Shown one piece after another: positions 1-64,000 of a DNA stretch of 64,000 nucleotides (its first letter is position 1; each line of letters opens with the position of its first letter). Below the pieces are notes generated by a model. The model ran no database searches. It was given only the letters and a program-made list of their open reading frames with translations, and was not told the DNA's origin. A program made the translations under genes and the position numbers. The stretch spans positions 1 to 64,000 of the forward strand of contig NZ_JAHXBG010000027.1 of NCBI RefSeq assembly GCF_020103725.1. The letters run 5' to 3'. The stretch comes from Hyalangium gracile. GTDB lineage: Bacteria > Myxococcota > Myxococcia > Myxococcales > Myxococcaceae.

Positions 1-274
1 GACTCCACTCATGTCTCCTCCCCCTCCGCTCGCTGGCACGGGCGCGGTTTCAACGCACACTACAGTCACACGCCCGGCCGAAGGCCACGCCCTCCGAGGT
101 CAGCCTATGGAGCTGGCGCCCCACAGCCGAGCGTGCATTCCCTTGGAGTTCCCCCCTCCCGAGCCCCGGCTCCCACCCGGCCGCTCTGCCACTCCCTCAA
201 CGCAAGGGCTCACTGCGCGTGCGTGACGAATATTCCGGCTGGCGACCCGGCCTGTCTTCGTTCACTTTACCTTC
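1..274. other. left-edge non-coding stretch
   Basis: No coding region can be supported here. The short open frames present have no family resemblance and no convincing ribosome-binding site. The stretch presumably holds the promoter region of the acyl-CoA dehydrogenase gene that starts at 275, but I see no clear -35/-10 or -24/-12 pair. Confidence 0.4.
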
Positions 275-2080
275 GTGACCTCCGCCAGCTCGAACCCGCT
301 CCTGTCCGACCGTGACGTCGACTTCCAGCTCTACGAAGTGCTCGACGCCGCGAGCCTCTGCGCCCTGCCCGCCTTCTCCGAGCACTCGAAGGAAACGTTC
401 GAGCTGCTGCTGGGCAACGTCCGCCGCTTCGCCCGCGAGGTGCTCTTCCCCACCTACCGGCTGATGGACTCCGAGCCACCCGCCTTCCGGGACGGACGCG
501 TCCACGCGCACCCGCTCATGCGCCGGCTCTACCCGCGGATGGTGGAGCTGGGCCTGCTCACCGCCACCCGTCCCCCCGAGGTGGGCGGCCAGCGACTGCC
601 CCTCACCGTCGCCTCGGTGGCCTCCGCCTACCTCATGGCGGCCAACCTCAGCGCCTACGGCTACGTGGGGCTCACCATCGGCGCGGCCCACCTGCTGGAG
701 GCATTCGGCACGCCCTGGCTGCGCGAGCACTTCATGACCCGCCTGTACCAGGGCGAGTGGACGGGCACCATGGCCCTCACCGAGCCGCAGGCGGGCAGCA
801 GCCTCGCGGACGTGAAGACACGCGCCACCCCCATGCCGGACGGCTCCTACCGCATCACCGGCTCGAAGATCTTCATCAGCGGCGCGGACCAGGACTTCAC
901 CGAGAACGTGGTGCACCTCACGCTGGCACGCATCGACGGGGCGCTGCCCGGCACCCGCGGCATCTCGCTCTTCGCCGTGCCCACGCGCCGCCCCGAGGGC
1001 AACCGACTGGTGGACAACGACGTCCAGGTGGCCGGCGTCATCCACAAGATTGGCTGGAAGGGCCTGCCCAGCTGCGTGCTCAACTACGGCGAGGCGGGCG
1101 ACTGCCGGGGCTGGCTCGTCGGGCCGGAGAACCGGGGCCTGGCCTGCATGTTCCAGATGATGAACGAGGCGCGCATCATGGTGGGCCTCAACGGCGTGTC
1201 CACCGCCGCCGTGGCCTACCACGAGTCGCTGGACTACGCGCGCAGCCGCCCGCAGGGCCGCCCCGCCAGCGCCAAGGACGTCACCCAGCCACAGACGGCC
1301 ATCATCGAGCACGCGGACGTGCGGCGGATGCTGCTGCGCCAGAAGGCCATCGTGGAGGGCGGTCTGTCGCTGCTGATCGCCGCCTCCCAACAGGCGGACC
1401 TGGCCGCGCACGCCCCCGACGAAGAGGCACGGCGGCGCGCGCAGCTCCTGCTGGATCTGCTCACGCCGGTGGCCAAGACGTTCCCGGCGGAGAAGGGCTA
1501 CGAGGCCAACGCGCTCGCGCTCCAGGTGCACGGCGGCTACGGCTACTCGAGCGAGTACCTGCCCGAGGCGTGGCTGCGCGACCAGAAGCTCAACAGCATC
1601 CACGAGGGCACCACCGGCATCCAGGGGCTGGACCTGCTCGGGCGCAAGGTGATGGCGGCCGGGGGCGAGGCGCTGCGTCTCTTCACCGAGGAGGTGGCCA
1701 CCACCGTGGCCCGCGCGCGCCGCGCCCAGGTGGAGGAGAGCTGGTGCGCCGCCATGGAGCAGGCCCTGGGCCAGGCGACGGAGCTCACCATGTCGCTGGG
1801 CGCCATGGGCATGGCGGGCGAGGTGGAGCAGATGCTGCGCCACAGCGCCGACTTCATGGAGCTGTTCTCCATCATCGCCGTGGCGTGGCGGTGGCTGGCG
1901 CAGGCGGCGGCGGCTCGGGAGGGGCTCGCGCGAGGAGGCGAGGGCCGGGACTTCTACGAGGGCAAGGTGTGCGCGGCCCAGTACTGGTTCGCCGTGGAGG
2001 TGCCGCGCGTGCCTCACCTGGTGCAGCTCTGCCGCTCGTGCGAGGACTCCTATACCCGCATGCAGCCGGGCTGGTTCTGA
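275..2080 (+). CDS. acyl-CoA dehydrogenase
   Basis: FAD-dependent acyl-CoA dehydrogenase of the long (about 600 aa) bacterial class, expected to oxidise acyl-CoA to trans-2-enoyl-CoA in fatty-acid breakdown, in the cytoplasm. The 601-aa product has the signature [16 protein letters not shown] (FAD/substrate-binding loop), a central beta domain, and the C-terminal helical block with [14 protein letters not shown] and [10 protein letters not shown]. The GGYGY and HEGTTGI motifs are diagnostic, and the Glu in HEGTTGI is near the usual catalytic base position. The extra C-terminal ~130 residues match the extended C-terminal domain of this subfamily. The start is GTG; ATG alternatives lie far inside the conserved region. 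A Cys-rich gene follows after 19 bases and is probably co-transcribed. Acyl-chain specificity cannot be read from sequence. Confidence 0.9.
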
Positions 2081-2099
2081 GCGTATATAAGGAGCGAAC

Positions 2100-2909
2100 G
2101 TGCCCGTCTCCTTCCACCTGTGCCAGCCCGGACGAGGTGCCTCCTGCGGTGCCTGCTGTGGGCTCTACAACTTCCGAGACCACTCCCGCGCGGCGCTCAC
2201 CGAGCGGCTGGCCGAGCAGACGGCACGGATGAGCGGCGTGCCCCACACGCGGGAGGCCTGGCGCGCCGCCGCGCGAGCTCTCGTGGAGTCCCGCCAGCAG
2301 GCGCCCCTCTTCCCCTCCGTGCGCGTGTGCCCCCTGCTGGGCTTCATCGACGAGGAGCAGCGCAGGGTGGGCTGCATGGGACACCCCAAGGTGACGGGCG
2401 GAGTGGACCTGCGCGACTGCGGCGTCTACCGCGCCTCCATCTGCGAGACGTTCACCTGCCCCTCCTTCGGCTGGCTCGAGGATGCCCAGGCCCGGCTCGT
2501 CGAGGCGGCGTGCCAGGACTGGTACCTCTATGGGCTCGTCATCACCGACGTGGAGTTCGTCCGCGGCTGCCTGCGCCTCATCGAGCGCGAGCTGGCCGGC
2601 CCCGCCCGCCCGGAGCGGATGATGGCCCGGCCCGCCGCGCTGGAGGCCGTGCGGCGCCTCTTCGCGCTGAAGGAGACGGCGGCCGAGCGCACCCCCCACG
2701 CCCCCATCTTCGGCCGCTTCACGCCGGACACGGAGGGCGAGCCCATCTCGCGCACGCTCAACTATGCGCGCCTGGGCGTGCGGGCCGCACCCGAGGACGA
2801 TGTCGTGCTGTGCCTCGGGTACGATCCGGCTGACGCCGCCACGCTCACCGCCGCACGCGAGCGGGTCCGCATGCACGTCCGGGCCGTGGTCCGCGCACTC
2901 ATCGACTGA
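2100..2909 (+). CDS. Cys-rich YkgJ-like protein of unknown function
   Basis: A 269-aa soluble protein with an N-terminal CGACCGLYN cluster and further cysteines around residues 80-125 (VCPLL, GCMGHP, RDCGVYR, ICETFTCPSFGW). The pattern resembles the zinc/iron-chelating YkgJ/UPF0153 group and suggests bound metal, though I cannot assign the family firmly. The second half is helical with no motif I recognise. Translation starts at GTG, preceded by a good ribosome-binding site (AAGGAGCGAAC). It follows the acyl-CoA dehydrogenase by 19 bases on the same strand, so the two are likely an operon. A role in fatty-acid metabolism is only suggested by position. Confidence 0.7.
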   Translation: MPVSFHLCQPGRGASCGACCGLYNFRDHSRAALTERLAEQTARMSGVPHTREAWRAAARALVESRQQAPLFPSVRVCPLLGFIDEEQRRVGCMGHPKVTGGVDLRDCGVYRASICETFTCPSFGWLEDAQARLVEAACQDWYLYGLVITDVEFVRGCLRLIERELAGPARPERMMARPAALEAVRRLFALKETAAERTPHAPIFGRFTPDTEGEPISRTLNYARLGVRAAPEDDVVLCLGYDPADAATLTAARERVRMHVRAVVRALID

Positions 2910-2925
2910 GCACTGTCCACGGATC

Positions 2926-2996
2926 CACGGCGAGAGGGAAACTCCTTCCCCACAGGGAGGGCAAACTCCTCCACCGCGGGAGGTCCTCTCGCCGTG
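2926..2996. repeat. 12-bp perfect inverted repeat with nested hairpins
   Basis: CACGGCGAGAGG at 2926-2937 is repeated in exact inverse as CCTCTCGCCGTG at 2985-2996. The 47-base interior holds two smaller stem-loops (around 2943-2960 and 2966-2983). It begins 16 bases after the stop codon at 2909. It could fold as a 3' stabilising or terminating RNA structure, but no T-run follows; a small palindromic repeat element is the other possibility. Confidence 0.5.
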
Positions 2997-3153
2997 TCCC
3001 CCTGCTCGTGGCGAGCCTCCCACCTGACGTCAGGGCCTGGCACTGTCCGCTGGTGGAAGGACCGCGCTGGCTCCTCCCCCACCCCCGCCGGGCGCGCTGC
3101 TTGCAGATGGGAGCAGGCAGGAACCAGTTTTCCCACATCGGGGGAGGCGAGGA

Positions 3154-3864
3154 ATGGGGCGTCGTTGGGCGTGGATGGGAATGGTGGGAGTGTGCGCGCT
3201 GCTGACAGGGTGCCAGCGGCGCGAGAGCCACGAGCAGACAGCGCCCACCTCGGCGCGGGCACCGGCACCCTCACGGCCGAGCGGAAGCACCGCGCCCGAG
3301 CGGACGAGCATGGCGCCACCGGCCGTGACGGCCCAGACGCAGCCGCCCCTGGCGCAGCCCTCGGGAGCAGCCCCGGCCCAGGCAACGCCTGCCGCGCAGG
3401 GCCAGCGCCAGGGCCTGGCAGCCTCGAGCGCCGCGCCCCAGCCGGCGCCCGCCGCGCCCCGTGGCACCCCCACGGCACCCGGGGCCGCAGCCGCGCAGGA
3501 AGCGCCCGAGGGCCGGGTGATGATCGGCCTGGAGGCCGTCCAGGCCAGTGAGGACGAGGCCTGGTTCGAGGGCGCGGCCAAGGCGGCGCGCGCGGCCCGG
3601 CAGAGCGACTCGGTGCCGCTGGACCGCGTGGTCATCGCCACGGGCACCGTGGATGGCCGCGTCACCCGCGTGGAGCGCGGCACCGTCCACGTGCGCGACG
3701 GCGAGGGCAACGTGTACCAGCTGCGCATCGACAAGCAGAGCCGCGGGGTGAAGCAGGGCCAGAGCGTGCCCCTGCGGCAGCTCGAGGAAGGCACGCCCGT
3801 GCGCGCCTCGTTCGATCTCGTCGGCGGCAGCAGCTTCGCGCGCGACATCGAGGTCCGCCGCTGA
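3154..3864 (+). CDS. Ala/Pro-rich lipoprotein
   Basis: A 236-aa predicted lipoprotein. The N-terminus has a short positive region, a hydrophobic stretch and a lipobox ending LLTGC, so Cys20 would be lipidated. Residues ~25-115 are a low-complexity Ala/Pro/Gln linker, as commonly tethers a domain away from the membrane. Residues ~115-236 form a compact domain rich in beta-type stretches (VVIATGTVDGRVTRVERGTV, then VYQLRIDKQSRG), which reads like an OB or PRC-like small beta domain. I recognise no family. An AG-rich ribosome-binding site precedes the ATG. It converges on the M4 protease gene, with a strong hairpin between them. Confidence 0.75.
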   Translation: MGRRWAWMGMVGVCALLTGCQRRESHEQTAPTSARAPAPSRPSGSTAPERTSMAPPAVTAQTQPPLAQPSGAAPAQATPAAQGQRQGLAASSAAPQPAPAAPRGTPTAPGAAAAQEAPEGRVMIGLEAVQASEDEAWFEGAAKAARAARQSDSVPLDRVVIATGTVDGRVTRVERGTVHVRDGEGNVYQLRIDKQSRGVKQGQSVPLRQLEEGTPVRASFDLVGGSSFARDIEVRR

Positions 3865-3896
3865 GCCACCTCGGCCCGCTCGGGCCCCGCAAAGAC

Positions 3897-3926
3897 GACG
3901 CCCGGGAGCACAGGCCCCCGGGCGTC
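3897..3926. terminator. bidirectional terminator hairpin
   Basis: GACGCCCGGG (3897-3906) pairs perfectly with CCCGGGCGTC (3917-3926) around a 10-base loop. It lies between the convergent lipoprotein and M4 protease genes, where a two-way terminator is expected. The flank on the + side is pyrimidine-rich and that on the - side contains TTT; neither is a strong U-tract. Confidence 0.65.
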
Positions 3927-3957
3927 TCACTTCTCACTCGGCGCTACGACGGAAGGA

Positions 3958-6195
3958 CTAGTAGGTGCCCTTCATCGTCGTGTTGCTGTAGGCCTGGTAG
4001 CCGTAGGAGCAGGCGTACCAGGTGCCAGCCGCCGGGCTGTTGATGGTGCACGTCTCGGTGTTGCCCGCGGTGTACGGACGGCAGGCGTAGGTGCTGGTGG
4101 TCGGCGCCGAGCCCTGGCGGACGTACAGGTCCGCGTCGCCCGTGCCACCGGCCTGGTTGAAGACCACCTTGGTCTTGCCAGACGGAACCGTCAGCGTCCA
4201 GCACGTCCAGGTGGACTTGGCGCCAGAGTACGCGGCCGAAGCCACGCCGTTGGTCAGCGTGTCGCCCGTCGGAGGCGTGGTGCCGGAGTAGGTGCCCTTG
4301 ATCGACAGGCCCGAGAAGGTGGAGTACGCGTTGATCATCACGTACCAGTCGCCCGCGGCCGGGTTGTTGTGCGTGCACGTCTCCGTGTTGCCGGAGGCGT
4401 ACGGACGGCAGTCATAGGTGCTGGCGTCCGGAGCCGCGCCGAACTTGGTGTACAGGTCGGCGTCGCCCGTGCCACCGCTCATCTCGAACTTCAGGCTGGT
4501 CTGGCCGGCCGGAACGGTCAGCTTGTAGTACTTGTTGGCGCCCGTGCTGGCGGACTGGCCCGTCAGCGCCACGCCGTTGCTCAGCGGGGTGGCAGTGGGC
4601 GGCGGCACGACGATGCCCACGCCCACGGCCTCCCAGGCCTGCGTCGTGGAGGCCTTCTCGGCCGCGCCGTAGAACTGCTCGGCCTTCTGCTCGGTGCACG
4701 TCTTGGCGCCCGCGAAGTTGGTGCTCGCCACCATGCAGTTGGCGTTGGCCTCGTAGAAGATCTTCCCCGCCTTCTGGATGCCGATGCCCGCCACGTTGAC
4801 GGTCGTCTTGTTGCGCGGGTGGGTGCCACCGGTGGACAGCAGCTTGAACGCCAGGTTGGCGATGCCCGAGTTCCAGTGCACGCCGCCGTTGTCCGAGGAG
4901 CCCGTGTAGCGCTCGGGGTAGTAGTCCGTCGACGAGCCGTCCTGGGTGGGGTTGCCCATGTAGCGCAGGGCGTCACCCGCCGTGGCCGGCGTCCACACGT
5001 CATCACCGATCATCCACACGGCCGCGTCCACCACCCAGCCCTTCGTCCAGGCCTCGCAGTAGGCGGAGAAGATGTCGCTCATGCCCTCGTTGAGCGCGCC
5101 CGACTCGTACGAGTAGGTGAGGTTGGACTCGGAGCTGGTCACCGCGTGCGTCAGCTCGTGCACCGTCACGTCCAGCGACTTGCCCAGCGGGGCCGACTGC
5201 ACGCCGTCACCGTCGCCGTACACCATCTGGGTGCCGTTCCAGAAGGCGTTCACGTAGTTGCTGCTGTAGTGCACCGTGCTCTTCAGCTGCGCGCCCGTGC
5301 CGGTGTACGAGTCGCGGCCGAAGTTCTGGAAGTAGCACTGATAGGTGGTGCCCAGGTGGTTGTAGTTGTCGTCCACGTGGGAGTCGCCGGTGGCCGCGCC
5401 GCCCTCGGAGCGCTTGAGGGTGCCTGGCAGGCTGGTGCCGTTGTTGGCGGTGTGCACCGCGCGGTTCATCGCCGAGTGGATGGTCGGAGCGCGCAGGGCC
5501 ACCTGGCCGTTGGTCGCGTTCACGTACACCATGTCCCTCACCGGCAGACCGTCGCGCTCACCCGTGACGATCGTCTCGTACGCCAGGACGAGCTTGCCGT
5601 GGTCGCCATGCACATAGACCAGGCGGCCGGTGCTCTCCGAGCGGAAGAGCATGCCCGCACCGCGCGCGGCGAAGGCGGCGGCCTCGGGGGCGATGGTCGG
5701 CTTGGTGGGCACCTGGACGCCCGGGGCCACGTCATACGCCGAGCTGTTGGCGGCGTAGACCGTGCCCTTGGGGTTGACCATGAGCAGCAGCTCCGCGCCC
5801 ACCACCTGCAGACCGTTCTTGGTCTGGCTGTAGCGCAGGTACGTGTGGCCCTGGCTGTCCGTGGTGGTGCTCTTGAGAACCAGGTCCTGGGCCTGCATGC
5901 GGAACGCCGCAGCCACGGCGGGCAGCGCCGCCTGCGCGTCTACCCCGACCAGCCCCTGGCTCACCTGGCCCAGGTTGCCCTTGATGAAGGCCGGCGTGAC
6001 CTTGTCAGCCTGGGTCGCCAGCACGCGCGTGTTGCCCAGCACGCTCAGGGCCTGCTGAATGTCCGTGCCGTCCTTCGCCTCGGCATTGGTCATCAGCTCA
6101 TCGGCGTCCACCTGCTGCTGCTCGGCGGTGCCGCACGCAGCGTAGGTCAGGCCCAACCACGCCGCACAGAAAGCCTTCAGGATTTTGTTGCTCAA
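3958..6195 (-). CDS. secreted M4 (thermolysin-family) metalloprotease with two PPC domains
   Basis: A 745-aa zinc endopeptidase precursor. It begins with a lipoprotein-type signal (LGLTYAAC, Cys21). An FTP/PepSY propeptide spans about residues 45-220 and inhibits and folds the enzyme in this family. The catalytic domain is about 240-530, with zinc motif HELTH at 346-350, the third zinc ligand in ALNEGMSD (Glu370) and the transition-state His in GGVHWNSG (His440). Two bacterial pre-peptidase C-terminal (PPC) domains follow (about 538-620 and 645-745), each with the GGTGDADLY signature. The start is TTG, chosen because it sits 7 bases after a strong GGAGG. Expected to act at or beyond the cell surface in protein degradation, consistent with a predatory or proteolytic lifestyle. 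It is a stand-alone gene. Confidence 0.93.
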   Translation of the reverse strand: MSNKILKAFCAAWLGLTYAACGTAEQQQVDADELMTNAEAKDGTDIQQALSVLGNTRVLATQADKVTPAFIKGNLGQVSQGLVGVDAQAALPAVAAAFRMQAQDLVLKSTTTDSQGHTYLRYSQTKNGLQVVGAELLLMVNPKGTVYAANSSAYDVAPGVQVPTKPTIAPEAAAFAARGAGMLFRSESTGRLVYVHGDHGKLVLAYETIVTGERDGLPVRDMVYVNATNGQVALRAPTIHSAMNRAVHTANNGTSLPGTLKRSEGGAATGDSHVDDNYNHLGTTYQCYFQNFGRDSYTGTGAQLKSTVHYSSNYVNAFWNGTQMVYGDGDGVQSAPLGKSLDVTVHELTHAVTSSESNLTYSYESGALNEGMSDIFSAYCEAWTKGWVVDAAVWMIGDDVWTPATAGDALRYMGNPTQDGSSTDYYPERYTGSSDNGGVHWNSGIANLAFKLLSTGGTHPRNKTTVNVAGIGIQKAGKIFYEANANCMVASTNFAGAKTCTEQKAEQFYGAAEKASTTQAWEAVGVGIVVPPPTATPLSNGVALTGQSASTGANKYYKLTVPAGQTSLKFEMSGGTGDADLYTKFGAAPDASTYDCRPYASGNTETCTHNNPAAGDWYVMINAYSTFSGLSIKGTYSGTTPPTGDTLTNGVASAAYSGAKSTWTCWTLTVPSGKTKVVFNQAGGTGDADLYVRQGSAPTTSTYACRPYTAGNTETCTINSPAAGTWYACSYGYQAYSNTTMKGTY

Positions 6196-6297
6196 CGCGC
6201 TACCTCCTCGGGGGAAATGCGAGGCTTTCGTGACATGCGGGTCAGCATGAGAGCAACTACTTTTTTGAGGAAGTAGCTTCTAACAATTTGAACATAA

Positions 6298-6326
6298 ATT
6301 ATAAAAAATGCGTTTTAAACAGGTAT
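6298..6326 (-). promoter_or_regulatory. candidate promoter of the M4 protease gene
   Basis: On the minus strand a perfect TATAAT (6303 down to 6298) lies in an AT-rich island that is unusual for this window, with a weak -35 (ATACCT) 17 bases upstream. The predicted leader is about 95 bases and contains a short CTACTT/AAGTAG hairpin. Confidence 0.4.
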
Positions 6327-6473
6327 CACGGCGTATACGGGTTTCTGTTTTTTGAATTCTCCAACGCCGGCGAGCCGTTATGCGAGTGTGGCTCTCCCAG
6401 GGGCCGCTGCGACCCACCCCGCACCCGGTGTAAAACCGAGTGAATTCGGACTCACCCGAACGGACAGCAGGAC

Positions 6474-7667
6474 ATGAAGTTTCCATCTCCACTGCAGCGT
6501 CTGTGTTTGGGCCTGGGGGCGCTGGTGGTGATTTCGAGCTGCAGCGCGCGTCCGATACGAGACACCGCGCCCGTGGCGCCGCCTCCTCCGAGGCTCACGG
6601 TGGCCCAGGTGGCGCGGCTGCTGCCGCCGAGCGTGAAGGAGCCCGAGGGCTGGAGCCGGGACGTGCTGTCGGCGCTGGAGCAGCTCCGGGTGTACCCCTC
6701 TGCGGAGCCCGTCTGCCAGGTGCTGGCCGTCATCGAGCAGGAGTCCGGCTTCCAGGCCAACCCGGTGGTGAAGGGGCTGCCGCGCATCGTCCGCCAGCGG
6801 CTGGAGGCCTACGCGGGAAGGCTGGGCGTGGTGGGGCGCAAGGCCCTGCAGGCGCTGCTCGAGCACCGGGCCCCGGGCCAATCCCTCTCATTCGAGAAGC
6901 GGCTCCAGCAGGTGCGGACGGAGAGAGACCTGGATCGGCTCTTCCGCGAGTTGCTGACGGCGTACGAGGAGCAATACCCGGCGGTGTACACGGCGGCGGA
7001 CCTGGCCAGCGAGCTGTTCACCTCGCGTGGGCTGGCGGACCTGAACCCCATCACCACCGCTGGCTCCATGCAGGTGAGCGTGCGCTACGCGGTGGAGCAG
7101 TCCGACGAGGATCGCCCGGAGGCGGAGGTGCGGGAGGAGATGTACACGCGGGCAGGGGGCGTGCGCTTCGGCACGTCGCGGCTGCTGGGGTACGAGGCCG
7201 GCTACGAGCTGCCGCTCTACCGCTTCGCGGACTACAACGCGGGCTTCTACGCCTCGCGCAACGCGGCGCTGCAGGCGCAGGTGAACGAGCTGATGGGGCT
7301 GAAGCTGACGGCGGATGGGGACTTGCTCCTCTATGGCGCCGAGGGCGAGCCCCGGGACGAGGACAGCCGCACCCTCACCGCGCTGCTGGCGTTCCGCGCC
7401 CGCTACGCGCCGAAGCTGAGCGAGCGCCAGCTGCGCAAGGACGTCCTCGAGGAGAAGAAGGCGGACTTCGAGGAGACGGAGACGTGGCGCGCCGTGAAGC
7501 GGACGTATGAGCGGGTGAAGGGCAAGCGCCCCGCGTACGCGCAGCTGCCGGAGGTGGTCATCCGCAGCCCGAAGCTGTCCGGGGAGAAGAGCACCGGGTG
7601 GTTCGCGCGCTCGGTGGATCAGCGCTTCCAGCGGTGCATGACCCGCTACCGCGCGCAGGCGAAGTAG
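6474..7667 (+). CDS. DUF1615 (YaiW-like) lipoprotein
   Basis: A 397-aa predicted lipoprotein (lipobox VVISSC, Cys23) of the DUF1615 family, whose E. coli member YaiW is an outer-membrane surface lipoprotein. The region VLAVIEQESGFQANP resembles the catalytic-Glu segment of lysozyme-like transglycosylases, and ITTAGSMQVSVRYA and YRFADYNAGFYASRNAA also match that fold. The protein may therefore act on peptidoglycan or be a descendant of such enzymes; this is inference. The family assignment rests on the overall pattern and length. The ATG is preceded by AGGA. It is divergent from the M4 protease. Confidence 0.75.
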   Translation: MKFPSPLQRLCLGLGALVVISSCSARPIRDTAPVAPPPPRLTVAQVARLLPPSVKEPEGWSRDVLSALEQLRVYPSAEPVCQVLAVIEQESGFQANPVVKGLPRIVRQRLEAYAGRLGVVGRKALQALLEHRAPGQSLSFEKRLQQVRTERDLDRLFRELLTAYEEQYPAVYTAADLASELFTSRGLADLNPITTAGSMQVSVRYAVEQSDEDRPEAEVREEMYTRAGGVRFGTSRLLGYEAGYELPLYRFADYNAGFYASRNAALQAQVNELMGLKLTADGDLLLYGAEGEPRDEDSRTLTALLAFRARYAPKLSERQLRKDVLEEKKADFEETETWRAVKRTYERVKGKRPAYAQLPEVVIRSPKLSGEKSTGWFARSVDQRFQRCMTRYRAQAK

Positions 7668-7691
7668 CGGGCCAAGGCGGGGGCGCGAGCC

Positions 7692-9146
7692 TCAGCGCCT
7701 GGGCGCGGCCACGGGTGCGAAGCTCTTGTCGGACAGCTTCATCTCCGTCACGGGGCCATAGCGGCGCGCGACGTCCCGGATGGCGGAGGCCTTGCCGACG
7801 AGGACGAGGGTCAGGTCCTCCGGGGCCGGAACCACGCGCTGGATGACCTGGCGGAGCTGCTCCCGGGTAGCGCTCTCCACCTCGGCGGCGAAGCCATCCA
7901 CGTCCTTGGAGTCGAGTCCATGGAAGGCCAGCTCCGCCAGCTTCGAGGCCAGCTGGCTGCTCGTCTCGAGCTGGGGCGGAAACTGGCCGAGAACGTAGGC
8001 CTTGGCGGACGAGAGCATCGCATCATCCAGGCCCTCGCGCCGGAAGCGGGTGAGCACCTCCAGCGACAGGTCGATGGCCTTCCCGGTGGACTCCGTCTTC
8101 GTATACGAGGCGATGGCCACCGCGCCCGGCTGTGTCTCGCGCATCACCACCGAGCTGGCGCCGTAGCTCAGGCCGGACTTGACGCGCAGCTCCGTGTTGA
8201 GGAGCGAGGTGAAGCGCCCGCCGAGGACGGAGTTGGCCAGGGACACCTCGACGCGATCCGGGTCTCCCCGAGCGATGCCGGTGTTGCCGAGCCAGAAGTA
8301 CGTCTGGGTGGCATCCGGCTTGTCCACGAGCAGCACGCGCCGGCCCTTGGCCACGGTGGTGGGCGGAGCCACGGGAGCCGGGGCTCCGGCGCGAGCCCAG
8401 CCTCCGAGCGCCGCCTCGAGCCGGCGGGCGAGCTGCTGGGTGTCGAAGTCTCCCACCACCGAGAAGATGAGGCGGTCTCCCCCGAGCTGGGCCTTGGCGT
8501 ACGCCAGCACATCCTCGCGGGTGAGGGTGGGAAGCGACGCCTCGCTGCCCGTCACCGGCCGGCCGTAGGGGTGCCCGGCGAAGTGGAAGGCGAAGAAGTA
8601 GAGGCTCATGAGGGAGCGCGGGTCTCCGTCCTTGGCGGAGACGAGCTCGGAGGCCAGTCGCTCCCGGAGCTTCTCGAGCTCGCCCGCCTCGAAGCGGGGC
8701 CGCATCAGCAGGTCCGAGAGCAGCTCCACCATGAGCGCCTGGTCGCGCGACATGAACTGGCCCTCCACCCGCAGGGCCTCGCGATCCGGAGACACGTCGA
8801 GCTGGGCGCCCACGCCGTCCACGGCCTCGGCGAACTGCCGGGCGTCCCGCTTGCCGGCCCCCTTGAGCAGCAGCTGCCCGGTGAGCGAGGCGAGCCCCTC
8901 CTTGCCCTGGGGCTCGCCCAGGGCGCCACCGCGCAGCCACGCGCTGAAGGAGATGAGGGGCACCTCGTGCTTCTCGGCCAGGATGAGCCGAGTTCCATTC
9001 TTCAGCTCGATGACCGTGGTCCTCGGAAGCTGGATGCCCTGCGTGGGCCCGGCCTTCTTCGGCTCCGCGGCCCCGGCGCCCTGAGCGCCCGCCACGGTGG
9101 CCACCAGCAGCGCCGCCAGCACCGTCCTGCCCATGCCGCCGCTCAT
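7692..9146 (-). CDS. M16-family peptidase, non-catalytic subunit
   Basis: A 484-aa exported protein (Sec-type signal [22 protein letters not shown]) with the two-domain M16 pitrilysin/processing-peptidase fold. The position of the zinc motif reads [13 protein letters not shown], so the HxxEH motif is absent and the protein should be catalytically inactive. The C-terminal half carries the typical F-G-E-substitute R/Y region (LSYGASS). In bacteria such subunits pair with an active partner, as in the alpha/beta mitochondrial processing peptidase. Its ATG overlaps the stop of the active subunit gene by 4 bases (ATGA) and has a strong AAGGAGG site, so the two are co-translated. Probably periplasmic. 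Confidence 0.9.
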
Positions 9147-10549
9147 CGTCCCGCCTCCTTCTTGCTGGCCGGCGCCGGGGGCTCCTCCGTGGGCAGCAGC
9201 ACGCCCACGGTGCGGTGGTCCGGGTTGAGGATGCGCTGCGCCACCTTGCGCAGCTGCTCGCGCGTCACCTGCTCATAGCGCGTAGGCACCTCGAAGAGCT
9301 GACGCCAGTCTCCCAGGAAGAGCTCGTACGTGCCCAGGTGGTAGGCGCGGGAGCTGTTGGTCTCCATGCCGCGCCAGAAGCTCGCCACGGTGATGTTCTT
9401 CGCCTTGCGCAGCTCCGCGTCGGTGACGCCCTGGGTGCGCACCTTCTCCAATTCCTCGCCGAGCAGCTTCTCCACGCGAGCCACGTCCACGCCGGGCGGC
9501 ATGTCCACGATGAACCACACCAGGGACGGATCGAAGGTGAGCGAGAACATCTGGGTGATGTGGATGGCCACCTGCTCCTCCTCCACCAACCGCCGGTGGA
9601 GCCGGGAGGACTCGCCCTCCGCGAGGATGTGCAGGAGCAGCTTCAGCGCCGGCAGGTCCGGATCCTTCGCGTCCATGCCGTGGTAGGCCACCTCGAGCAG
9701 CGGGGACTGCGCCGCGCGGCGGACGAGGACGCGCCGCTCGCCCTGCTGCTCGGGCTCCTTGGTGCGCACCGGCTCGGGCGGGGGCTGCGCGGGGATGGAG
9801 CCCAGGTGCTTCTCGGCGAGCGCGAAGATCTCCGCGGGCGTCACCGCGCCGGCCACCACCAGCGTGGCGTTGTTGGGGGCGTAGTAGGTCTGGAAGAAGC
9901 GCTGCAGGTCCTCCAGCCGCCAGGACTCGATGTCCGAGGGCCAGCCGATGACGGTGAACTGGTAGGGGTGCGCGACGAAGGCGGTGGCCTGCACCTGCTC
10001 GCTCAGCGCGCCCATGTTGTCGTTGTCCACCACCGAGCGCCGCTCCGAGTAGACGACGCCGCGCTCGCTCTCGATGCTCTTCGCATCGAACGACAGGTGG
10101 GCCAGCCGGTCCCCCTCCAGCTCGAAGATGGTCTCCAGCGCCGAGCGGGGGAACCAGTCCATGTAGATGGTGAGGTCCTCGGAGGTGCTGGCGTTGTTGC
10201 TGCCGCCGGCGGCCTCCATGACGACGTCGAACTGGCCCGGGCCGAACTTCTTCGCGCCGTTGAACATCATGTGCTCGAAGAAGTGAGACAGGCCGGTGAT
10301 GCCGGGGCGCTCGTTGCGGCTGCCGACGCGGAAGAAGTTGTAGAGGGAGACGTTGGGGATGTCCTGGTCCGGCCAGACGATGATCTTCAGCCCGTTCTTG
10401 AGCGTCCGCGTCTCGATACCCGCGCCGAGCCGCGCCGGCTCCGTCTTGCCGGGTGGGGTGGGCCCCGCCTTGCCTGGGCGGCCCTGCGCCCCGGCGCTCG
10501 AGCCCGCAAGGAGCGCGAGAGCCACGATGAACCACTGCTGACGGTGCAT
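9143..10549 (-). CDS. M16-family zinc peptidase, catalytic subunit
   Basis: A 468-aa exported peptidase (signal [21 protein letters not shown]). The inverted zinc motif HFFEH is at 89-93 within [13 protein letters not shown], and the distal zinc-ligand Glu is in RGVVYSER (about residue 169), the usual ~76-residue spacing. The C-terminal M16_C domain contains the substrate-binding region. These enzymes degrade small peptides or process precursors, probably in the periplasm. It is the first gene of a two-gene operon with the inactive partner. The ATG is preceded by GGGGGAG at good spacing. The substrate is unknown. Confidence 0.92.
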
Positions 10550-10658
10550 CCACTCCCCCTTCGATGACGAACGGGCCCCAACTTGTGGGCCGCCGCCATA
10601 TTCCCAGGAGTCGAGCCCGAAGGCATGGCCTCTCGCGTCGGGTTCTTGGGAACCAGCC

Positions 10659-13600
10659 TCAAGGAGCGGGTGCGCCCTCTTGCTCGGGGGAGAAGCGAAG
10701 CAGGGCCATCAGCTGCTCGGGAGTGAGGGCGGTGGCTCCATCCACCTCGGAGAGCAGGCTCGAGGCCAGCTCTCGCTTCTCGGCGTGGAGCGCGACGATG
10801 GCCTCCTCGATCGTCCCCTGCGACACGAGCCGTGACACCGTGACGGGCCGCGTCTGCCCGATGCGGTGGGCGCGGTCCGTGGCTTGGTCCTCCACGGCCG
10901 GGTTCCACCACGGGTCCAGGTGGATGACGTGGTCGGCCGCGGTGAGGTTCAGGCCCGTGCCTCCCGCCTTGAGCGAGATGAGGAAGACATCGCCCTCGCC
11001 GCGCTGGAACGCCTCCACGCGCGCCTGTCGCTCGGCCGCGGGGGTCTGCCCATCCAGGTATTGGAGGGAGAAGCCGCGGGCCTCGAGAGCCTCTCGCGTC
11101 AGGCCGAGGAGCTGGACGAACTGGCTGAAGATGAGCGCCCTGCCCCCCTCGGCTCGCAGCTCCTCCACGCGCTCCAGCAGGCGCTCCAGCTTGGAGGACG
11201 GCAGCGTCGAGTCCGGATCTCCCAGGCGAGGATGGCACGCCAGCTGCCGCAGCCGGGTGAGGGCCGCGAGCAGCTCGAAGCGCTGGCCTTCGCTCGCGCT
11301 GTCGCCCACGCGGGCCAGCGCCGCGACCCGAACCTTCTCGTACAGCCTGCGCTCCTCCTCGGAGAGGACGACGGGCACGAGCGTCTCGATGCGCGGGGGC
11401 AGCTCGCGCGCCACCTCGGCCTTGGTGCGGCGCAGGAGGAAGGGGCGCAGCACCCGGGTGAGCGCGGCACGCGCCACCGGATCCCTCTCACGCTCGATGG
11501 GCTCGGCGAAGCGCTTGCGGAAGGACTGGCGGCTGCCGAGCAGGCCGGGGAAGACGATGCGGAACAGGCTCCAGAGCTCCGAGAGGCGGTTCTCCACGGG
11601 AGTGCCCGAGAGCGCCACGCGAGCCTCGGCCTGGATGGCCCGGAGCGCCCGCGCGCGAGCCGTGTCCGGGTTCTTCGCGGCCTGGGCCTCGTCCACGACG
11701 AGGGTGGCGAAGGAGACGCCCGCGAGCCGCTCCTCGTCCCGAACGAGCAGGGCATAGCTGATCAGCAGCACGTCCCCGGCCTTGAGCCCCGCGAGCAGCC
11801 GCTCCCGATCGGCCTCGCGGTAGGACTTCACTCGCAGCGAGGGAGCGAAGCGGGCGGCCTCGAGCGCCCAGTTGAAGCAGACGGAGGTGGGAGCCACCAC
11901 GAGCGCCGGCCCCATCCTCGCGCGGTGCAGCAGCAGCGCGAGCGTCTGCAGCGTCTTGCCCAGTCCCATGTCGTCGGCGAGGCACCCGCCTCCGCCCCAC
12001 TCGGTGAGCCGCGCCATCCACTGGAAGCCCAGGCGCTGGTAGTCGCGCAGCTCGGCTTTGAGGCCGGCGGGGATGGGAATGTCGCGCGCCTGGGCCTTGC
12101 GGATGCGGGAGGCGAGGCGGCGCCAGTCCGGCGGGGCCTGCACCTCCACCCCGGCCTCGGAGAGCGCATCCAGCACGGGCGCCGCGGCCTGGCTGACCTC
12201 CAGCCCCTCGCGGCTGGGGTGCGCCAGGTCCGCGAGCGGAGTGAGCCGCTCGCGCAGGGCCTCCGTGAGCCGCAGCCAGCGCCCCTTGCTCAGGCGGACG
12301 AAGCGTCGGCGGCCACGCAGGGCCTCGAGGAGGGTGGTCAGCTCCACCTGCTCCCCGTCCACCTCCACGCCGCCCTCGATACCGAACCAGTCCCGCTGGC
12401 GACGCACCTCCACCCTGAGGCCGCGAGCGTCCGGCGCCTGGAGCACCCTCCAGGGGTGCTCCTCCCACTCCACGCGTAGGCTCGCGCCTGCCTGTGGCTC
12501 CAACCGCTCCAGGAAGTCGAGGGCGGCCTCTGGCTCCTCCAGGATGAAGTGTCCCGAGGCGTCCATCGCCAGCAGGCCCAACCGCTCGCGGAGGGCCAGG
12601 GCCTCGGCGCGCTCGGCCTCCAGGTCGCGCTGGGCCACCACGCGCTCTCCACCGCGCAGACCCCGCACCCGAGGGCTCCCCTCCCCTGGCGCCATGGGTG
12701 GAGCCTCGGGCAGCGGGCGCACGAGGAGCGCCCCCTCCAGGCCCTCCTCCCTCGCGGGGCGAAGGCGCAGCAGGAAGCCGGGCTCGGCGGAAACGGGGCG
12801 AGCCTCCAGGGACTCCGGCAGGGAGATGGGATAGGCGGCCTCCAGGCTCGCCAGGTTGCGCACCAGGGCCGGGCGGACGGCCTCCGGCAGCCGTGTCCCA
12901 TACTCGCGCAGCGTGGCGAGCACGGTGCGCGCGCTGGAAGGAACGGTGACCAGGGACAGCCGGGGCAGCGCCGGTTCGAACAGCAGCCAAGGCAGCGGCG
13001 CGTCGACGCCCGAGGGAGGTGGCTGGAGCGCTGCTGGACGAAAGGGGACGCCCTCGATGGCGGGGTGGACCGAGAGGCCACCGTCGAGCTCGGTGAAGGC
13101 GAAGCCGAGCGGCGCCTCGCGCACCTGGAGCGGGGCATCCGGCCGGGAAGCGGCGAACAGGCGCGGGCTGTGCGCCAGCAGTCTCAACGTCCGCAGCAGC
13201 AGGAAGTACCCATCACTGGCGAGCGAATGGCGGGAGGCGAACTCGCACAGCTCGAAGGCCTCGAGCTCTCGCGGGTCCGCGAGCAGGGCACGCACTTCTT
13301 CCCGGTCCCGCCAGCTCGCGGGCGTGCCCTTGGACAGGCCGCCCTTCTTCAGCGGCCGATGGAGGTAGAGGCGCAGCTTGAGGGCCCGGGTGTCGAGCCC
13401 CTCCAGGCGGAAGGTGACGCGCGCCTCGCTGGCGGCCGGCGCCTGGGTGACCTTCTCGAAGGCGCCGAGGATCTCCCGCGCGGGCACGTCGAAGAGCAGC
13501 TCCGCGAGCCGCGCGTTGAACCGCGCCTGCAGGGGCTCTTCGAGCATGTCGAGCAGCGTGTCGAGCGCGGAGAGGGCATGAACGCAGCGAGCCTCTCCCT

Positions 13601-14579
13601 GCAAGGTGCACCAGCAGGACAGGGCCTGCTGGCCGTCGAGCAGGGCGCGCGGGTCCACGGACACGCGCATCCGCAGCAGGCCACTCCAGGGGGCGGGCAC
13701 CTTGGCGGGGTGAGAAGGGCCTCCCGGCTCCTCGACGAAGAGCAGGAGGGGACGCTCCTGGAGGGAGACATCGGGCCTGCCCGGGAGGAGCCGAGGCACG
13801 GCCTGCTCTCGCACGCGGGCCCGGGCCCGCTCGAGGGCCTCCTTCCAGGGCAGCAGGCGCGCCTCCAGCGGAGCGGGGCGCGGCGTCATGGCCCGCTCCT
13901 GCTCGAGCGCGAGCCCGTGGCGGACGCGCTCGGCCTCGGCGCCGAGCCAGGTCCACACCGCCTCGCGCAGCAGGGCCTGGGTGGTGGCGCCCTGGACGTG
14001 GCGACGCAGCTCGAGCGACCCGTCCAGCGCACTCGTGACGGGCAGGTGCTCCAGGCCATAGAGCCCGGGCGTCTCGCGGAAACTCTTGGCGAGGAACGGC
14101 TCGACGACGACCAGGGGCATGCGCCGGGCGTAGGTGAGGTGGTGCGCCTCCAGCCACGCCTGAAGCTCCTGGGGCCCCCGAGGCCGCTCGGTGCTGGGAG
14201 GAGGCAGGGCCCGGTCGGAGACGACGGCCCCCGACTGGAGGTAGGCCAGGCCGAGCGCGACGATGTGCTTGCAGAACCCCTGGCTGTTGAAGGTGGGGCA
14301 CTGGCACTCACAGAACAAGCCCTCCGCGTCGGTGGAGATGACGACGGAGTAGGGCTGGCCGTGGCGATTGAGCACCTGACCGTGGAGGGAATCGGGCAGC
14401 GCCTCGAACGAGGCGACGCGCCCCCGGGCCATGCACGACTGTCCCTGCTTGAAGAGCCGAGGCCCCGCGGTCTCGGACAACGACTCCGAGGTGAGCCACC
14501 GCCGCAGGGGAGCCACGGCCTCCGGGGAGGGGGTGCGAGAGACGGACTGGGATGGGGATTCAACCTGTTGGCTGGCCAT
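10659..14579 (-). CDS. SWIM zinc-finger SNF2/Rad54-family helicase
   Basis: About 1,306 aa. The N-terminal ~120 residues contain a SWIM zinc finger (CECQCPTFNSQGFCKHIVAL). A long family-specific middle follows, then the SNF2 ATPase core: LADDMGLGKTLQTLALL (motif I), VVDEAQAAKN (motif II, DEAQ rather than DEAH), LSGTPVENR (motif III) and a helicase C-terminal half with SLKAGGTGLNLTAADHVIHL and DRAHRIGQTRPV. The family remodels nucleoprotein complexes by ATP-driven translocation on duplex DNA. The ATG at 14579 is given as start; an in-frame GTG at 14639 would add 20 residues and overlap the upstream gene by 22 bases. Neither has a good ribosome-binding site. It probably forms an operon with the gene at 14618-15208. 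Confidence 0.92.
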   Translation of the reverse strand: MASQQVESPSQSVSRTPSPEAVAPLRRWLTSESLSETAGPRLFKQGQSCMARGRVASFEALPDSLHGQVLNRHGQPYSVVISTDAEGLFCECQCPTFNSQGFCKHIVALGLAYLQSGAVVSDRALPPPSTERPRGPQELQAWLEAHHLTYARRMPLVVVEPFLAKSFRETPGLYGLEHLPVTSALDGSLELRRHVQGATTQALLREAVWTWLGAEAERVRHGLALEQERAMTPRPAPLEARLLPWKEALERARARVREQAVPRLLPGRPDVSLQERPLLLFVEEPGGPSHPAKVPAPWSGLLRMRVSVDPRALLDGQQALSCWCTLQGEARCVHALSALDTLLDMLEEPLQARFNARLAELLFDVPAREILGAFEKVTQAPAASEARVTFRLEGLDTRALKLRLYLHRPLKKGGLSKGTPASWRDREEVRALLADPRELEAFELCEFASRHSLASDGYFLLLRTLRLLAHSPRLFAASRPDAPLQVREAPLGFAFTELDGGLSVHPAIEGVPFRPAALQPPPSGVDAPLPWLLFEPALPRLSLVTVPSSARTVLATLREYGTRLPEAVRPALVRNLASLEAAYPISLPESLEARPVSAEPGFLLRLRPAREEGLEGALLVRPLPEAPPMAPGEGSPRVRGLRGGERVVAQRDLEAERAEALALRERLGLLAMDASGHFILEEPEAALDFLERLEPQAGASLRVEWEEHPWRVLQAPDARGLRVEVRRQRDWFGIEGGVEVDGEQVELTTLLEALRGRRRFVRLSKGRWLRLTEALRERLTPLADLAHPSREGLEVSQAAAPVLDALSEAGVEVQAPPDWRRLASRIRKAQARDIPIPAGLKAELRDYQRLGFQWMARLTEWGGGGCLADDMGLGKTLQTLALLLHRARMGPALVVAPTSVCFNWALEAARFAPSLRVKSYREADRERLLAGLKAGDVLLISYALLVRDEERLAGVSFATLVVDEAQAAKNPDTARARALRAIQAEARVALSGTPVENRLSELWSLFRIVFPGLLGSRQSFRKRFAEPIERERDPVARAALTRVLRPFLLRRTKAEVARELPPRIETLVPVVLSEEERRLYEKVRVAALARVGDSASEGQRFELLAALTRLRQLACHPRLGDPDSTLPSSKLERLLERVEELRAEGGRALIFSQFVQLLGLTREALEARGFSLQYLDGQTPAAERQARVEAFQRGEGDVFLISLKAGGTGLNLTAADHVIHLDPWWNPAVEDQATDRAHRIGQTRPVTVSRLVSQGTIEEAIVALHAEKRELASSLLSEVDGATALTPEQLMALLRFSPEQEGAPAP

Positions 14580-14617
14580 ACGTTCAAAGCGGGCGGTGGA
14601 GTCCAGGAGCAGGAGGT

Positions 14618-15208
14618 TCAGGAGGCGCGTTCCGGCCACCCGGCGGACGGCTGGCGGGCCGAGGGGAAGAACTCCTGAAGCACGAAGCGGTGGTAGTTGG
14701 TGCTGTCGAGCCGGGTGGCGAAGGTCTGCGCCGAGACGCGCAGCCGGTCGGCCACGGCCTCGAACTCATTGCGGCTCACGTCGCGCAGGGAGAGGTAGAG
14801 CCGGGAAGCGGCCCGCAGGTAGGAGAACAGGGGGTTGGGATCGACGCCGTCGGGGCGGCGGCGCAGGGAGCGGTAGAGGCGGTGGAACTCCCGGTCTCGC
14901 TCGGGTCGGCCGGTGGCGTCGCAGTACTCGGCGGCGGTGGCCTCTGTGAGGATGAAGAAGGGCTCGTATTCCGGCGGAGGGGCGCGGGAGAGGTCCGGGG
15001 CGACGGCCGAGCCCGTCCAGAGCTCGGAGATGGACAGGAGGGGGAGCCAGAGCACACGGTCCAGCTCGTCCATGACGGGGACGGGCAGGTCATGGTCGAG
15101 GGAGACGATGCGGCCGTGCTCGCCGAGCACGGGAGGCACCCGGAGGAGCTCCGGGTGAGTGGGGTCGATGCCTGCCTTCTCGAGGGCCGTGATTGCATTC
15201 AGGTCCAT
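14618..15208 (-). CDS. hypothetical protein upstream of the SNF2 helicase
   Basis: A 196-aa soluble protein I do not recognise. It has no signal peptide or membrane segment. A Pro-rich central part (residues ~70-85) separates an N-terminal domain from a helical C-terminal half (FHRLYRSLRRRPDGVDPNPL onward). The ATG at 15208 is preferred over a TTG 12 bases upstream because GGGGAAGG sits just before it. It precedes the SWIM/SNF2 helicase on the same strand, nearly touching it, so it may be a helicase accessory protein; this is inferred from position only. Confidence 0.7.
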   Translation of the reverse strand: MDLNAITALEKAGIDPTHPELLRVPPVLGEHGRIVSLDHDLPVPVMDELDRVLWLPLLSISELWTGSAVAPDLSRAPPPEYEPFFILTEATAAEYCDATGRPERDREFHRLYRSLRRRPDGVDPNPLFSYLRAASRLYLSLRDVSRNEFEAVADRLRVSAQTFATRLDSTNYHRFVLQEFFPSARQPSAGWPERAS

Positions 15209-15349
15209 GACCTTCCCCAATGGGTTGTGTCGGTTGCATCCAACCTAATACCTCGGGTGGCCCGTTGCCAGCACCTGCATGAGGTACAGGCAGGCGGAGG
15301 GGGCCGGTTCGGGGCTTGGGGAGGGTGGGCGCTGGGTTAGGGTGCCGGT

Positions 15350-16338
15350 GTGTCATCCCCCTTCCTGGCGATTCCCGAGTCCGAGTGGGTGGCGTCCAAC
15401 GCGCTGGCCTTCGCCGTCCGGGACCGCTACCCGGTGAGTCCGGGGCACACGCTGGTCATTCCGCGCCGTGTGGTGACCACATGGTTCGAGGCGACAGCCG
15501 AGGAGCAGCGGGCCCTGTTCGCGCTGAGCGCGTCGTCCGAGAGAAGGACCGTTGGGTGCTGCGCTCGGACAACCCTGCTCGGCCCTCGTTCGAGGTCGCG
15601 GAGGATGTGGTCCCCATCGCACTCCTCGTTGAGGTCATCCACCCAGAGCAACTGGGGCCTGAGCGGGGAGCCCAGCTCACGGACGAGCAGGCCATGGAGG
15701 CCTTCGGGCTAGAGGGGCCGCCAAAGACGGGGCGCCGCGGCGGACACCTGTTTCTCTGCATCACGAAGAAGGGAGTCCTGACGGAGCCCGACCGGCTCGA
15801 CCTGCGCATCGCGGAGCGGCGGCCAGCGGAGACGGCCTTCGTCCTCACGAGGACGGCACCGCGAGGCTCGTGGCAATACTGGGGGGTGGCACGCTGGCAA
15901 GACGATGAGGACCGCTGGGCGCTCGATGAGCCAGTGGATCACGCGACCTGGCGCGCGCTGGGCCACGGGCGCACCAGCTCGCGCAGCCTGCCGCCCGAAG
16001 CCACTGCCCGAGCCGAGGCCTGGGTCGAGCAGCTTCTCCGCACCCATCCTCCGGGGACGCTCCTCGCGCGGGATGGTGAGCGCTGCCGCATCGTGGGCAG
16101 GTCGCCACAAGGAGGCGTGCGCATCGATGGAGGCCCGAAAGGCTTCAAGGAGCGGACGGTCAGCCTGGCGGACCTCGCCTGGGCCTTGCTGGCTCGAGAT
16201 GACACGCGGAAGACAGGCGGCCTGTTGGATGAGGCGCGAGTGAACCGGCTCCGCTATCTCGAAGGTACGCCCAAGGAGTCGACGCGGTGGATCGACACTG
16301 GCTGGGCGCTGTTCCTCCTCACTGCGACAGGTTCTTGA
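15350..16338 (+). pseudogene. internal-deletion remnant: HIT N-terminus joined out of frame to an S24-like C-terminus
   Basis: From the GTG at 15350 about 60 residues read as a classic HIT-family start (ALAFAVRDRYPVSPGHTLVI, then TWFEATAEEQRALFAL). The similarity ends near 15535, before the catalytic HxHxH motif. A different frame then gives about 265 residues with ERVVREKDRWVLRSDNPARP, resembling the end of an S24/LexA-type domain, followed by RGGHLFL and PAETAFVLTR. From memory, large proteins exist with a HIT start, a PLD-like nuclease and helicase middle, and an S24-like plus C-terminal region. The simplest reading is that the middle was deleted and the join is frameshifted. The alternative is two unrelated fragments. 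The C-terminal frame is still open for ~265 codons, suggesting recent decay. Confidence 0.6.
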
Positions 16339-16444
16339 ATGGGGCGCGGTAGGCTGCTGTACGAACCGCAAGCTCCAACTCATCTCATGACATTGGGGTC
16401 CGCTGAGCATCCCCACCGTCAAGCGCGACCCAAGCACCCTGCGG

Positions 16445-16479
16445 AAAAAAGAAGGGCGCCGGACCGGAGTCCAGCGCCC
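16445..16479 (-). terminator. rho-independent terminator of tRNA-Phe
   Basis: Reading the minus strand, the GGGCGC...GCGCCC stem (16479-16454) continues through the inner TGGAC/GGTCC segment to a tiny loop, about 11-12 pairs, and is followed by TTCTTTTTT (16453-16445). It lies 20 bases beyond the tRNA 3' end and is the clearest intrinsic terminator in the window. Confidence 0.88.
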
Positions 16480-16498
16480 TCGAACCTTTCAAATTCTG

Positions 16499-16571
16499 TG
16501 CCCAGGGGCGGAATCGAACCACCGACACGGGGATTTTCAGTCCCCTGCTCTACCAACTGAGCTACCTGGGC
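16499..16571 (-). tRNA. tRNA-Phe (anticodon GAA)
   Basis: A 73-base cloverleaf on the minus strand. Acceptor stem GCCCAGG/CCTGGGC is perfect, the D arm contains GCTCAGTTGGTAGAGC, the anticodon stem is GGGGA/TCCCC with loop CTGAAAA (anticodon GAA at 16538-16536), and the T arm contains GGTTCGATTCC. The discriminator base is A. The 3' CCA is not encoded. It has its own promoter (16596-16624) and terminator (16445-16479), so it is a single-gene transcription unit. Confidence 0.97.
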
Positions 16572-16595
16572 GGGTGCCGCTGCGAAAGCAGCGCC

Positions 16596-16624
16596 GATTT
16601 ACGGGGACTCCCCTCCCACGTCAA
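16596..16624 (-). promoter_or_regulatory. sigma-70-type promoter of tRNA-Phe
   Basis: On the minus strand TTGACG (16624-16619) and TAAATC (16601-16596) are separated by 17 bases. Transcription would start about 15-20 bases before the mature tRNA 5' end at 16571, a normal distance for a processed tRNA leader. Confidence 0.7.
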
Positions 16625-16788
16625 GCGTGTTGTGAGCATCTTGTCCCCCTCCCGCTCGCCCGCTCGGCTGCTCCCCTACCGCCACAGCGTTCCACTCTCG
16701 TGTGCCCAAAAATCGTCTTGGGGGGTCCTCTGGACAGAACCCTTCGATTTTTTCGTGATTTTCCCAAGGCTGCCCTTCTGAGGTTCCC

Positions 16789-17682
16789 GTGAGCTGGCTC
16801 AACTATCACCACCTCCTCTATTTCTGGACCGTTGCCCGCGCCGGCACCATCGCCAAGGCGGGTGAGGAGCTCCATCTCGCCCAGCCCACCATCAGCAGCC
16901 AGATCAAGCTCCTCGAGGAGTCCCTCGGCCACAAGCTCTTCGAGCGCCAGGGCCGCAAGCTCGTCCTCACCGACGTGGGCCGCACCGTCATGCGCTACGC
17001 CGACGAAATCTTCCGCCTCGGCAACGAGCTGAAGAACGTCGTCGGCGGTCTGCCCTCCGGCCAGCAGCTGCGCCTCCAGGTCGGCGTCGCCGATGTCGTC
17101 CCCAAGGCCGTCGCCGAGCGCCTCCTCCAGCCCGCTCTCGATGTCGGCCCCCTGCGCCTCGTCTGCCGCGAGGGCCCGCTGCCCCAGCTGCTCGCCTCGC
17201 TCGCCCTCCATGAGCTGGACGTCGTCATCGCCGACGCCCCGGGCTCCGAGCCCGTCAGCGTCCGCTCCTTCAACCACCTGCTCGGCAAGTGTGGCGTCTC
17301 CTTCTTCGCCGCGAACTCCCACTCGCACCTGAAGAAGGACTTCCCCAACTCCCTGGACGGCGCGCCCATGCTCATGCCCACCGAGTCCAGCTCCGTGCGC
17401 CACGCCCTGGACGTCTGGTTCGACACCCATGGCGTCCACCCCACCGTCGTCGGCGACTTCGACGACAGCGCCCTCCTCGAGGCATTCGGTCAGCGCGGGC
17501 TCGGCGTCTTCGCCATGCCCTCCGTCATCGAGGACGAGGTGGCCCGCCAGCTCGACGTCTCCATCATCGGCCGCACCCACGAGGTGGAGAACTGCTTCTA
17601 CGCCATCACCGTGGAGCGGCGCCTGCGCCACCCCGCCGTCGTCGCCATCGCCGAGGCGGCTCGCGCCAACATCTTTCAGTAG
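16789..17682 (+). CDS. nhaR: LysR-family regulator, NhaR-like
   Basis: A 297-aa LysR-type transcriptional regulator. The N-terminal winged helix-turn-helix (residues ~3-62) opens with WLNYHHLLYFWTVARAGTI, which together with AGEELHLAQPTISSQIK is characteristic of the NhaR subgroup that activates Na+/H+ antiporter genes in enterobacteria. The C-terminal ~200 residues are the periplasmic-binding-protein-like effector domain. The start is GTG, set by the conserved N-terminus. No antiporter gene is adjacent, so the target is unknown here and the function is inferred from family likeness. Confidence 0.87.
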   Translation: MSWLNYHHLLYFWTVARAGTIAKAGEELHLAQPTISSQIKLLEESLGHKLFERQGRKLVLTDVGRTVMRYADEIFRLGNELKNVVGGLPSGQQLRLQVGVADVVPKAVAERLLQPALDVGPLRLVCREGPLPQLLASLALHELDVVIADAPGSEPVSVRSFNHLLGKCGVSFFAANSHSHLKKDFPNSLDGAPMLMPTESSSVRHALDVWFDTHGVHPTVVGDFDDSALLEAFGQRGLGVFAMPSVIEDEVARQLDVSIIGRTHEVENCFYAITVERRLRHPAVVAIAEAARANIFQ

Positions 17683-17709
17683 GAAGTGAGGGCCCTCCCG
17701 GCCTCGGGC

Positions 17710-17910
17710 CTATCCCGGCGTCCCGGCGTCTCCCGCCATGGGCGCGGTGATGGGGCCCGCGGGCCCGGGGGGCTCCGCCGGCACGTTCTGCACAGGCTCC
17801 GGGCCCACCTGATCGATGGGCACCTGGTTCTCCGTCCCTGGCGGCTGCGTGGTACGGCAGGCAATGGCAACGGCTGCCAGGACAGCGGCGATGAGCACGG
17901 CGCGACGCAT
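17710..17910 (-). CDS. small Pro-rich lipoprotein
   Basis: A 66-aa predicted lipoprotein: MRRAVLIAAVLAAVAIAC, with the lipidated Cys at residue 18, followed by a short, Pro/Gly-rich, presumably disordered tail ending in AGDAGTPG. The start is placed at the ATG at 17910, which follows a strong GGGAGGC, rather than at upstream in-frame codons that would bury the signal peptide. No family recognised. It is divergent from the glycosyltransferase gene at 18113. The size and composition suggest a cell-envelope anchor or spacer, but no function can be given. Confidence 0.7.
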   Translation of the reverse strand: MRRAVLIAAVLAAVAIACRTTQPPGTENQVPIDQVGPEPVQNVPAEPPGPAGPITAPMAGDAGTPG

Positions 17911-18112
17911 GGGGCCTCCCTGAGGATTCCCGACCCTAGGTAGCGCTCCCCTGCATGGCAACGCGCCGCGCGAGCTTTCGTTCGGCATTGGATGAGCGTG
18001 CGTCCCGGCGGGCCTCCGTGCCCCGGCCCCCCATCCCGGCTTCCCGCCCTGCTCAGCTGAAGCTGGACCCCGACGTGGCCACGTTCTCCAGGATACCACC
18101 CCGGAGAGCCCG

Positions 18113-19405
18113 ATGCTGGATCTCGTCGACCTCGGCAAACGTTCGTTCTCGGCCTACCGGGGAATTGCGCCCGATGCGCAGCTCGACGAGGTGCTCCGCC
18201 TCGCCGAGCGCCTGCGCGGCGTCCGCTGCCTCCACCTGAACGCCACCCCCTATGGCGGCGGTGTCTCGGAGCTGCTCCGCTCGGGCGTGCCCCTGCTCAA
18301 TGATCTCGGCATCGTCACCGACTGGCAGATCATCCGCGGCGACGAGGCCTTCTTCCACATCACCAAGCGCCTCCACAACGCGCTCCAGGGCGCCCCCGGC
18401 GAGTTCTCCGAGTTGGACAAGGCCACGTACCTGGCCCACTCGCAGCTCAACGCCAGCCACCTCTCGGACGACTACGACTTCATCATCGTCCATGATCCGC
18501 AACCGGCCGCCCTGCCCATGCTCGGTGGCCGCAAGGGCGCCCGGTGGATCTGGCGCTGCCACATCGACACCTCACGCCCCAACCCGCAGGCCTGGGAGTT
18601 CCTCCGCCCGTTCCTCGGCGCCTACGACGCCGCCATCTTCACCCTCCCCGAGTTCATCCCTCCGCGCTTCCCCATCTCCCACATCGCCATCCACTCGCCG
18701 GCCATCGACCCGCTGAGCCCCAAGAACCTCACCCTCCCGGAGGACCTCGCCCGCCACGTCCTGTCGTGGATCGGCGTGCGCACCACCCGCCCCCTCGTCA
18801 CGCAGATCAGCCGCTTTGATCCGTGGAAGGATCCGCTCGGCGTCATCGCCGCCTACCGGAAGGTGCGAGCCCACATCCCCAACCTGCAGCTGGCCATGGT
18901 GGGCTCGCTCGCCCTGGACGACCCCGAGGGCTGGGACGTCTACCGGCAGATCCGCGACGCCACCGCCAACGACAACTTCATCCACGTCTTCACCAACCTG
19001 GTGGGCGTGGGCAACATCGAGGTCAACGCCTTCCAGGCCCTCTCGGATGTCGTCATCCAGAAGTCCATCCGCGAGGGCTTCGGCCTCGTCGTCTCCGAGG
19101 CGCTGTGGAAGGGCACCCCCGTCGTCGCCGGACGCGCTGGAGGCATCCCCCTGCAGATGCCCGAGGGCACCGGCGGCATCCTCGTGGACTCCGTGGAGGA
19201 GTGCGCCGAGGCCGTGCTGCACCTGCTCCAGCACCCGCAGGAGGCGCAATGCCTGGGCGAGCAGGGCCGCGAGCACGTACGCCAGCACTTCCTCGTGCCC
19301 CGGCTGCTGCTGGACTTCCTCCGCCTGCTGGACTCGCTGGTCCACGAGAAGCCCCTCGCGCCTCGCGGGCTGGCCGTCGTCCATCACTCGAGCCCCTCGC
19401 CATGA
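18113..19405 (+). CDS. treT: GT4-family glycosyltransferase, TreT-like trehalose synthase
   Basis: A 430-aa GT-B fold enzyme of the GT4 family. The N-terminal domain shows [15 protein letters not shown] and [13 protein letters not shown], and the C-terminal donor domain shows [11 protein letters not shown] (from residue 231) and the EX7E-type motif [20 protein letters not shown] (321-340). This combination is typical of the trehalose glycosyltransferring synthase/trehalose phosphorylase group, which joins a nucleotide-activated glucose and glucose into trehalose. Trehalose is a known osmolyte and spore protectant in myxobacteria. Its stop overlaps the start of the nfeD-like gene by 4 bases, so it heads a coupled three-gene operon. 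The exact substrate is inferred from the family. Confidence 0.82.
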
Positions 19406-20757
19406 ACGCCCAGGCGCAGAGAGCCCGCGGGAGGACCTTCCTGCTCCTGTTGGCGGCGTTGATGCTCGGCAGCAGCGTCCTCGCGGCGGGCCCGCCTGAC
19501 AGGCCCGTCCTCTCGCGCTGTGTCCTCGACGGGACGGTGGATGCCGGCTCCGGCGCCTACCTGGCCGACTGCGTGAGGCGAGCCGAGGAGGCGGGACACG
19601 CCGCGCTGCTCGTCCGGTTGGACACCCCCGGCGGCTCCCTGGAGTCCACCCGCGACATCGTCCGGGCCTTCCTCGGCTCGCGCGTGCCCGTGCTGGTCTG
19701 GGTCGGGCCCTCGGGTGCTCGGGCTGGCAGCGCGGGCGTCTTCATCACCCTCGCCTCGCACCTGGCCGCCATGGCGCCCGGCACGAATATCGGCGCGGCA
19801 CACCCCGTCGTTGGCCTCTCCGGACAGGATCCCGAGCAGGCCGGGGGCGAGGCCATGGCCCGCAAGCTCGAGAACGATACCGTCGCCTTCGCCGAGAGCA
19901 TTGCCCGGCAGCGGGGCCGCAACGCCGAGTGGGCCGCCACCGCCGTGCGCGAGAGCGTCAGCGTCCCGGCCGACCGCGCCGTGGAGCTGCGCGTCGTGGA
20001 GCAGGTGGTCGCCTCGGAGGAGGCGTTCCTCGCCTGGGCGGATGGCCGGCGCGTGGAGACGCCGGACGGCCCCAGGCTGCTCGCCACCCGCGACGCCCAG
20101 GTGGTGGAGCTCACGCCGAGCCCCTCCCATCGCCTGCTCCACGCGCTCTCGCAGCCCGCGGTCCTCTACCTGCTCTTCCTGGTGGCGGCGCTGGGCATCA
20201 CCGTGGAGCTGTCGAACCCGGGCCTCATCATCCCGGGCCTCCTGGGGCTGGTGGCCCTGGTGCTCGCCCTGCTGGCCTCCTCCGTCCTGCCCGTGCGCGC
20301 GGGAGCCGTCGCCCTGCTCGCGCTGGGCATCGGGCTGCTCATCGCGGAGCTGTTCGTCACCAGCGGGCTGCTCGGCGCCAGCGGCGCGCTGATGCTCATC
20401 CTGGGGGGCGTGCTGCTCGTGGATCGCTTCGACCCGAGCTGGTTCGCCGATCGCTCCGTGCGCCTGCACGTGCCGCTGTCGCTGGTACTGCCCACCGCCC
20501 TGGTCGTCGCCGGGTGCGCCGTGTTCGTGGCCTTCCGCGGCGCCGAGTCCCGCCGGCTGCCCCAGCGCGCGGGGGCCCTGGGGCTCGTGGGAGAGCTCGG
20601 CACCGCCCTCACCCCCCTCTCCTCCGAGGGCGGCGAGGTGTTCGTCCATGGGGAGCGCTGGCGGGCCAGCTCTCACACCTCCCTGCCACGCGGCGCCCAT
20701 GTGGTGGTCCGCCGCGTGGAAGGTCTCACCCTTTATGTCGACGAGGTGAAGACATGA
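19402..20757 (+). CDS. NfeD-family membrane serine protease
   Basis: A 451-aa membrane protein. A signal peptide (residues ~10-30) leads to a ClpP/SppA-like periplasmic protease domain with [14 protein letters not shown] and [11 protein letters not shown] (nucleophile Ser region) and a downstream Lys in [14 protein letters not shown], the Ser-Lys dyad of the long NfeD type. Four to five membrane helices follow (from about [17 protein letters not shown]), and a C-terminal OB-type NfeD domain (residues ~385-450). In characterised homologues the protease cleaves the hydrophobic C-terminus of its stomatin partner, which is encoded next. The ATG overlaps the preceding stop by 4 bases, and its own stop overlaps the next start by 4 bases. 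Confidence 0.92.
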
Positions 20758-21509
20758 ATGATGTCCTGGGAACCTTCGGCCTGCTCATCCCCCTGGCGCT
20801 GATCTTCCTCCTCTTCATTTCAGGGGTGCGCATCGTCAACGAATACGAGAGCGGCGTCGTCTTCCGGCTCGGCCGCTACATCGGGCTCAAGAACGCCGGC
20901 TTCCGCTGGCTCATCCCCTTCGTCGAGCGCATGGTCGTCATCGATCTGCGCACCGTGGCCAAGGACGTGCCCCCGCAGGACGTCATCACCAAGGACAACG
21001 TCAGCGTGAAGGTGAACGCCGTCGTCTACTTCCGCGTCATCCACGCCGACAAGGCGGTGCTCCAGGTGGAGGACTTCCTCTATGCCACCAGCCAGCTGGC
21101 GCAGACCACGCTGCGCGCCATCCTGGGCCAGGTGGAGCTGGACGAGCTGCTCTCCCAGCGCGATCGCATCAACCGGGACATCCAGCAGGTGCTCGACGCC
21201 CACACGGATCCGTGGGGCATCAAGGTCTCCAACGTGGAGGTGAAGCACATCGACCTGCCGGCGGAGATGCAGCGCGCCATCGCCCGCCAGGCCGAGGCCG
21301 AGCGCGAGCGGCGCGCGAAGATCATCGCCGCCGAGGGCGAGCACCAGGCCGCCGAGCGGCTCGCCCAGGCGGCCGACGTGCTCAGCCGCAACCCCGCCAC
21401 GCTCCAGCTGCGCTACCTGCAGACCCTGGTGGAGATCACCGGCGGCGGCAACCAGACCATCATCCCCATTCCCCTGGAGCTGCTGCGCGCGCTGGGTGTG
21501 GGGCGATGA
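20754..21509 (+). CDS. stomatin-like SPFH-domain membrane protein (slipin)
   Basis: A 251-aa protein with one N-terminal membrane segment ([20 protein letters not shown]) followed by the SPFH/band-7 domain: [37 protein letters not shown] and a coiled-coil [17 protein letters not shown]. Slipins form ring-like oligomers that scaffold inner-membrane microdomains and regulate membrane proteases or channels. Its gene overlaps that of the NfeD protease by 4 bases (ATGA), the classic slipin-NfeD operon. The TreT-like gene at the head of this operon is a less usual companion. Confidence 0.93.
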
Positions 21510-21551
21510 GCCGCGCCCGGGTGGGCAGGGCGTGGCCTTCAGGCGGCTCGC

Positions 21552-22037
21552 TCAGGGCCCGGCGGAGGGAGGACGCTCCTCGAACATCTCCCGCTGCTCC
21601 AGCGCGATGGCCCGCCGGCTGAGCCGCAGCGAGGCCAGCGCGTAGACGGCGATGCCGCCCACCAGCACCACCCCCAGCGAGAAGGACACCACCGGCGCCA
21701 CCTCGGGCACGCTGAAGCGCCGCTGCACCAGGTACAGCAGCGACGTCACCACGAAGGACAGCATCGCCGCGTAGTCCAGCATCAGCGCCTTCGCCAGCAG
21801 CGCGTGCCGCTGATCCAGGATGGCCACCTCCTGCTGGAGCAGCGTGCGCCGCGCGTGCCCCTCCGGCAGCGAGCGCCACTCGCGCACCATCTCCCGCACC
21901 CGCGTCGTCATCCGCGCCACCTGGTTGTCCAACCCCGTCGCCAGGATGCCGCACCCGGACACCATCACCGCTGGCGTCACCGCCGCGCCAATGACCCGGA
22001 TGGAGGAGAAGTCGAGCCCGCTCGCGCTTGCGTCCAT
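21552..22037 (-). CDS. DUF2721 membrane protein
   Basis: A 161-aa protein matching the DUF2721 pattern: an N-terminal helix with VTPAVMVSGCGILATGLDNQ, a conserved basic/acidic helix (RMTTRVREMVREWRSL) and two membrane segments in the second half (AAMLSFVVTSLLYLV and VVSFSLGVVLVGGIAVYAL). The function of the family is unknown. The start at 22037 is chosen because AAGGAG precedes it and the N-terminus then fits the family; longer upstream frames run into the promoter of the divergent MerR gene. It converges with the slipin gene. Confidence 0.8.
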   Translation of the reverse strand: MDASASGLDFSSIRVIGAAVTPAVMVSGCGILATGLDNQVARMTTRVREMVREWRSLPEGHARRTLLQQEVAILDQRHALLAKALMLDYAAMLSFVVTSLLYLVQRRFSVPEVAPVVSFSLGVVLVGGIAVYALASLRLSRRAIALEQREMFEERPPSAGP

Positions 22038-22102
22038 GGCTCCTTCTCTCCCACCTCTCCCCTCCCTGCAAGACATCCCGCCAGTGGCAGGTTCCCACCA
22101 AC

Positions 22103-22138
22103 TGTCATCTTGACACTTCCGCTGTCGAGTCTTACTGT
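22103..22138 (+). promoter_or_regulatory. strong promoter with operator for the MerR-VIT/VWA operon
   Basis: TTGACA (22110-22115) and TACTGT (22133-22138) are spaced by 17 bases. The -35 box is part of a palindrome TGTCA-TCT-TGACA (22103-22115), and GACA...TGTC recurs over the spacer, suggesting an operator. Transcription should start at about 22145-22146, exactly at the GTG start codon, which predicts a leaderless mRNA. Confidence 0.65.
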
Positions 22139-22145
22139 TGCTCTC

Positions 22146-22649
22146 GTGAGCCCGACGAAGACACAGACCGAGTGGAAGCTGGCCGAGCTGGCCGCCGAGG
22201 CGGGCGTCTCGCCGCGCACGGTGCGCTACTACGTGCAGCGCGGGCTGCTCCCCGCTCCGCCCTTCAAGGGTCCGGACACCGTCTATGGCGAGGAGCACCT
22301 GCGGCGGCTCAAGGCCATTCGCGTGCTGCAGGCGCGCTTCCTGCCGCTGGATGCCATCCAGGTGGAGCTGGCGCGGCTGAGCCCCGAGGAGCTGCGCGCG
22401 CTGGCGGAGTCCGAGGTGCCCACCGACATCCTTCCGCCGCCGCCCGCCGCGGCGCCGGAACCGCTCAAGGCCGCGGAGGTGTCCACGACGGGGCCCGCCT
22501 CAGCAGGCAGGCAGGTGCAGGTGGCAGGCTATCGGCGCTGGGAGCTGGCGCCGGGGCTGGAGCTGCACCTCGCGGACACGGCGGATGACAAGACCCGGGC
22601 GCTCGCCGAGCGCGTGCGCGCCCTCATCGAGCAGTCGGAAGAAAGGTAG
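22146..22649 (+). CDS. MerR-family transcriptional regulator
   Basis: A 167-aa regulator. Residues ~8-75 form the MerR winged helix (KLAELAAEAGVSPRTVRYYV, then QRGLLP and YGEEHLRRLKAIRVLQ). There is no long dimerisation coiled coil and no Cys-rich metal site; instead a Pro/Ala-rich linker leads to a small C-terminal domain (GYRRWELAPGLELHLADTAD). The effector is unknown. The GTG start lies 8 bases after the -10 box, so no ribosome-binding site is available and the mRNA is predicted to be leaderless. It is followed after 6 bases by the VIT/VWA gene and probably autoregulates the operon. Confidence 0.88.
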   Translation: MSPTKTQTEWKLAELAAEAGVSPRTVRYYVQRGLLPAPPFKGPDTVYGEEHLRRLKAIRVLQARFLPLDAIQVELARLSPEELRALAESEVPTDILPPPPAAAPEPLKAAEVSTTGPASAGRQVQVAGYRRWELAPGLELHLADTADDKTRALAERVRALIEQSEER

Positions 22650-22655
22650 AGCCAG

Positions 22656-25274
22656 ATGACGACCGAGCAGGCAGGCCAGAAGGCGCAGTGCGGGCTGTTC
22701 ACCCGGGACGGCGCGCAGGTTCCCCTCCAGGGCGTGGAAGTGACAGGTGAGCTGCTCGGCGGGCATGCGCGGGTGCGCGTGCGCCAGCGCTACCGCAACG
22801 CCGAGCGCCGTCCGGTGGAGGCCGTCTACGTGTTCCCGCTGCCCTCGGACGGGACGCTCACCGGCTTCTCCATGGAGTGCAACGGCCGCAAGGTGCAGGG
22901 CGTGGTGAAGGAGCGCGAGGAGGCCTTCCGCGCCTATGACGACGCCGTCACCGCGGGCCACGGCGCCGCCCTGCTGGATCAGGAGCGCCCCAACGTCTTC
23001 ACCGCCCAGGTGGGCAACCTGCTGCCCGACGAGGAGACGCTGGTGGAGGTGGAGTTCCTCCAGGCCATCCAGGTGGAGGAGGGCAGCGTGCGGTGGATGC
23101 TGCCCACGCTGGTGGCCCCGCGCTACATCCCCGGCAACACGCAGGGGGACCGGACCGGACACGGCACGGCCAGCCCCACCCCCCGGGTGCCGGACGCCGA
23201 CCGCATCACCCCGCCGATCGGCCATGTGGCCTACGGCCTGAAGATGGACCTGCTGGTGGACCTGGGCCGCCCGGTGGTGGTGGAGAGCCCCTCGCACGCG
23301 CTGAAGCTGGAGAAGGACGGCCAGAAGGTGCGCGTGAAGTTCGCCACGGGCGAGGTGGCACTCGACCGCGACTTCGTCCTCACCGTGCGCGGCGAGGACA
23401 CCTCCACCTCGCTCACCACGCTCGTCACCCACCGCCAGGGCGAGAACCCGGGCACCTTCGCCCTCACCGTGGTGCCGGACCTGCTCGAGATGGCGGGCGT
23501 GGCGAAGCGGCAGGAGGTGGTCTTCGTGGTGGACACCTCCGGCTCCATGGAGGGGGCGAGCCTGCCGCAGGCCCAGGGCGCGCTGCGGCTGTGCCTGCGC
23601 CACCTGCGCGAGGGGGACCGCTTCAACATCATCGCCTTCGAGAACAGCTACCGGACGTTCGCCCCCGAGCCGGTCGTCTTCACGCAGAAGACGCTGGAGC
23701 AGGCCGACCGGTGGGTAGCCGCGCTGCACGCCTCCGGCGGCACGGAGCTGCTCCAGCCCATGATGGCCGCCGTGCAGGGCGCGCCGGACGGCGTGGTGGT
23801 GCTCCTCACGGACGGACAGGTGGGCAACGAGGAGGAGATCCTCCGCGCGGTGCTCGGCGCCCGGAAGACGACGCGCGTGTACTCGTTCGGCATCGGCACC
23901 AACGTGAGCGACGTGCTGCTGCGCGACATGGCGCGGCAGACCGGCGGCGCGGTGGAGTTCATCCACCCGGGCGAGCGCATCGACGACAAGGTGGTGGCCC
24001 AGTTCTCCCGCGCGCTCGCCCCGCGCGTCACCGAGCTGGAGGTCCGCTTCGAGGGCGTGGAGGGCGCGGAGCTGGCCCCCGCGGAGCTGCCGCCGCTGGT
24101 GGACGCCGTGCCGTGGACGCTCTTCGGCCGCTACCCCACGCCGGGCCTGGGCAAGGTGACGCTCAAGGGTCGCTCGGGCCGCGAGCCGTTCTCCCTCACC
24201 GTCCCCGTGGACTTCTCCGCGACCTCGGACCGTCCCGCCGTGGAGAAGCTGTGGGCCGCCGAGCGCATCCGCGCATGGGAGGGGGCCGAGCTCGACGGCC
24301 GCCGCGCCCAGCGGATGAAGGAGCGCATCGTCCAGCTCGCCGTGGCGCACCAGATCGTCACGAAGTACACCTCCTTCGTCGTGGTGGAGGAGCGCACCGG
24401 CGATCGCCGCGCCTCGGGCCAGCCGGAGACCCGCGTCGTCCCCGTCAACGCTCCCGCGGGCTGGGGCATGTTCGGCACGGAGAAGCAGGAGGAGAAGGAC
24501 ATAGCCGTCGATGGCCGTGGCTTCGGTCGGGCCCAGAGCCAGGGAATGCCCCAGAAGAGCCGGAAGCGGGCGACGACGGGCTCCTTCCCCGCCGTGGGGG
24601 GCATGGCGCCGGGTGGAGCCCCGCCTCCGCCTCCGGCTGCCGCGCCGAGCCGTTCCGCCCCGGCGCCCGTCGCGGCCGCGCCGGGTCGGCCCTCCTTCAG
24701 TGTCTCTGGCATCGTGGGCGAGGTGCGTCGCGAGGTGGCCGAGCGCGTCCTCGAGGCTGCGGCCGACCTGGAGCGGATGATCAAGGGCAAGAGCGCGCCG
24801 GCGCCCGAGCCCCTGGAGAGCGCGAAGGCGGAGATGCTGGACGACGGCTACGCGAGCGAGGAGCCCTTCGCCGAGCACGAGGAGGCTTCCGGCGCGGACG
24901 TCACGGCGCTGCTGTCCCGCCAGCTCGCCAGCGGCCTGTGGGCGGGCACGGGCACCGGTCCGGAGCCGGTGCGCCAGGCGCGCGCCACCGCGCTCGCGCT
25001 GCTGGAGTTGCTGCGGCAGGGCATCACCAGCAACCACCCGCTGCACGGCGCCCAGGTGAAGAAGGCGGTGGACGCGCTGCTCGCGCTCGCCTCGGAGCTC
25101 ACCGGCGTGCCCGAGGTGGCGGAGCTGGCGCTGGGCGTGGCGTGGCTGGCGGCGGCGGGGCCTCGCACGAGGGGCCGCATCGCCCAGGCGGCCCAGCCGC
25201 TGGCGGGCCTCAGCGCCTGCATCGGCGACGAGGCGAAGCTGCGCCAGCACGTGGACACGCTGGCCACGCGGTGA
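22656..25274 (+). CDS. VIT and VWA domain protein
   Basis: An 872-aa protein. The N-terminal VIT domain (residues ~10-140) contains VRQRYRNAERRPVEAVYVFP and the motif FRAYDDAVTAGHGAALLDQ. The von Willebrand A domain (about 285-455) has a complete metal-ion (MIDAS) motif, DTSGS at 293-297. A further region to about 600, a flexible Pro/Ala-rich linker, and a C-terminal helical domain (~750-872) follow. No signal peptide or membrane segment is visible, so it is probably cytoplasmic. VIT/VWA pairs occur in eukaryotic inter-alpha-trypsin inhibitors and in bacterial proteins of mostly unknown role. It is the second gene of an operon with the MerR regulator. Confidence 0.9.
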   Translation: MTTEQAGQKAQCGLFTRDGAQVPLQGVEVTGELLGGHARVRVRQRYRNAERRPVEAVYVFPLPSDGTLTGFSMECNGRKVQGVVKEREEAFRAYDDAVTAGHGAALLDQERPNVFTAQVGNLLPDEETLVEVEFLQAIQVEEGSVRWMLPTLVAPRYIPGNTQGDRTGHGTASPTPRVPDADRITPPIGHVAYGLKMDLLVDLGRPVVVESPSHALKLEKDGQKVRVKFATGEVALDRDFVLTVRGEDTSTSLTTLVTHRQGENPGTFALTVVPDLLEMAGVAKRQEVVFVVDTSGSMEGASLPQAQGALRLCLRHLREGDRFNIIAFENSYRTFAPEPVVFTQKTLEQADRWVAALHASGGTELLQPMMAAVQGAPDGVVVLLTDGQVGNEEEILRAVLGARKTTRVYSFGIGTNVSDVLLRDMARQTGGAVEFIHPGERIDDKVVAQFSRALAPRVTELEVRFEGVEGAELAPAELPPLVDAVPWTLFGRYPTPGLGKVTLKGRSGREPFSLTVPVDFSATSDRPAVEKLWAAERIRAWEGAELDGRRAQRMKERIVQLAVAHQIVTKYTSFVVVEERTGDRRASGQPETRVVPVNAPAGWGMFGTEKQEEKDIAVDGRGFGRAQSQGMPQKSRKRATTGSFPAVGGMAPGGAPPPPPAAAPSRSAPAPVAAAPGRPSFSVSGIVGEVRREVAERVLEAAADLERMIKGKSAPAPEPLESAKAEMLDDGYASEEPFAEHEEASGADVTALLSRQLASGLWAGTGTGPEPVRQARATALALLELLRQGITSNHPLHGAQVKKAVDALLALASELTGVPEVAELALGVAWLAAAGPRTRGRIAQAAQPLAGLSACIGDEAKLRQHVDTLATR

Positions 25275-25342
25275 GGGTTCTCTCCTGACGGAAGGGGCCT
25301 CGGGGCGCTAGGGTGTACCCAACTCTCGTCCCGAGGCCGCCA

Positions 25343-25972
25343 ATGCGATCCGATTCGACCGCCCTCACCCTCTTCCAGCACCACAGCGCGCTGCGCGTGC
25401 AACAGAAGAAGGAGTGGGGGGAGATCCTCACAGGCTTTGAGACGCGCAACAAGTACCAGGTGGTGGGAGAGGACGGGCAGCCCGTGTTCTTCGCCGGGGA
25501 GGTGGAGGGAGGCCTGGGCGCACTCCTGACCCGCCTCTTCCTCAAGGCCAACCGCCCCTTCACCATGGAGCTGAAGACGCCCGATGGCGCCACCCTGCTG
25601 CGGCTCAAGCGGCCCTGGCGCTGGTGGTTCGCCCACCTGGACGTGGAGGACGGCTCGGGCCGCCCGCTGGGCGCCATCCAGCAGCGCTTCGCCTTCTTCG
25701 AGCGGCTCTACGAGGTGCACGGCCCCTCCGGCGAGGTGCTCGCCACGCTGCGCGGGCCGTTCTTCAAGCCGTGGACGTTCAACATCGAGGAGCAGGGCCG
25801 CGAGGTGGGGAAGATCCAGAAGAAGTGGAGCGGGTTCGGCAAGGAGATGTTCACCGACGCCGACAGCTTCGGCGTCACCTTCGGAGACGTGAGGGACCCG
25901 CGGCTGCGCAGCCTGGTAGTGGCCGCCACGTTCCTCATCGACTTCGTCCACTTCGAGAACCGCGGCGGCTGA
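25343..25972 (+). CDS. phospholipid scramblase-related protein
   Basis: A 209-aa protein of the scramblase/LURP-one (tubby-like) group: FETRNKYQVVGEDGQPVFFA, then repeated beta-strand units with VHGPSGEVLATLRGPFF and EVGKIQKKWSGFGKEMFTDA, typical of the 12-stranded barrel, and a hydrophobic C-terminal helix (LRSLVVAATFLIDFVHF). Bacterial members have no proven scramblase activity. The ATG at 25343 follows GAGG. The gene ends 7 bases before ureD, so it is probably the first gene of the urease operon transcript, an unusual association. Confidence 0.82.
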   Translation: MRSDSTALTLFQHHSALRVQQKKEWGEILTGFETRNKYQVVGEDGQPVFFAGEVEGGLGALLTRLFLKANRPFTMELKTPDGATLLRLKRPWRWWFAHLDVEDGSGRPLGAIQQRFAFFERLYEVHGPSGEVLATLRGPFFKPWTFNIEEQGREVGKIQKKWSGFGKEMFTDADSFGVTFGDVRDPRLRSLVVAATFLIDFVHFENRGG

Positions 25973-25979
25973 GCGGCGC

Positions 25980-26816
25980 ATGCAGGCTCTCGCGCTCGAG
26001 GAGACACCCTCACAGCACGCCGCCGGGCGAGGAGTGCTCGCGCTCGAGCGCGGGGCTCGCGGTACGGTCGTCCGCGCCGCACGCGCCAACAGTCCCCTCA
26101 AGCTGCTGCTGCCGCGCAACCACGGCCGGGGCGTGTGGGCCTACCTGGCCAGCTTCGGCGGCGGGCTCGTGGATGGAGACTCGGTCCATGTCGAGGTGGA
26201 TGTCGGCGCGCGCGCCACCGGCCTGCTCTCGACGCAGTCCTCCACCAAGGTGTACCGCTCCCCGCGAGGCTGCCGGCAGGCGCTCCACGCCCGCGTCGCA
26301 GAGGAGGGGCTGCTCGTCCTGCTGCCGGACCCGGTTTCCTGCTTCGCGGACGCTCGCTACGAGCAGGAGACCACCGTCACGCTCGCGCCCCGCGCCTCGC
26401 TCGTCCTGCTGGATGCCCTCTCCTGCGGGCGGGCCGCGCGAGGCGAGCGGTGGGCCTTCGCGCACTACCTGAGCCGCACCCTCATCCAGCGCGAGGGCGT
26501 GCCCCTCTTCCTCGACGCCCTCCGCCTCACGCCCGAGGAGGGCGCCCTGCCCGCGCGCATGGGGCGCTTCGAGGCCCTGGCCACGCTCGCCGTCTTCGGC
26601 CCGGAGGTGGCGCCCCTGCGCGAGGCCCTCCTGCGCCCCCTGGCGCCCCTGCGGCGGCGCGCCTCCGTCATCGAGACCACCAGCCCGCTCGGGGAGGACG
26701 GCGCCCTGCTGCGAGTGGCCGCCACCTCCGTAGAGGAGGCCATGTCCGCCGTGAAGGCCCGCCTGCGGCTCCTGCCCCAGGTGCTGGGCGACGACCCGCT
26801 CGCAAGGAAATGGTGA
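25980..26816 (+). CDS. ureD: urease accessory protein UreD
   Basis: A 278-aa UreD (UreH) family protein. UreD binds apo-urease and, with UreF and UreG, delivers nickel and CO2 to the active site in the cytoplasm. Recognisable family segments are NHGRGVWAYLASFGGGLVDG near the N-terminus, TKVYRSPRG (consensus QxxTKVYR) and LPDPVSCFADARYEQ. Length is normal for the family. It is the first urease gene proper, preceded by the scramblase-like gene and followed after 57 bases by ureAB. Confidence 0.92.
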   Translation: MQALALEETPSQHAAGRGVLALERGARGTVVRAARANSPLKLLLPRNHGRGVWAYLASFGGGLVDGDSVHVEVDVGARATGLLSTQSSTKVYRSPRGCRQALHARVAEEGLLVLLPDPVSCFADARYEQETTVTLAPRASLVLLDALSCGRAARGERWAFAHYLSRTLIQREGVPLFLDALRLTPEEGALPARMGRFEALATLAVFGPEVAPLREALLRPLAPLRRRASVIETTSPLGEDGALLRVAATSVEEAMSAVKARLRLLPQVLGDDPLARKW

Positions 26817-26873
26817 CGCGGCTGACGCGCTGCGGCATCATCGAGGGCGTCTGGTTGTCCCCGAGAGGCCCCC

Positions 26874-27548
26874 ATGCACCTGGTCCCGCGCGAGCTCGAC
26901 AAGCTCACGCTCCACGCCGCTGGTTTCCTGGCCCAGAAGCGACTGGCTCGCGGCCTGCGCCTCAACTACCCCGAGACCGTCGCGCTGCTGTCCACCCAGC
27001 TGCTCGAGCTCATCCGCGACGGGCGCCCCGTCGCCGAGCTGATGGACCTGGGACGGAGGATGCTCGGACGGGCGCAGGTGCTCCCGGGCGTCGCGGAGAT
27101 GCTCCACGAGGTGCAGGTGGAGGGCACGTTCCCGGACGGCACCAAGCTCGTCACCGTCCACCACCCCATCGCGCTGGACCAGGGAGACCTGGCGCTGGCG
27201 CTCTACGGGAGCTTCCTGCCCGTCCCCGCCGCCTCGGTGTTCGCCGCCGCCGCCGAGTCCGCGCCGGCTCCCGGTGAGCTGCTCCCGCAGCCGGGGGAGA
27301 TTGCCCTCAACCCGGGCCGCCCCCGCCTCACGCTCGCGGTGGAGAACCGCGGGGACCGCCCCATCCAGGTGGGCAGCCACTATCCCTTCGAGCACACCAA
27401 CCGCGCGCTCGAGTTCGACCGCGCCCAGGCCGCGGGCATGCGGCTGGACATCCCCTCGGGCACGGCGGTCCGCTTCGAGCCCGGGGACAGGAAGACGGTG
27501 ACGCTCGTCCCCATCGCACCGACGCCGCAGGCAGGAGGCACACCGTGA
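26874..27548 (+). CDS. ureAB: urease gamma-beta fusion subunit (UreAB)
   Basis: A 224-aa protein that joins the gamma subunit (residues 1-~100; [34 protein letters not shown]) and the beta subunit (~125-224; [39 protein letters not shown]) through an Ala/Pro linker. The beta motif HYPFEHTN should form part of the active-site environment. Such fusions are known (for example in Helicobacter), while many bacteria have separate genes. The stop overlaps the GTG of ureC by 4 bases, so structural subunits are translated in a coupled way. Confidence 0.93.
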
Positions 27549-29260
27549 GCCGCACCCTGGATCGCCGCCACTACGCGGACATGTACGGGCCCACCACGGG
27601 AGACCGGGTGCGCCTGGGTGACACGGGCCTCATCGCCGAGGTGGAGCGGGACTTCACCTCCTATGGAGACGAGTGCAAGTTCGGCGGCGGCAAGGTGCTG
27701 CGCGACCGGATGGGGCAGATGGAGGGCATCGGGGACGCGGAGGCGCTCGACTGCGTCATCACCAACGCCCTCATCGTCGACTTCACCGGCATCTACAAGG
27801 CGGACATCGGCATCAAGCACGGCCGCATCGTGGGCATCGGCAAGGCGGGCAACCCGCGGGTGATGCCGGGCGTCACGCCGGGGATGCTCGTGGGCGTCAC
27901 CACCGAGGTCATCTCCGCCGAGGGCCACATCGTCACGGCGGGCGGCATCGACGCGCACATCCACTACATCTGTCCGCAGCAGGCCTTCGAGGCCATCGCC
28001 TCGGGCGTCACCACCTTCCTCGGAGGAGGCACGGGGCCCGCCACGGGCACCAACGCCACCACCTGCACGCCGGGCGCGCGCAACATCGAGCTGATGCTGC
28101 AGGCCACGGACACGCTGCCGCTGAACATCGCGCTCACGGGCAAGGGCAACACCTCGCACCCGGCGGGGCTGGTGGATCAGATCCGCGCCGGCGCGGCGGG
28201 CCTGAAGCTGCACGAGGACTGGGGCACCACGCCGCCGGCCATCGACTGCTGCCTGGGCGTGGCCGAGGCGGAGGACATCCAGGTCACCATCCACACCGAC
28301 ACGCTCAACGAGTCGGGCTTCGTGGATGACTCCATCGCCGCGTTCAAGGGGCGCACCATCCACACGTACCACTCGGAGGGCGCGGGCGGCGGCCACGCGC
28401 CGGACATCATCCGCGTGTGCGGCGAGCCCAACGTCATCCCCAGCTCGACGAACCCGACGCGCCCGTACACGGTGAACACGCTGGACGAGCACCTGGACAT
28501 GCTCATGGTCTGCCACCACCTGGATCGGCAGATCCCCGAGGACGTGGCCTTCGCCGAGAGCCGCATCCGTGGAGAGACCATCGCCGCAGAGGACATCCTC
28601 CACGACCTGGGCGCCATCAGCATCATCTCCAGCGACAGCCAGGCCATGGGGCGGGTGGGCGAGGTGATCACCCGCACCTGGCAGACGGCGCACAAGATGC
28701 GCGAGCAGCGGGGCCGGCTGAAGGACGAGCGCGGGGACAACGACAACCTCCGCATCCGCCGCTACGTGGCCAAGTACACGATCAACCCGGCCATCGCGCA
28801 CGGCTTCAGCCACGAGGTGGGCTCGGTGGAGGTGGGCAAGCTGGCGGACCTGGTGCTCTGGCGCCCGGCCTTCTTCGGCGCTCGGCCGGAGCTGGTGGTG
28901 AAGGGTGGCTTCATCGCCTGGGCGCAGATGGGAGATGCCAACGCGTCCATCCCCACGCCGCAGCCGCTGCAGATGCGCCCCATGTTCGGCGCGTTCGGCA
29001 AGGCCACGGGCGCCACCAGCGTGGCCTTCGTGTCGCGGCGCTCGCTGGAGGAAGGGCGGGTGAAGGCGCTGGGGCTGCACAAGCAGCTGGTCGCGGTGCG
29101 CAACTGCCGCGGCATCGGCAAGCGGGACATGAAGCTGAACGACGCGCTGCCGCGCATCACGGTGGACCCGGAGACCTATGAGGTGCGCGCCGACGGCGAG
29201 CTGCTGCGATGCGAGCCGGCCACCCACGTCCCCCTGGCCCGCCTGTACAGCCTCTTCTGA
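27545..29260 (+). CDS. ureC: urease alpha subunit
   Basis: A 571-aa catalytic subunit hydrolysing urea to ammonia and carbamate at a di-nickel centre. All expected ligands are visible: His138 and His140 ([10 protein letters not shown]), the carbamylated Lys221 (GLKLHEDWG), His250 ([10 protein letters not shown]), His276 ([16 protein letters not shown]), Asp364 ([10 protein letters not shown]), and the catalytic flap His324 (MVCHHLDR). It should therefore be active if nickel is inserted. Start is GTG, coupled to ureAB. UreF follows after 4 bases. Confidence 0.97.
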
Positions 29261-29264
29261 GCTC

Positions 29265-29930
29265 ATGACGACCCGCTGGCGCGTCCTGCAGCTCGCCGAC
29301 TCGGCCTTTCCCACCGGAGGCTTCTCGCACTCCGCGGGGCTGGAGGCCGCCGCTCAACAGGGCGAGCTGGCGGAGCCGGAGGCCCTGCGCACCTTCATCG
29401 AGGGCGTACTGTGGCAGGCCGGCCATGGGGCCCTGCCCTTCCTGCGCGCGGCCCATGACTCGGACGCCGAGCCGGCGAAGCTGGACGCGTGGTGTGACGC
29501 GTTCCTGTCCAACCACGTCGCCAACCGGACCAGCCGCACCCAGGGCCGCACGCTGGTGGCCACCGCGGCGCGCATCTTCCCGGAGGAGGAGCTCCAGCGG
29601 CTCCATGCCTCGGTCCGCGCTCGTACCCTGCTGGCCCACCACGCGCCCATGTTCGGCTTCACGCTCCGCGCCCTGGCGGTGCCGCTCGAGCAGGCCCAGG
29701 AGCTGTTCCTCCACCTGGCGCTGCGCGGAGTGGCCTCGGCCGCCGTTCGGCTGGGGCTGCTCGGCCCGCATGAGGCCCAGCGGCTCCAGCATGAGCTGGC
29801 GGGCGTGCAGAGCACCATCCTCGAGCGCTGTGCACCGCTCACCTTGAGCGAGCTGTCCCAGCCCGCGCCGCTCATCGACCTGCTCGGCGCCACCCACGAT
29901 CGCCTCTACTCCCGCCTCTTCCAGTCCTGA
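29265..29930 (+). CDS. ureF: urease accessory protein UreF
   Basis: A 221-aa all-helical UreF. The family signature [20 protein letters not shown] is at the N-terminus, and [18 protein letters not shown] lies in the region that contacts UreG. UreF acts as a checkpoint protein in the UreD-UreF-UreG complex that activates urease. The ATG at 29265 is chosen because it lies 4 bases after the ureC stop and gives the family N-terminus. UreG follows after 8 bases. Confidence 0.94.
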
Positions 29931-29938
29931 GGAGCACC

Positions 29939-30694
29939 ATGCACGACCACGACCACGACCATGACCACGACCACGGACATGGCCACGACCACGACCATGA
30001 CCACGGACACACCCACGAGCACTGGTCGGGCCCCGGCCTGTTCCGGGAGCGCGAGCCCCGGCTGCCTCGCGACTACGGCCAGCGGTCGTTCACGGTGGGC
30101 ATCGGTGGCCCGGTGGGGAGCGGGAAGACGGCGCTGGTGCTGGCGCTCTGCCGGGCGCTCCGAGACAAGTACTCGCTGGGCGTCGTGACCAACGACATCT
30201 TCACCAAGGAGGACGCCGAGTTCCTCCACCGCAACAAGGCGCTGCCCCCCGAGCGCATCCGGGCGGTGGAGACGGGAGGCTGCCCGCACGCGGCCATCCG
30301 CGAGGACATCAGCCACAACCTGGACGCGCTCGACGGGCTGATGCACGACGTGAAGCCGGAGCTGCTCATCGTCGAGAGCGGCGGTGACAACCTGGCCGCG
30401 CAGTACAGCCGGGAGCTGGTCGACTACACCATCTACGTCATCGACGTGGCGGGAGGCGACAAGGTGCCGCGCAAGGGCGGCCCGGGCATCACGCAGTCGG
30501 ACCTGCTCGTCATCAACAAAAAGGACCTGGCGCCCCACGTGGGAGCAGACCTGGGCGTGATGGACCGCGACTCCCGCGCGATGCGCGGCGACGGGCCCTT
30601 CCTCTTCACTCAGGTGAACAAGGACGTCGGAGTGCCCGAGGTCGTCGAGCACATCCTCGCGGCGTGGCGTCAGGCGGTCGGCAAGGCGGCGTGA
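29939..30694 (+). CDS. ureG: urease GTPase UreG with poly-His N-terminus
   Basis: A 251-aa SIMIBI-class GTPase that drives nickel delivery to urease. The first 28 residues are an alternating His tract: 14 His, at every even position from 2 to 28. The G domain follows: P-loop GGPVGSGKT (56-64), the metal-binding ETGGCPH motif (CPH), ESGGDNL, and NKKD. Core UreG proteins are about 205 aa, so the extension is the clear difference. With no ureE in the operon, this tract probably serves as the nickel store (inference). A GAGGAGC site precedes the ATG. It is the last gene of the operon. Confidence 0.95.
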
Positions 30695-30706
30695 GCGGCA
30701 GCCGAC

Positions 30707-31285
30707 TCAGCCGAAGATTCGCGACAGAGGCAGGGAGACGCCAGACAGCGCCCGGCACTCGAGCACGTCTCCACCGGAGCGCACTTCCCGGCTCCGGTAG
30801 CGTCCTTGCGCCTCATCGGGGTCCCGGTACACCTCGATGCACTCCCGCTCCACATCCACCAGCCAGTACTCCGGGATGGATGCACGGGCGTAGAGGCGAG
30901 CCTTCACCTCGCGGTCTCGCGCGAGGGAGGCGCTCGCCACCTCCACCACCAGGAGCGCATGGTGCGGATGCTCTCCTCGAGACCTGGCTGCCGCAGGTAC
31001 CACTGCGAGATCCGGCTCGGGTTCGCTCTGCGCATCCAGGGTGAGGGGCAACTGGGGGCGCACCTCGAAGGACTCACTCAGGCTCAGCACCAACAACCGC
31101 GTCAACCGCGTGATGATGTTGGCGTGAGCCGCTCCCTGAGGCGACATCTCGACAATGACCCCCTCGAGCAGCTCGACATGGTCGTCCTCATCTAGGATGC
31201 CAGACTCCAGCATCCGATGGTAGGCGTCCACCGTGAAGCGGTGCGGCGTCCCAAGTGCCGCCAGCGGTGCTTCGACCTCGACCAT
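30707..31285 (-). CDS. Uma2-family (DUF820) putative nuclease-fold protein
   Basis: A 192-aa protein of the Uma2/DUF820 family: TVDAYHRMLESGILDEDDHV and ELLEGVIVEMSP at the N-terminus, then EPDLAVVP, LLVVEVASASLARDREVKA and YARASIPEYWLVDVE, which are the conserved acidic and Lys residues of the PD-(D/E)XK nuclease fold (E-D-EVxxx...K). These proteins are common in cyanobacteria and myxobacteria, and their role is unproven. The ATG has GGAG upstream. It converges on ureG with only a 12-base gap. Confidence 0.85.
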   Translation of the reverse strand: MVEVEAPLAALGTPHRFTVDAYHRMLESGILDEDDHVELLEGVIVEMSPQGAAHANIITRLTRLLVLSLSESFEVRPQLPLTLDAQSEPEPDLAVVPAAARSRGEHPHHALLVVEVASASLARDREVKARLYARASIPEYWLVDVERECIEVYRDPDEAQGRYRSREVRSGGDVLECRALSGVSLPLSRIFG

Positions 31286-31341
31286 GTGAGGCTCCTCGCG
31301 TCCCGGAGAAGATACTCACCTCCTCCGAGCAGCGTCCACCA

Positions 31342-31364
31342 CGCTGCCGTCCCTCATGGCAGCG
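31342..31364 (-). terminator. hairpin after the YkvA-like gene
   Basis: CGCTGCC (31342-31348) pairs perfectly with GGCAGCG (31358-31364), 18 bases beyond the stop at 31383 on the minus strand. It lacks a U-tract, so it is a possible rather than certain terminator between this gene and the Uma2 gene. Confidence 0.35.
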
Positions 31365-31382
31365 CGGTGCCCCGCACGACAC

Positions 31383-31685
31383 TCAGATGGGGTCGTGCAG
31401 CGGAGGCAGGCGCGGGCGCCCGTCCATGTCCCGGGGCACCCCGTCCCAGCGGGCCTCCGGGCGGTACTGCTGGACCTGCCGCGCCATCCACCAGGCCGCG
31501 GCGGACAGGACGCCCAGATCGTCCAGCCAGCCCAGCACGGGAATGAAATCCGGCAGCGCATCCACCGGAGACAGGAAGTAGAGCACCGCCAGCAGCCCGG
31601 CGAGCTTCTTCCACAGCGGGACACGACCGTCACTCAGGTACCGGAAGAACCGGGACCCCATTCCACGAAGACCCGAAGCATTCAT
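31383..31685 (-). CDS. YkvA-like DUF1232 protein
   Basis: A 100-aa protein with the DUF1232 signature: KKLAGLLAVLYFLSPVDALP followed by DFIPVLGWLDDLGVL. This short motif, with one or two hydrophobic helices and the DxxPD pattern, defines the family; its function is unknown and it is probably membrane-associated. The tail ends in a basic/Pro-rich stretch. The start at 31685 is chosen over a much longer upstream frame because GAGGGGG precedes it and the family motif lies close to the N-terminus. Confidence 0.8.
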   Translation of the reverse strand: MNASGLRGMGSRFFRYLSDGRVPLWKKLAGLLAVLYFLSPVDALPDFIPVLGWLDDLGVLSAAAWWMARQVQQYRPEARWDGVPRDMDGRPRLPPLHDPI

Positions 31686-31882
31686 GCCCCCTCTTACGGA
31701 TGGGGGCCCCAATCCATTGCACCCGGCCTCCACGCGCTCGGCTCCTCGGTGAGCGGCCGACAGTCCACCCCATGACCCCACCGTGGCCCCTGCCCCCTGG
31801 GTGGCTTGCAGTTCCCCTCCATAGATTTCACGCTCGGTGACGAACGACCACGCCTCACCGGTGTGGAGGGGGTTCAGGACCC

Positions 31883-32800
31883 GTGGCATCAGCCTCCAAG
31901 AAGCTCGCGCGCATGCCCGCCGTGAAGGGGGCACGGAAGCTCATGCTCCAGCACCTGGAAGAGGCCGAAGCCGCCGTCGAGCGCCTGCCTCGCCCCGATG
32001 ACCCGGAGGCGCTGCATGATCTCCGCGTCGCCCTGCGCCACCTGCGCACGTACCTCGCCGCCTACCGCAAGCTCTTCGCGGACACCGTGTCCGACAAGAG
32101 CCTCGAGACCCTGCGCGAGCTCACCCAGCTCACCGGCCCCGCCCGCGACGCCGAGGTCCAGGCGCAGTGGCTCGCCGAGCACTCTCGGAGCCGCCGCGCC
32201 ACGACAAGCCCCGCCACGCACCTGCGCACCCGCCTCACCCAGCACCACGAGGAGCTGCTGCTCGACATCCGCGAGCGCTTCGCCCGCGACTTCCCCCGGC
32301 TCGCCGCGCGCCTGCGCCGGCAACTGAAGCGCGCCAAGGCCAGCGGTCGGCGCACCTTCGGGAAGGACACCGCGAAGCGGGTGGTGCGCCAGGGCCACCG
32401 CCTCCGAGAACGCCTGGACCGCATCGAAGGCATGGCCGACGTCGAGGGCGCGCATGCCTCCCGCATCACCGCCAAGCGCGTGCGCTACCTGCTGGAGCCC
32501 TTCGGCAAGCTGGACGGCGTGCACGACACCATCCAGCGCCTCAAGGAACTCCAGGATGCCTTCGGCGAGCTGCACGATCTCCACGTGATGCTCGAGACGA
32601 TGTCCGACGTGCCCGAGAGCGCTCACGCCTCCAGGAAGCGCCGCGCGGGCTCGGAGCTGGCCGCGCTCGCCTCGACCGCGCGCCGACGGATGACCCGGCT
32701 CTACGCTCAGTCCGAGCAGCGCTGGCGCGGAGCAGAAGGTGCCGAGCTCGACGAGGCCCTCGCCCAGGCCGCCTCCACCCTCCGGAAGGCAGGGCGTTGA
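31883..32800 (+). CDS. CHAD-domain protein
   Basis: A 305-aa all-alpha protein of the CHAD family (conserved histidine alpha-helical domain). The pattern EALHDLRVALRHLRTYLAAY, ARDAEVQAQWL, ASRITAKRVRYLLEPFG and LQDAFGELHDLHVM carries the conserved His and basic residues. CHAD domains bind polyphosphate and are often next to CYTH triphosphatases or polyphosphate granules; no CYTH gene is present here. The start is GTG. It is divergent from the YkvA-like gene and converges on the histidine kinase. Confidence 0.88.
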   Translation: MASASKKLARMPAVKGARKLMLQHLEEAEAAVERLPRPDDPEALHDLRVALRHLRTYLAAYRKLFADTVSDKSLETLRELTQLTGPARDAEVQAQWLAEHSRSRRATTSPATHLRTRLTQHHEELLLDIRERFARDFPRLAARLRRQLKRAKASGRRTFGKDTAKRVVRQGHRLRERLDRIEGMADVEGAHASRITAKRVRYLLEPFGKLDGVHDTIQRLKELQDAFGELHDLHVMLETMSDVPESAHASRKRRAGSELAALASTARRRMTRLYAQSEQRWRGAEGAELDEALAQAASTLRKAGR

Positions 32801-32815
32801 GGCCCGCTCGGGCGC

Positions 32816-34051
32816 CTACATCGGCGCGGTGCCAGCCGACACCGCGTCCTCGTCGCCCACCGGCAGCCGCACGCGGAAGCACGTCCCTCGCCCCACGGTG
32901 CTCTCCACCGAGATCTCCCCGCCCAGCGCGGTGACGATGCCGTGGCAGATGGAGAGCCCCAGCCCGGTGCCAATCCCCACCGGCCGGGTCGAGAAGAACG
33001 GATCGAAGATGAGCTTCAGGAGATCCGGCGGGATGCCATGCCCGGTGTCCTGAATCTCGATCACCACCCACCGGCCCTCGCCGCGCAGGTGCACGTCCAC
33101 CTGGTTCCGCTCCGGAGCGCCCGAGTCGATGGCCTGCGCCGCGTTGATCAGCAGGTTGAGGAACACCTGTCCCAGCCGGGACTCGTTGCCCCGCACGGGA
33201 GGCACATCCTCCAGGTGCCGGTTGATCCGGGCCCGGTGCCGCAGCTCCGGAGTGACCAGGCTGAGGGACGACTCGAGCGCCCGCTTCACGTCCGCGAGCC
33301 CCTCCTCCGTCTCCACCTGCGCGAACGTCTTCAGGTCGCCCACCACGTGGCGGATGCGGGTGGTGCCCTCTCGCGCCTCCGCGAGCGCCTCGGCGCACTC
33401 TCCCAGCAGCCGCTCCACGAACGTCACATCGAGCGGCCCATCCACGCCGCTCATGGCCCGCTTCACCGCCGTCAGGTTCTCCGAGATGAAGTTCAGGTTC
33501 GACGAGACGTAGCTCAGGGGGTTGTTCACCTCGTGCGCCACCCCCGCCGCCAGCGTGCCCAGCGCCGCCAGCCGGTCGGCCTGGATCAGCCGCTGCTCCA
33601 TCGCCTTGTGCTGGGTGATGTCCCGCACCAGGAAGGCCACCGTGGTGCGGTGAGGCACCCGCATGGACTCCGCGCTGAACCAGCGGTGCCCGCCCGCCAC
33701 CTCCAGGCTGTACTCGAAGCGCAGCGGCTGGCCCGTCTCCAGCGTCTGCCGGAGCCGCTCCATGAAGAACGCTCCCACCTGGGGACCGTGCACCTCCATG
33801 AGCGTGCGCCCCAGGGCCTGCTCCCGAGGCAGCGTCAGCAGCAGATCCGACTGCGTCCAGATGCCGACGTAGCGGCCCTCCGCGTCGAACTCGAAGACGA
33901 CGCCGTCCGTGAGCCCCAGGACGATGCGGAGCCGCGCCTCGGCGACCTCCAACTGGACGACCAGCGCGTCATCCCCTGGCCCCTGCCCCGACCCCATCCC
34001 CTGGCGGCTGGACTGTCCCATGGGTGCCTCACCGACCTCCCGCACACGCAT
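32816..34051 (-). CDS. PAS-domain sensor histidine kinase
   Basis: A 411-aa cytoplasmic histidine kinase with no membrane segments. A PAS domain occupies residues ~35-150 (TDGVVFEFDAEGRYVGIWTQ, FLVRDITQHK). The HisKA dimerisation helix carries phospho-acceptor His173 (AAGVAHEVNNPLSYV), and the HATPase domain (~280-400) has N-box, DTGHGIP and GTGLGLSICHGI. A signal sensed in the cytoplasm by the PAS pocket would control autophosphorylation. No response regulator is adjacent, so it is an orphan kinase, common in myxobacteria. The ATG at 34051 follows GAGG. Confidence 0.92.
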   Translation of the reverse strand: MRVREVGEAPMGQSSRQGMGSGQGPGDDALVVQLEVAEARLRIVLGLTDGVVFEFDAEGRYVGIWTQSDLLLTLPREQALGRTLMEVHGPQVGAFFMERLRQTLETGQPLRFEYSLEVAGGHRWFSAESMRVPHRTTVAFLVRDITQHKAMEQRLIQADRLAALGTLAAGVAHEVNNPLSYVSSNLNFISENLTAVKRAMSGVDGPLDVTFVERLLGECAEALAEAREGTTRIRHVVGDLKTFAQVETEEGLADVKRALESSLSLVTPELRHRARINRHLEDVPPVRGNESRLGQVFLNLLINAAQAIDSGAPERNQVDVHLRGEGRWVVIEIQDTGHGIPPDLLKLIFDPFFSTRPVGIGTGLGLSICHGIVTALGGEISVESTVGRGTCFRVRLPVGDEDAVSAGTAPM

Positions 34052-34218
34052 TGAACCTCACGTAACCGCGCCAGGGTATGCACGGCCACACGATGTCGCT
34101 CGAATGCGCTGCCCTCGGCGAGACCGCCGACGCATGGGTCCCGTCCTACCCGCTCGAGAGACAGGTAGCATCCTGCCCCACGGTGTCGCAGTCCTCGGCA
34201 GCCCGGCACCTGGGCTCA

Positions 34219-34245
34219 CGCCCCTCCGCGCGAGGCAGAGGGGCG
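34219..34245 (-). terminator. hairpin downstream of gyrA
   Basis: CGCCCCTC (34219-34226) and GAGGGGCG (34238-34245) form a perfect 8-bp GC-rich stem, 14 bases past the gyrA stop. No U-tract is present, so termination would be of the rho-dependent or weak intrinsic type. Confidence 0.4.
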
Positions 34246-34258
34246 GAGGCGTGCAGGC

Positions 34259-37042
34259 TCAGCTCTCCTCGGGAGTGCCGTCACCCGGCTCGGAGCCTTC
34301 CGGGGCGTCGGTGCTCTCGGTGTCGGAAGGCGCGGCTTCGGACGAGGACTCGGCGTCCTCGGTGACCGGCGCATCGCTCGAGGCGGCGCTCGTGTCGGCA
34401 TCCTCGGACTCGTTGGACTCCGGCAGCTTGGAGATGCCCGTCACCTTCTCCGTGCCGTTCTCCAGCGCGATCAGCCGCACGCCCTGCGTGTTGCGGCCGA
34501 TGACGGAGATCTCCTTGGCCTTCATGCGGATGAGCATTCCGCCGTTGGTGACGAGCATCACCTCGTCCCCGTCCTTCACCTGCACCAGGCCCACCACCTT
34601 GCCGTTGCGCTCGGTGGTCTTGATGTCGATGATGCCCTTGCCGCCGCGGCCCTGGACCCGGTACTCGGACTCCTCGGTGCGCTTGCCGTAGCCGTTCTCC
34701 GTCACGGTGAGGATGGTGGTGCCCTTCTCCACCACGTCGGCGCCCACCACCTCGTCGCCATCCTCCAACGTAATGCCCTTCACGCCGTAGGCCTGGCGGC
34801 CCATGGAGCGGACATCCTCCTCCGTGAAGCGGATGCTCATGCCCTGCGCGGTGGACAGCAGCACGTCCTTGCTGCCGTCGGTGATCTTCACCGCCACCAG
34901 CTCGTCCCCCTCGTCGATGCCCAGCGCGATGAGGCCGCTGGCGCGCACGTTGGCGAACGAGCTCAGGTCCGTGCGCTTCACCACGCCGCGCTTGGTGACG
35001 AAGAAGACGTAGCGGTTCTCCGGGAAGTCCCGCGTCACCAGCACCTGGGCCAGCTTCTCGCCCTCGCCGAACTGCACCAGGTTGACGATGGCCTTGCCGC
35101 GCGAGGTGCGGCTGGCCTGCGGAATCTGGTGCACCTTGAGCGAGTACAGCTTGCCCTTGGTGGTGATGGGCATCAGGTACGCGTGCGTGCTCGCCACGAA
35201 CAGGTCGGTGACGAAATCGTCTTCCTTCGTCGTCGCGCCCGTCTTGCCTCGGCCGCCGCGCTTCTGGGCCCGGTACTCGCTCAGCGGCGAGCGCTTCACG
35301 TAGCCGGTGTGGGACAGGGTGACGACCATGTCCTCCTCGGCGATGAGGTCCTCGCTGGTGATCTCGGACACCTCGCCGGTGATCTCCGTGCGGCGCTTGT
35401 CGCTGTAGCGCGCGCGGATGTCCTGCAGCTCCGTCTTGATGACGTGGAGCAGGCTGCGCTCGTTGGCGAGGATGTCCCGCAGCCGGGCGATGTCCCGGAT
35501 GAGGGCGAGCAGCTCCTTGAAGAGCTCCTCGCGCTGCAGGCCGGTGAGGCGCTGCAGGCGCATCTCGAGGATGTTCTGCGCCTGGTCCTCGCTGAAGCCC
35601 GCGCCCTCGTACTTGTGCTCCAGGCCCGCGTAGCTGGGCTCCTCGGCGCGCGCGCGGCTGACCAGCAGCTCCATCTGCGCCCTGGCCTGCGCGTAGTCGA
35701 TGCGCGGCAGGTTGCGGAAGTTCGCGTTCTCGTACAGCGCCGGGGACAGGATGTGCATCAGGCCCCAGCGCGCCTCGTCCGGATCCTTGGAGGCGCGGAT
35801 GAGGCTCACCACCAGGTCGATGAGGTCCTGCGCGACCAGCAAGCCCTCGACGATGTGCAGGCGGGCCAGCGCCTTCTTCAGCTCGTAGCGGCTGCGGCGG
35901 GTGACGACGTCGCGGCGGTGGGCGATGAAGCGGTCCAGCAGCTCCTTGAGGGTGAGCGTGCGCGGCTGCCCGCCGTCGATGGCCAGCATCACCGCGCCGA
36001 ACGTCGTCTCCAGCGGGGTGGTGGCGTACAGGTTGTTGAGCACCACCCCGGAGATGGCATCGCGCTTGAGCTCGATGACGATGCGCATGCCCTGCCGGTC
36101 GCTCTCGTCGCGGATGTCGCTGATGCCCTCCAGCTTCTTCTCGCGCACCAAGTCGGCGATCTTCTCGATGAGCCGCGCCTTGTTCACCTGGTAGGGGATC
36201 TCCGTGATGATGATGGCCTCACGGTCTCCCTTCTTGCTCTCCTCGATCTCCGTCTTGCCGCGCAGGGTGATCTGCCCGCGGCCGGTGGTGTAGGCGCGGA
36301 GGATGCCCTCGCGGCCGGTGATCATCCCGGCGGTGGGGAAGTCCGGACCGGGGATGAACTGCATCAGGTCCTGGACGGTGGCCTCCGGGTGGTCGATGAG
36401 GTGCAGCGTGCCGTCGATCACCTCGCCCATGTTGTGGGGCGGGATGTTCGTCGTCATGCCCACCGCGATGCCGCTGCTGCCGTTGACCAGCAGGTTGGGG
36501 AACTTCGAGGGCATCACGAGCGGCTCGGTGAGCGAGTCGTCGTAGTTGGGCCCGAACTCCACCGTCTCCTTGTCGATGTCCGCCAGCAGCTCCTCGGCCA
36601 GGCGGTCCATGCGCACTTCCGTGTAACGCATGGCCGCGGGCGAGTCGCCGTCGACGCTGCCGAAGTTGCCCTGCCCGTCCACCAGCAGGTAGCGCAGGCT
36701 CCACTCCTGGGCCAGGCGCACCATCGCGTCGTACACGGCGCTGTCGCCGTGCGGGTGGTACTTGCCGATCACGTCGCCCACCACGCGGGCGCTCTTCTTG
36801 TACGCGCGGTTGTGGGTGTTGCCCAGCTCGTGCATCGCGTAGAGGACGCGGCGGTGCACGGGCTTGAGGCCGTCACGCACGTCGGGCAGGGCGCGCCCGA
36901 TGATGACGGACATGGAGTAGTCGAGATACGAGCGACGCATCTCGTCTTCGATGTTGACGGGGATCAGCTCGCCCGCGCTGCTCGGTCCGCTCGGCGGAGG
37001 TGCGGGGGGCGTTGCCGGCTTGTCAGTGGTGTCGTCGGCCAT
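34259..37042 (-). CDS. gyrA: DNA gyrase subunit A
   Basis: A 927-aa type II topoisomerase subunit that breaks and rejoins DNA to introduce negative supercoils together with GyrB. The catalytic Tyr is Tyr140 ([10 protein letters not shown]). The quinolone-determining region reads [17 protein letters not shown] with Ser101 and Asp105 in the sensitive-type positions. The GyrA box in the C-terminal wrapping domain reads [10 protein letters not shown], which supports gyrase rather than topoisomerase IV. The N-terminus has a short Pro-rich extension and the C-terminus an acidic Ser/Glu/Asp-rich tail of about 50 residues (from NESEDADTS). gyrB is not in the window. Confidence 0.97.
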
Positions 37043-37110
37043 GGGTTTTGAGCGCTCTGGAAGGTAGGGGCGGGCCCGCCCGGAGGAGGCATCCGCCCTG
37101 CGTGGGAGCG

Positions 37111-37139
37111 TTCGTAACCCTCGGATCTTCCTGCGTCAA
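37111..37139 (-). promoter_or_regulatory. promoter of gyrA
   Basis: On the minus strand TTGACG (37139-37134) and TACGAA (37116-37111) are 17 bases apart, placing the transcript start near 37104 and a leader of about 60 bases before gyrA. A 12-bp palindrome, GGCAGGCCTGCC (37161-37172), lies just upstream and may end the transcript of the preceding TPR gene. Confidence 0.6.
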
Positions 37140-37190
37140 CAGGGGAAACGGGGGGGTGTTGGCAGGCCTGCCCGGCAGGTGTGGGAGAGG

Positions 37191-37937
37191 CTAGGCAACA
37201 CTCTTGGGACGCAGGGGGGCGGCAAGCCGCTCGGCCTCGGTTCCGACGGGTCCCTCCGGGTCTTTTTCCCTGGCTTTTTCGAAAGAAGCGAGGGCTCCCT
37301 CGCGGTCTCCCTTGAGCTTCAGGGCGACGCCGACGTTGAGGTGGGCGGCGGCGTTGTCGCGGTCCATGGAGAGGGCCTCGCGGAAGTGGGCGAGCGCCTG
37401 ATCCACGTCACCGGACAGGAGCGCCTCCTTGCCGGCCTGGACACGCTTCTCGGAGTCGTTGATGAACTCCACCTGGAGCACGCTCTTGCCCACCACGTTG
37501 GCGACGAGCACGCGCAGGATGCCGCCCCAGTAGAAGCTGAGGCCCTCGGCGGCGACGACGGCGGCCAGCGGCAGGTCCGGCAGCAATTGCTTGCCGCGGA
37601 ACTTGAAGCGCACCTTGGTGTAGCGGCCCTTGTTGGCCCAGTGGACCATCTCGCCCTGGAGCTTCTTGAGGCTCTCCTCCACGCGCTTGGGGTCGATCTC
37701 GAACGGCAGCGCGCGGCCCTTGTCCACGGGCTCGCCGGCGGGCAGCGCCTTCTGGGTGGGAGCGGCCTCGACGGGCTCGGGCTCCAGGATGGTGACCTCG
37801 GGGGCCTTGGGCGGCTCCGGGGGCCTGGCGGGCTTGGAGGGCTTGGACGCCTTGGGGGCAGCGGCGCGAGGAGCGGGCTTCTTCGCCGTGGGCTTCTTCT
37901 TCGCGGGGGCCTTGCTACGGGGTGCGGTCTTCGCCAT
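37191..37937 (-). CDS. Lys/Pro/Ala-rich protein with C-terminal TPRs
   Basis: A 248-aa protein. Residues 1-~75 are a Lys/Ala/Pro-rich, histone-like disordered segment (KAPAKKKPTAKKPAPRAAAP). Residues ~75-165 form a domain I do not recognise (FEIDPKRVEESLKKLQGEMV, FYWGGILRVLVANVVGKSVL). The C-terminal ~80 residues contain at least two TPR units (ALAHFREALSMDRDNAAAHL, GVALKLKGDREGALASFEKA), so it probably binds protein partners. The basic tail could bind nucleic acid. It lies upstream of gyrA on the same strand with its own terminator-like palindrome in between. Confidence 0.78.
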   Translation of the reverse strand: MAKTAPRSKAPAKKKPTAKKPAPRAAAPKASKPSKPARPPEPPKAPEVTILEPEPVEAAPTQKALPAGEPVDKGRALPFEIDPKRVEESLKKLQGEMVHWANKGRYTKVRFKFRGKQLLPDLPLAAVVAAEGLSFYWGGILRVLVANVVGKSVLQVEFINDSEKRVQAGKEALLSGDVDQALAHFREALSMDRDNAAAHLNVGVALKLKGDREGALASFEKAREKDPEGPVGTEAERLAAPLRPKSVA

Positions 37938-37988
37938 GGGCCTACTCTAAGCCAGACGCCCCCCGCGCGCCGATCAAACGGGCAGGGC

Positions 37989-38228
37989 TCAGGCTCCCTC
38001 CCCTCCTGGATGGCCTCGTCCGTCAGCCTGCGCCCGCCTGCGTGCCTCCACCTTCTCGAGACGCTCGCGCAGCCGGGCCGCCTCGCGCCGCGTCTCCTCG
38101 ATGGCCTTGCGCAGCGCCTGCTGCTCGCGGACATGCTGCGTGCGCTGCTGGTCGAGCTGCTCGCGTGTCTGGCGGAGCTCCTCCCGGACTTCCTTCAGCT
38201 TGTCGTTCAGGGCGCGCGTCTCGCTCAT
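37989..38228 (-). CDS. short coiled-coil protein
   Basis: A 79-aa protein that is almost entirely one charged coiled coil (LKEVREELRQTREQLDQQ, then LRKAIEETRREAARLRERL), ending in a Gly-rich tail. Its N-terminus MSETRALNDKLKEVREELRQ closely resembles that of the 329-aa protein encoded just upstream (MSETRALREKLEEIQVELRR), so the two are probably partial duplicates that could hetero-dimerise. The ATG at 38228 overlaps the upstream stop by 4 bases (ATGA), favouring it over a start 6 bases earlier. Function unknown. Confidence 0.75.
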   Translation of the reverse strand: MSETRALNDKLKEVREELRQTREQLDQQRTQHVREQQALRKAIEETRREAARLRERLEKVEARRRAQADGRGHPGGEGA

Positions 38229-39214
38229 GGCCACAGCCCCTCCTCGACGGCCTGGAACAGCAGCTCGGCCAGCAGCTCCTGGCTCCGGTCCTGATCCACG
38301 AGCGGCAGGGTGAAGCGCGGCATCTGCAGGAACCGCTCGTCCTTCGCGACGTGGGGCGCTCGCCGCGCGAGCGCGTTCGCCAGGCGCTGGAGGTTCTCGA
38401 ACACCGACGAGGCCAGCTCGTCCCCCAGTCCGTTGAAGTGCGTGGACTGCGTGAAGGCCAGCCGCGTCCCCTTGCCGAGCACCCAGACGAAGTTCTCCAC
38501 CTGCTCCTGTCTCACCTCGACCACGCGGTGCACCCGGTGGTGGCCCATCCCCGCATGGTGATGGCTCTCCACCACGTGCTCGGTCTCCTCCTGGGTCGAG
38601 ATCCGGCGTCCCCTCATCACCAGGCGCAGCTCCGGGTAACGCACCCGCAGCCTCTCGCCCAGGATGCCCTCCACGCTCAGGTGCTGCTCCTCGAGCCCGA
38701 ACTGCCGCACCCTCACCCAGCCCGCCGCCGCTCGGGGCCCCACCGGGCAGCTCACCGCGAGGAAGCCCTCCGCCCGGAGCGCCGCGCGGAGCTCGGCCGC
38801 CCGCGCGATGGGCAACCGCGCCACCACCTTCGGCGACATGGGCGCCAGGCGGAACCGCACGTCCACCGGGGCGAGCTTCAACAGCCTCGACAGCACGGGC
38901 ATGGCCGCCTCTTCGGAGGCTGGGTGCCGGGCGAGCGCGACGAGCGCGGTGGTGGCCTCCAACGAGCGCTCACCGCTCCCGGGCTCGGGCAGCGCGATGC
39001 CCGTGGCGGGTGGGGGAAGACTGCCCGCGGACTCGGCCTTCTGGAGACGGATGCGCAGCTCCGCCACCTCGCGCCGCGCGGCCTCCAGCTCCCGCGCCAG
39101 GGGCTCCCGCTCCCGGGCCTGGTGTGCTCGCAGCTTCTCCAGGTGCTCCTTCGTCCGGCGGAGTTCGACCTGGATCTCTTCCAACTTTTCGCGTAGCGCC
39201 CGGGTCTCGCTCAT
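38225..39214 (-). CDS. coiled-coil protein with uncharacterised C-terminal domain
   Basis: A 329-aa protein with no signal peptide. Residues 1-~62 are a coiled coil homologous to the neighbouring 79-aa protein. A short Pro/Gly linker leads to a globular region (about 80-329) that includes a His-rich loop, ESHHHAGMGHHRVHRV (around residue 215), possibly a metal site. I do not recognise this domain. It forms a coupled operon with the 79-aa gene (4-base overlap) and is divergent from the sigma-54 activator gene at 39318. Confidence 0.72.
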   Translation of the reverse strand: MSETRALREKLEEIQVELRRTKEHLEKLRAHQAREREPLARELEAARREVAELRIRLQKAESAGSLPPPATGIALPEPGSGERSLEATTALVALARHPASEEAAMPVLSRLLKLAPVDVRFRLAPMSPKVVARLPIARAAELRAALRAEGFLAVSCPVGPRAAAGWVRVRQFGLEEQHLSVEGILGERLRVRYPELRLVMRGRRISTQEETEHVVESHHHAGMGHHRVHRVVEVRQEQVENFVWVLGKGTRLAFTQSTHFNGLGDELASSVFENLQRLANALARRAPHVAKDERFLQMPRFTLPLVDQDRSQELLAELLFQAVEEGLWP

Positions 39215-39317
39215 CCCGCCCGCAGCCTACCGCGCCGGGAGGCTCTCTCGCGCCACCCTGCCCTCAAGAGGCGCTACACTCGCCGCGCTCCCGCGGTCTC
39301 ACCGAGCAGGCTCTCTC

Positions 39318-40937
39318 ATGGCGGACCCGAAGGTCTCTGACATCTCGACAGCTGCCACGCCGACCCGAAACTCCGAACAGGCCACAGGTCTCGTTCCCGC
39401 CCTGACCATCGTCTCCCATCCCACGCCTCAGCGTGCCGGCGAGCGGCTGCTGCTCGGAGGGCTGAGCTCGGGCGGAACGGTGGCCATCTCCCGCCTCGGT
39501 CCCGACTTCCTGCGCCCTGGCGGCACCCTGGGCATGCCCCTGGCGGACATGTTCCTCAGCCGCAAGCCCGTGGTGTTCGAGCGCGCGGGCGAGGCGGGCG
39601 TGAGGATCCGGGTGGAGGAGGGAGGCAGCGCGGTCCGCGTGGGGGACGAGCCGCTCGTCGGCAGCCGGGACTTCGGGCCCGAGGCGCTCGCCCAGGGAGT
39701 TCCCCTCGTGCTGGCCGAGCGCATCGTGCTGCTGCTCCATCAGACGAGCTCGCCCGAGGCGGCCACCGGCGACGAGCTGGGCATGGTGGGCATGAGCGCG
39801 GGCACCCGCCGCGTGCGCGAGGACATTGCGCGCGTGGCGGACCTGAAGGTGCCCGTCCTCATCCGTGGCGAGACGGGCTCGGGCAAGGAGCTGGTCGCGC
39901 GCGCCATCCACGATCACAGCCCGCGCCGCGCCGGCCCCTTCATCAGCGTCAACCTGGGAGCGATCCCCAAGGAGCTGGCCGCCGCCGAGCTCTTCGGCGC
40001 GCGCAAGGGTGCCTTCACGGGCGCCACGCAGGATCGCGAGGGCTTCTTCCGCGCCGCCCACGGCGGCACGCTCTTCCTCGATGAGGTGGGCGAGGCTCCA
40101 CCCGAGGTGCAGGTGCTGCTCCTGCGCGTGCTGGAGACGGGCGAGCTGTACCCGGTGGGCGGGCACACGCCCGTGGCCGTGGATGTGCGGCTGATCACCG
40201 CCACGGACGCCGACCTGGATGAGCGGATCCGCCAGGAGCGCTTCAAGGCCCCGCTGCTGCACCGGCTGGCGGGCTACACGATCGAGGTTCCGCCCCTGAG
40301 AGAGCGCCGGGAGGACATCGGCGTGCTCTTCCTCCACTTCGCCCGCCAGGAGCTGGAGGAGCTGGGAGAGCTCCACCGGCTGGAGGCCGCGGCCTCGCAG
40401 ACAGAGCCGTGGCTGCCTCCCTCGCTGGCGGTGCGCCTGCTGCGCTTCGCCTGGCCCGGCAACGTCCGCCAGCTGCGCAACTTCACGCGGCAGATCATCA
40501 TCGGCAGCCGGGGCCTGCCCGAGCTGCAGGCCAGTCCCCGGCTCGAGCAGGAGCTGGACGCCGCCACGCCACCCGTCTCCGGGCGCTCCGCCGCCGCACC
40601 GTCCGCCCCGCGACAGGAGCCGGCCGAGCCCCAGGAGCCGGCGCCTGCACGGCGCAAGCCCTCCGACGTGAGCGACGCGGAGCTGCTGGCCGCGCTGCGC
40701 GGCACCTCGTGGGACATCAAGGCCGCCGCCGAGCGACTGGGCATCACCCGCCCCTCGCTCTACATGCTGATCGATCGCAGCCCCAGCCTGCGGACGGTGG
40801 GGGACCTGAGCGCGGAGGAGATCACCCGCTGCTTCCACGAGTGCCAGGGAGATGTGGACGCGATGGTGCAGCGCCTCGAGGTCTCCAAGCGCGGGCTCCA
40901 GCGTCGCATCCGGGAGCTCGGCCTGAGCGAGTCGTGA
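39318..40937 (+). CDS. sigma-54-dependent activator with FHA-like N-terminal domain
   Basis: A 539-aa bacterial enhancer-binding protein. Residues ~25-142 resemble an FHA domain (LGMPLADMFLSRKPVVFERA, RIRVEEGGSAVRVGDEPL), a phospho-threonine reader, instead of a response-regulator receiver. The AAA+ core follows: Walker A GETGSGKE (184-191), GAFTGA (231-236, the sigma-54 contact loop, intact), Walker B LFLDEVGE (252-259) and the FAWPGNVRQLRN region. The C-terminus holds a Pro-rich linker and Fis-type helix-turn-helix segments (IKAAAERLGITRPSLYMLID and DAMVQRLEVSKRGLQRRIRE). The ATG at 39318 is used because the longer frame is antisense to the upstream gene. FHA-type activators in myxobacteria are controlled by Ser/Thr kinases, and a kinase gene lies two genes away. 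Confidence 0.9.
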   Translation: MADPKVSDISTAATPTRNSEQATGLVPALTIVSHPTPQRAGERLLLGGLSSGGTVAISRLGPDFLRPGGTLGMPLADMFLSRKPVVFERAGEAGVRIRVEEGGSAVRVGDEPLVGSRDFGPEALAQGVPLVLAERIVLLLHQTSSPEAATGDELGMVGMSAGTRRVREDIARVADLKVPVLIRGETGSGKELVARAIHDHSPRRAGPFISVNLGAIPKELAAAELFGARKGAFTGATQDREGFFRAAHGGTLFLDEVGEAPPEVQVLLLRVLETGELYPVGGHTPVAVDVRLITATDADLDERIRQERFKAPLLHRLAGYTIEVPPLRERREDIGVLFLHFARQELEELGELHRLEAAASQTEPWLPPSLAVRLLRFAWPGNVRQLRNFTRQIIIGSRGLPELQASPRLEQELDAATPPVSGRSAAAPSAPRQEPAEPQEPAPARRKPSDVSDAELLAALRGTSWDIKAAAERLGITRPSLYMLIDRSPSLRTVGDLSAEEITRCFHECQGDVDAMVQRLEVSKRGLQRRIRELGLSES

Positions 40938-40965
40938 CGGAGCGCCCACGCGCCCTGGCCGTGCG

Positions 40966-41020
40966 CTGACACGTCAGTGACAGCCACTGCCCTGTCAGAC
41001 ACCCTGGCTGACGCGTCAGC
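40966..41020 (+). promoter_or_regulatory. cluster of palindromic activator sites (UAS 1)
   Basis: Three related palindromes lie 60-110 bases before a -24/-12 promoter: CTGAC-AC-GTCAG (40966-40977), TGTC-A-GACA (40993-41001) and the perfect 14-mer GCTGAC-GC-GTCAGC (41007-41020). The first and third are centred 42 bases apart, four helical turns, so both face the same side of the DNA. The same motif family, including the identical 11-mer TGACACGTCAG, recurs at 45241-45300. Confidence 0.72.
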
Positions 41021-41076
41021 CGCTCGCGAGTACCAGGGTATGGCGCGCGAGCCCTGGCACTTCGAGCCTGGACGGG

Positions 41077-41093
41077 CTGGTACGCTGCCTGCA
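41077..41093 (+). promoter_or_regulatory. sigma-54 (-24/-12) promoter
   Basis: CTGGTACGCTGCCTGCA at 41077-41093 matches the consensus TGGCACG-N4-TTGCA with the invariant GG (41079-41080) and GC (41091-41092) exactly 10 bases apart. It lies about 55 bases before the start codon of the 120-aa gene and downstream of the palindrome cluster UAS 1. Confidence 0.78.
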
Positions 41094-41146
41094 CTTACGT
41101 CCACGGCAACCTTCAGGAGTCGCTCGAAAGGAGCGGAGTCGATCCC

Positions 41147-41509
41147 ATGCCCCTCACCGTCTACATCAAGACCGATAAAGTGACCTACAGCACCCCGGAG
41201 CCCCTCGTGAGACCCGGCGAGGCGGTGCACTTCGAAATGGACGGGCGGACGGACACCGTCAACGTGACGTTCGATTCGGGTAGTCCCTTCGGGACGGAGC
41301 CCAGCATCACGTTGAATGGCAGCGATCCGGCGCAGAACGCAACCGACAGGACGATCGCCACCGACGCGCGAGGGAACTATCCCTTCAGCATCATACCGGT
41401 ATCGACGCCGGCGCCGGGGGGAGGAGGGATCGGAAGGATGGATCCCGACAAGCCCGGCACCGTTCATGGAGATCTGGACGTGGAGTCGGACGGGCCGCCC
41501 AAGTGGTAG
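41147..41509 (+). CDS. small predicted beta-rich protein under sigma-54 control
   Basis: A 120-aa protein I do not recognise. It has no signal peptide or membrane segment. Residues ~1-85 read as alternating beta strands (LTVYIKTDKVTYSTPEPLV, EAVHFEMDGRTDTVNVTFDS, NYPFSIIPV), reminiscent of a small beta-sandwich such as a cupredoxin-like or immunoglobulin-like fold. The tail is Gly/Pro-rich and acidic (GGGGIGRMDPDKPG). An AAAGGAGCGGAG ribosome-binding region precedes the ATG. The -24/-12 promoter and upstream palindromes predict activation by an enhancer-binding protein, most simply the one encoded immediately upstream. It converges on the Ser/Thr kinase gene. Confidence 0.75.
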   Translation: MPLTVYIKTDKVTYSTPEPLVRPGEAVHFEMDGRTDTVNVTFDSGSPFGTEPSITLNGSDPAQNATDRTIATDARGNYPFSIIPVSTPAPGGGGIGRMDPDKPGTVHGDLDVESDGPPKW

Positions 41510-41535
41510 GTCCTCCCTCGAGGCGGTTCCGCGAA

Positions 41536-44500
41536 CTAGGGGCGGTCGAGCGTCACGTGCTGTGAGGCGAGCGGACTGCCCCACTCCACCATCAGGTTGG
41601 GGTTGTCGGTGAGCGCTCGCTCCAACTCGCCCCGGGCCTCGCTCCGCCAGTCCCGCCGCTGGGTCAGGGGAGCGGGGCTCTCCGCCAGCGCCATGAGCAG
41701 GCTGGAGCGAGCGGCCCGCGCATGCGCCCACCGGGGCCGAGCCGCCAGCGCCTGATGGATGAGCTCGAGCCCCCGCCGCAGCACCGGAGCGGGCTCTCCT
41801 CCCGTCGTCGCCAGCCACAGCGCCCAGTCCCGGTGGAGCAGGGCCGCGGAGAGCCGGTACTCCTGCCACTCGGGGTCCGCCTCCACCGCCTGCTGGAAGG
41901 CCTGGGCCGCCTGCTCGAAGTCCTCGCTCCGGGCCCGTCCCTGCCGCGCCAACCAGCGCGCCTGATCTCCGCGAAGCTCCCCCAGGTACCGCAGGGCGTA
42001 GCCCATGCCCGGGCGAAGCTCGAGCGCATGGCGCAGCGCCTCCGTGCCCTGAGCGAGCTCCGCGCGAGGCTCCCTTCCCTGGCGCAGCGCCCACAGGGCC
42101 TGAAGGTGGGAGAGCTTGCCCAGGTTGGCCCAGAACTGGGCGTTGCGTGGCAGCTTCTCCAGCGCCTGGCGATAGGCCGTCGCGGCCGCCAGGGTGCTGG
42201 CGCTCGGGTCCTCTCCCCGGCGGAGCTGGTACAGGGCCCGGAAGGCGTGGACCTCGGCGAGGTTGTTGGAGAGGAAGGCCTGCTGCGGAGCCAGGGACCG
42301 CGCCTTCTCGAGGGCCGCCTGGGCCTGGTCTAGCAGCGCAAAGGCGTCTCCCCCGTCCTCCCAGGCCAGCTCGGCCTTCCACATGAGCGCGCCGGCCAGC
42401 ACGTCGTGGAACTGCGAGAGCTTGCCGTTGATGGCGAGCCCCTTGCCGAACAGCTCGATCGCCTGTTCCAGCTCCGGGCTGGGCCCTTCTCCCCGGTTGT
42501 ACAGGCGGCGCGCCCTCAGCTCATGCACCTGCCCGCCGTAGTAGTAGGGAGCGTAGTGCCCCGGGTCGATGCTCCGGGCCCGCTCGAGCGCCACCCGGGC
42601 CTGCTCGAGGTCGGCATCGGCGTCGGGGGTGCTCGGGTTCGACGCACGCTTGAAGTACGCGGTGCCCAGGTTGAGCCAGGCGTCCATCCGGCTCGCGTCG
42701 AGCTCGATGGCGGCGAGGTAGGCGGCGATCGCCTGGGAGCGGTGCTCGAGTGAGTCCGCGCCGCGCTGCTCCTCGGCGTCCGCCCAGACCTTGAAGCTGT
42801 GTCCCCGCTCGGTGTGGAAGACGAAGTCGCGGTCCTGCGGTCGGACGCGCTCGAAGGCCGCGATGGCATCCCGGAGCTGCTCGCTCGGATCCTCGCCCCG
42901 CCCCTGGCGGTAGGCGGCCCAGCGGCGCAGGACATAGGCCCGCTCCATGAGGAGGCGGGGGTGCTCGGAGCCACCCAACTCGGGCGCTCGGAGGGTGGCG
43001 AGCGCCTTCTCCAGCAGCGGGAGCACCTCTCCGCCCTGCTGGGCCACCTGCTCCGCCATCCGCCGGTGGAGCTGCGACTCCAGCACCCGGGCCTTGACGT
43101 GGTCCGGCGCGACGGTGAGCGCGCGCCCCACCGCCTCCAGCCCCTTCTCGTAGTAGGGCCGGACCTCCCCCTGGCCATAGAGCTCCAGGGTCATCGCGGT
43201 GAGCTCCAGCCGCGCCAGTCCGCTGTAGGCAGCGGGCTCGCTCTCGCCGATGTCGGCGGCGGTGGCCAGGGAATGCCGGGTCGCCTCGAGATCCGCCAGG
43301 GCCCCGGCGCGATCGCCCTGGTTCAGGCGCACGGTGGCCCTGTCGAGCAGGATGTCGCCGCGCAGCAGGGGGGCTTCGTAGAACCAGGGGTTCGCGATGC
43401 CGGGGGCCTCCAGGTGCTTCAGCGCTTCCTCGTGGCGTCCCTCGTAGAAGGCCAGGAGCGCGGCCACGTACTCGGGAGGAGCCACCTCGGCCCCCTGGCT
43501 CTGACGCAGATAGCCGAGCGCCGGATCCCGGAAGCCACGCTCGAGCTCGCGGCGGCGGGCCTCGCGCTGCTCGGCGTTGCGGATGCGGCCCGCCTCCAGG
43601 AGCTGATCCCGGTAGAGCTGTCCGAGCGTCAGCGCCAGCGCGTAGGCCACCCGAGGCTCGCGATAGCCGCGCTGCCAGGCGGACTCGAGCCGCGCGCGAG
43701 CGCCTTCGGTGTCTCCCAGCGCGAGCAGGGCCCGGCCCAGCGCATAGGAGCCGGGGCCCTCGGCCCGCTCTCCGCCCTCGCGCACCTCGGCCTCCAGCTC
43801 GCGCATGCTGGCCTGGAGCGCCTGGCGATCGGCGCGCGTGTCATGCAGCGGAGCCATGGAGGAGTAGCGCACCATGGCCTCGATGCGCTCCACCCGCTCG
43901 GTGAGGCCGCGGGAGATGCGCTCGCTGAGCACCGCCTCGCGTCGGGCGAGGATGACCTGGCCGGCGGCCACGCCCATCACCATGAACGTCGCGGAGCCCA
44001 GGGCCACCGCGAGCCGGTGCTTGCGAGCCTTCTTGCGCAGCCGGTACCAGGCGCCCGCCGCGCGCGCGAGCACTGGCTCTCCCGAGAGGAACCGCTCCAG
44101 GTCCTCGGCCAGGGCTCGCGCCGAGTCGTAGCGTGCGGAGCGCTCCTTCTCGAGGCACTTGAGGACGATGGCCTCCAGATCCAGCGGCAGGTCGGGCACC
44201 AGGGCCCGAGGCGGGCGCGGCTCCTCGGACTGGATGCGGTTGACCACCTCCAGGGCGTTGATGCCGGCGAAGGGCGGCTGGCCGGTGAGCACCTGATAGA
44301 GCGTGGCGCCCAGGCTGTAGACGTCCACGCGCCGATCCAGCTGAGCCACCTCGCCCCGGGCCTGCTCCGGAGCCATGTAGTGGGGCGTGCCCAGCACCGC
44401 GCCCGTGGCCGTGTGCTCGCCGTGCCAGTCGCGCGCCAGGCCAAAGTCCATCACGTACGGCTTGAGGCCGCCGTCCTCGGTGCGCTCCACCAGCACGTTG

Positions 44501-45183
44501 GAGGGCTTGAGATCGCGGTGGATGAGGCCCGCGCGATGGGCCGCGTGCACGCCCTCGGCGACGTCGCGCATCACCCGGATCTTCTGCTCCAGGGGAAGCT
44601 CGGGAGCGACGTGGCTGAGCGAACGTCCCTCCACGTACTGCATGGCGATGTAGGCGCGGCCTCGGACCTCGCCGACCTCGTACATCTCGCAGACGCGCTC
44701 GTGGTGGACACGGGCCTGGGCGCGGGCCTCGGAGAGAAAGCGCTGCGCGAGCTCGGGGCTCCCATCCCTCACGAACTTGAGCGCCACGTTGCGGCGCAGG
44801 CGCGGATCATACGCGAGGAACACCTGCCCCATGCCGCCCTGGCCCAGGAAGCGCACCGGCTGGTAGCGCTCCCAGTTCGGCAGCGGGAAGACGGGCTCCG
44901 TGGGAGAGGCAGCCGGGGTGGCGGCTCCCGGCTGTCGGGTGGGAGGCTCCTCGGGCTGCGCCCCGGCTCCCTGCGGGGACTCACGCTGGAGGTCTCCCCG
45001 CAGGGAGGAGAGAGTCTCGGGGGAGAGCTGGCCCCGCTCCAGCAGGAGCTCCAGGGGGCTGCGTCCCAGGCGGAGCACCTCCGCGCGCAGGGGCTCGAGC
45101 TGGTCCCGGGACAGAACGCCCTCCACCAGCGCCAGGTGGAGCTCGTCCTCGTACTCGGGACGCATCGAACTCGACGGATTCAC
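41536..45183 (-). CDS. Ser/Thr protein kinase with TPR-rich C-terminal region
   Basis: A 1,215-aa Hanks-type kinase. A short helical N-terminal region precedes the kinase domain (about 105-370): glycine loop GQGGMGQV (114-121), Lys136, catalytic HRDLKPSN (222-229), DFGLA (246-250) and [11 protein letters not shown] single membrane segment follows (about 391-412, [20 protein letters not shown]). The remaining ~800 residues are helical repeats of TPR type and would face the periplasm. It is complete and should be active. It lies between two sigma-54 promoters with shared activator sites and two genes from the FHA-like activator, suggesting it phosphorylates or controls that activator (inference). 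Start is GTG; an ATG six codons later is possible. Confidence 0.93.
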
Positions 45184-45240
45184 GCCACGAGCATACGGAT
45201 TTCCCTGGGGTGTACGGAACCACCGGAAGGGTTTCGCGGC

Positions 45241-45300
45241 GTGTCAGCGCTGACACTGCCGTGACAGTGCGAAGAAATGACACGTCAGCCGCCGTGTCAC
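45241..45300 (+). promoter_or_regulatory. cluster of palindromic activator sites (UAS 2)
   Basis: Contains the perfect 16-mer GTGTCAGCGCTGACAC (45241-45256), a GTGACAG half-site (45261-45267), TGACACGTCAG (45278-45288, identical to UAS 1) and GTGTCAC (45294-45300). It lies 50-110 bases upstream of the -24/-12 promoter at 45348 and also within 120 bases of the divergent kinase gene start at 45183. Confidence 0.72.
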
Positions 45301-45347
45301 CCGGGTGGGCTCGCTGGGCCTGGGAGGGAGACTTCGAGCAGGCGAGC

Positions 45348-45364
45348 AGGCACGTGGTATGCAC
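45348..45364 (+). promoter_or_regulatory. sigma-54 (-24/-12) promoter
   Basis: AGGCACGTGGTATGCAC at 45348-45364 fits TGGCACG-N4-TTGCA, with GG (45349-45350) and GC (45361-45362) exactly 10 bases apart. The expected transcript start is about 60 bases before the lipoprotein ATG at 45435. The element ACTTCGAGC lies 10 bases upstream of its GG, and 12 bases upstream in the other promoter at 41077. Confidence 0.78.
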
Positions 45365-45434
45365 AGCCATCGCGTGCACCCTGACACGGCTCGGCCACGC
45401 AGGCTGATCCGACTCCCAACCCGGAGACGAACCC

Positions 45435-46178
45435 ATGAACACCCCGACCCTGTTTCGCATCCGCTGGCTGACTGGCCTGGCGGCCCTGCTGTCGCTGACC
45501 GCCTGCGGCGAGGACACCGAGGAGACGCCCCCGCCCCAGGAGCTGGTCTGCGACGCGGAGACCTACTCCGCGGGCGTCCGCGACGCCGCCGAGCCGGACT
45601 CGGAGGACGTCTACACGGGCCTGTGGGCGATCAGCCCGTCCAACCCGAAGCTGACCTGGAACGCGGACAAGACGGCGGTGAAGATGGCGGTGTACACCAC
45701 CTTCACCGGCTACCAGGCGGGAGACAACGTCCTGTCGCGCGAGGTGTGGGTGACCGCGGCGCCCCAGGTGCAGGAGCTGTGCAAGACGCTCCCCGCGGAG
45801 CAGATCGTCCCGCGCATCAATCAGTTCCTCGGCCTGCCCCCGGCCACCGCGGCGGACAACGCGCGCTTCTTCGTGGAGATGTGGGTGAAGCCCGGGGACA
45901 TGTTCCGGCCGTGTCCGGACGCGGAGATCGACGACACCTCGTGCAGCCTGACGTTCCCGGCCACGGCCACCAACGAGCACAAGGCCTGGATGAACGGCAA
46001 CTACGCGTACAGCTACGGCTTCTGGCAGAAGACGCTCTACCCGTGGACGGGGCTGGGCTACACCTACGACTGGTGCAACGCCGAGACGCACGTGGGCGGC
46101 AGCGAGTTCGTCATCCGCGCCGGCTCCACCGTCACCGTGACGGGCCAGTTCGACCGGGCCACCTACTGCGCTCCGTAG
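45435..46178 (+). CDS. lipoprotein of unknown function under sigma-54 control
   Basis: A 247-aa predicted lipoprotein: signal and lipobox LAALLSLTAC (Cys25), followed by an acidic/Pro spacer and a globular domain of ~210 residues. The domain has five to seven cysteines (VCDAE, ELCKT, RPCPD, TSCSL, DWCNAE, TYCAP) likely to form disulfides outside the cytoplasm, and a repeated aromatic pattern (YAYSYGFWQKTLYPWTGLGY). No family recognised. The ATG follows GGAGACG. Its -24/-12 promoter and palindromes match those of the 120-aa gene, so both should be switched on together. Confidence 0.8.
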   Translation: MNTPTLFRIRWLTGLAALLSLTACGEDTEETPPPQELVCDAETYSAGVRDAAEPDSEDVYTGLWAISPSNPKLTWNADKTAVKMAVYTTFTGYQAGDNVLSREVWVTAAPQVQELCKTLPAEQIVPRINQFLGLPPATAADNARFFVEMWVKPGDMFRPCPDAEIDDTSCSLTFPATATNEHKAWMNGNYAYSYGFWQKTLYPWTGLGYTYDWCNAETHVGGSEFVIRAGSTVTVTGQFDRATYCAP

Positions 46179-46191
46179 GGCCGTGCATCCG

Positions 46192-46244
46192 GAGGGAGGC
46201 GCTCAGCCAGGTACCATGATGCACCTGGCCAGCAGCGCTCCCTC
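46192..46244. terminator. long bidirectional terminator hairpin
   Basis: GAGGGAGGCGCT (46192-46203) pairs with AGCGCTCCCTC (46234-46244) with one bulged G, and the inner GCCAGGT (46206-46212) pairs perfectly with ACCTGGC (46223-46229). It sits between the convergent lipoprotein and TPR genes and is followed by a short pyrimidine stretch on the + side. Confidence 0.65.
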
Positions 46245-46262
46245 TTCGGTCCACAGCTCCGC

Positions 46263-47450
46263 TCAGCCGAGCTGCTTCAGCAGCTGCTCGGCCTGCTGGC
46301 GGATGGAGGCCTCCAGCGTCGGCCCGCGCCCCACCAGCTCGGCCGCCAGCTCCTTCGCCTTCGCCTTGTCGCCCAGCTTCACGCACGCCAGCGCCAGGTT
46401 GAGCCGCGGCTCGGGACGCTCCGGATCCCTCCGGTGGGCCTCCTCCAGCGCCGCGCGCGCCTGCTTCGCCGCATCCGGCAGCTCCGGCGTGCGCATCAGC
46501 AGGTTGCCCAGGTTGTTCGCCGGCGCCCAGTCGTTCGGATCCAGCTCCATGGCCGCGCGCCACGCCGCCGCCGCGCCCTCCGGATCCGGCGGGTTCATCC
46601 CCTCGTAGATCATCGCCTCCACCGAGCGGCTCTGCACCGTGGCCTGGCCCCGCTCGGCCAGCGCCTGGCACAGCGACAGCGCATCTCCGAACCGCCCCTG
46701 CGCCATCCGGAACCGGGCCAGGTTGCCGATCGCGCTCGGGTGGTTCGGCTGCAGCTTCGCCAGCTTCTCCGCCACGTCCGCCGCGCCCGCGATGTCCCCC
46801 TTGCCCGCCAGCACGTTGCTCAGCGTCTGCAGCAGGTACTCATCCTCCGGGAACGCCTTCAGCCCCTGGCGCAGGATGTCCTCCGCCGCGTCCAGCTCCC
46901 CGCCCGCCTGCAGCGCGATCGCGAACACCACGTACGAAGGGATGTGCGCCGGGTTCAGCTTGAGCGACGTCTGCAGGTGCTCGAAGGCCTCCGCCAGCTG
47001 CCCCAGCGCGAACAGCACCCGCGCCAGCTGGAAGTGGTACACGCCCATCCCCGGCTCGAGCTCCACCGCCTTCTGCAGCGCCTTGCGCGCCAGCTCGTTC
47101 TCCTCCGCCTCCGCCAGCAGGAAGCCCACGCCGTACAGCGCCTCCGCCCGCGGCGGATCCTCCGCCAGCTTCAGGTAGATGGCGCCCGCGGCCTTCGGAT
47201 CTCCCTTCCGCATGAGGAGCGCGGCCCGCACCAGCATCGCGTCCGCCTCGTCATCCCTGGTGCCTCCCGCGGCCTGGTGCAGCAGCGCTTCCGCCCGCTG
47301 CTCCTCGCCCTCGAGCGCCGCCAGCTTCGCCAGCGCGAGCAGGGCTCGGCGGTCCTTCGGGTCGCGCTTGAGTGCCGCCTCGGCCTCCGCTCGCCCCATC
47401 TCCAGATCGCCTGACTTCAGGAGGGTCTCAAAAGAACGTGGAGTGCTCAT
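46263..47450 (-). CDS. TPR-repeat protein
   Basis: A 395-aa soluble protein made almost entirely of tetratricopeptide repeats, about ten units starting at RSFETLLKSGDLEMGRAEAE. Clear repeats include AEALYGVGFLLAEAEENELA, QLARVLFALGQLAEAFEHLQ and NLGNLLMRTPELPDAAKQAR. No signal peptide, enzyme domain or membrane segment is visible, so it is a cytoplasmic protein-binding scaffold. The partner is unknown. Codon use is typical of the window. It is the last gene of its strand before the bidirectional terminator. Confidence 0.88.
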   Translation of the reverse strand: MSTPRSFETLLKSGDLEMGRAEAEAALKRDPKDRRALLALAKLAALEGEEQRAEALLHQAAGGTRDDEADAMLVRAALLMRKGDPKAAGAIYLKLAEDPPRAEALYGVGFLLAEAEENELARKALQKAVELEPGMGVYHFQLARVLFALGQLAEAFEHLQTSLKLNPAHIPSYVVFAIALQAGGELDAAEDILRQGLKAFPEDEYLLQTLSNVLAGKGDIAGAADVAEKLAKLQPNHPSAIGNLARFRMAQGRFGDALSLCQALAERGQATVQSRSVEAMIYEGMNPPDPEGAAAAWRAAMELDPNDWAPANNLGNLLMRTPELPDAAKQARAALEEAHRRDPERPEPRLNLALACVKLGDKAKAKELAAELVGRGPTLEASIRQQAEQLLKQLG

Positions 47451-47587
47451 GGGTCCCAGATAACAGAAAAGGGGCAGATGACGCGAGCCGCGCCCCTGCC
47501 CCTCGATGCTGCGTGGAAGATGCGTTGGACTTCACCCCGCTCCGGCGGCGACGCTCACCTGGCGCGCGCCGCCGGTCGGGACTCGGC

Positions 47588-48628
47588 TCACCAGCCGCTG
47601 AAGATCTTCTTGACGGCGTTGCCCACCGCCTTGCCCACCGACTTCACGCCGTCGGCGATCGCCTGGCCCGCCTCCTTCACCGCGTTGCCCACGTTGGAGG
47701 CCGCGCCCTTGAAGAAGTCGCCCACCTTCTTGCCGACGTTCTTCACCAGCTCGAGCGGCTTCTTGACGATGTTCTTGACCGCCTCGCCGATCTTCTTGAA
47801 GTTGATGTCGACGCCGAAGCCCAGCTTGAAGCCCAGGCCGAGCGCCGCGCCGATCTCGAAGCGCGCCTTGAAGCGGCCGTTCTCCAGGCCGATGTGCGCC
47901 TTGGCCGAGACACCCACGCCGGCCCAGGCCTCCGCGCTGCCGTGCAGGCCGCCGTACTCGCCCAGGCTCACGTTGCCCGAGACACCCGCGCGGGCGCCCA
48001 GGAACGCATCGCCACCGGCCTCCAGCGCGTACTTGCCGTTGATCGGGTCGATCGTCAGGTCACCGTGCGCGTTGGCCTTGGCGCCGACGTAGACGTTGCC
48101 CTGGCCCTCGGCGGACACCGGGCCGAGCTTGGCGCGGAAGTCCGCCGCCGCGTCGATCAGCGTGGCCTGCGCGTGCACCTCGCCGTGCAGCTTGGCCGCG
48201 CCGTTCTCGAACGTCGCCGAGCCGTAGCCGTTCACGCCGGCCTCGAGCACGCTGGCCTTGTAGTTACCGGAGACGATGCCGTTCGGGTCGCCGAAGCTGC
48301 CCTCCTTCTTCGCCACCGCCACGCTCTTCTCGAAGCTGCCCTCCTTGGTCAGCTTCGGGAGCTTGCCCAGCAGGCCCGCCAGCGCCCCGCCAAAGCCCGT
48401 GGTCCCCAGCTTCGGGGTGTTCATCGGACGGTCGGTCGTATAGGTCTTGTTCCAGTTGCGGTTGATCTCCCCGCTGCGCTCGAAGCTGCTCTGCAGGTGA
48501 TCCGGCAGCCGCGACGACTTCGGCTGCGCAACGGTGTTCTTCTCGGGAGTCGCCGCAGGCTTGTTCTCCTGCGTGACGGAACGATTGACCAGGCCAGAGC
48601 CAGACGAATTCGTGGAGCGGACGGACAT
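47588..48628 (-). CDS. unknown protein with beta-repeat middle and amphipathic C-terminus
   Basis: A 346-aa protein with no signal peptide. Residues ~1-70 are Ser/Asn/Thr-rich and disordered. Residues ~95-255 form a repetitive beta-type region with alternating Gly/Ala/Val (NYKASVLEAGVNGYGSATFE, KLHGEVHAQATLIDAAADFR, YVGAKANAHGDLTI, GVSGNVSLGEYGGLHG), looking like a solenoid or amyloid-like repeat. The last ~75 residues are Lys-rich amphipathic helix with an approximately 11-residue period (VKNVGKKVGDFFKGAASNVG, VKSVGKAVGNAVKKIF), like late-embryogenesis or pore-forming segments. I do not recognise a family. It could be a secreted effector or a stress/structural protein; neither is proven. The ATG follows GAGG. 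Confidence 0.75.
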   Translation of the reverse strand: MSVRSTNSSGSGLVNRSVTQENKPAATPEKNTVAQPKSSRLPDHLQSSFERSGEINRNWNKTYTTDRPMNTPKLGTTGFGGALAGLLGKLPKLTKEGSFEKSVAVAKKEGSFGDPNGIVSGNYKASVLEAGVNGYGSATFENGAAKLHGEVHAQATLIDAAADFRAKLGPVSAEGQGNVYVGAKANAHGDLTIDPINGKYALEAGGDAFLGARAGVSGNVSLGEYGGLHGSAEAWAGVGVSAKAHIGLENGRFKARFEIGAALGLGFKLGFGVDINFKKIGEAVKNIVKKPLELVKNVGKKVGDFFKGAASNVGNAVKEAGQAIADGVKSVGKAVGNAVKKIFSGW

Positions 48629-48739
48629 GACGGCAACCTCGTTGGAATGAGTCGTTGCTGGATTATCGCAGGCTTGTGAAACGGGTTGCGTCGGATCCGG
48701 GACATTGGAGCCGCTACGGTTCTCACCTGAAGAGAAAAC

Positions 48740-49240
48740 CTACAGCCTGGCCGCGAACCAGCGAGCGACGAGATGCATGCCGAAGGCTACCACCAGCAGG
48801 ATCAGCCCCACCAGGGCACGTGAGAAGTCCAGAGGATGGAGCCCTGGCTCGAGCACGGATTCGGTGGGATCCCCTGGGTTGTAGTAGACCCGGACCTGCT
48901 GACCAGGCAGGTAGCGCGCGAGTGTGGACTGCACCCCCGCCTCGTTGCTGGTCTCCGTCGGGCCCAGGCGTACAACCGTCGAGCCGATATGGACCCGGCC
49001 CACGGAATATTCGTAGTGGATGCGGGCCTCGTAGTGGATGCGCGAGCCGCCTCCGGCCTCCTCGGGCATCTGCCGGCTGTGCTGGAGCTCCTCGGCGGAG
49101 ACGACGGTGCCGGGCGCGGTGGGCCAGCGGCGGGTCCGCGCTGACCTCCAGGCATCACGAAGGCCCGCGACGAGCAGCGCGAGGCCGACGGCGCCGAACA
49201 CCGCGCAAATGACGTGGATCAGGATCCAGAGAATCCGCAC
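48740..49240 (-). CDS. DUF3592 membrane protein
   Basis: A 166-aa protein of the DUF3592 type: an N-terminal membrane helix (LIHVICAVFGAVGLALLVAG), a central beta domain with WPTAPGTVVSAEE, ARIHYEYSVGRVHIGSTVV and YLPGQQVRVYYNPGDPTESV, and a C-terminal membrane helix (ALVGLILLVVAFGMHLVA). The pattern W-P...G-V, Y-x-Y-x-V-x-G and V-x-V-x-Y-x-P-x-x-P is diagnostic of the family, whose function is unknown. Start is GTG. It follows the histidine kinase gene on the same strand with a 45-base gap. Confidence 0.85.
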   Translation of the reverse strand: MRILWILIHVICAVFGAVGLALLVAGLRDAWRSARTRRWPTAPGTVVSAEELQHSRQMPEEAGGGSRIHYEARIHYEYSVGRVHIGSTVVRLGPTETSNEAGVQSTLARYLPGQQVRVYYNPGDPTESVLEPGLHPLDFSRALVGLILLVVAFGMHLVARWFAARL

Positions 49241-49285
49241 GGGCCCACCCTAGCAGAGGGGCGACCCGCCAGGCGCCTCGGAAGC

Positions 49286-51400
49286 TCAGGACCCGGCAGG
49301 TGGGGGACTCCCGGGTGGGCGGCGCGGCAGCTCCACCGTGAAGACGGAGCCCTTGCCCGGCTCGCTCCGCACGTGGATGCGGCCGCCCATGGCGTCGAGG
49401 ATCTGCCGGACGATCCACAGCCCCAGGCCGAAGCCGCTGTAGTGCCGCTCGCTGGCCAGCCGCTCGAAGCGCTGGAAGAGCCGGGCCTGGTCCTCGGCCG
49501 AGATGCCGATGCCCTGGTCCCGCACCACCACCCGGGCCCACTGCGCGTCCGCGGTGAGCTCGAGCTCGATGGGCAGCCCGTGCCCGTACTTGATGGCGTT
49601 CGACAGCAGGTTCTGGAGGATCTGCTCGACGCGCAGCCTGTCCCAGTGCCCCACCACCGCCGACTCCGGAGCGCTCAGCCGCAGCTCGCACTCGGCGCGG
49701 GTGAGGTCATCCGCGAACCGGGGCACGAGCTCGCGCGCCAGCGTGGTGAGCTCCACCTCCTCGGGCTCCAGCCGGAGCTTGCCCGAGGTGATGCGGGAGA
49801 CGTCCAGCAGCTCGTGGATCAGCTTGGCCAGCCGGGAGATCTGCCGCTGCACGGCGTGGAGCTTCACGCCCACCGTCTCCTGGGCCAGCCCGTCGGCTCC
49901 GGTGGCCGCCTTCTGGAAGGCCCGGTGCAGCGCCTGGACGTTCAGGCTGAGCGAGGTGAGGGGCGTGTTCAGCTCGTGGGAGGCGATGGAGAGGAACGAG
50001 TCCCGCGCCCGGACGGCGTCCTGGGCCTCCTTATAGAGCAGGCCATTGTCCAGGGAGGTCGCCGCGCGCCGGGCCAGGTCCTCCGCCAGCCGGACATCCG
50101 CCTCGGTGTAGCGCCGCCCCGAGTCCGCGTAGCAGAGCGTGAGGGCCGCCAGCGTCCGGCCCCGGCTCCTCAGGGGGACGCTGATGAGGGACTTGATGCC
50201 CAGCTCGCGGGTGGCGCGGCGCATCTCGGGGTCCGGGATCGTCCGCTCGAGCAGCTCGTCCGAGAGGTCGAGGACGTACTCCGTGGTGCCCATGCGCAGC
50301 ACCTTGCCGATGCCGCCGGCATCATCCAGCAGGATGGGGTACCTGGCGTGGAACGCCTCTCCCTGCGCGAGCCGCTCGGGCTGCAGATGCACCGCGGAGA
50401 CGCGACGGACCTTGCCGTCCGAAGTGGCCTCGTCCACCGCGCACCAGTCCCCGAGCGTCGGCACGGCCAGGCGCGTCAGGCTGCGGAGGATCTCCTCGCG
50501 ATCCAGCGACGAGGCCAGCACCTCGCTGGCCAGGGCCAGGAAGGTGGCGCGCTGCTCCGCCAGCCGCGTCTGCTCGTAGAGCCGCTCCGTGAACTCGTAG
50601 GACTCGGCGCGCTCGGCGTCCGCGCGCTTCTGCTCCGTGATGTCCTTCTGCACGCAGAGCCAGTGCGGCTTGCCGCCGATGTGGAGCGCGGAGATCCGCG
50701 CCGCCGTCGTGAAGGCCGTCCCGTCCTTCCGGCGGTTCTCGATCTCCCCCTCCCAGCTCCCCTCGCGCCTCAGGCGGTCGATGACCTCCTCGACGAAGCG
50801 GCGGCTCTCCTCGGGCGGAGCGGCGTTCTGGACGCTGACGTGCTGGCCGAGGAGCTCGCCAGAGCCGTACCCGAAGATCTGATCCTCGGCGGGGTTCGTG
50901 TAGACGATGACGCCGCTCTCGTTCGTGAGGGAGACGCCCTCCGTCATGTTCTCGAGGATGCGCGCGTGCAGCAGGAACGCGTCGGCGCGCAGGTGCTCCT
51001 CGGTGGTCTCCCGAGAGAAGACGTAGAGCCGATCGCCGCTGCGGTAGATCCGCTGGCGGTACCAGCGGCCCCAGGGCTCGTAGAGGTGCTCGTACTCCAG
51101 CCCCGCTCCCGTCTCCCGGACCTGGATGAACGCCCGGTGGAACGCGCCGCCCTCGACGCCCGGGTAGACGTCCCAGACGCACCGGCCGAGCACCTCCTCG
51201 CGCGACTTACCGAACATGCGCTCGGTGGCGGCGTTGAGGTAGAGGTACGTCCCATCGCACCGGAAGACGGAGACGCTCTCCTCCATTTGATCGAAGAGGA
51301 CGGTGTCGATGCCCTCCTGTCGCGCCTGGGCACCCCCGGCCGATCGGGAGGCCTGGCGCCCGGAGAGCTCATCCGAGGGGTGCGTACCAAGAGGGGCCAT
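49286..51400 (-). CDS. PAS/PAS/GAF sensor histidine kinase
   Basis: A 704-aa cytoplasmic kinase without membrane segments. Order: PAS 1 (about 30-135), PAS 2 with PAC (about 145-260; IENRRKDGTAFTTAARISAL, VQKDITEQK), GAF (about 290-455), HisKA with phospho-acceptor His475 (FLSIASHELNTPLTSL) and HATPase with DQGIGISAEDQARLFQRFER and SGFGLGLWIVRQIL. The three input domains suggest integration of several small-molecule or redox signals. No response regulator is adjacent, so its partner is unknown. It probably is transcribed together with the downstream DUF3592 gene. Confidence 0.93.
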   Translation of the reverse strand: MAPLGTHPSDELSGRQASRSAGGAQARQEGIDTVLFDQMEESVSVFRCDGTYLYLNAATERMFGKSREEVLGRCVWDVYPGVEGGAFHRAFIQVRETGAGLEYEHLYEPWGRWYRQRIYRSGDRLYVFSRETTEEHLRADAFLLHARILENMTEGVSLTNESGVIVYTNPAEDQIFGYGSGELLGQHVSVQNAAPPEESRRFVEEVIDRLRREGSWEGEIENRRKDGTAFTTAARISALHIGGKPHWLCVQKDITEQKRADAERAESYEFTERLYEQTRLAEQRATFLALASEVLASSLDREEILRSLTRLAVPTLGDWCAVDEATSDGKVRRVSAVHLQPERLAQGEAFHARYPILLDDAGGIGKVLRMGTTEYVLDLSDELLERTIPDPEMRRATRELGIKSLISVPLRSRGRTLAALTLCYADSGRRYTEADVRLAEDLARRAATSLDNGLLYKEAQDAVRARDSFLSIASHELNTPLTSLSLNVQALHRAFQKAATGADGLAQETVGVKLHAVQRQISRLAKLIHELLDVSRITSGKLRLEPEEVELTTLARELVPRFADDLTRAECELRLSAPESAVVGHWDRLRVEQILQNLLSNAIKYGHGLPIELELTADAQWARVVVRDQGIGISAEDQARLFQRFERLASERHYSGFGLGLWIVRQILDAMGGRIHVRSEPGKGSVFTVELPRRPPGSPPPAGS

Positions 51401-51545
51401 GGAACATCAACATCGTGCTCCAGGCCGTGGGACAGCTGCCGAGCCCACCCCCTCCTTCCCTGCCACGACTGTCGGGCAGCGCACAGGCGCCTGGTACCGG
51501 GTGTGAGGGATCCACCGGTTCTGTCCCCGGGCCGAGCGCGAGGGC

Positions 51546-52220
51546 CTACTCCGGCCGGCCCCACTCGATGGGCGCCTGGCCGCGCAGCATCAGCGCGTCG
51601 TTGATCCGGCTGAACGGGCGGCTGCCGAAGAAGCCCCCCATGGCCGACAGCGGCGAGGGGTGCGCCGACTCGATGATCTCGTGCCGCTGCGCGTCGATGA
51701 GCTTCCGCTTCTTGCGCGCGTAGTTGCCCCAGAGCAGGAAGACCACCGGCTCGGGCCTGGCGCCCACCGCGCGGATGACCGCGTCCGTGAACTCCTCCCA
51801 GCCCTGGCCGGCGTGGCTGTTGGGCTCAGCCTGTCGCACCGTCAGCACCGCGTTGAGCAGCAGCACGCCCTGCTCCGCCCAGGGCACCAGCGAGCCCCCC
51901 GCGGGCGGCTTCAGCCCCAGGTCGTTCCACAGCTCCTTGAAGATGTTCGCCAGCGAGGGCGGCGGCGTCACTCCCGGCTGGACGGAGAATGCCAGGCCGT
52001 GCGCCTGCCCGGGGCCGTGGTACGGGTCCTGCCCCAGCAGCAGCACCCGCACCCGCGCGTACGGCGTCAGCCGGAACGCCGAGAAGAGATCGGCCTCCGC
52101 GGGATAGACGGTGTACCGCCGCCTCTCCTCCGCCACGAAGCGCTCGAGCTTGCGGAACGTGGGGGATTCCAGCGCCTCCTTCAGCACCTCGCTCCAGTCT
52201 CCCGGCAGATACTCCCTCAT
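51546..52220 (-). CDS. ung: uracil-DNA glycosylase
   Basis: A 224-aa family 1 uracil-DNA glycosylase that excises uracil from DNA as the first step of base-excision repair. The catalytic motif GQDPYHGPGQAHGLAFSV holds Asp65 and the His of the water-activating loop. The DNA-intercalating loop reads SAHPSPLSA. LLLNAVLTVRQAEPNSHAGQ and FLLWGNYARKK complete the fold. Length is normal for the family. A strong GGGAGGG site precedes the ATG. It is divergent from the chromate transporter gene. Confidence 0.97.
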   Translation of the reverse strand: MREYLPGDWSEVLKEALESPTFRKLERFVAEERRRYTVYPAEADLFSAFRLTPYARVRVLLLGQDPYHGPGQAHGLAFSVQPGVTPPPSLANIFKELWNDLGLKPPAGGSLVPWAEQGVLLLNAVLTVRQAEPNSHAGQGWEEFTDAVIRAVGARPEPVVFLLWGNYARKKRKLIDAQRHEIIESAHPSPLSAMGGFFGSRPFSRINDALMLRGQAPIEWGRPE

Positions 52221-52402
52221 GTACCCTCCCTCATACGTCTCATACCATCATGCCGACGTGGTGGGTTGGGCGAAAAACCGGCGGGCCCCGTTCGCTTCCG
52301 ATCGTTGACCTGCTCGTGGCTGGACGGGCTTGCCGGGAGACAGCAGAGTCACGGACCTTCGTTGCCCTCGCTCCCCGCGAGCGAGGGGTGAGGGGAGATA
52401 CC

Positions 52403-53635
52403 TTGAATTCCGCCGAGGCGCACGACTCCACGGAGCCCACCGCCCGGGTGCCCGCCGAGCCCCTGCCTCGCCTCTTCTGGCGCTTCCTGCGCTTCGGCCT
52501 GCTGGCCTGGGGCGGCCCCATCGCGCAGATCGCCATGATCCGCCAGGAGCTCGTCGAGGAGGAGAAGTGGGTCACCCCCTCCCGCTTCAACCGCGCGCTC
52601 GCCCTCTACCAGATCCTCCCCGGCCCCGAGGCCCATGAGCTGTGCGTCTACTTCGGCATGCTCTCCCGCGGCCGCGTGGGCGGGCTGCTGGCCGGCCTGG
52701 GCTTCATGCTCCCCGGGCTCCTCCTCATGCTCCTGTGCTCCTGGCTCTACGTGCACCTGGGGCTCGAGTCGCCCTGGGTCAAGGCCGCCTTCACCACCGT
52801 GCAGGCCGCCGTCGCCGCCCTCATCGTCCGCGCTGTCCACCGCATCGGCACCCACGCCTTCACCCGGCGCGCCTTCATCGCCATCGCCCTGCTCGCCGCC
52901 GTCGCCCAGCTCCTCGGCGTCCACTTCACCCTCACCCTGGCCTGGGCCGGCCTCACCGCCGTGCTCCTCCAGGCCGGCTCCCGCGCCGCGGCGCTCGCCC
53001 TCTCCATCGCCTGCGCCCTCGGCGTGGGCCTCTTCCTCTTCATCCACACCCCCGTCAACCCCGCCCCGCTCAACGCCACGCCGGCCACCGGGGCAGCGCC
53101 GGACACCCTCTCGCTGCTCGGCTCCGGCCTGCGCACCGGGCTGCTCACCTTCGGCGGTGCCTACACCGCCATCCCCTTCCTCCAGAATGACGCGGTGGCC
53201 CGTGGCGGGTGGATGACCGATGCCCAGTTCCTCGACGGGCTCGCGCTCGGCGGAGTGCTCCCCGCCCCGCTCATCATCTTCGGCACCTTCGTCGGCTACC
53301 TCGGGGGCGGCCTGCCCGGCGCGCTCGCCATGACTGCCGGCATCTTCGCCCCGGCCTTCGCCATGACGCTGCTGGCGCATGATCCGCTCGAACGCCTGCT
53401 CGACCACCCTCGCGCCCGGGGCTTCCTCGAGGGCGTCACCGCAGGCGTGGTGGGCCTCATCGGCGGCACCGCGCTCCCCCTGCTGCGTGCCGCGGTGCAT
53501 GATGTGCCCACCGGCCTGGTCTTCGCCGCCGCCCTCGTCGTCCTCTTCCGCTCCAAGGCCCGGCTCACCCCCATGGTCGTCGTCGCCTCGTCCGCGCTCG
53601 TGGGGCTGGCGGTCCACGCCCTCGGGTGGATGTAG
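52403..53635 (+). CDS. chrA: chromate transporter, two-domain type
   Basis: A 410-aa inner-membrane protein of the long CHR family, with two homologous halves of about six helices each. The N-terminal half has the signature FLRFGLLAWGGPIAQIAMIR and YQILPGPEAHELCVYFG, and the C-terminal half GLLTFGGAYTAIPFLQNDAV and ALGGVLPAPLIIFGTFVGYL. These proteins export chromate, with anion or proton exchange proposed; the native substrate in this organism may be sulfate or another oxyanion. The start is TTG at 52403, set by a GGGGAGA site 5-6 bases upstream; a GTG at 52388 is an alternative. Confidence 0.9.
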   Translation: MNSAEAHDSTEPTARVPAEPLPRLFWRFLRFGLLAWGGPIAQIAMIRQELVEEEKWVTPSRFNRALALYQILPGPEAHELCVYFGMLSRGRVGGLLAGLGFMLPGLLLMLLCSWLYVHLGLESPWVKAAFTTVQAAVAALIVRAVHRIGTHAFTRRAFIAIALLAAVAQLLGVHFTLTLAWAGLTAVLLQAGSRAAALALSIACALGVGLFLFIHTPVNPAPLNATPATGAAPDTLSLLGSGLRTGLLTFGGAYTAIPFLQNDAVARGGWMTDAQFLDGLALGGVLPAPLIIFGTFVGYLGGGLPGALAMTAGIFAPAFAMTLLAHDPLERLLDHPRARGFLEGVTAGVVGLIGGTALPLLRAAVHDVPTGLVFAAALVVLFRSKARLTPMVVVASSALVGLAVHALGWM

Positions 53636-53713
53636 GTCGGCCCCACCCCGACCAGGGAAGCGTCCGCGGGTTCTTGGGTTTGAGGCGCCGCTCGCGCTAC
53701 CCTCGGGGGTGCC

Positions 53714-55528
53714 ATGTCGATGTACACCGAGTCACTCCGCGCCTTCCTGAAACCGGTCCTCCCGTATCTGGATGACCCGTCGGTGTCGGAGATCATGATC
53801 AACGGCCCCGCGGACATCTGGATCGAGCGCAAGGGCCGCCTCTCCAAGACTGACGCCGTCTTCTCCGAGGAAGGCCTGATGGGCGCCGCGCGCAACATGG
53901 CGCAGTTCGTCGGCCGCATCCTCAGCGACGAGCGCCCGCGGCTCGATGCGCGTCTGCCCGACGGCAGCCGTATCCACGTCGTCATCCCGCCCATCGCCCG
54001 CCGGGGCACCACCATCTCCATCCGCAAGTTCTTCAAGGACAAGCTGACGATGGAGGCCCTCATCAAATACAACTCGATGACGACGCAGATGGCGCGCATC
54101 ATCGACGCGGCCATCCACACCAAGCTCAACATGCTGGTGTCCGGCGGCACGGGCTCGGGCAAGACGACGCTGCTCAACATCGTCTCCTCGCTCATCCCCG
54201 ACGACGAGCGCATCCTCACCATCGAGGACTCGGCGGAGCTCCAGCTCAACCAGTCCCACCTGGTGGCCTTCGAGAGCCGCCCGCCGGACAAGTTCGGCAA
54301 GGGCGGCGTGGACATGGGCGACCTGCTCCACTCGGCCCTGCGTCTGCGCCCCGACCGCATCGTGGTGGGCGAGGTGCGCGGCGGCGAGGCCTTCTACCTG
54401 GTGCAGGCGATGAACACCGGCCACGGCGGCTCGCTGGCCACCTGCCACGCCAACACCCCCACGGACACGCTGCGCCGCATCGAGTCGCTGTGCCTCATGT
54501 CCGCCGTGGAGCTGCCCATGGTCGCCGTGCGCGCCCAGGTCGCCAGCGCCATCAACTTCATCGTCTGCTGCGAGCGCCTCCATGACGGCAGCCGCAAGAC
54601 GATTGCCCTGTCCGAGGTGCTCCCGCTCAACGAGAAGGGCGACTACCGCACCCAGGACATCTTCGTCTTCACCCCGGTGACGAAGGACGAGGACGGCCAC
54701 GTGCTGGGCTACCACGCCCCCACCGGCATCATCCCCACCTTCGTGGGCAAGGCGCGCGCCTACGGCTTCACGGACCTGGACGAGTCCTTCTTCGATCCGG
54801 CCACCTACGGGGTGCCGCCGCCGCCCACCTTCCAGGTCGGCTCCTCCTATGAGGTGCGCTGGGCCCCCTCGCTCAAGCACCGCGAGCAGGGCCGGCCGGA
54901 CCCCTCCGAGTACAAGAAGCAGTGGCTGGACTTCGAGAAGAAGCTCCAGAACGACGCGCGCCACGGCAAGGACGGCCAGCCGGGAACCTCGCCGCCCGTG
55001 CAGGTGCAGGTGCCCGCCAACCTCCCTACCGGGAAGCCGCCGCCTCCTCCGGGAGCGAAGCCCGCCTCGGCGCCCGCGCAGCTGCGGCCCGCCAGCCGCC
55101 CCTCGCCCGACGCCCTCTCGGACGAGGACAAGACGCCGCCGCCCACCCGCAACCCCTTCGCTCGCGGTGAAGACGAGGACGACCTCAGCGCTCCGCCCGA
55201 GGAGCTGCCCACCCACGCGGGCATGCCTCCCAAGGACGAGCCCAAGGTGGAGATCGCCGAGGACCTGCTCGCGGAGGCCACCAATCCCCGCGCAGCAGCA
55301 GCCACGCCTCCGCGTCGCCCCACCGCTCCCGCCGCGGCGCCCGCCCGCCCGACCACCGGCGCCTCCAATGCGCTGCGCCCGGGCGCCGTGCCGCCTCGCC
55401 GGCCCGCTCCCGCGCCCACCTCCGCCGCTCGGCCGGCCGTGGACGACGAGGAGGTGGACAGTGGGGCCCCCAGCAAGGGAGAGAAGACCCAGATCCGCTC
55501 TCCTCCCCCCGAGCGACCGCGCCGGTGA
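53714..55528 (+). CDS. CpaF/TadA-type secretion ATPase with long disordered tail
   Basis: A 604-aa type II/IV secretion ATPase of the VirB11/CpaF group. The N-terminal domain (SVSEIMINGPADIWIERKG) and the ATPase core (about 120-340) are complete: Walker A SGGTGSGKTTLL (from 143), LTIEDSAELQ (Asp box), LRLRPDRIVVGEVRGGEAF (Walker B) and HGGSLATCHANTPTD (His box). Residues ~400-604 are a Pro/Ala/Glu/Asp-rich tail with no domain; CpaF proteins are usually ~450 aa. No other tad/flp pilus gene is adjacent, so it is an orphan or energises a machine encoded elsewhere. It lies upstream of genes for the two glycine-rich lipoproteins and a kinase. Confidence 0.92.
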   Translation: MSMYTESLRAFLKPVLPYLDDPSVSEIMINGPADIWIERKGRLSKTDAVFSEEGLMGAARNMAQFVGRILSDERPRLDARLPDGSRIHVVIPPIARRGTTISIRKFFKDKLTMEALIKYNSMTTQMARIIDAAIHTKLNMLVSGGTGSGKTTLLNIVSSLIPDDERILTIEDSAELQLNQSHLVAFESRPPDKFGKGGVDMGDLLHSALRLRPDRIVVGEVRGGEAFYLVQAMNTGHGGSLATCHANTPTDTLRRIESLCLMSAVELPMVAVRAQVASAINFIVCCERLHDGSRKTIALSEVLPLNEKGDYRTQDIFVFTPVTKDEDGHVLGYHAPTGIIPTFVGKARAYGFTDLDESFFDPATYGVPPPPTFQVGSSYEVRWAPSLKHREQGRPDPSEYKKQWLDFEKKLQNDARHGKDGQPGTSPPVQVQVPANLPTGKPPPPPGAKPASAPAQLRPASRPSPDALSDEDKTPPPTRNPFARGEDEDDLSAPPEELPTHAGMPPKDEPKVEIAEDLLAEATNPRAAAATPPRRPTAPAAAPARPTTGASNALRPGAVPPRRPAPAPTSAARPAVDDEEVDSGAPSKGEKTQIRSPPPERPRR

Positions 55529-55744
55529 GCAGGGCCCCGAGGCACCGAAGCTCGCTGCCGCCCGGGGCTCCTCCCCGGTGCGCCCTCGGGAGTAGTAGGG
55601 CGCTCTCCCACCACCCCTCGGTCGGAGGGGAGTGCTCGGCGACCTCAACTCGGAGTGACACGGCGGAGCAGCCGAGGTCCGGCGTGTGCCTTGGGGTGAG
55701 CCACAGTCTTGCTTGAGTGGCGGCATGAGGAGAAAGTCGCCCCC

Positions 55745-56725
55745 GTGCTGACACCCCTGCTCCTGACCTTGGTAGTGCTCCAACAGGCTCCCGCCTCGCC
55801 GCCGGCGCCCATTCCCGTGCTGATCGCTCCGCCGGACACGGCAGGCGTGCCCGGGCACGTCGTGGAGTTCGCACAGGAGCACGTCGCCGATCAGGCCCGC
55901 GCCAAGGGGCTCACCGTCATCCGGATGAAGGACTTCATCCGCAAGGTTCCCGCGGCCCGGCGCCGGACGCTGCTGCGCTGCAAGCGCACCGATCTCAAGT
56001 GCCTCACCGCGCTCGGCCAGGCCGCCAGGAGCGAGGTGGTGCTGGTGGCCGAGCTGCTGCAGCGCATGGACGGCTATCGCGTGGGCACCAAGGTCTACAA
56101 GACGCAGGACGGCGGGCTGGTGGCCGAGCACCTCATCCCCGGGGTCCGGGAGGACGGAATGCTCGATGCGCTCACCCAGTCGCTGGATGTGGTGGTGCCC
56201 GCGGTGATGCGCGAGCTGCGTCCGGGCTCCCTTCCACCTCTCGAGACGAAGCCGCCCGAGGTGAAGCCGCCCGAGGTGAAGCCGCCCGAGACACCCACCG
56301 AGACGAAGCCTCCCGAGACGCCCACCGAGACGAAGCCCACCGAGGTGAAGCCTCCTCCCCTCGTGGAGAAACCGCCCGAGGCGCGGAAGGAGCCGGAGCC
56401 CTCGGGCCGTCGCTGGGCGTGGGCGCCCGCCGCTGGTGGCGTCGTGTTCGCTGGCGCGGGGACGTACTTCTATCTCCAGGCCAAGGACGACTACGACACG
56501 CTGACGACCCAGGGTGGTAACGGTCAGCTGCTCGACGGCTCCAAGCTCGCCAGTGATGGGAAGAGGAACCAGCTGCTGAGCCGCGTGTCCTTTGGCCTCG
56601 CGGCGGCTGGCATCGTGACGAGCGCGGTGCTCTATCTGCTCCCCGCCGAGAAGGCTCCGGTCAGCCCTACCGTCTCGGTGGGCCCTGGCGGTGGAATGGT
56701 GGGCGTGGTCGGGACGTTGCCGTGA
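55745..56725 (+). CDS. exported protein with PPEVK repeats and two C-terminal membrane helices
   Basis: A ~326-aa protein. An N-terminal signal-like stretch (MLTPLLLTLVVLQQAPA) leads to a domain (~35-155) with IPVLIAPPDTAGVPGHVVEF and LLVAEL-type alternation (SEVVLVAELLQRMDGYRVG), seen in myxobacterial proteins that sum or compare cell components but not assigned. A Lys/Glu/Pro repeat spacer (~160-220) follows, then two hydrophobic segments (WAPAAGGVVFAGAGTYFYL, VSFGLAAAGIVTSAVLYLLP) and a short Gly-rich tail. The GTG at 55745 is preferred; a TTG at 55709 has no ribosome-binding site. The end overlaps or abuts the next gene. The 58493 protein has the same layout, so they form duplicate modules. 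Confidence 0.72.
   Translation: MLTPLLLTLVVLQQAPASPPAPIPVLIAPPDTAGVPGHVVEFAQEHVADQARAKGLTVIRMKDFIRKVPAARRRTLLRCKRTDLKCLTALGQAARSEVVLVAELLQRMDGYRVGTKVYKTQDGGLVAEHLIPGVREDGMLDALTQSLDVVVPAVMRELRPGSLPPLETKPPEVKPPEVKPPETPTETKPPETPTETKPTEVKPPPLVEKPPEARKEPEPSGRRWAWAPAAGGVVFAGAGTYFYLQAKDDYDTLTTQGGNGQLLDGSKLASDGKRNQLLSRVSFGLAAAGIVTSAVLYLLPAEKAPVSPTVSVGPGGGMVGVVGTLP
56242..56351 (+). repeat. in-frame repeats encoding Lys-Pro-Pro-Glu spacer
   Basis: Tandem 15-base units (AAGCCGCCCGAGGTG and variants, plus ACCCACCGAGACGAAGCC) encode KPPEV and PTETK repeats in the spacer of the surrounding gene. It is coding low complexity, with the frame kept throughout. Confidence 0.8.
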
Positions 56726-56733
56726 GGAACTCT

Positions 56734-58365
56734 ATGTTGAAGACCTGGAAACCCCGCATCACCCTGGCAGCGCTCGCAGGCTTCTCCGTCGCGATGGGCT
56801 GCTTCGACTTCGACAAGGCGAAGCAGGACTGCATCGACGGGGATCGCTGCAAGAACGATGTGGAGTGCACCAAGACGGACGAGAATGACGTCCCGGACGA
56901 TGAGTTCCTGGACACCAACTGCGACGGTGTCGACGGCATGGCCGACGCGGGCATCTTCGTGGACCCGCTCAGCGGCACGGAGGGCGCCGCGGGCACCGCG
57001 TCCGCTCCCATCAAGACGCTGACCGAGGCGCTCGCGCGCGTGCGCACGGGCGCGGCTCCCCGCCTGGTGTACCTGGCGCGCGGCACCTACAACGAGCCGG
57101 GGCTCGTGCTCGACACCCAGGTGTCCCTGTACGGCGCGTACGGTGGCCTCGACAACTGGCGGCGCAAGGGCGACTACATCACCCACCTGGATGGCGGCAC
57201 GATCGGTCTGGTCATCCGAGGCATTCCCAGCAACGCGGGGATGGTGCTGGACCGCCTGAACGTCTCCTCCGCCAACGCGACGGATGCGGGGACGCCCTCC
57301 ATCGCGCTGCAGGTCATCGATTCCCAGGGAGTCGTACTGCGCTACGACACCTTCGGGGCGGGCCAGGGAGCGGATGGGCTTGCCGGAAGCGCCGGCGCTC
57401 AGGGGCTGGACGGAGGCTTTGGCTTCGATGGTGGCGCCGCCGAAGGCAGGAACACGGGTTCCATCGGAGGGCCTGGCATCAGCATCTGCGGGGGCCAGGA
57501 TCATGGAGGAGGGGCTGGCAAGCCGGGCTCGGCGCAGACAGGCCAGGCAGGCTCCGGAGGCAGGCCCGCGGCGCTGGGCGGGCCCGGTGGCGATGGAGGC
57601 GTCGCGGGTATCGCGACCCTCGTGCCTCCCACCACGAACAAATGGGACTGCACGGCAGGTGATGGTGAGGCCGGCAAGCCCGGCACCCCCGGCTCGAGCG
57701 GCGCCCCGGGCGATGGTGGCCAGGGCATGGGTACGCTGAGCGGCAACCTGTGGGTCGCCAATCAGTCGGGTGACGACGGAGGCGTGGGCTCCGCGGGCGG
57801 TGGCGGTGGTGGTGGCGGCGGCGGCGGCGGCTGCAACACGGTGGAGACGATCGAAGGTGCCGCGGGCGGCGGCAGTGGCGGCGGTGGTGGCGGCGGCTGC
57901 GGTGGCGGTGGCGGTGGCGGTGGCGGTGGCGGCGGTGCCTCCATCTCCGTGCTGCTGATCCGCTCGAATGTGGAGTTCGCGGGAACGACGACGCTGAGCA
58001 CCCGAGGGGGTGGCCGGGGAGGAAATGGTGGTGAGGGAGGCCCCAGCGGCGCGGGCGGACTAGGTGGGCCCGGAGGCAGTGGCGGCTTTGTCGGCACGCA
58101 AGCCAATGGCGTCACGTACACGGCCAATGGCGGCGCAGGTGGCACGGGGGGCCCCGGAGGGGCCGGCGGCCCGGGTGGCCCGGGTGGTGGCGGAGGCGGT
58201 GGACCCTCCGTGGGCGTGTGGTGCGGCCCGGATGCGGGCTACCTCGCCTCGGGGACGGTGAATCCCCAGCTCGGCGAGGGCGGACAGGGGGGACCGGGCG
58301 GCACCGGCGGCATTTCGGGCCAGTCCGGGACCAAGATCCCGTCCCATGGGTGTCCTTCGCCCTGA
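56734..58365 (+). CDS. glycine-rich PGRS-like lipoprotein, copy 1
   Basis: A 543-aa predicted lipoprotein (lipobox SVAMGC, Cys23). Residues ~25-75 have paired cysteines and DTNCDGVDG. Residues ~75-210 resemble the DUF1565/pectin-lyase-like start (DAGIFVDPLSGTEGAAGTAS, VSLYGAYGGLDNW, ATDAGTPSIALQVIDSQGVV). Residues ~210-535 are dominated by Gly-Gly-X and collagen-like Gly-X-X repeats with runs of up to 12 Gly, plus three or four Cys and short conserved islands (GASISVLLIRSNVEF, PSVGVWCGPDAGY). It probably forms an extended surface fibre or coat. The ATG at 56734 follows GAGG; a GTG at 56722 overlaps the previous stop. A close paralogue lies at 59356. Confidence 0.82.
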   Translation: MLKTWKPRITLAALAGFSVAMGCFDFDKAKQDCIDGDRCKNDVECTKTDENDVPDDEFLDTNCDGVDGMADAGIFVDPLSGTEGAAGTASAPIKTLTEALARVRTGAAPRLVYLARGTYNEPGLVLDTQVSLYGAYGGLDNWRRKGDYITHLDGGTIGLVIRGIPSNAGMVLDRLNVSSANATDAGTPSIALQVIDSQGVVLRYDTFGAGQGADGLAGSAGAQGLDGGFGFDGGAAEGRNTGSIGGPGISICGGQDHGGGAGKPGSAQTGQAGSGGRPAALGGPGGDGGVAGIATLVPPTTNKWDCTAGDGEAGKPGTPGSSGAPGDGGQGMGTLSGNLWVANQSGDDGGVGSAGGGGGGGGGGGGCNTVETIEGAAGGGSGGGGGGGCGGGGGGGGGGGGASISVLLIRSNVEFAGTTTLSTRGGGRGGNGGEGGPSGAGGLGGPGGSGGFVGTQANGVTYTANGGAGGTGGPGGAGGPGGPGGGGGGGPSVGVWCGPDAGYLASGTVNPQLGEGGQGGPGGTGGISGQSGTKIPSHGCPSP

Positions 58366-58492
58366 CGCCAGCAGGCTCCAGGGGAGTGGCGGCCCAGCGC
58401 TGCCCCTTCCCTCCGTGCCGTCTGAACAAAGGCGCATCATCGCGATGCGCAAGAAGCCTGAGTTCCCTCCTGCCGAGAGTGAATCTCCACGA

Positions 58493-59359
58493 ATGCAAGA
58501 GTTCATCCACAGGGCGGGCCTGATTGTGCTCCTCTTGCTGCTCCCCTTGCTGGTGCATGCCCAAGAAGATTCCAAGCTGAGGGGCTATCTGCTTTCAGTC
58601 AATCGCCTCTACGCGGCACTTGAGTATGAAAAAGCTCTGGAACAGCTCACCCGAGCCAAGCGCTTTGCACACACCGTAGAAGATGACGTCACCCTGTCGC
58701 TGTACGAGGGCATCATCTTGGCGGATATGAACCGCTTGGAGGACTCCACGGCCGCGTTTAAGGCCGCGCTCTTCCTGAATCCCGAGGCAAAGCTTCCTTT
58801 GGAAGTGTCTCCCAAAGTGGCAAAACGCTTCGAGTCCGTGCGTCAGGAAGTACGTAGCGAGATAGCGAAGGCACAGCAGGGACCAAGGCCATCCGCGTCA
58901 CAGGCTCCACGGAAGTCGGCCCCCCCGCCGAAGGCAGGAAATCAGCAAGGCGACGAAGCGCTCTCTCAATCAATGAGGGCCCACGCAGCATTGCCCGCCG
59001 ACGCAGATTCAACGGCTTCAACGACGAACTCGCAGCGCAGTGCTCTGCGTCCTCAAGTACTTATTCCGGCAATCAGCGGCGGTGTGCTGATGCTCGCGGG
59101 GGGTACGTCCTGGGTATTGTCCCGGCACGAGCGAGCACGCCTGAGGGGAAATGACGTGACGCTTGCCACACGAGAGGATGTCCATCGCAGCGCCTCACGA
59201 GGGAGAACCTATCAAGCTGTAGGCGTGGGACTGCTTGGGGCAGGTCTCGCTGGTGTGGGAGTCGCCGCAGGCCTTTTCTTCAGCATGCCAGCATCCACAG
59301 TAAGTCTCGACGTCACCACGGATGGTACTTCCGCCTTTGTATCTGGGAGGTGGCCGTGA
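58493..59359 (+). CDS. exported TPR-like protein with two C-terminal membrane helices
   Basis: A ~288-aa protein. The N-terminal signal (RAGLIVLLLLLPLLVHAQ) is followed by a short TPR-like helical domain (RLYAALEYEKALEQLTRAKR, YEGIILADMNRLEDSTAAFK), a Ser/Pro/Gln linker, two hydrophobic helices (IPAISGGVLMLAGGTSWVL, AVGVGLLGAGLAGVGVAAGL) and a short tail ending SAFVSGRWP. The end layout matches the 55745 protein. The start is uncertain: 58493 or an ATG at 58445, both with weak ribosome-binding sites. The gene is visibly less GC-rich than its neighbours. Its stop overlaps the next GTG by 4 bases, so it is coupled to the second glycine-rich lipoprotein. Confidence 0.75.
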   Translation: MQEFIHRAGLIVLLLLLPLLVHAQEDSKLRGYLLSVNRLYAALEYEKALEQLTRAKRFAHTVEDDVTLSLYEGIILADMNRLEDSTAAFKAALFLNPEAKLPLEVSPKVAKRFESVRQEVRSEIAKAQQGPRPSASQAPRKSAPPPKAGNQQGDEALSQSMRAHAALPADADSTASTTNSQRSALRPQVLIPAISGGVLMLAGGTSWVLSRHERARLRGNDVTLATREDVHRSASRGRTYQAVGVGLLGAGLAGVGVAAGLFFSMPASTVSLDVTTDGTSAFVSGRWP

Positions 59360-60966
59360 AGGTGTACCTGCGCGGCTTCGCCATCGTGCTGATTGCAGGT
59401 GTCGCTGGTTGCACCAACTTTGCTCGCGAAGAGCAGGAGTACTGCGAACGCAACCCTGAGCGATGCGCAGATCCCTGCGTCCCATCCAGCCAGACCGATC
59501 CGCCAGACGACAGTTTCAACGACAGCAACTGTGACGGCATCGATGGCATCGCAGCCGCAGGTCTCTTCGTTGACCCCGTAAGCGGGGACAACACGAATCC
59601 GGGCACTCGGGACCGTCCCCTGAAGACGATCCGGGCTGCGCTTGATCTGCTGCGCCGCGACCCGGGGCAAGGCATCGGCGCATTGTACCTTGCACAGGGC
59701 TCATATGATGAGGAGCACCTCGTCCTAGACCAGCCTGTATCCCTGTATGGCGCCTATGGAGGGACGCTGCAGAACTGGAAGCGCAAGAGTGACTACCTGA
59801 CTCACCTGGACGGCGGCACTATCGGGCTCGTCATCCGAGGCATCTCCCATGGCACAAGGACGGTGCTAGACAGACTGAGCATTTCCTCCGCGAATGCGAC
59901 GGATGCGGGGACGCCTTCCATCGCCCTTCAGGTCATCGACTCTCAGGGCATCGTGCTGCGCTACGGCACCTTTGCGGCCGGGCTCGGAGCGGTTGGAGCT
60001 CCGGGAAGCGTGGGCACCCAGGGACTGGACGGTGGAGCAGGCCTGGACGGAGGTAACTCCGTGGGGTCCACGGCAGGAGGCTTCGGAGCTCGCGGCGTGA
60101 GCAATTGCAGCGATGGGAATGCCTCGGGTGGAAACGGTCAGGATGGAGTGGCCGGCTCCTATGCCCCCGGAGAGACGGGTGCCACGGGTCAACCCGTCGG
60201 GCGCGGGGGAGCGGGAGGCAAAGGGGGCCAGGCCGGTAGGTTGGTGGACCACGGCAACTCCATCTTCACCTGCAATGCGGGTGACGGAGGCGTGGGCGAG
60301 CACGGCAGGCCTGGAGACGTGGGCTCCGTGGGCGCTGGCGGCGGTGGTATGGGCGAGCTGAGCGACACCCTCTGGGTCGCCAACCAGCAGGGTGGCACTG
60401 GAGGCCCGGGCACCTCGGGCGGTGGCGGTGGCGGTGGCGGCAGCGGTGGCGCCTGCAGGAGAGAGAGTGAAGCTGGAGCCGCTGGCGCTGGAAGCGGCGG
60501 TGGCGGTGGCGGCGGCTGTGGCGGCGGTGGCGGTGGTGGTGGGAGCGGAGGCGGTGCCTCCATTTCCGTGCTGCTCGTCCGCTCGCAGGTGGCCTTCGAG
60601 GGCGACACGGTGCTGCGCACGCGCGGTGGCGGGCGCGGTGGAACCGGCGGTGAAGGCGGCCCTGGCGGCGTAGGTGGCCCCGGGGGTCCAGGTGGCACGG
60701 GCAGCATCATCACCAGCCCCAGCTACAACTCCTACGGAGGAAACGGCGGAGCGGGAGGCCACGGCGGCCCCGGTGGTCCGGGCGGTCCGGGCGGTGGCGG
60801 CGGCGGCGGCCCCTCCGTGGGCATCTGGTGCAGCCCGGACGCCGGCTTCGTTGCTTCTGGCAACGTCGCCCCCCAGCTGGGCAGCGGAGGCGCTGGGGGG
60901 AATGGTGGGACGGGTGGCGATGCCGGCCAGCCGGGACAGCAGATCCCCTACCAAGGGTGTCCATAG
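59356..60966 (+). CDS. glycine-rich PGRS-like lipoprotein, copy 2
   Basis: A 536-aa predicted lipoprotein (lipobox IAGVAGC, Cys19), paralogous to copy 1 along its whole length: Cys/Asp start with DSNCDGIDG, DUF1565-like part (AAGLFVDPVSGDNTNPGTRD, VSLYGAYGG, HLDGGTIGLVIRGIS), the ATDAGTPSIALQVIDSQGIV block, and a long Gly-rich region with islands GASISVLLVRSQVAFEG and PSVGIWCSPDAGF. The GTG at 59356 is fixed by GGGAGG 5 bases upstream and the GTGA overlap with the previous stop. The 5' half is less GC-rich than the 3' half and than copy 1, suggesting an older or transferred origin. Confidence 0.83.
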   Translation: MKVYLRGFAIVLIAGVAGCTNFAREEQEYCERNPERCADPCVPSSQTDPPDDSFNDSNCDGIDGIAAAGLFVDPVSGDNTNPGTRDRPLKTIRAALDLLRRDPGQGIGALYLAQGSYDEEHLVLDQPVSLYGAYGGTLQNWKRKSDYLTHLDGGTIGLVIRGISHGTRTVLDRLSISSANATDAGTPSIALQVIDSQGIVLRYGTFAAGLGAVGAPGSVGTQGLDGGAGLDGGNSVGSTAGGFGARGVSNCSDGNASGGNGQDGVAGSYAPGETGATGQPVGRGGAGGKGGQAGRLVDHGNSIFTCNAGDGGVGEHGRPGDVGSVGAGGGGMGELSDTLWVANQQGGTGGPGTSGGGGGGGGSGGACRRESEAGAAGAGSGGGGGGGCGGGGGGGGSGGGASISVLLVRSQVAFEGDTVLRTRGGGRGGTGGEGGPGGVGGPGGPGGTGSIITSPSYNSYGGNGGAGGHGGPGGPGGPGGGGGGGPSVGIWCSPDAGFVASGNVAPQLGSGGAGGNGGTGGDAGQPGQQIPYQGCP

Positions 60967-61280
60967 ACCCAGCCCCTCCACCCCCTGTAGGGGGTTGGGC
61001 CTCGAACGGGAGTCTTCATGAAGGACAGGAGCCTCTGGATGACACGGCTGGCTCCTATCCCTCAGGGCGACCCGACAGGTAGCATCGCAGAGGCGGAGAC
61101 CGCGCTGATCCGCTGTGAGGGCAGCATTCCATCCCTCCCATCACGTCGAGTGAAGGTGGGCGACGTGTCAGGATGGAAGGACAGGCTAGCCAGAGCGCCC
61201 GCCTGCCGGTCTGCTTTCCTGGAGACGACAGATCGGCGACAGTCCCGCAGTCTGCTAGGCTGCGAACCCTGAATTCCCCG
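60967..61280 (+). other. intergenic region before the Ser/Thr kinase gene
   Basis: 314 bases without a supportable gene. It begins with a terminator-like hairpin (60972-61000). The rest shows no clear promoter; short open frames here lack ribosome-binding sites. It presumably holds the kinase gene promoter. Confidence 0.4.
60972..61000 (+). terminator. terminator hairpin after the glycine-rich gene
   Basis: ACCCCC (60980-60985) pairs with GGGGGT (60990-60995) around TGTA, and an outer GCCC/GGGC (60972-60975/60997-61000) can extend the stem. It begins 5 bases after the stop at 60966. No U-tract follows. Confidence 0.5.
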
Positions 61281-63287
61281 ATGGCCTCTGCGCGCACCTG
61301 TGAAACCTGTGGTCTCGAAGTTCCGCCCGGCGCCGGTGTGTGCCCTCGGGACGGGACCGTGATTCTCTCGTCCTATATGGCCCGGGACGAGGAGGACACG
61401 CAGATCGAGGCCCTCGCCAAGGTGTGGGGTGATGAGCCCCCCTCCCGAGGCCGCAACGCCCCCTTCGCCTGGGGCGAGGAGCCTCCTCCCCGTAGCCAGG
61501 CCCCGAGTGACATGGACTCCTCCGAACCCGCGTCTCCCATGTGGGGAGAGGAGCCGCCGACGCGCGATCCGCTCATCGGCATGAAGCTGGGCGAGTACGA
61601 GCTGCGCTCGCGCATCGGCGTGGGCGGCATGGGCTTCGTCTATGACGGCATCCAGCCGCTGATCGGCAAGCGCGTGGCGGTGAAGGTGCTGCGGCCCGAG
61701 CTGGCCCAGGCCCCCGAGCAGGTGGCGCGGCTGCTGGCCGAGGCCCGCGCCGTCAACGCCATCCGCCACCGCGGCATCATCGACATCTTCGGCTTCGGGC
61801 AGGTGCCGGACGGACGGCAGTACATCGTCATGGAGTTCCTCGACGGGCAGCCGCTGGACGGCTACCTGGCCGAGAAGATCCGGCTGCCGCCCACCGAGGC
61901 GCTCTCCATCCTGGACGAGGTGCTGGCCGCGCTGGGCGCCGCGCACGGCGCGGGTGTGGTGCACCGAGACCTCAAGCCGAGCAACATCTTCCTGGTGCGC
62001 GAGCCGGGCGGCACGCGCTACGTGAAGCTGCTGGACTTCGGTCTGGCCAAGCAGGGCCAGAGCGGCGCCGCCGCGCGCACCGCGCAGACGCGCACGGACA
62101 TGGTGGTGGGCACGCCCGAGTACATGGCGCCGGAGCAGGCCCGCGGCCAGGCCGTGGGGCCGATGACGGACCTGTACGCCATGGGCGTCGTCACCTTCGA
62201 GATGGTCACCGGCCGGCTGCCCTTCATCGGCACCTCGCCGGTGGACCTGCTGATGAAGCACGTGGACGCGCGTCCGCCGCGGCCCTCGGAGTTCGTGCCC
62301 GAGCTGCCGCCCGCGCTGGATGCCTTCATCCTGCAGATGCTGACGAAGGACCCCGAGGCGCGTCCCAGCTCGGCGGACGCCCTGCGGCAGCAGCTGCACC
62401 GCCTGCGCCGCACGATGCTGCGGCCCACGCGCGCCCAGGCCTCCGCCAACGGGGCGACCGGCGGCACGCGAGTGCCCACGCCCGGGCCCGCGCCCGCCAC
62501 GCTGCCTCCCGAGCCCACCACGTCTCCGTCCGCCGCCGCGGCGCCCAGGGCCGCCTCCGCGGACGCCTCGAACGCGCCCACCGACGAGCTGCCCAAGCGC
62601 TCCGAGCCCGCCACGGTCCCCAACGACATCGTGAAGGTGGAGGACCCGGCGCCGCGTCAGCCCCAGGCCCCGACGCCCATCGCTCCCGAGGTCATCCCCG
62701 CGGAGGTTCGCGCCGCGAGCCGGCCCGCGCCCATGCGGCGCCTGATGCCGATGGTGGTGGGCGTCGTGGCGTTCCTGGCGGCCGTGGGCCTGCTGCTGTG
62801 GAACCGGGACACGCCCGCTCCGGACGTGAAGCCTCCGGCCGTGGCCAACCCCGAGCCCACCCCGCCTTCCGACAAGCCGGGGCCGCCGGCGCCTCCTCCG
62901 GTCGATCCGGTCCTGGCCAACCCCTCTCCCGGGACGAGCCCGGTGTCGCCGAACCCGGCGAACCCCACCCCGCCCCCGGAGACCGCGAAGCCGCCGGAGG
63001 ACAGCAAGGCCGTGGCGCAGCCCGAGACGCCCAAGCCTCGCAACACCAACCGCCCCAGCTCCGGCACCGTGGCCGGCGCGTCCGAGATGCTCGAGAACAT
63101 CGACCGGCTCGAGCGCGATCTGAATGCGCGCCTGGCCCGCGGTCAGGAGATCCAGGGCGCGGAGCTGGCGCGCAAGAAGTTCCGGGAGCTGCGCGCCGAC
63201 ACGCGCAAGGCGCGCGACGCCGAGGACCTGCGCGAGGTCGCCAAGACGCTCGACTTCCTGGAAAAGGCCCTGCTCAAGCGGCAGTAG
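61281..63287 (+). CDS. Ser/Thr protein kinase with zinc-ribbon and triple WGEEPP motif
   Basis: A 668-aa Hanks-type kinase. The N-terminus has Cys7, Cys10 and Cys21 (CETCGLEVPPGAGVCPRDG), like a short zinc ribbon. A linker then carries three copies of WG(D/E)EPP(S/P/T)R at about 49, 64 and 88. The kinase domain (~104-375) is complete: GVGGMGFV, Lys135, HRDLKPSN (from 228), DFGLA (from 252), GTPEYMAPEQ. A Pro/Ala linker, a membrane helix (~488-507, MPMVVGVVAFLAAVGLLLWN), a periplasmic Pro-rich stretch and a helical C-terminus (residues ~590-668, LENIDRLERDLNARLARGQE) follow. The ATG at 61281 is used. It lies downstream of the glycine-rich lipoproteins, but no direct link is shown. Confidence 0.94.
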   Translation: MASARTCETCGLEVPPGAGVCPRDGTVILSSYMARDEEDTQIEALAKVWGDEPPSRGRNAPFAWGEEPPPRSQAPSDMDSSEPASPMWGEEPPTRDPLIGMKLGEYELRSRIGVGGMGFVYDGIQPLIGKRVAVKVLRPELAQAPEQVARLLAEARAVNAIRHRGIIDIFGFGQVPDGRQYIVMEFLDGQPLDGYLAEKIRLPPTEALSILDEVLAALGAAHGAGVVHRDLKPSNIFLVREPGGTRYVKLLDFGLAKQGQSGAAARTAQTRTDMVVGTPEYMAPEQARGQAVGPMTDLYAMGVVTFEMVTGRLPFIGTSPVDLLMKHVDARPPRPSEFVPELPPALDAFILQMLTKDPEARPSSADALRQQLHRLRRTMLRPTRAQASANGATGGTRVPTPGPAPATLPPEPTTSPSAAAAPRAASADASNAPTDELPKRSEPATVPNDIVKVEDPAPRQPQAPTPIAPEVIPAEVRAASRPAPMRRLMPMVVGVVAFLAAVGLLLWNRDTPAPDVKPPAVANPEPTPPSDKPGPPAPPPVDPVLANPSPGTSPVSPNPANPTPPPETAKPPEDSKAVAQPETPKPRNTNRPSSGTVAGASEMLENIDRLERDLNARLARGQEIQGAELARKKFRELRADTRKARDAEDLREVAKTLDFLEKALLKRQ

Positions 63288-63344
63288 CCGCCGCGGGCCA
63301 CCGCCGCGCGCGCTGCTGGCGAGAGGCGCTGCCTGCGAGGAGCG

Positions 63345-64000
63345 CTACTTGCGAGAGGCGCAGAACACCGGCTGCGCCATGGCGTTGTTGACCTTGTCCG
63401 CGCTGAGCAGCTGCTCCCCGGCGGTGTACTTGAGGATCAGGTCCCGGTTCTGCTTCATGATGGCCTGGTTCACGCACGCCTTCAGGTCGTAGTAGTAGCC
63501 GTACGGCGGCAGCGCGAGCTGCAGCTCGGCGAGCTCCGAGAGCGAGAGCTTGTCCAGCTCCTTCCCGAAGAGCTTGAAGGCCACGTCCTCCACGCCCACC
63601 AGGCCGCGCTCGAAGGTGATGATGGCCAGGTCGTAGGCGATGAGCTGATCCTTCTGGAGGAAGGCATGGAGCTTGTTGGCGGCCACCGTGAGCTCCGTCT
63701 CGTCGCGTACCCCCAGCTTCCAGGCGATGCGCAGGGCCAGCAGGCGCTCACAGGCCCCGTCTCCCTCGGGCTGGCCGCCCGTCGTGATTCCGACGAAGAG
63801 CCGCCAAGCCCACGCCGCCCCATCCTCTCGAGGCGTCTGGAAGAAGCGGGGACAGCCCATCTGGGTGATGTAGATGGCCACCAGATCCTTCGGCAGCCGG
63901 CTGAAGTCCGGGCGGTTGAAGGTGATGGGGCGGTCCGGCTTCACGTACATGCCGGACACCAGGCTCATCCGCTCGCCTTCGATGCTGTGCTTGAGCTGCT
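63345..64000 (-). CDS. GT51 transglycosylase-like protein, probably inactive (partial, 5' end outside window)
   Basis: The frame is open to the right edge, so the N-terminus is missing; at least 218 residues are visible. The fold resembles the peptidoglycan glycosyltransferase (GT51) domain: DLVAIYITQMGCPRFF aligns with the family motif around EDxxFxxHxG, and AFLQKDQLIAYDLAIITFER, GVEDVAFKLFGKELDKLSLS and ELAELQLALPP match the later motifs (GxExAAxxYFGK, LSLxExAxLAxLP). The catalytic Glu and Asp of motif 1 appear replaced (MGCPRFF), so the protein is probably not an active polymerase. The likeness is partial and the assignment is moderate. Confidence 0.62.
   Translation of the reverse strand, partial: QLKHSIEGERMSLVSGMYVKPDRPITFNRPDFSRLPKDLVAIYITQMGCPRFFQTPREDGAAWAWRLFVGITTGGQPEGDGACERLLALRIAWKLGVRDETELTVAANKLHAFLQKDQLIAYDLAIITFERGLVGVEDVAFKLFGKELDKLSLSELAELQLALPPYGYYYDLKACVNQAIMKQNRDLILKYTAGEQLLSADKVNNAMAQPVFCASRK

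Follow-up and report, generated by a model that had tools for sequence, protein, structure and literature searches.

The locus described here is one copy of an amplified three-gene cassette, made up of a gene for a sigma-54 activator with an FHA domain, a small gene, and a convergent gene for a kinase with a transmembrane (TM) segment and a TPR half. It lies in the window, by which we mean the whole 64-kb stretch of DNA that was analysed, forming the start of contig C27 in an 11.7-Mb genome whose relatives mark it as myxobacterial (Table 1). We consider it probable that the cassette is a phospho-signaling unit, in which the kinase would act on the FHA activator and the activator, through palindromic sites, on the small gene, a lipoprotein gene and unlinked genes. 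Judged from sequence, the activator very probably switches on the small neighbouring gene and some distant genes by way of matching palindromes.

Table 1. Genes, domains and candidate regulatory sites of the cassette in the window
Feature	Position	Strand	Basis or remark
Sigma-54 activator with FHA-fold N-terminus, 539 aa	39318..40937	+	Sigma54_activat 157-322, HTH_8 454-482 (Pfam)
FHA-like domain, residues 23-145	39384..39752	+	Predicted fold (AlphaFold, Foldseek, VIA)
Recognition helix ITRPSLYMLIDRSP of activator; Met483 is the residue tied to DNA type	40743..40784	+	Alignment
Candidate activator site 1a, CTGACACGTCAG	40966-40977		Palindrome
Candidate activator site 1b, CTGACGCGTCAG	41008-41019		Palindrome, 42 nt from 1a
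Sigma-54 promoter of small gene, TGGTACGCTGCCTGCA	41078..41093	+	Matrix score 15.8, best of the window
Small cassette gene, 120 aa, cupredoxin-like without Cys, tail GDLDV	41147..41509	+	Profile and model
Ser/Thr kinase, one TM segment, TPR-rich C-terminal half, 1215 aa	41536..45183	-	Pkinase 107-359 and TPR (Pfam)
Candidate activator site 2a, GTGTCAGCGCTGACAC	45241-45256		Same half-sites, inverted arrangement
Candidate activator site 2b, ATGACACGTCAG	45277-45288		Palindrome
Sigma-54 promoter of lipoprotein gene, AGGCACGTGGTATGCA	45348..45363	+	Matrix score 14.3, second best of the window
Lipoprotein, 7 Cys, 247 aa, without known family	45435..46178	+	Pfam/NCBIfam scans

The activator, the kinase and their linkage

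Gene identities were established computationally. The activator is a sigma-54 enhancer-binding protein, with a PF00158 match at E = 5.3e-60 (202.4 bits against a cut-off of 20.2), a Fis-type helix-turn-helix domain (HTH_8), and the sequence GAFTGA at residue 231, so that the loop described as intact in the initial annotation is indeed present. Full-length homologues in myxobacteria are mostly 58-78% identical. The FHA-like character proposed for its N-terminus was confirmed at the level of predicted fold, though the Pfam scan of the activator returned no FHA family. Because a sequence profile of the region, compared with PDB chains, gave six weak rows with no FHA domain among them, the assignment rests on that fold. 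An AlphaFold model of residues 1-152 (26 input sequences, pLDDT 84.9) is an FHA beta-sandwich; its best PDB match in Foldseek was the FHA domain of ArnA (E = 4.9e-4), and VIA aligned it with the FHA domains of ArnA (Z = 12.9, rmsd 2.8, 110 aligned) and DgcB (Z = 12.3, rmsd 2.0, 99 aligned), further matches including the FHA structures of GarA, EmbR and others. Arg59 and Ser81, which we take to be the residues that usually hold phosphothreonine in FHA domains, are invariant in a 26-row alignment. The usual FHA motif is S-x-x-H; in the same alignment the segment S81-R82-K83-P84 is invariant, and the His is absent.

The window kinase carries VAxK, HRDxKxxN, DFG and APE motifs (Pkinase, E = 1.2e-43) and a TM segment at residue 393. 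HRD and DFG motifs, together with a single TM segment about 144-149 residues after DFG, were found in 33 of 34 kinases of the family, the remaining row (L049) having been read in the wrong frame. Five to eight Lys/Arg residues lie on the N-side of this segment and fewer on its C-side in all but one of the 33 (L068, where the two sides are equal). Together, TM placement and Lys/Arg asymmetry suggest that the kinase domain is cytoplasmic and that the TPR half lies outside the inner membrane.

The activator was searched for in 39 genomes, and 40 loci were studied from the 41 full-length or contig-cut matches listed (G006:C24 was left out). Named genomes contributed 26 loci, of which 8 duplicated loci of the first set and were dropped; the remaining 18, from Corallococcus, Archangium, Pyxidicoccus, Myxococcus, Sorangium cellulosum So0157-2, one Acidobacteriota and one unplaced bacterial genome, brought the collection to 58 loci. 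Among the matches listed, seven full-length copies belong to the genome of the window, which therefore holds six further paralogues, and 12 of 22 other genomes of the same family hold one to six activators with at least 58% identity.

Linkage of the activator to the kinase is conserved. At 34 of the 40 loci, the window included, a kinase of the window family lies downstream in convergent orientation, with 110-2052 nt between the activator stop and the end of the kinase alignment; kinases at the other linked loci are 44-71% identical to the window kinase, and in most loci a small gene lies between the two. No such kinase was found at L039, L045, L056, L059, L060 and L069, although a more distant kinase is near L056 and L059; the activator closest in sequence (G020, 78%) has none beside it. 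In the Acidobacteriota genome (L121-L123) the kinase is directly downstream of the activator on the same strand, with two small genes between them in L122. Because these three loci keep the pair in another orientation, the association survives altered gene order. Kinase and FHA activator, neighbours in the initial annotation, form a conserved pair.

Activator and kinase identities mirror one another across 32 pairs, from which L044 (frame problem) and L057 (contig end) were left out. The correlation was r = 0.86 for the kinase domain and 0.79 for the TPR half, values reached in 0 of 2000 permutations, and nearest neighbours agreed in 20 of the 32 pairs. These mirrored sequences show joint descent, not contact.

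Palindromes, promoters and the recognition helix

The palindromes and predicted sigma-54 promoters reported earlier at both target genes were confirmed in coordinates and sequence, as was an identical 11-mer (TGACACGTCAG, common to 40967 and 45278). Their spacing, given as 50-110 bases, agrees with the distances measured, 60-113 nt from the palindromes to the -24 GG of the first promoter and 61-108 nt for the second. The fit to -24/-12, called exact, holds for GG-N10-GC and its spacing, but each promoter has 2 mismatches to TGGCAC-N5-TTGC. When both strands of the 64 kb were scanned with a sigma-54 matrix built from the consensus, on which all scores given here rest, the two promoters ranked above every other position, the next scoring 13.1. 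Both carry GG-N10-GC, flanking consensus and, upstream, a candidate activator site.

Exact palindromes are confined to these promoters. TGACNNGTCA and TGTCAGNNCTGACA occur at four places in the 64 kb, all within the two promoters; every exact TGACNNGTCA lies just upstream of the two top-scoring sigma-54 sites, and exact CTGACNNGTCAG is found only at the two upstream palindromes. In the whole 11.7-Mb genome CTGACNCGTCAG gave 12 strand-hits, 3 of which (two sites) are at the window locus. Matches with up to 2 mismatches were rarer in the window than in its shuffles (27 versus 45) and gave no signal, so that only exact palindromes carry meaning.

Similar sites recur beside the activator genes of other genomes. 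Over the 150 nt that follow the activator gene, the pattern [CT]GACNNGTC[AG] was found 31 times in the 58 loci, compared to 0.93 ± 0.95 (maximum 5) in shuffles that preserve dinucleotides; none of the 58 activator genes had a site in its final 400 nt. The 31 palindromes sit in 18 loci, several of them close relatives, and the other 40 have no strict palindrome within the scanned 150 nt. The 42-nt spacing between sites 1a and 1b recurs in L046 and L047. Sigma-54 scores of at least 13 between -60 and +190 of the activator stop were obtained at 32 of 58 loci, compared to none of 230 windows taken from the coding sequence of activators.

In the 18 site-bearing loci the outer site base goes with the residue that follows Tyr in the recognition helix. 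Where this residue is Met, Val or Asn, the sites read TGAC..GTCA (9 of 9 sites, 6 loci); where it is Asp, they read CGAC..GTCG (17 of 19 sites in 10 loci, one of them from Sorangium), the two exceptions, one each in L065 and L066, being mixed. With Glu (L053) both of 2 sites are mixed, and L044, whose helix is divergent, has one C-form site. Other loci with the same helix residues have no strict site. In L048-L051, which are of the Val type, the same half-sites were seen by eye further apart and were left uncounted. Within the genome of the window, the recognition helices of the window activator and of L039, the latter without a kinase beside it, are nearly alike.

A tree of 57 activators (L057, cut by a contig end, was left out) placed the Asn clade and the Met/Val clade apart, each well supported, and Asp-type activators with sites both in a large clade and in L061/L114. 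Its deepest order was without resolution, so the number of independent helix changes is not fixed. A clade of lipoprotein-type cassettes often has the promoter and no recognised site, and the helix-site rule therefore falls short of the whole family. Overall, the palindromes recur beside activator genes and vary with the recognition helix, as their earlier assignment to the activator would predict. This enrichment and the helix-to-base relation, both computed, are good evidence that the neighbouring activator would bind the palindrome.

Small gene, lipoprotein gene and satellite promoters

The small gene had been listed as an output encoding a 120-aa beta-type protein. It is no arbitrary output, being one of the three genes that make up the cassette. 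A small protein could be assigned in 44 of the 58 loci, and the other 14 were excluded from the tail count given below. The proteins vary widely and are of three kinds: those of about 115-130 aa that lack a signal, lipoproteins (about 165-190 aa), and peptides of 36-46 aa rich in Thr and Gly; a lipobox was flagged in 10 of the 44 and seen in more by eye. A profile of 16 relatives ranked plastocyanin first among PDB matches (E = 0.014), and cupredoxins made up 28 of the best 30 rows, each weak singly. The best of five models reached pLDDT 80.1 (the other four 45-57) and matched amicyanin and plastocyanin in Foldseek (E = 6.1e-4); the best VIA result (Z = 8.7, rmsd 2.3, 83 aligned) was slightly above the typical level of that tool. 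We therefore describe the predicted fold as cupredoxin-like. Copper ligands of cupredoxins are Cys, two His and Met. Although the window protein shares a predicted fold with plastocyanin and amicyanin, it contains no Cys, and so no type 1 copper site, and no export signal was seen in it by eye. A tail of the form G-x-[LIV]-x-[VI] was present within the last 45 residues in 37 of the 44 small proteins, compared to 14 of 128 other predicted ORFs, and was kept in 6 of 8 peptides of 36-46 aa; one of the 37 matches, that of L044, is far from the protein end and probably accidental.

The lipoprotein, rich in Cys as first described, had no Pfam match, and none in NCBIfam that passed the cut-off. Homologues occur in 9 other of the 39 genomes, the best matches being 53-82% identical. 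The nearest named relative by synteny at this locus is Hyalangium versicolor (G006; GyrA 94% identical), whose syntenic region (G006:C68, L140; from the GyrA/p37 side to the TPR gene) lacks both the activator and the kinase; a small gene (40% identical to that of the window) and the lipoprotein gene (81-82%) are retained there. Its small gene is preceded by TGACACGTCA and TGACGTGTCA, 22 nt apart, and by CGGTACGACGCCTGCA (score 11.9). AGGCACGCGAACTGCA lies before its lipoprotein gene, where a sigma-54 site has the same score (14.3) and the same distance (-87) as in the window. H. versicolor carries its activator-kinase cassette on a different contig, accompanied by a separate small gene and separate sites. 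The G013 lipoprotein gene lies within the cassette and follows two sites of mixed type. In G001, G003, G004, G005, G017 and G022, the roughly 350 nt preceding the homologue held no site, and no promoter score reached 10; the G022 homologue has one C-form palindrome 608 nt upstream (12-kb map), and no site was found in the roughly 170 nt upstream of the G009 homologue that are present on its contig. At the level of predicted sites, the pairing of the two outputs is therefore real and confined to part of the lineage.

Site-promoter pairs of a similar kind lie elsewhere. In the genome of the window, TGACNNGTCA pairs 8-38 nt apart numbered 7 at 6 places, compared to 0 for the reversed pattern; one of these places, C4:390895, looks unrelated. 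Over the 39 genomes, the T form TGACNNGTCA combined with a promoter gave 27 hits versus 1 in the control. Twenty-six of the 27 fell in 13 genomes with a listed family activator of at least 58% identity (about 131 Mb), and the other 26 genomes (about 147 Mb) gave 1 hit, both totals being sums of rounded genome sizes. Six of the 26 hits look, in our reading, like the start of a coding sequence that close relatives have conserved. Combined with a promoter, the C form was not enriched in the 39 genomes (32 hits versus 93 for the reversed control).

Fifteen of the 27 T-form hits were examined, leaving out 5 cassette hits, the 6 resembling coding starts and one in G022. A second GAC..GTC lies within 50 nt upstream in 12 of the 15, at 11, 20-22 or 31-32 nt, and is absent from that interval in L092, L187 and L188. 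These spacings are close to whole turns of DNA. Twelve satellite promoters, including L090 and L091 of the window's own genome, have a clear downstream reading frame, and six of the twelve products look exported by eye (L177, L181, L182, L184, L186 and L188). By Pfam, L182 and L188 are trypsin-type proteases, L186 is a dirigent/AOC-like protein, L181 carries a GON domain, L073 is a sugar-lactone oxidase, L090 a mechanosensitive channel and L091 a class 3 lipase; of the ten products scanned, three had no family. L188 belongs to G016, which has no close family activator. Given such pairs before unlinked genes, and the further activator paralogues of the same genome, the circuit is not self-contained as was originally supposed.

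Proposed circuit and known systems

We infer the following order of steps, which would run from a signal through kinase-to-FHA phosphorylation and DNA binding to all effects on expression. The membrane Ser/Thr kinase would sense something through its TPR half and phosphorylate a threonine, either its own or that of a partner; this phosphothreonine mark would be read by the FHA domain of the adjoining sigma-54 activator, and the activator would be switched on. Its dimers would occupy yGAC-NN-GTCr palindromes lying roughly 40-110 nt ahead of a -24/-12 promoter, often two or more at approximately whole turns of DNA from each other, and from paired palindromes the activator would loop to the sigma-54 polymerase. 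Promoters of this kind would drive the small cupredoxin-like gene, unlinked genes, about half of them for exported-looking proteins, and, at this locus, the lipoprotein gene on the far side of the kinase. The DNA half of this circuit is well supported; the phosphorylation half draws on linkage, on fold and on general knowledge of FHA domains.

An alternative that we judge unlikely is that the activator drives both promoters through the palindromes without being a target of the adjacent kinase; its FHA domain would read another kinase or serve in dimerisation, and the linkage would reflect joint descent, which by itself accounts for the mirrored identities. L039, L045, L060 and L069 retain the FHA region with no such kinase beside them, and a domain that Pfam misses and in which Pro replaces the usual His might be expected under this alternative. 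Against it stand the retention of the pair at 34 of 40 loci, the Acidobacteriota kinases, which stay downstream in another orientation and once behind two small genes, and the invariance of Arg59 and Ser81, which usually hold phosphothreonine.

It is very unlikely that the palindromes belong to another regulator, e.g., a CRP-type factor of the MrpC kind, with the activator working elsewhere. MrpC-type sites have the form GTGTC-N8-GACAC, and the site at 45241 does start with GTGTC and end with GACAC; its spacer, however, is 6 and not 8, and the other three sites do not fit, so that this reading of the site was rejected. The outer site base, moreover, follows the recognition helix of the neighbouring activator, and T-form sites with promoters are nearly absent (a single hit) from the 26 relatives without a listed close family activator. 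Chance or composition is the least probable source of the palindromes, and we give it hardly any weight: the excess after activator genes contradicts it, as do the paired T-form sites of the window's own genome, despite 2-mismatch matches no commoner than in shuffles and a C form with promoter no commoner than its control.

Beyond the phospho-signaling circuit preferred here, a more doubtful extension is that each cassette supplies its own signal in the form of the small protein. This protein would evolve fast yet keep its C-terminal strand, and the cognate kinase would read that tail through its TPR half, which would close a feedback loop. Paralogous cassettes would then be insulated channels for self- or kin-sensing, and the DNA address of each channel would be set largely by one recognition-helix residue. 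A difficulty for the tail as signal is that the small protein of the window has no visible export signal, while the TPR half is predicted to be outside.

These cassettes allow a kinase, an activator, a DNA site and a target to be listed as one set, and a single genome offers several such paralogous sets. DNA specificity would be predictable from one residue, the targets of FHA activators become listable from sequence, and the wiring from kinase to promoter is open to simple exchange experiments. What the kinases sense may come to light through the tail that these otherwise dissimilar small proteins have in common.

Ser/Thr kinases and sigma-54 activators number in the scores in myxobacteria, and to our knowledge little of the wiring between the two has been described. 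A likeness exists to EmbR of Mycobacterium tuberculosis, which activates transcription and is tied through its FHA domain to a membrane Ser/Thr kinase; its structure 2fez aligned with the N-terminal model at Z = 11.5 (rmsd 2.1, 99 aligned). EmbR is no sigma-54 activator and has no AAA domain, and its FHA domain is at the C-terminal end (chain range 282-382), in contrast to the N-terminal position in the window activator. Myxococcus xanthus has several FHA-domain sigma-54 activators, some of them near Ser/Thr kinase genes. By title, FHA-domain sigma-54 activators of this species are the subject of a 2005 paper by Jelsbak, Givskov and Kaiser (PMC549468). The window activator belongs to the same class and is distinguished by its defined cassette, its helix-related site family and its cupredoxin-like third gene. 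In the myxobacterial literature searched, which did not take in key papers of the field, no description was found of a cassette with a third gene, of the site family or of the helix-to-base relation, and the available portions of PMC4320627, PMC2875238, PMC7159879, PMC12288465, PMC6971385 and PMC9765219 do not describe the cassette or the sites. For M. xanthus, 99 Ser/Thr kinases and 53 sigma-54 activators are predicted (PMC4320627). Nla28 of the same organism likewise uses repeated half-sites upstream of sigma-54 promoters at many targets, and its half-site, CT(C/G)CG(C/G)AG, differs from the palindromes of the window (PMC9765219).

Small-gene products of the cassettes

At six loci (L062, L064-L067 and L042), the small gene has shrunk to one for a Thr/Gly-rich peptide of 44-46 aa, behind a strong sigma-54 site. 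These peptides keep at their end the C-terminal G-x-[LIV]-x-[VI] tail of cassette small proteins, as in GDVPVVPN and GDVIIVSG; the versions at loci L063 and L070 are 36 aa long and are without the exact tail. At locus L044 in the window's own genome (G000:C13), the small-gene position encodes a 90-aa product in which the repeat TQNPTEPNGLVG.LRK is present twice, and no obvious features in common with the other small proteins were found. In an Acidobacteriota metagenome-assembled genome (L122), activator and kinase flank two small proteins, whose tails are similar to each other (ATLDIQINP and AQLDIQLNP).

Coordinates of small genes and predicted activator sites
Feature	Locus	Position	Remark
Two small protein genes	L122	5861-6163 and 6500-6880	Same-strand order with activator and kinase
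Three palindromes and sigma-54 site	L073	G006:C18:32980-33065	Palindromes at 21-nt steps
Three TGACNNGTCA palindromes	L058	G000:C8:44516-44566	Spacing 20-21 nt
Paired palindromes and TGGCACCTGCCCTGCA	L091	G000:C49:20054-20083	Precede class 3 lipase gene

Predicted sites and activators in other settings

Downstream of the L058 palindromes, a 759-aa gene of uncertain promoter lies on the minus strand, and its product looks, by eye, like a terpene synthase. The lipase gene of L091 is followed on the opposite strand by two genes that appear kinase-like by eye. A site and a TGGTA promoter are present at each of three apparently mutually related loci (L092, L178 and L179); no convincing ORF was found directly downstream, where the visible ORFs are in an unlikely frame.

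At L141 (G003:C5), where the lipoprotein gene is unlinked, a further sigma-54 activator lies approximately 2.6-4.4 kb beyond the lipoprotein homologue and adjoins another kinase. This activator matches at 45% in its AAA part, and its FHA motif looks closer to the usual form.

A predicted promoter beside the cassette kinase

In Hyalangium versicolor (L073), palindromes and a sigma-54 site are located immediately upstream of the cassette kinase and divergent from it, before an oxidase gene. These sites are mostly of the T form (TGAC..GTCA), despite the D-type activator (Asp in the recognition helix) of that cassette. The predicted promoter occupies the same position as the window's second promoter, although the cargo differs, being an oxidase gene at L073.
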